A DNA stretch of 7,490 nucleotides from Anaerolineales bacterium (GTDB lineage: Bacteria; Chloroflexota; Anaerolineae; Promineifilales; Promineifilaceae): the NCBI GenBank assembly GCA_020432595.1, contig JAGQGA010000258.1, forward strand, positions 1-7,490, written 5' to 3'. The notes under the pieces were generated by a model. That model saw only the letters and a list, made by a program, of their open reading frames with translations, was not told where the DNA came from and searched no databases. Below, in pieces: positions 1 through 7,490 of this stretch. Position numbers and translations under genes: made by a program. How positions within the stretch are numbered: position 1 is the first letter of the stretch; every line of letters starts with the position of its first letter.

Positions 1-65
1 TGGTGTCGTTCTTTGGACGCGAGACCCCTGTCGAACTAGATTTCCTGCACGTAGAAAAGGTTTAA
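1..65 (+). CDS. nusG: NusG transcription factor, C-terminal end only (partial)
   Basis: The window opens inside a reading frame whose last codons, from base 3, read VSFFGRETPVELDFLHVEKV and then TAA. This matches the end of the NusG KOW domain, where a 'FGRxTPVEL.F..VEK' ending is typical. NusG binds RNA polymerase, affects elongation and pausing, and couples transcription to ribosomes or Rho through this domain. Position agrees: nusG directly precedes rplK in most bacteria, and here only 3 bases separate its stop from the rplK start, so the two are surely co-transcribed. Only about 20 residues are visible, so nothing can be said about the N-terminal domain. Confidence 0.88.
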   Translation, partial: VSFFGRETPVELDFLHVEKV

Positions 66-68
66 CCC

Positions 69-494
69 ATGGCAAAGAAAGTAAAAGCTGTTGTTAAAAT
101 TCAAATTAAAGGTGGTAAGGCCAACCCAGCCCCTCCTGTTGGTACAGCCCTAGGCCCGCACGGCATTAATCTGATGGCTTTTTGTAAAGAATACAATGCC
201 AAAACCAGCCACATGGTTGGTCAGGTTGTGCCTGTCGAAGTCACTATTTTTCAAGATGGCAGCTTCACGTTTATCTTGAAAACACCCCCGGCCGCTGATT
301 TGCTCAAACAAGCGGCGGGCGTTAAAGGTGGCTCTGCTGTGCCTCACCGCGACAAGGTTGGTTCCATTAATTCGGCTCAATTACGTGAAATTGCTGAGCT
401 AAAAATGAAAGACCTCAACGCCATTGACATTGAAGGCGCAATGAAAATTATTGCCGGTACTGCCCGCAGCATGGGGTTGACCGTTACTGATTAA
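69..494 (+). CDS. rplK: 50S ribosomal protein L11
   Basis: This 141-residue protein has the normal length of L11. The N-terminal domain shows the proline-rich stretch [18 protein letters not shown] (about residues 17-34), part of the region bound by thiostrepton-type antibiotics. The C-terminal RNA-binding domain carries [20 protein letters not shown] and ends [10 protein letters not shown], both typical. L11 binds the GTPase-associated region of 23S rRNA at the base of the L7/L12 stalk and takes part in factor-dependent GTP hydrolysis. The ATG at 69 follows the nusG stop by 3 bases, with AAGG at 57-60 as a modest ribosome binding site inside the end of nusG, which suggests translational coupling. 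Codon use favours T-ending codons such as GTT, GGT and GCT, unlike rnj further on, as expected for a highly expressed gene. Confidence 0.98.
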
Positions 495-499
495 TTATT

Positions 500-517
500 T
501 TTCCGTTTCTGCGGAAA
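500..517 (+). other. Small hairpin in the rplK-rplA spacer
   Basis: TTTCCG (500-505) and CGGAAA (512-517) form a 6-bp stem with a 6-base loop just after the rplK stop. No U-tract follows, so it is not a terminator. It may insulate the L1-like element that starts a few bases downstream, or be an mRNA processing site. Only the structure is visible. Confidence 0.4.
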
Positions 518-523
518 CAGCAA

Positions 524-557
524 GTGGGAGGGCTTTTTAATCGCCCGCCAACACCAC
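524..557 (+). promoter_or_regulatory. Putative L1-binding mRNA element (rRNA mimic) controlling rplA
   Basis: The mRNA strand GUGGGAGGGC (524-533) folds back on GCCC-G-CC (543-549), giving GGGC/GCCC, an unpaired A529 opposite G547, then GG/CC. CAC or CCAC further 3' can close the base. E. coli 23S rRNA helix 76-77, the L1 site, contains GUGGGAGGCUUU paired with AGCC-G-ACC (recalled from memory); the window has GTGGGAGGGCTTT. The element ends right at the rplA Shine-Dalgarno AAGGAG (558-563), so bound L1 would block initiation. L1 autoregulation by rRNA mimicry is well established in bacteria and archaea. Its presence here is inferred from sequence and position. Confidence 0.72.
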
Positions 558-569
558 AAGGAGTTATAA

Positions 570-1271
570 ATGCCAAAAAGAGGGCGCAAATATCAGGAAG
601 CAGCCGCTAAGGTTGATAGATCAAGGTTTTATACACGTGAAGAGGCCATCAAACTTATTAAAGAAACGGCCGTTACTAAATTTGACCCCACAGTTGAAGT
701 ACATCTTCGGTTAGGTGTTGATCCCCGCCACGCTGATCAACAGGTTCGTGATGTTGTTGTTTTGCCTAATGGCTTAGGCAAAACAGTGCGTGTGCTGGTT
801 TTTGCTGAAGGTGAAGATGCTGAGGCTGCCCGTGAAGCAGGGGCAGATTACATTGGTGATGATGAAGTCATCAAGCAAATTCAGGGTGGCTGGGTAGATT
901 TTGACGTTGCGATTGCCGTTCCAAGCATGATGGGTAAGGTTGGTCGCCTAGGCCGTATCCTTGGCCCCCGTGGTCTAATGCCTAACCCTCGCGCTGGCAC
1001 AGTTGCGCCGGCAAACCAAATTGCACGACTCATTGAAGAAGCAAAGGCTGGGCGTGTTGAATTCCGCGTTGATCGGACTTCAAACATTCATGCCCCCATT
1101 GGCAAGGCGAGCTTTGGTGAACAACAGTTGTTAGAAAATATGCAGGCTTTGATTGAAGCGATCAAACGTGCTCGTCCATCTGCAGCTAAAGGTCGCTATA
1201 TTCAAAAGATGACTGTAGTCAACACGATGGGACCTGGTATCCGCATGGATGTTACTGAGGCTGCTGGGTAA
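570..1271 (+). CDS. rplA: 50S ribosomal protein L1
   Basis: This 233-residue protein has the usual length of bacterial L1. Domain II contains [17 protein letters not shown]. The family signature runs from about residue 118 to 145 ([20 protein letters not shown], then PNPRAGTV). The C-terminal part of domain I shows [18 protein letters not shown], a conserved RNA-contacting segment. L1 forms the mobile stalk near the E site, helps release deacylated tRNA, and is the repressor of its own operon. The ATG at 570 has AAGGAG at 558-563 with a 6-base gap, and the family N-terminus (PKRGRKY) begins directly. A 75-base spacer after rplK holds the predicted L1 target. One AACGGCCGTT repeat lies in the variable segment near residue 33 and encodes ETAV. 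Confidence 0.98.
665..674. repeat. AACGGCCGTT palindrome, copy 1 (in rplA)
   Basis: Perfect 10-bp palindrome inside rplA, read in frame as GAA-ACG-GCC-GTT (ETAV), in a part of L1 that varies between species. Confidence 0.8.
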
Positions 1272-1306
1272 TTGCTTATCGAGATTGTTTGAAAACTGTA
1301 TAGCGA

Positions 1307-1376
1307 CTTGAAAGAAAATTTTTCTGCTCAAGACAGTTGGTAGCGAATCTATTCGCTTTAAAATACCAGCCGAGGT
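1307..1376 (+). promoter_or_regulatory. L10 ribosomal protein leader (L10-binding domain)
   Basis: The core matches the known L10 leader family. AAGACAG (1330-1336) precedes a helix of TTGGTA (1337-1342) with TACCAG (1364-1369), capped by the small hairpin GCGA/TCGC (1343-1346 with 1353-1356), and followed by CCGAGGT (1370-1376). The AAGACAG...CCGAGG pair is the conserved kink-turn-like part that the L10(L12)4 complex recognises. An upstream helix CTTGA/TCAAG (1307-1311 with 1328-1332) may frame it. Free L10-L12 complex would bind here and reduce expression of rplJ-rplL. In Bacillus subtilis this works by transcription attenuation, and the terminator downstream fits that mode. Confidence 0.85.
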
Positions 1377-1462
1377 AGGATTTTTCGCAAATAAAGCACA
1401 GACAATTGTTCTTGTGTTTTACTTACTTAAAAAAGTAAGTTTTCATTTGTTTGCAAAATCCT
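1377..1462 (+). promoter_or_regulatory. Antiterminator helix with internal hairpins in the rplJ leader
   Basis: AGGATTTT (1377-1384) can pair with AAAATCCT (1455-1462), and GCAAATAAA (1387-1395) with TTTGTTTGC (1446-1454, one G-U). Together they form a 17-bp helix interrupted only by a 2-base bulge (1385-1386). Inside it sit a hairpin CACA/TGTG (1397-1400 with 1413-1416) and a perfect 8-bp hairpin ACTTACTT/AAGTAAGT (1421-1428 with 1433-1440), so the whole is a three-way junction. The 3' strand uses bases 1455-1462, which are also the 5' arm of the terminator, so the two folds exclude each other. The 5' strand starts directly after the L10-binding motif. All pairings are read from sequence; the switch is inferred. 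Confidence 0.72.
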
Positions 1463-1487
1463 CATGCTGGCTGCATGAGGATTTTTT
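1455..1487 (+). terminator. Intrinsic terminator / attenuator before rplJ
   Basis: ATCCTCATGC (1458-1467), loop TGGCT, and GCATGAGGAT (1473-1482) form a perfect 10-bp stem, extendable by A-U pairs to 13, followed by a run of T to 1487. It lies only 14 bases before the rplJ Shine-Dalgarno, so it must be regulated or leaky: an attenuator rather than the end of an operon. Partial readthrough would also set the rplJL level relative to rplKA. Confidence 0.9.
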
Positions 1488-1516
1488 ATTTAAACCTGAA
1501 AAGGAGGTAAAGCACA

Positions 1517-2062
1517 TTGGCTATTTCAAGAGCACGTAAAGAAGAGCTTGTACAACAGTACATGGATTTGATTGATGAAAGCCAAGCGATTTTTATTGCT
1601 GAATATGGTGGCATGAATGTGAAATCGCTCGAAGGGCTACGGCAAAAAGCTCGTGAGGCAAATGGTGCTGTTTTTGTTACCAAAAACACGCTATTGGCTT
1701 ATGCACTGCGTGAGAAGAACCGCCCCGTCCCAGAAGAATTACTGGTTGGGCAAGTTGCTGCCGGTTTTGCAACGGGCGAAGTTCCGACTTTAGCAAAAGC
1801 GTTGACGGAATATGCCAAAGGTGAGGCCAATCTAAAGATCAAGGGGGGTATTCTAAACCAGAATATCTTGAACCCAGCGCAAGTAGAGGCGTTGGCAGAT
1901 TTGCCACCGTTGGATCACTTGCGGGCGCAGATTCTTGGCCTTATCAACGCCCCTGCCCAGAATATTGCTGGGGTTATTGCGGGTGGCGTCCGTCAGATTG
2001 TGAACGTGCTGGATGCTTATGCAAAGAAAGCAGACAGCGATGCTGCGGCTGAAGCCGCTTAG
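1517..2062 (+). CDS. rplJ: 50S ribosomal protein L10
   Basis: The 181-residue product begins MAISRARKEELVQQYMDLI and has the L10 core GLRQKAREANGAVFVTKNTLLAYAL (about residues 40-64), which binds 23S rRNA at the stalk base. The C-terminal helix (VLDAYAKK onward) is the docking site for L7/L12 dimers, and the protein ends in an Ala-rich tail. L10 carries the L7/L12 stalk and, as the L10(L12)4 complex, represses its own operon. Translation starts at TTG (1517): a near-perfect AAGGAGGT at 1501-1508 lies 8 bases upstream, and the family N-terminus follows at once. A strong RBS with a TTG start after a regulated terminator suggests control mostly at transcription. The 245-base upstream spacer is filled by the L10 leader. 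Confidence 0.97.
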   Translation: MAISRARKEELVQQYMDLIDESQAIFIAEYGGMNVKSLEGLRQKAREANGAVFVTKNTLLAYALREKNRPVPEELLVGQVAAGFATGEVPTLAKALTEYAKGEANLKIKGGILNQNILNPAQVEALADLPPLDHLRAQILGLINAPAQNIAGVIAGGVRQIVNVLDAYAKKADSDAAAEAA

Positions 2063-2075
2063 GTTGTTAATATGT

Positions 2076-2097
2076 ATGACATGATTCATGATGTCAT
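2076..2097 (+). other. Hairpin in the rplJ-rplL spacer
   Basis: ATGACAT (2076-2082) and ATGTCAT (2091-2097) form a 7-bp stem with an 8-base loop. No U-tract follows. It may be a processing or stability element helping to raise L7/L12 (needed in several copies per ribosome) relative to L10. That role is inferred; only the pairing is seen. Confidence 0.4.
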
Positions 2098-2136
2098 GGC
2101 GAGAAATTTTGAATTTACATTTGGAGGAAATTAAAA

Positions 2137-2523
2137 ATGGCCGATCTGGATAAAATTGTCGAAGAACTGAGCAAGCTAACCCTTTTGGAAGCAGCCGAGT
2201 TGACAAAGAAGTTGGAAGAAGCTTGGGGTGTAAGTGCAGCTGCCCCTGTAGCTATGGGCATGATGCCAATGGGTGGCGCTGGTGCTGCTGCTCCTGTGGA
2301 AGAGGAAGAAGAACAGACTGAATTCACTGTGATTCTAAAAGATGTTGGGCCGAAGAAGATCAACGTGATCAAGGAAGTTCGGGCATTGACTAACTTGGGT
2401 CTGCGTGAAGCAAAAGAAGTCGTTGATAACCTGGGCACACTGATGGAAGGTGTGAGTAAGGAAGCCGCAGCAGAAGCCAAAGCCAAATTGGAAGAAGCTG
2501 GTGCTGTAGTTGAGGTAAAATAA
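2137..2523 (+). CDS. rplL: 50S ribosomal protein L7/L12
   Basis: This 128-residue protein shows the standard three parts. The N-terminal dimerisation helices include [20 protein letters not shown]. The flexible hinge is rich in Ala, Gly and Met with an EEEEE run (about residues 44-62). The C-terminal factor-binding domain begins [21 protein letters not shown] and ends [14 protein letters not shown]7/L12 forms the multi-copy stalk that recruits and stimulates the translational GTPases. The ATG at 2137 is preceded by GGAGG at 2123-2127. The 74-base gap after rplJ contains only a small hairpin, so the two are co-transcribed. A strong terminator follows within 25 bases of the stop; rpoB, the usual next gene in many bacteria, is not here. 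Confidence 0.98.
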
Positions 2524-2545
2524 CATTTCTTGCTTTGAGATGTGG

Positions 2546-2582
2546 ACAAAAGGTCAGCTTGGCTGGCCTTTTGTTGTTTTTT
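2546..2582 (+). terminator. Strong intrinsic terminator after rplL
   Basis: ACAAAAGGTCAGC (2546-2558), loop TTG, and GCTGGCCTTTTGT (2562-2574) form a 13-bp stem with a single T-G pair, followed by TGTTTTTT to 2582. This closes the ribosomal protein operon. The last T of the tract is the base before the ATG of the next gene. Confidence 0.93.
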
Positions 2583-3248
2583 ATGCCAAATTTTGTGCTT
2601 GGATCACAATCGCCACGGCGAAAGACGCTGTTTGGACTGTTAGGTGTGCCGTTTGAGGTGCGGGTAGCGGACGTGAATGAGGAAAGTGTGACGCACCCTG
2701 AACCAGCAGTGAATGTGGTAGAAACGGCCGTTTTAAAAACCACCGCCCTTACCCACACCATCCCCTCTGCTGACCACACGATTCTCATTACCGCTGATAC
2801 AACCGTTGCCTTGGGCAAAATCATGCTAGGAAAACCCAAAAACGCTCATGAAGCAAGAGCCATGCTGTTGGCACTGCGCGACCGTACACATGAAGTCCAT
2901 ACCGGTCTGGTTTTGTTAGACAACCAGTCAGGCGAAATGCTGCGCTTTGTAAACAGTTCAATGGTCACAATGCGCTACTATAGCGATGCCGAAATTGAAG
3001 CTTACATTGCCACTGGTGATCCTTTGGACAAAGCGGGTGCCTATGCTATTCAGCATCCGGCATTTCGCCCCGTTTCTCGTTTAGATGGCTGCTTCACAGG
3101 CGTGATGGGGCTATCGGTTTGCCAACTCATTCAGGCGTTTCGGCAGTGGCAGCTACCGCATCAGGTGGACTTAACGGCCGTTTCCCACGCCCACGCTAAC
3201 TACCCCTGCCCTCTTCTCTCCACCCTAACCACTTCATCATCCCGTTAG
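2583..3248 (+). CDS. maf: Maf-family nucleoside triphosphate pyrophosphatase
   Basis: With the ATG at 2583 the product has 222 residues and starts MPNFVLGSQSPRRKTLF, the family N-terminus with the SxSPRR nucleotide-binding motif (residues 8-13). Further motifs are ITADTTV with the probable catalytic Asp72, GKPKNAHEARAMLLALRDRTHEVHTG, and DKAGAYAIQ from about residue 149, then SRLDGCFTGVMGLSV. Maf proteins hydrolyse dTTP/UTP or modified nucleotides to monophosphates and are thought to clean the nucleotide pool or slow division; the substrate cannot be chosen here. A longer frame opens at 2535, but its extra residues are the translated terminator hairpin, so 2583 is preferred. No Shine-Dalgarno is visible. 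The last 25 or so residues (Ser/Thr-rich, ending LTTSSSR) lie beyond the family core. Two AACGGCCGTT repeats fall in this gene. Confidence 0.93.
   Translation: MPNFVLGSQSPRRKTLFGLLGVPFEVRVADVNEESVTHPEPAVNVVETAVLKTTALTHTIPSADHTILITADTTVALGKIMLGKPKNAHEARAMLLALRDRTHEVHTGLVLLDNQSGEMLRFVNSSMVTMRYYSDAEIEAYIATGDPLDKAGAYAIQHPAFRPVSRLDGCFTGVMGLSVCQLIQAFRQWQLPHQVDLTAVSHAHANYPCPLLSTLTTSSSR
2723..2732. repeat. AACGGCCGTT palindrome, copy 2 (in maf)
   Basis: Perfect palindrome extending to AAACGGCCGTTT (2722-2733). Read in frame as ETAV between the SPRR and ADTT motifs of Maf. Confidence 0.8.
3173..3182. repeat. AACGGCCGTT palindrome, copy 3 (in maf)
   Basis: Second copy in maf, read in frame as LTAV, located in the non-conserved C-terminal tail. 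Confidence 0.8.
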
Positions 3249-3260
3249 AAACAGCATATC

Positions 3261-3290
3261 TTTGACAAAAGAATTCGTTATTTTGCCAAA
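3261..3290. promoter_or_regulatory. 30-bp inverted repeat upstream of the TPR gene (operator candidate)
   Basis: TTTGACAAAA (3261-3270) and TTTTGCCAAA (3281-3290) are inverted copies matching at 9 of 10 positions, separated by 10 bp. The size and symmetry suit a dimeric regulator, and the right arm lies just upstream of a candidate extended -10 box. As RNA it could also end maf transcripts, but no U-tract follows, which weakens that reading. Confidence 0.45.
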
Positions 3291-3294
3291 GGCA

Positions 3295-3303
3295 TGTTAC
3301 AAT
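3295..3303 (+). promoter_or_regulatory. Candidate extended -10 promoter for the TPR gene
   Basis: TGTTACAAT fits an extended -10 (TGnTAnAAT) with one mismatch to TATAAT. No good -35 sits 16-18 bases upstream, which is tolerated for extended -10 promoters. Start of transcription would fall near 3310, giving a 5' UTR of about 50 bases with a usable RBS (AGAGGA, 3348-3353). Confidence 0.45.
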
Positions 3304-3359
3304 GTTTGACATAACCAACACTCCTAAACTTTTTAGCGCAAAAAAGTAGAGGAAAGTAC

Positions 3360-4202
3360 ATGAACGTAAAATTACAACAGGCGATTGGAGCCGCACGGGC
3401 TGGTGAATCGCAAAAAGCCCAGGTATTGCTGGCACAAATTTTAAAAGAAGACACCAGAAATGTTCACGCTTGGTTTCTGCTTAGCCACTTAGTGGAAAGC
3501 AAAGAAAAAAAGGTGGCATTTTTGCAAAAAGTGCTGGATATTGACCCTAACCATCAAAAGGCCAAAGAACGGTTAGCAGAGTTGGCATCGCCAGAGGCGG
3601 CTGCAGCAGTACAGGAAGTGGCTCCAGTGGTGGAAGACGTGATTGAGGCAGAAGAAACGGCCGTTGTTGCGCCTCCTGAACCAGAAGAACAACCAACCCC
3701 CGTCATTTTTACCGAGCCGGCCGCAGACGAGCTTTTCTCAACTGATGACGACGACGATCTATTTGACGATGATGATGATCTGCCGGCCTGGTTATCCGCA
3801 GATGATGAGAGCATTCTAACCCCAGAAGCATTGGCCGCCGAAGCCCTACCCGATTTTTCTGATTCTGTCGATCCTGATGATCTACCCGATTGGCTAACCA
3901 AAACCAATATTGATGATTGGACGGCAACAAAACCCTGGGAACAGGCAGAAGATCTGCTTGACGATTTAGATACCTTTGAAGAAGAGGAAGAAGAAGAAAT
4001 TATTAAGGAACCCGTGCCCGTTAAATCAGTCATTGATGTGGCGCGTGAGCTGCAAGAGCCTGACCCGCCGCCGCTAGTGCCAGACAAATTGCCAGCAGCG
4101 AAAAACGACTCTTGGCTTAACCGCGTTTTAATCTTCCTCATTGTGGTTGCGGCCGTGGTCTTAATTTTGCTCCTTTACATCGTGATTAATTCCTTTGGCT
4201 AA
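3360..4202 (+). CDS. Tail-anchored TPR protein with acidic LPxWL region, unknown role
   Basis: I do not recognise a named gene. The 280-residue product has three parts. Residues 1-75 are two TPR-like helix pairs (AARAGESQKAQVLLAQILKE, then AWFLLSHL and FLQKVLDIDPNHQKAKERLAEL), normally a protein-binding scaffold. Residues 76-255 are low-complexity, very acidic and Pro-rich, with two DDDDDL runs and two LPxWL motifs (LPAWL 141-145, LPDWL 175-179). Residues 256-277 are one strong hydrophobic helix at the very C-terminus, with no N-terminal signal. This predicts a tail-anchored membrane protein with its TPR and acidic arm in the cytoplasm. ATG 3360 has AGAGGA 6 bases upstream. The next gene is a membrane-anchored PP2C phosphatase, so a shared signalling role at the membrane is possible but unproven. 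Confidence 0.85.
   Translation: MNVKLQQAIGAARAGESQKAQVLLAQILKEDTRNVHAWFLLSHLVESKEKKVAFLQKVLDIDPNHQKAKERLAELASPEAAAAVQEVAPVVEDVIEAEETAVVAPPEPEEQPTPVIFTEPAADELFSTDDDDDLFDDDDDLPAWLSADDESILTPEALAAEALPDFSDSVDPDDLPDWLTKTNIDDWTATKPWEQAEDLLDDLDTFEEEEEEEIIKEPVPVKSVIDVARELQEPDPPPLVPDKLPAAKNDSWLNRVLIFLIVVAAVVLILLLYIVINSFG
3656..3665. repeat. AACGGCCGTT palindrome, copy 4 (in the TPR gene)
   Basis: Read in frame as ETAV at the start of the disordered acidic region. Confidence 0.8.
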
Positions 4203-4238
4203 TAACCGCACAATTTGTAGAAGATTGGTTAAAATGTC

Positions 4239-4267
4239 TTGCCCTCTGCCTCGTTCCCGTATATATT
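4239..4267 (+). promoter_or_regulatory. Candidate promoter for the PP2C gene
   Basis: TTGCCC (4239-4244) and TATATT (4262-4267) are separated by 17 bp and resemble -35 and -10 boxes. Transcription would start about 7 bases after the -10, near 4274-4275, which is the A of the chosen ATG. The TTG at 4239 is in frame with the gene and could be mistaken for an upstream start, but here it is read as part of the -35. Confidence 0.42.
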
Positions 4268-4274
4268 TTCCGCT

Positions 4275-5171
4275 ATGGGTATAAACGAGCGCATCAACGT
4301 CTCGCTACAAACCGACCAAGGATTGGTTCGTGATCATAACGAAGATTTCGTCACTTGTTGGGAACCTCAGAATGATGGGGAAGCCACAAAGCACGGATGG
4401 CTTTATATTGTTGCCGACGGCGTTGGTGGTGCCGATGCTGGCGAGGTTGCCAGCCAATTCGCCAGCGAGCGTGTTATTGCCCATTATTTAGCCAACAGCG
4501 AAACAAAAGACTGGGGACGCCGCCTCATTAACGCTATGCAGTCTGCCAATACTGATTTGCGCCAAATGGTGATGGAGCGCAATGAAAACAAGCGTATGGC
4601 AACCACCATGGTAGCGGCTGTCATTCAGGGAAAACAGGTGCTCATTGGTAATGTGGGGGATAGCCGAGGGTATCATTGGCACAACGGCCGTTTACGCCAA
4701 ATCACCAAAGACCAAAGCCTTGTTGCCAAGCTGGTTGAAGAAGGCGCTATTTCCGAGGCGGAAGCAGTAAATCATCCGCATAAAAACGTCATTCTCTACA
4801 GCATCGGCTCCGAACGCTCACCCAAAATGGATCTTTTTCGGGTGAATATTCAACCCGACGACGCGATTATTCTATGTTCTGACGGGCTAACCCGTCACGT
4901 TTCAGACGAAGAAATCGGCCGCGTGCTTGAAAATGAACCGCCGGCCGAAGCTGCCACCCGACTCATAGATATGGCAAATAGTCGAGGCGGACAAGATAAT
5001 ATTTCCGTTGGGATTTTACGATTTTCAACCCAACCAGAGGAAGAGGGTAAAACGGCCGTTTTAGCCACCACCGCTCCAACCAGCCAAACCACCCTACTGC
5101 TCTACACCTTCCTCTTATCCATCGTGCAAACCATCCTCATTCTACTTGTTTGGTTCTGGTTGCGCGTTTAA
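4275..5171 (+). CDS. PP2C-family Ser/Thr protein phosphatase, membrane-anchored
   Basis: From ATG 4275 the protein has 298 residues. The PP2C motifs appear in order: GLVRDHNED (16-24), VADGVGG with Asp48, MATTMVAA, NVGDSRGY with Asp129, CSDGLTRHVSDEE with Asp203, and GGQDNIS with Asp241. The metal-binding aspartates are all present, so it should be an active Mn/Mg-dependent phosphatase that reverses Hanks-type kinase phosphorylation. After a short linker the last 27 residues (from TTLLLYTFLLS) form a C-terminal transmembrane helix, leaving the catalytic domain in the cytoplasm. No cognate kinase is in the window. The frame extends to TTG 4239, but the ATG fits the family start better. No Shine-Dalgarno is visible before either; a leaderless mRNA is possible. 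It follows the tail-anchored TPR gene by 72 bases. Confidence 0.93.
   Translation: MGINERINVSLQTDQGLVRDHNEDFVTCWEPQNDGEATKHGWLYIVADGVGGADAGEVASQFASERVIAHYLANSETKDWGRRLINAMQSANTDLRQMVMERNENKRMATTMVAAVIQGKQVLIGNVGDSRGYHWHNGRLRQITKDQSLVAKLVEEGAISEAEAVNHPHKNVILYSIGSERSPKMDLFRVNIQPDDAIILCSDGLTRHVSDEEIGRVLENEPPAEAATRLIDMANSRGGQDNISVGILRFSTQPEEEGKTAVLATTAPTSQTTLLLYTFLLSIVQTILILLVWFWLRV
4683..4692. repeat. AACGGCCGTT palindrome, copy 5 (in the PP2C gene)
   Basis: Read in another codon phase from copies 1-4, as AAC-GGC-CGT (NGR), in the loop after the GDSR motif. Confidence 0.8.
5051..5060. repeat. AACGGCCGTT palindrome, copy 6 (in the PP2C gene)
   Basis: The longest copy: the palindrome extends to TAAAACGGCCGTTTTA (5048-5063, 16 bp perfect). 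Read in frame as KTAVL in the linker between the catalytic domain and the membrane helix. Confidence 0.82.
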
Positions 5172-5182
5172 ACGAAACGTAT

Positions 5183-5222
5183 GTGGCATCTCAGAGCGAG
5201 GCCACTTATTTTTAAATTTTTT
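5183..5222 (+). terminator. Probable intrinsic terminator after the PP2C gene
   Basis: GTGGC (5183-5187) pairs with GCCAC (5201-5205); inside, CTC (5190-5192) pairs with GAG (5198-5200) beside a 2-base bulge. A T-rich stretch, TTATTTTTAAATTTTTT, follows to 5222. It would separate the TPR-PP2C unit from rnj. Confidence 0.62.
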
Positions 5223-5301
5223 ATAACTAAACCTAAATATGTGAACGGGGGCCTGTCACGACTTACAACCTGACGGCAATCTTTACACAAACACGGATCA
5301 A

Positions 5302-5350
5302 GGCTACCCACAAATCCAATATTTGTTAGCCAGAACAACCTTGTTCGGCT
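5302..5350 (+). promoter_or_regulatory. Structured rnj upstream region with two competing hairpins
   Basis: The stretch 5172-5443 has no gene. After the terminator it contains hairpin A: GGCTA (5302-5306) with TAGCC (5327-5331), then ACAAAT (5310-5315) with ATTTGT (5321-5326), 11 bp with a 3-base bulge. Hairpin B is AGCC (5328-5331) with GGCT (5347-5350), then GAACA (5333-5337) with TGTTC (5342-5346), 9 bp with one bulged A. Bases 5328-5331 are needed by both, so only one can form. A small GGCA/TGCC hairpin (5377-5387) follows. No promoter could be assigned with confidence and no U-tract follows these hairpins. Confidence 0.5.
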
Positions 5351-5424
5351 GTGTTTGCTGTACCACGGTTAGCAGCGGCATTCTGCCAGTTTTGTTAAAC
5401 TTCAGACGTAACGTGTGGCAATCC

Positions 5425-5439
5425 CCGGCTCACCGGAGG
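5425..5439 (+). promoter_or_regulatory. rnj ribosome binding site overlapping a mini-hairpin
   Basis: GGAGG (5435-5439) lies 4 bases before the rnj ATG. CCGG (5425-5428), loop CTCA, CCGG (5433-5436) form a 4-bp GC hairpin that takes in the first two bases of the Shine-Dalgarno. This could weaken initiation; the hairpin is seen, the effect is inferred. Confidence 0.5.
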
Positions 5440-5443
5440 ACAT

Positions 5444-7108
5444 ATGTCATCTAAATTGCGAATTTTACCCCTGGGTGGACTGGGGGAAATCGGCAAAAAC
5501 ATGACCATCTTCGAGTATGAAGATTCCATTCTCATCGTAGACGCTGGTGTCATGTTTCCCGAAAACGACATGTTGGGTGTCGATCTTATCATTCCCGACT
5601 ACAAATATCTGATGGACAAACGCGACAAGGTGCTTGCCGTCCTTGTCACCCACGGCCATGAAGACCATTTAGGCGCACTGCCTCACCTGATGCAAGACAT
5701 TCAGGCACCGATTTACGCCACGCCGCTTACGGCTGGCTTAATCGAAGCCAAATTGCGTCGCTCTAAGCTGCCCCACGACATTGAGCTGGTTGTATTTAAT
5801 GCTGGGGACGTACTAGACTTTGGCCCCTTTACCGTTGAGCCGTTCCACGTCACTCACAGTATTCCCGACGGCGTTGGCTTTGGCATCACCACCCCCGTGG
5901 GTCTTATTGTCCACACGGGTGATTACAAATTTGACCATACTCCCGTGGACGAATGGCCGCCTGACTTTGCCAAGCTGTCTGAGTTTTCCATGCGCGGTGT
6001 TCTGGCGCTGCTGGCCGATAGCACTAACGCTGACCGCCCCGGCTGGACTCCTTCAGAAAAAATTGTGGGCGAGGGGCTGGAAAAGGTGTTTCAAGAAGCC
6101 CCTGGGCGCATCATCATCGCCACCTTTGCTTCGCTCATCTCGCGCATTCATTTGGTGGCCGATGCGGCGGTGAAATATGGGCGGCGACTGGCAATTACCG
6201 GCCGTTCCATGCGCGACAACACCAAAATCGCCAGCAAGCTCGGCTATCTCGACATCCCCGACGACCTGTTGATTGACATCAGCGAGGCCGATAACTACCC
6301 GGCTAATCAGGTTGTTATCATGGCAACCGGGGCGCAGGGTGAACCATCTGCCGTTTTGGGTCGCCTGGCACGGGGCCGCCACCAGCGATTCAGCATCAAA
6401 GAGGGAGATACGGTTGTCTTTTCCGCTCATACTATTCCGGGCAACGAAGAGATGGTGCATCGTACCATCAATCAGCTTTTTCAGCGCGGTGCCAACGTGC
6501 TATACGAGCAGGTGGCCGATGTTCACGTCTCTGGTCATGCCAGCCAGGAAGAAATGAAGCTCCTTATTAACCTGGTGCGCCCGCAGTTTCTCATCCCTGT
6601 CCACGGCGAACTGCGCCACTTGCGGCAACATGCCAAGTTAGCCAAAGAAATCGGGTTTCCAGAAAACAACATTGCTGTCATCGAAAACGGCACGCCCGTT
6701 GAGCTGGATGAAATTAGCATGACAGTGCTACCCCGCTTGCCCGGAGGATATGTCTTTGTGGATGGCTCTGGCGTAGGCGACATTGGCTGGCCGGTGATGC
6801 GTGAACGGGAAAAGCTGGCCAACAATGGCTTTTTCATGGCAGTGGCCGTCACCAATGGACAGGGGAATGTGTTAGGCAAACCCAATTTTGTCACCCAGGG
6901 CATGGTTGACCGCAAAGAAGCAGAAGAGCTGTTTATTGGGGCGGAAGATACCATTGCTCGCGTTGTGAAAAACAGTGTTGGAGCCAAAGAAAAGATTGAA
7001 AACAGGCTGGAAGATGCGGTCAGCCGCTATTTGTATGCAGAAACGGGCAAACGGCCGTTTGTCCGCATCATCGTCAATCAAGTTATTGGCGAACCTGTGG
7101 CTGCCTAA
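5444..7108 (+). CDS. rnj: Ribonuclease J (5'-exonuclease / endonuclease)
   Basis: This 554-residue protein has the usual length of RNase J. The metallo-beta-lactamase core shows LPLGGLGEIGKNM (8-20), VTHGHEDHLGAL with His70, His72, Asp74 and His75, His138 in FHVTHS, Asp160 in HTGDYKFD, DSTNADRPG, the beta-CASP segment with GRSMRDN and MATGAQGEP, HVSGHASQEEMK (His361, His365), and His387 in PVHGELRHL. All zinc ligands seem present. The C-terminal domain (RKEAEELF onward) assists dimerisation. RNase J matures rRNA and degrades mRNA from the 5' end, replacing RNase E-centred decay in many lineages. ATG 5444 has GGAGG 4 bases upstream. It stands apart from its neighbours: a terminator and long leader precede it, and a long hairpin follows. 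Codons are more C-ending than in the ribosomal genes. Confidence 0.97.
   Translation: MSSKLRILPLGGLGEIGKNMTIFEYEDSILIVDAGVMFPENDMLGVDLIIPDYKYLMDKRDKVLAVLVTHGHEDHLGALPHLMQDIQAPIYATPLTAGLIEAKLRRSKLPHDIELVVFNAGDVLDFGPFTVEPFHVTHSIPDGVGFGITTPVGLIVHTGDYKFDHTPVDEWPPDFAKLSEFSMRGVLALLADSTNADRPGWTPSEKIVGEGLEKVFQEAPGRIIIATFASLISRIHLVADAAVKYGRRLAITGRSMRDNTKIASKLGYLDIPDDLLIDISEADNYPANQVVIMATGAQGEPSAVLGRLARGRHQRFSIKEGDTVVFSAHTIPGNEEMVHRTINQLFQRGANVLYEQVADVHVSGHASQEEMKLLINLVRPQFLIPVHGELRHLRQHAKLAKEIGFPENNIAVIENGTPVELDEISMTVLPRLPGGYVFVDGSGVGDIGWPVMREREKLANNGFFMAVAVTNGQGNVLGKPNFVTQGMVDRKEAEELFIGAEDTIARVVKNSVGAKEKIENRLEDAVSRYLYAETGKRPFVRIIVNQVIGEPVAA
7050..7059. repeat. AACGGCCGTT palindrome, copy 7 (in rnj)
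   Basis: Extends to CAAACGGCCGTTTG (7048-7061). Read in the third codon phase, as KRPF, near the C-terminus of RNase J. Confidence 0.8.
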
Positions 7109-7122
7109 CAGCAATCAGCGGG

Positions 7123-7163
7123 TGGTAATCAGGAATCAACATGAGGTTGATTCCTGATTACCA
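7123..7163. repeat. 18-bp perfect inverted repeat after rnj
   Basis: TGGTAATCAGGAATCAAC (7123-7140), loop ATGAG, and GTTGATTCCTGATTACCA (7146-7163) form an 18-bp stem without mismatch. The arm contains AATCAG and AATCA, and another AATCAG lies just outside at 7113-7118. No T-run follows on either strand, so a standard intrinsic terminator is doubtful. It may protect the 3' end of rnj mRNA or be a dispersed palindromic repeat. Confidence 0.75.
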
Positions 7164-7200
7164 AGCTGCCCCTTCTGAGCAAGATCGTGCAAGACAAATA

Positions 7201-7257
7201 GCCCACGCCATTGTACACTTTGCCAATGGCACGAGTGAAACCATTAATGGCGCGGGC
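7201..7257. promoter_or_regulatory. Nested inverted repeats around the AraC-type gene start
   Basis: GCCCACGCCATT (7201-7212) and AATGGCGCGGGC (7246-7257) are inverted copies matching at 11 of 12 positions. Within and next to them, CCATT/AATGG half-sites alternate: CCATT 7208-7212, AATGG 7225-7229, CCATT 7241-7245, AATGG 7246-7250. They may be operator half-sites for autoregulation or fold in mRNA around the start codons. Confidence 0.45.
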
Positions 7258-7490
7258 TGAAGAACAACGCAAATTTTTCCACCATCGTGAGCTGGATATC
7301 GAATTATTACATGCGTATCATGTTGATTTTGCCTACCCACCCCATAGCCACGATCATTATGTTCTTGGCTTGATTGAACGGGGTGTCCAATCGTTCACCT
7401 ATCGCCGAAACAAATACATCACACCGCCACATGGATTAATTTTGTTAAATCCAGGAGAGGTGCATACAGGTGAGCCAGCTACCTCGAATG
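7226..7490 (+). CDS. AraC-type regulator, N-terminal sensor domain (partial)
   Basis: An open frame runs from a stop at 7199 to the window edge. From ATG 7226 it gives 88 residues including ELDIELLHAYHVDFAYPPHS, then HDHYVLGLIERG, and later HGLILLNPGEVHTGEP. This is the cupin-like ligand-binding domain of AraC-family regulators, where PxHxHD, VIGLIExG and ..L.NPGEVHxG are recurrent. The helix-turn-helix part would lie beyond the window, so the DNA-binding assignment is inferred from the N-terminal domain. The start is uncertain: ATG 7226 and ATG 7247 are both in frame, TTG 7211 and 7220 too, and none has a clear Shine-Dalgarno. ATG 7247 would still leave the whole domain. Such regulators often control neighbouring transporters or enzymes, none of which is visible here. 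Confidence 0.8.
   Translation, partial: MARVKPLMARAEEQRKFFHHRELDIELLHAYHVDFAYPPHSHDHYVLGLIERGVQSFTYRRNKYITPPHGLILLNPGEVHTGEPATSN

Follow-up and report, generated by a model that had tools for sequence, protein, structure and literature searches.

Among the words with which the present one can be compared, Chi words are oriented and not palindromic, and DUS (Neisseriaceae) and USS (Pasteurellaceae) are directional, lack palindromic symmetry and are read in competent species by a receptor of the pilin type. E. coli GATC, the site of Dam/MutH repair, is a palindromic strand-discrimination site, and in Dam/MutH bacteria the endonuclease motif of MutL is broken. The closest described system is HIP1 of cyanobacteria (GCGATCGC), and a passage by Elhai and colleagues that cites unpublished work (PMC3497702) holds that very few bacterial genomes have octamers so frequent.

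We analysed a stretch of 7,490 nt from an Anaerolineales bacterium (the window) together with related genomes, and describe a word that is a highly iterated palindrome (HIP) of a Chloroflexota clade (Anaerolineae/Ardenticatenia-type). Like HIP1 it is an octameric palindrome with a density of about 1-2 per kb that occurs both within and outside genes and has alternates in some relatives; its one-off words, again like those of HIP1, gather at the outer positions in several genomes and seldom fall in the centre (PMC4390886). It differs from HIP1, which has a GATC/CGATCG core and cyanobacterial hosts, in its CGGCCG core without GATC and its hosts in another phylum, in lineage versions, almost mutually exclusive, that vary at the outer pair, and in carriers that have no methyltransferase family strong in all of them. 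DUS and USS are likewise dense and have lineage dialects around a fixed core, but the Chloroflexota word is a perfect palindrome. Chi sites, linked to recombination, resemble it as short over-represented recognition words and differ in lacking its symmetry; with the E. coli repair site it shares Dam homologues, common among carriers, and a broken MutL motif in one subclade, but not MutH.

The palindrome in the window and in related genomes

The first-pass annotation had reported seven perfect copies of AACGGCCGTT in the window, all of them inside genes, in five different genes and in three codon phases (TAV five times, NGR and KRPF once each), one of them extended symmetrically to 16 bp; each of these particulars proved exact (Table 1). 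Seven copies in 7.5 kb compare with a mean of 0.01 in 200 dinucleotide shuffles, none of which (0/200) reaches seven, and allowing one mismatch adds a single match, ACCGGCCGTT at 6197. The window sites recur at the same place in homologous genes of relatives.

Table 1. Copies of AACGGCCGTT in the window; the homologous loci for 665, 3656, 4683, 5051 and 7050 are partly redundant and include non-carriers, and the TPR-like identity of the gene at 3656 comes from weak domain matches.
Copy	Position	Context	Phase	Same place in homologous loci
1	665..674	rplA (ribosomal protein L1)	TAV	1/7
2	2723..2732	maf	TAV	2/8
3	3173..3182	near maf C-terminus	TAV	8/10 (47-63% protein identity)
4	3656..3665	acidic region of TPR-like protein	TAV	2/6 (3 gaps)
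5	4683..4692	PP2C phosphatase	NGR	11/41
6	5048..5063 (core 5051-5060)	16-bp perfect palindrome, C-terminal part of PP2C gene	TAV	13/38 (5 more within 15 nt)
7	7050..7059	near RNase J C-terminus	KRPF	17/78

The word extends well beyond the window and is limited to a clade: AACGGCCGTT occurs 361-5060 times per genome in 23 relatives (the carriers) and 0-51 times in 12 others. Genome-wide abundance, as the annotation had supposed, is borne out by these hundreds to thousands of copies and by the excess over the base-composition expectation, which is 60-87-fold in six of the seven stretches sampled from relatives and 33-fold in the seventh, G036. Because the outermost A..T pair, common in some relatives (80/100 in G003), is largely free in others, the unit of function is better called the octamer ACGGCCGT, which counts 15,031 in the 7.2 Mb of G023, 13,708 in the 6.9 Mb of G025, 10,726 in the 5.5 Mb of G022 and more than 5,000 in five further genomes. 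Most carriers have roughly 1-2 copies per kb, in keeping with the 500-2500 per Mb or so of over-represented palindromic octamers of the HIP class. Spacing is near random (CV 0.94), the longest site-free gap being 3.1 kb in 197 kb of G023 and 5.0 kb in 200 kb of G028. The CGGCCG core is constant while the outer pair goes by lineage, A..T here and T..A, G..C or free in a sister clade, which has TCGGCCGA, GCGGCCGC or bare CGGCCG in place of ACGGCCGT. In an RNase J tree the carriers form one clade, with A-type rows within a 95/95 branch and the other versions in its 90/90 sister; Promineifilum genomes lack the word. Conversion of A-type to T-type sites in place was rejected: of 70 A-type places only one has the T-word, and of 101 T-type places only one has the A-word (counts that include redundant pairs).

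One-off words in G023 stand at 2.18 and 2.30 for positions 1 and 8 and at 0.25 and 0.49 for positions 4 and 5, the bias towards the outside and against the centre that marks the HIP class; G026 and G009 behave like G023, the bias is on one side only in G028, and it is not clear in G003 and G027.

Copies also fall in several phases and between genes, as in the HIP class, with 220/96/48 by phase and 20 noncoding in G023 and 153/68/47 and 40 noncoding in G028. Selection on protein, which the annotation had discounted from phase usage, is excluded as the cause because all phases are used and intergenic copies exist. The forced peptides track the version of the motif: Thr-Ala-Val (TAV) is seen 222 times in G023 against 29 expected, and in G028, where the DNA word differs, TAV is at background (28 seen, 27.7 expected) and the forced peptides are SAE/SAD. 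These results show that the cause of the word acts at the DNA level. Alignments show, further, that the sites are kept in place against mutation over long evolutionary times. Where DNA identity is 76%, 48 of 54 site instances have stayed the same, compared with 20% of matched words, and conservation is far above that of matched words in 15 of 17 locus pairs, the exceptions being two pairs with G036. Genome-wide excess, conservation in place and a DNA-level cause support the HIP1-like reading of the annotation, that is, a word that works like cyanobacterial HIP1 in another phylum.

Mirror-image GC skew at the sites

At the sites the GC skew of silent positions changes sign, with G to the left and C to the right; the effect is strongest within 40 bp and can be detected up to 320 bp in each of eight genomes. 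Between 9 and 40 bp the reversal at 4-fold positions is 0.330 (0.292 to 0.369) in G023, 0.302 in G026, 0.250 in G009, 0.216 in G017, 0.183 in G003, 0.279 in G028, 0.285 in G027 and 0.101 in G034, and all 24 bootstrap intervals (three distance ranges to 320 bp in eight genomes) lie above 0; of the random-position controls 22 of 24 include 0, the exceptions being G023 (+0.032) and G028 (-0.024) at 41-160 bp. Left and right skew move oppositely from the contig baseline and about equally. By codon position the effect is strongest at 3 (0.301) and weakest at 2 (0.050), in the order 3 > 1 > 2, and it has no clear 10-bp rhythm; in G036 it is weak. At 9-20 bp skew is +0.187 around conserved sites, and around polymorphic ones +0.058 where the site is present and -0.022 where it is absent; at 3-8 bp the values are +0.378, +0.203 and +0.116, and beyond 40 bp this age contrast is not seen. 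A comparison of carriers with non-carriers, made on redundant pairs, has a regional offset at 41-80 bp and is not relied on.

Within about 12 bp HIP1 has a G-left/C-right context of the same sign. At the base pair adjoining the word the sign is opposite in most Chloroflexota stretches, and the reach differs: in 400 kb of cyanobacterial plasmid DNA with 256 HIP1, skew at 4-fold positions loses significance past 40 bp, and skew at all positions is +0.021 (0.007) at 81-160 bp.

Several ordinary processes can be set aside. A mutation hot zone is ruled out by a 4-fold substitution rate that is flat with distance from the sites (0.83-1.04). Selection for extended hairpins or RNA stems was rejected, the flanks in G023 not being complementary beyond composition at 20 offsets; in G028 there is complementarity at offset 1 (z 3.2) and weakly at offsets 8 and 12. 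The skew departs from the contig's own value on both sides of the sites, against a lagging-strand or primer-junction process (contig skew is a stand-in for fork direction, of use chiefly in G003 and G028 and uneven in part of the bins for G017 and G009), and upstream and downstream mirror each other in gene sense, against a transcription-linked one. Close to the site C drops and G climbs while T does not rise, so that G replaces C, against cytosine deamination in exposed single strands. Ordinary mismatch-repair excision does not suffice as the sole cause, since the flanks of E. coli GATC lack a skew reversal beyond 4 bp. The reversal tells against plain explanations from codons, hairpins, the lagging strand or cytosine deamination. 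It is a footprint that can be measured and that any account has to reproduce, which makes models testable.

Modification and repair genes and the rival explanations

The rival that survives best, though we consider it unlikely, is Elhai's model of a methyltransferase-linked HIP, with an orphan methyltransferase on CGGCCG or GGCC and methyl-directed mismatch repair ratcheting sites to about one per kb as a by-product. Density, the outer-base bias of one-offs, the weakest deviation at the centre and alternates in relatives are as for HIP1 (PMC4390886). A strong Dam-type match is present in 20 of the 23 carriers and in all four variant genomes, but also in 4 of 12 non-carriers; judged by its family, this protein is probably a GATC enzyme, and GATC in G023 shows no such skew beyond 4 bp. 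In nine genomes of one carrier subclade, eight of which have MutS, the endonuclease motif of MutL is broken, like that of Dam/MutH bacteria, so that another nicking activity would be needed in that subclade. The motif is intact in most carriers and in the Promineifilum genomes without sites, and MutH (PF02976), the nicking enzyme of a Dam/MutH-type repair site, was found in 0 of 41 genomes, its positive control matching E. coli only. The dedicated methyltransferase that the annotation had envisaged did not emerge from family searches across the 23 carriers: the m5C family (PF00145) is found in 12, and the N4/N6 family (PF01555), although at E <= 0.001 in all 23, is weak in five (G030 9.5e-10, G009 4.3e-8, G018 1.8e-5, G036 6.2e-5, G026 4.6e-4) and matches some non-carriers likewise weakly. 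Phosphorothioation fares no better, dndC (TIGR03183) exceeding its cut-off in only 4 of 41 genomes (10 of 41 at E <= 0.001). No tested modification family has a strong match in every carrier (n=23, metagenome-assembled and possibly incomplete), and neither a single shared methyltransferase nor MutH nor dnd was found as a common system. The outer base, moreover, varies without a G-methyl-C rationale.

An uptake or self-recognition word with lineage dialects, driven and conserved by preferential uptake and recombination, is quite improbable. It would fit the density and the dialects around a fixed core described for DUS (PMC3630211), as well as the effect on the proteome and the presence of ComEC in 38 of 41 genomes. 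However, ComEC is found in non-carriers too, and the palindrome is undirected. One-mismatch forms of DUS and USS, moreover, are graded upward, with representations of 2.0 in H. influenzae and 4.8 in N. gonorrhoeae (PMC1939737 Table 1; a rough comparison, as the words are of unequal length). In six stretches of the relatives the total one-off O/E is 0.68-1.59, with 0.12-2.09 at inner positions, mostly below 1.3; G036 has a total of 2.05, and HIP1 plasmids in the same analysis have 1.80 and 2.76.

We hold decidedly improbable, too, an architectural site, with the palindrome bound at intervals of about 500 bp by an abundant nucleoid or topology protein and with selection keeping the sites and favouring purine-left flanks. 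Dense coverage and orientation-free symmetry would suit such a protein, and a co-evolving binder could explain the lineage-specific outer bases, but the sites are not regularly spaced, and the skew, unlike a binding preference, tracks lack of constraint and reaches beyond 160 bp without clear helical periodicity. Chance, codon usage or protein-level selection, to which TAV in five of seven window copies might have pointed, is refuted by the 60-87-fold excess, the three phases and intergenic copies, the conservation, and TAV at background in G028.

A possible DNA-processing system at the sites

Our preferred reading, held tentatively and at somewhat less than even probability, is that the sites are recognition and start points of a sequence-specific DNA-processing system. 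The system could be nick- or cut-directed repair, or an entry for recombination; DNA would be replaced or exchanged on either side of the site, working away from it irrespective of gene direction or contig skew and leaving the mirror-image skew, and a benefit (or drive) of the site within about 1 kb would keep the sites perfect. Mismatch repair is poor at C:C, and heteroduplex exchange from the site with fixed strand polarity could for that reason turn C into G, one route to such a change without gain of T or extra substitutions. A role in repair, one of the annotation's guesses, or in recombination is tentatively favoured by the site-centred reversal, a feature absent from the annotation. The need for another nicking activity in the subclade with a broken MutL motif likewise speaks for the model.

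Several observations weigh against the processing model: E. coli GATC, a true mismatch-repair nick site, lacks the skew beyond 4 bp; the substitution rate is flat, MutH was found in none of 41 genomes, no tested modification family is strong in every carrier, no candidate reader protein emerged and MutL is intact in most carriers and in the site-free Promineifilum genomes; and the age contrast stops at 40 bp, with little skew in G036.

More speculatively, and in our view unlikely as a whole, some ten thousand fixed palindromes per genome may be entry points of a previously undescribed DNA transaction. It would proceed outward from each of them with a constant strand polarity, regardless of how replication and transcription run, and would bias the choice of the base retained (C to G), so that mirror-image skew grows with site age. 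Lineages would differ by a change of its specificity at the outer base, it may provide a nicking function in the carrier subclade whose MutL seems to have lost one, and HIP1 may be a second independent case. HIP1 itself has been an open puzzle of cyanobacteria; an independent HIP in a second phylum, at similar density and with relatives that have three outer-base versions or none, provides a comparative system, in which a DNA word rewrites proteins on a genome scale.

Abundance and conservation of the palindrome

All seven window copies of the 10-bp palindrome AACGGCCGTT reported by the first-pass annotation were confirmed at their positions, against a chance expectation of 0.01; the host features are tabulated below. 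The rplJ start codon in the window is apparently TTG. The window's RNase J is nested within a clade with 95/95 support (49-row tree), its best identity being 73% over near full length with uncultured Anaerolineae/Chloroflexi genomes assembled from metagenomes (MAGs; 76% with a partial one).

Features of the window, and loci of MutL proteins with broken endonuclease motifs in relatives' genomes
Feature	Position (nt) or loci	Context	Evidence
Window genes		rplK, rplA, rplJ, rplL, maf, TPR-like protein, PP2C phosphatase, RNase J, AraC-type regulator (start only)	
Ribosomal protein L10 leader RNA	1309-1497	upstream of rplJ	RF00557, 59.4 bits
Broken-motif MutL	L166, L312-L319	G023, G011, G008, G018, G026, G025, G009, G021, G024	

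The first-pass annotation had likened the word to HIP1, the highly iterated palindrome of cyanobacteria, and had proposed a genome-wide count and a conservation check for each site; the likeness is upheld as a clade-wide HIP-type palindrome, present in hundreds to thousands of copies in 23 of 38 relatives' whole genomes. By our own grouping of these 38, AACGGCCGTT occurs 361-5060 times in the 23 carriers, 0-51 times in 12 non-carriers, and 7, 20 and 83 times in three variant genomes, which have other outer-base versions. Counts of the A-type octamer ACGGCCGT in 298 genomes sampled class-wide are above 5,000 in eight (maximum 15,031 in 7.2 Mb), 1,189-2,982 in three and at or below 646 in the remaining 287; TCGGCCGA reaches 7,668 in G028 and at most 1,326 in all others. 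When palindromic octamers are ranked within each of 81 sequences (the window and 80 relative loci), ACGGCCGT comes first in 25, one of which, L056, holds just 3 copies; TCGGCCGA and GCGGCCGC each come first in two.

Protein selection is not the cause, as had been argued from the window, since in the carrier G023 and the variant G028 the genome's own version of the word occupies all three codon phases (220/96/48 and 153/68/47; ORFs called by a purpose-written script) as well as noncoding DNA (2.06 per kb coding and 0.98 noncoding; 1.50 and 1.92), and the enriched tripeptide follows the DNA version. Thr-Ala-Val occurs 222 times in G023 against 29.4 expected, 219 of them encoded by the word, and is at background in G028 (28 vs 27.7), where Ser-Ala-Glu occurs 121 times against 18.5, 112 of them encoded by TCGGCCGA.

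The window's sites are found again at the same places in homologues whose listed protein identities are 33-77%, and outside G036 conservation is far above that of matched words. Over 17 locus pairs, which overlap in genomes and whose shared sites (and controls likewise) are counted from both sides, the word is unchanged in 556 of 640 site instances; example pairs at 92%, 80% and 76% identity keep 36/38, 38/49 and 48/54 sites, against 55%, 30% and 20% of composition-matched 8-mers. Of the 17 pairs, the two involving G036 have 0/6 identical instances. Nine locus pairs have 260 sites in common and 73 unshared. Total observed/expected (O/E) for words with one mismatch is about expectation in G023 (1.20), G026 (1.59), G009 (1.56), G003 (0.68), G028 (1.03) and G027 (0.97), and is 2.05 in G036; HIP1 in cyanobacterial plasmids gives 1.80 and 2.76.

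Outer-base versions and their phylogeny

The version changes sharply between genomes: ACGGCCGT and TCGGCCGA number 387 and 4 in 197 kb of G023, and 5 and 308 in 200 kb of G028, while 100 kb of G027 holds 1, 0 and 143 copies of ACGGCCGT, TCGGCCGA and GCGGCCGC. Outer bases are free in G034, where 406 CGGCCG in 73 kb make up 82% of all GGCC. GCCGGC is nearly missing from these sequences (2 in the 73 kb of G034, L267-L270 and L034; 1 in the 100 kb of G027, L196-L200).

On the tree, the A-type clade contains the window and 22 loci as its 23 A rows, together with G036 and six Promineifilum-type rows that lack the word; the other versions fall in its sister group (support 90/90), and L014, L037 and L032, which lack the word, branch outside both. 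The simplest reading, though not proven, is a single origin of the core followed by outer-base switches and one loss. G036 (L247-L258, L036) carries a thinned set of 65 sites in 136 kb with weak skew, and its half-matched outer forms ACGGCCGA and TCGGCCGT are in excess (one-mismatch O/E 4.2 and 6.3, outer positions); it is possibly a genome now losing or relaxing the system.

Strand asymmetry around the sites

On the top strand, G exceeds C to the left of sites and C exceeds G to the right; the window's own folded 3-40 bp flanks hold 193 G vs 83 C. In G023 the folded skew at 4-fold (silent) codon positions declines with distance, from +0.60 (9-12 bp) through +0.39 (13-20), +0.26 (21-40) and +0.08 to +0.09 (41-160) to +0.04 (161-500 bp); G028 resembles it from 9 bp outward, with no 4-fold skew at 3-8 bp. 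At 1-2 bp the sign is flipped in G023, G028, G027, G026, G003 and G017, and unflipped in G009. Bootstrap intervals lie above zero in 8/8 genomes at 9-40, 41-160 and 161-320 bp, against 2 of 24 random-position intervals that slightly exclude zero. Around 1,482 and 630 other GGCC places, skew farther than 2 bp out does not exceed +0.08; around 917 other palindromes, skew is about absent up to 40 bp. The known systems compared at 9-40 bp give +0.081 [0.011, 0.155] for HIP1 (400 kb of cyanobacterial plasmids; not significant farther out) and +0.020 [-0.014, 0.053] for E. coli GATC (694 sites, 150 kb).

Both flanks depart oppositely from the contig's own skew, unevenly in some G017 and G009 bins; in G003 at 9-20 bp the left is -0.011 and the right -0.450 around a baseline of -0.214. 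Pooled over G023 and G026 at 9-40 bp, skew is greatest at codon position 3 (0.301), followed by noncoding DNA (0.121), position 1 (0.098) and position 2 (0.050), with no clear 10-bp rhythm. Conserved sites show +0.378 at 3-8 bp and +0.187 at 9-20 bp, against +0.203 and +0.058 at polymorphic sites where present and +0.116 and -0.022 where absent, a contrast not seen beyond 40 bp. Between 321-500 and 21-40 bp, C falls from 0.377 to 0.292 and G rises from 0.393 to 0.475 (A 0.115 to 0.125, T 0.115 to 0.108); overall 4-fold substitution is unchanged with distance (0.83-1.04).

Candidate enzymes and overall reading

PF02086 gives strong matches (E <1e-50) in 20/23 A-type carriers and 4/12 non-carriers, and is present in 4/4 variant genomes; PF00145 occurs in 12/23, 1/12 and 4/4, respectively. 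PF01555 is found at E <= 0.001 in 23/23 carriers, with weak matches in G009, G018, G026, G030 and G036. All 10 proteins scanned among 35 retrieved PF02086-type proteins belong to the Dam family; a comparison with solved structures, made for one protein, gave a close match to E. coli-type Dam. These Chloroflexota genomes commonly carry Dam-family methyltransferases, which fall into more than one subgroup (L141-L160, L181-L188).

The MutL C-terminal domain was found in 37 of 41 genomes, MutS in 35, ComEC in 38 and dndC above cut-off in 4, absences being soft because MAGs may be incomplete. The DQHAxxExxxxE and CPHGRP motifs are intact in 27 of 37 MutL proteins and one is truncated; in nine (table) both endonuclease motifs are broken, the H or first E of DQHAxxE being replaced together with the C of CPHGRP. 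All nine genomes fall within a single carrier subclade; its tenth member, G022, has no MutL match. Broken MutL endonuclease motifs are typical of MutH/Dam bacteria, yet MutH was found in 0/41 genomes.

The literature consulted includes Elhai 2015 (PMC4390886), PMC3497702, PMC6329791, PMC12772301, PMC3630211 and PMC1939737. Among the matches listed from the open-licence literature no paper describes such a palindrome in Chloroflexota; within that literature it is apparently new, which is not proof of novelty. We infer the mechanism proposed for it with low to moderate confidence. Its sites anchor a strand asymmetry, and the HIP-type palindrome itself is real and clade-wide in Chloroflexota.
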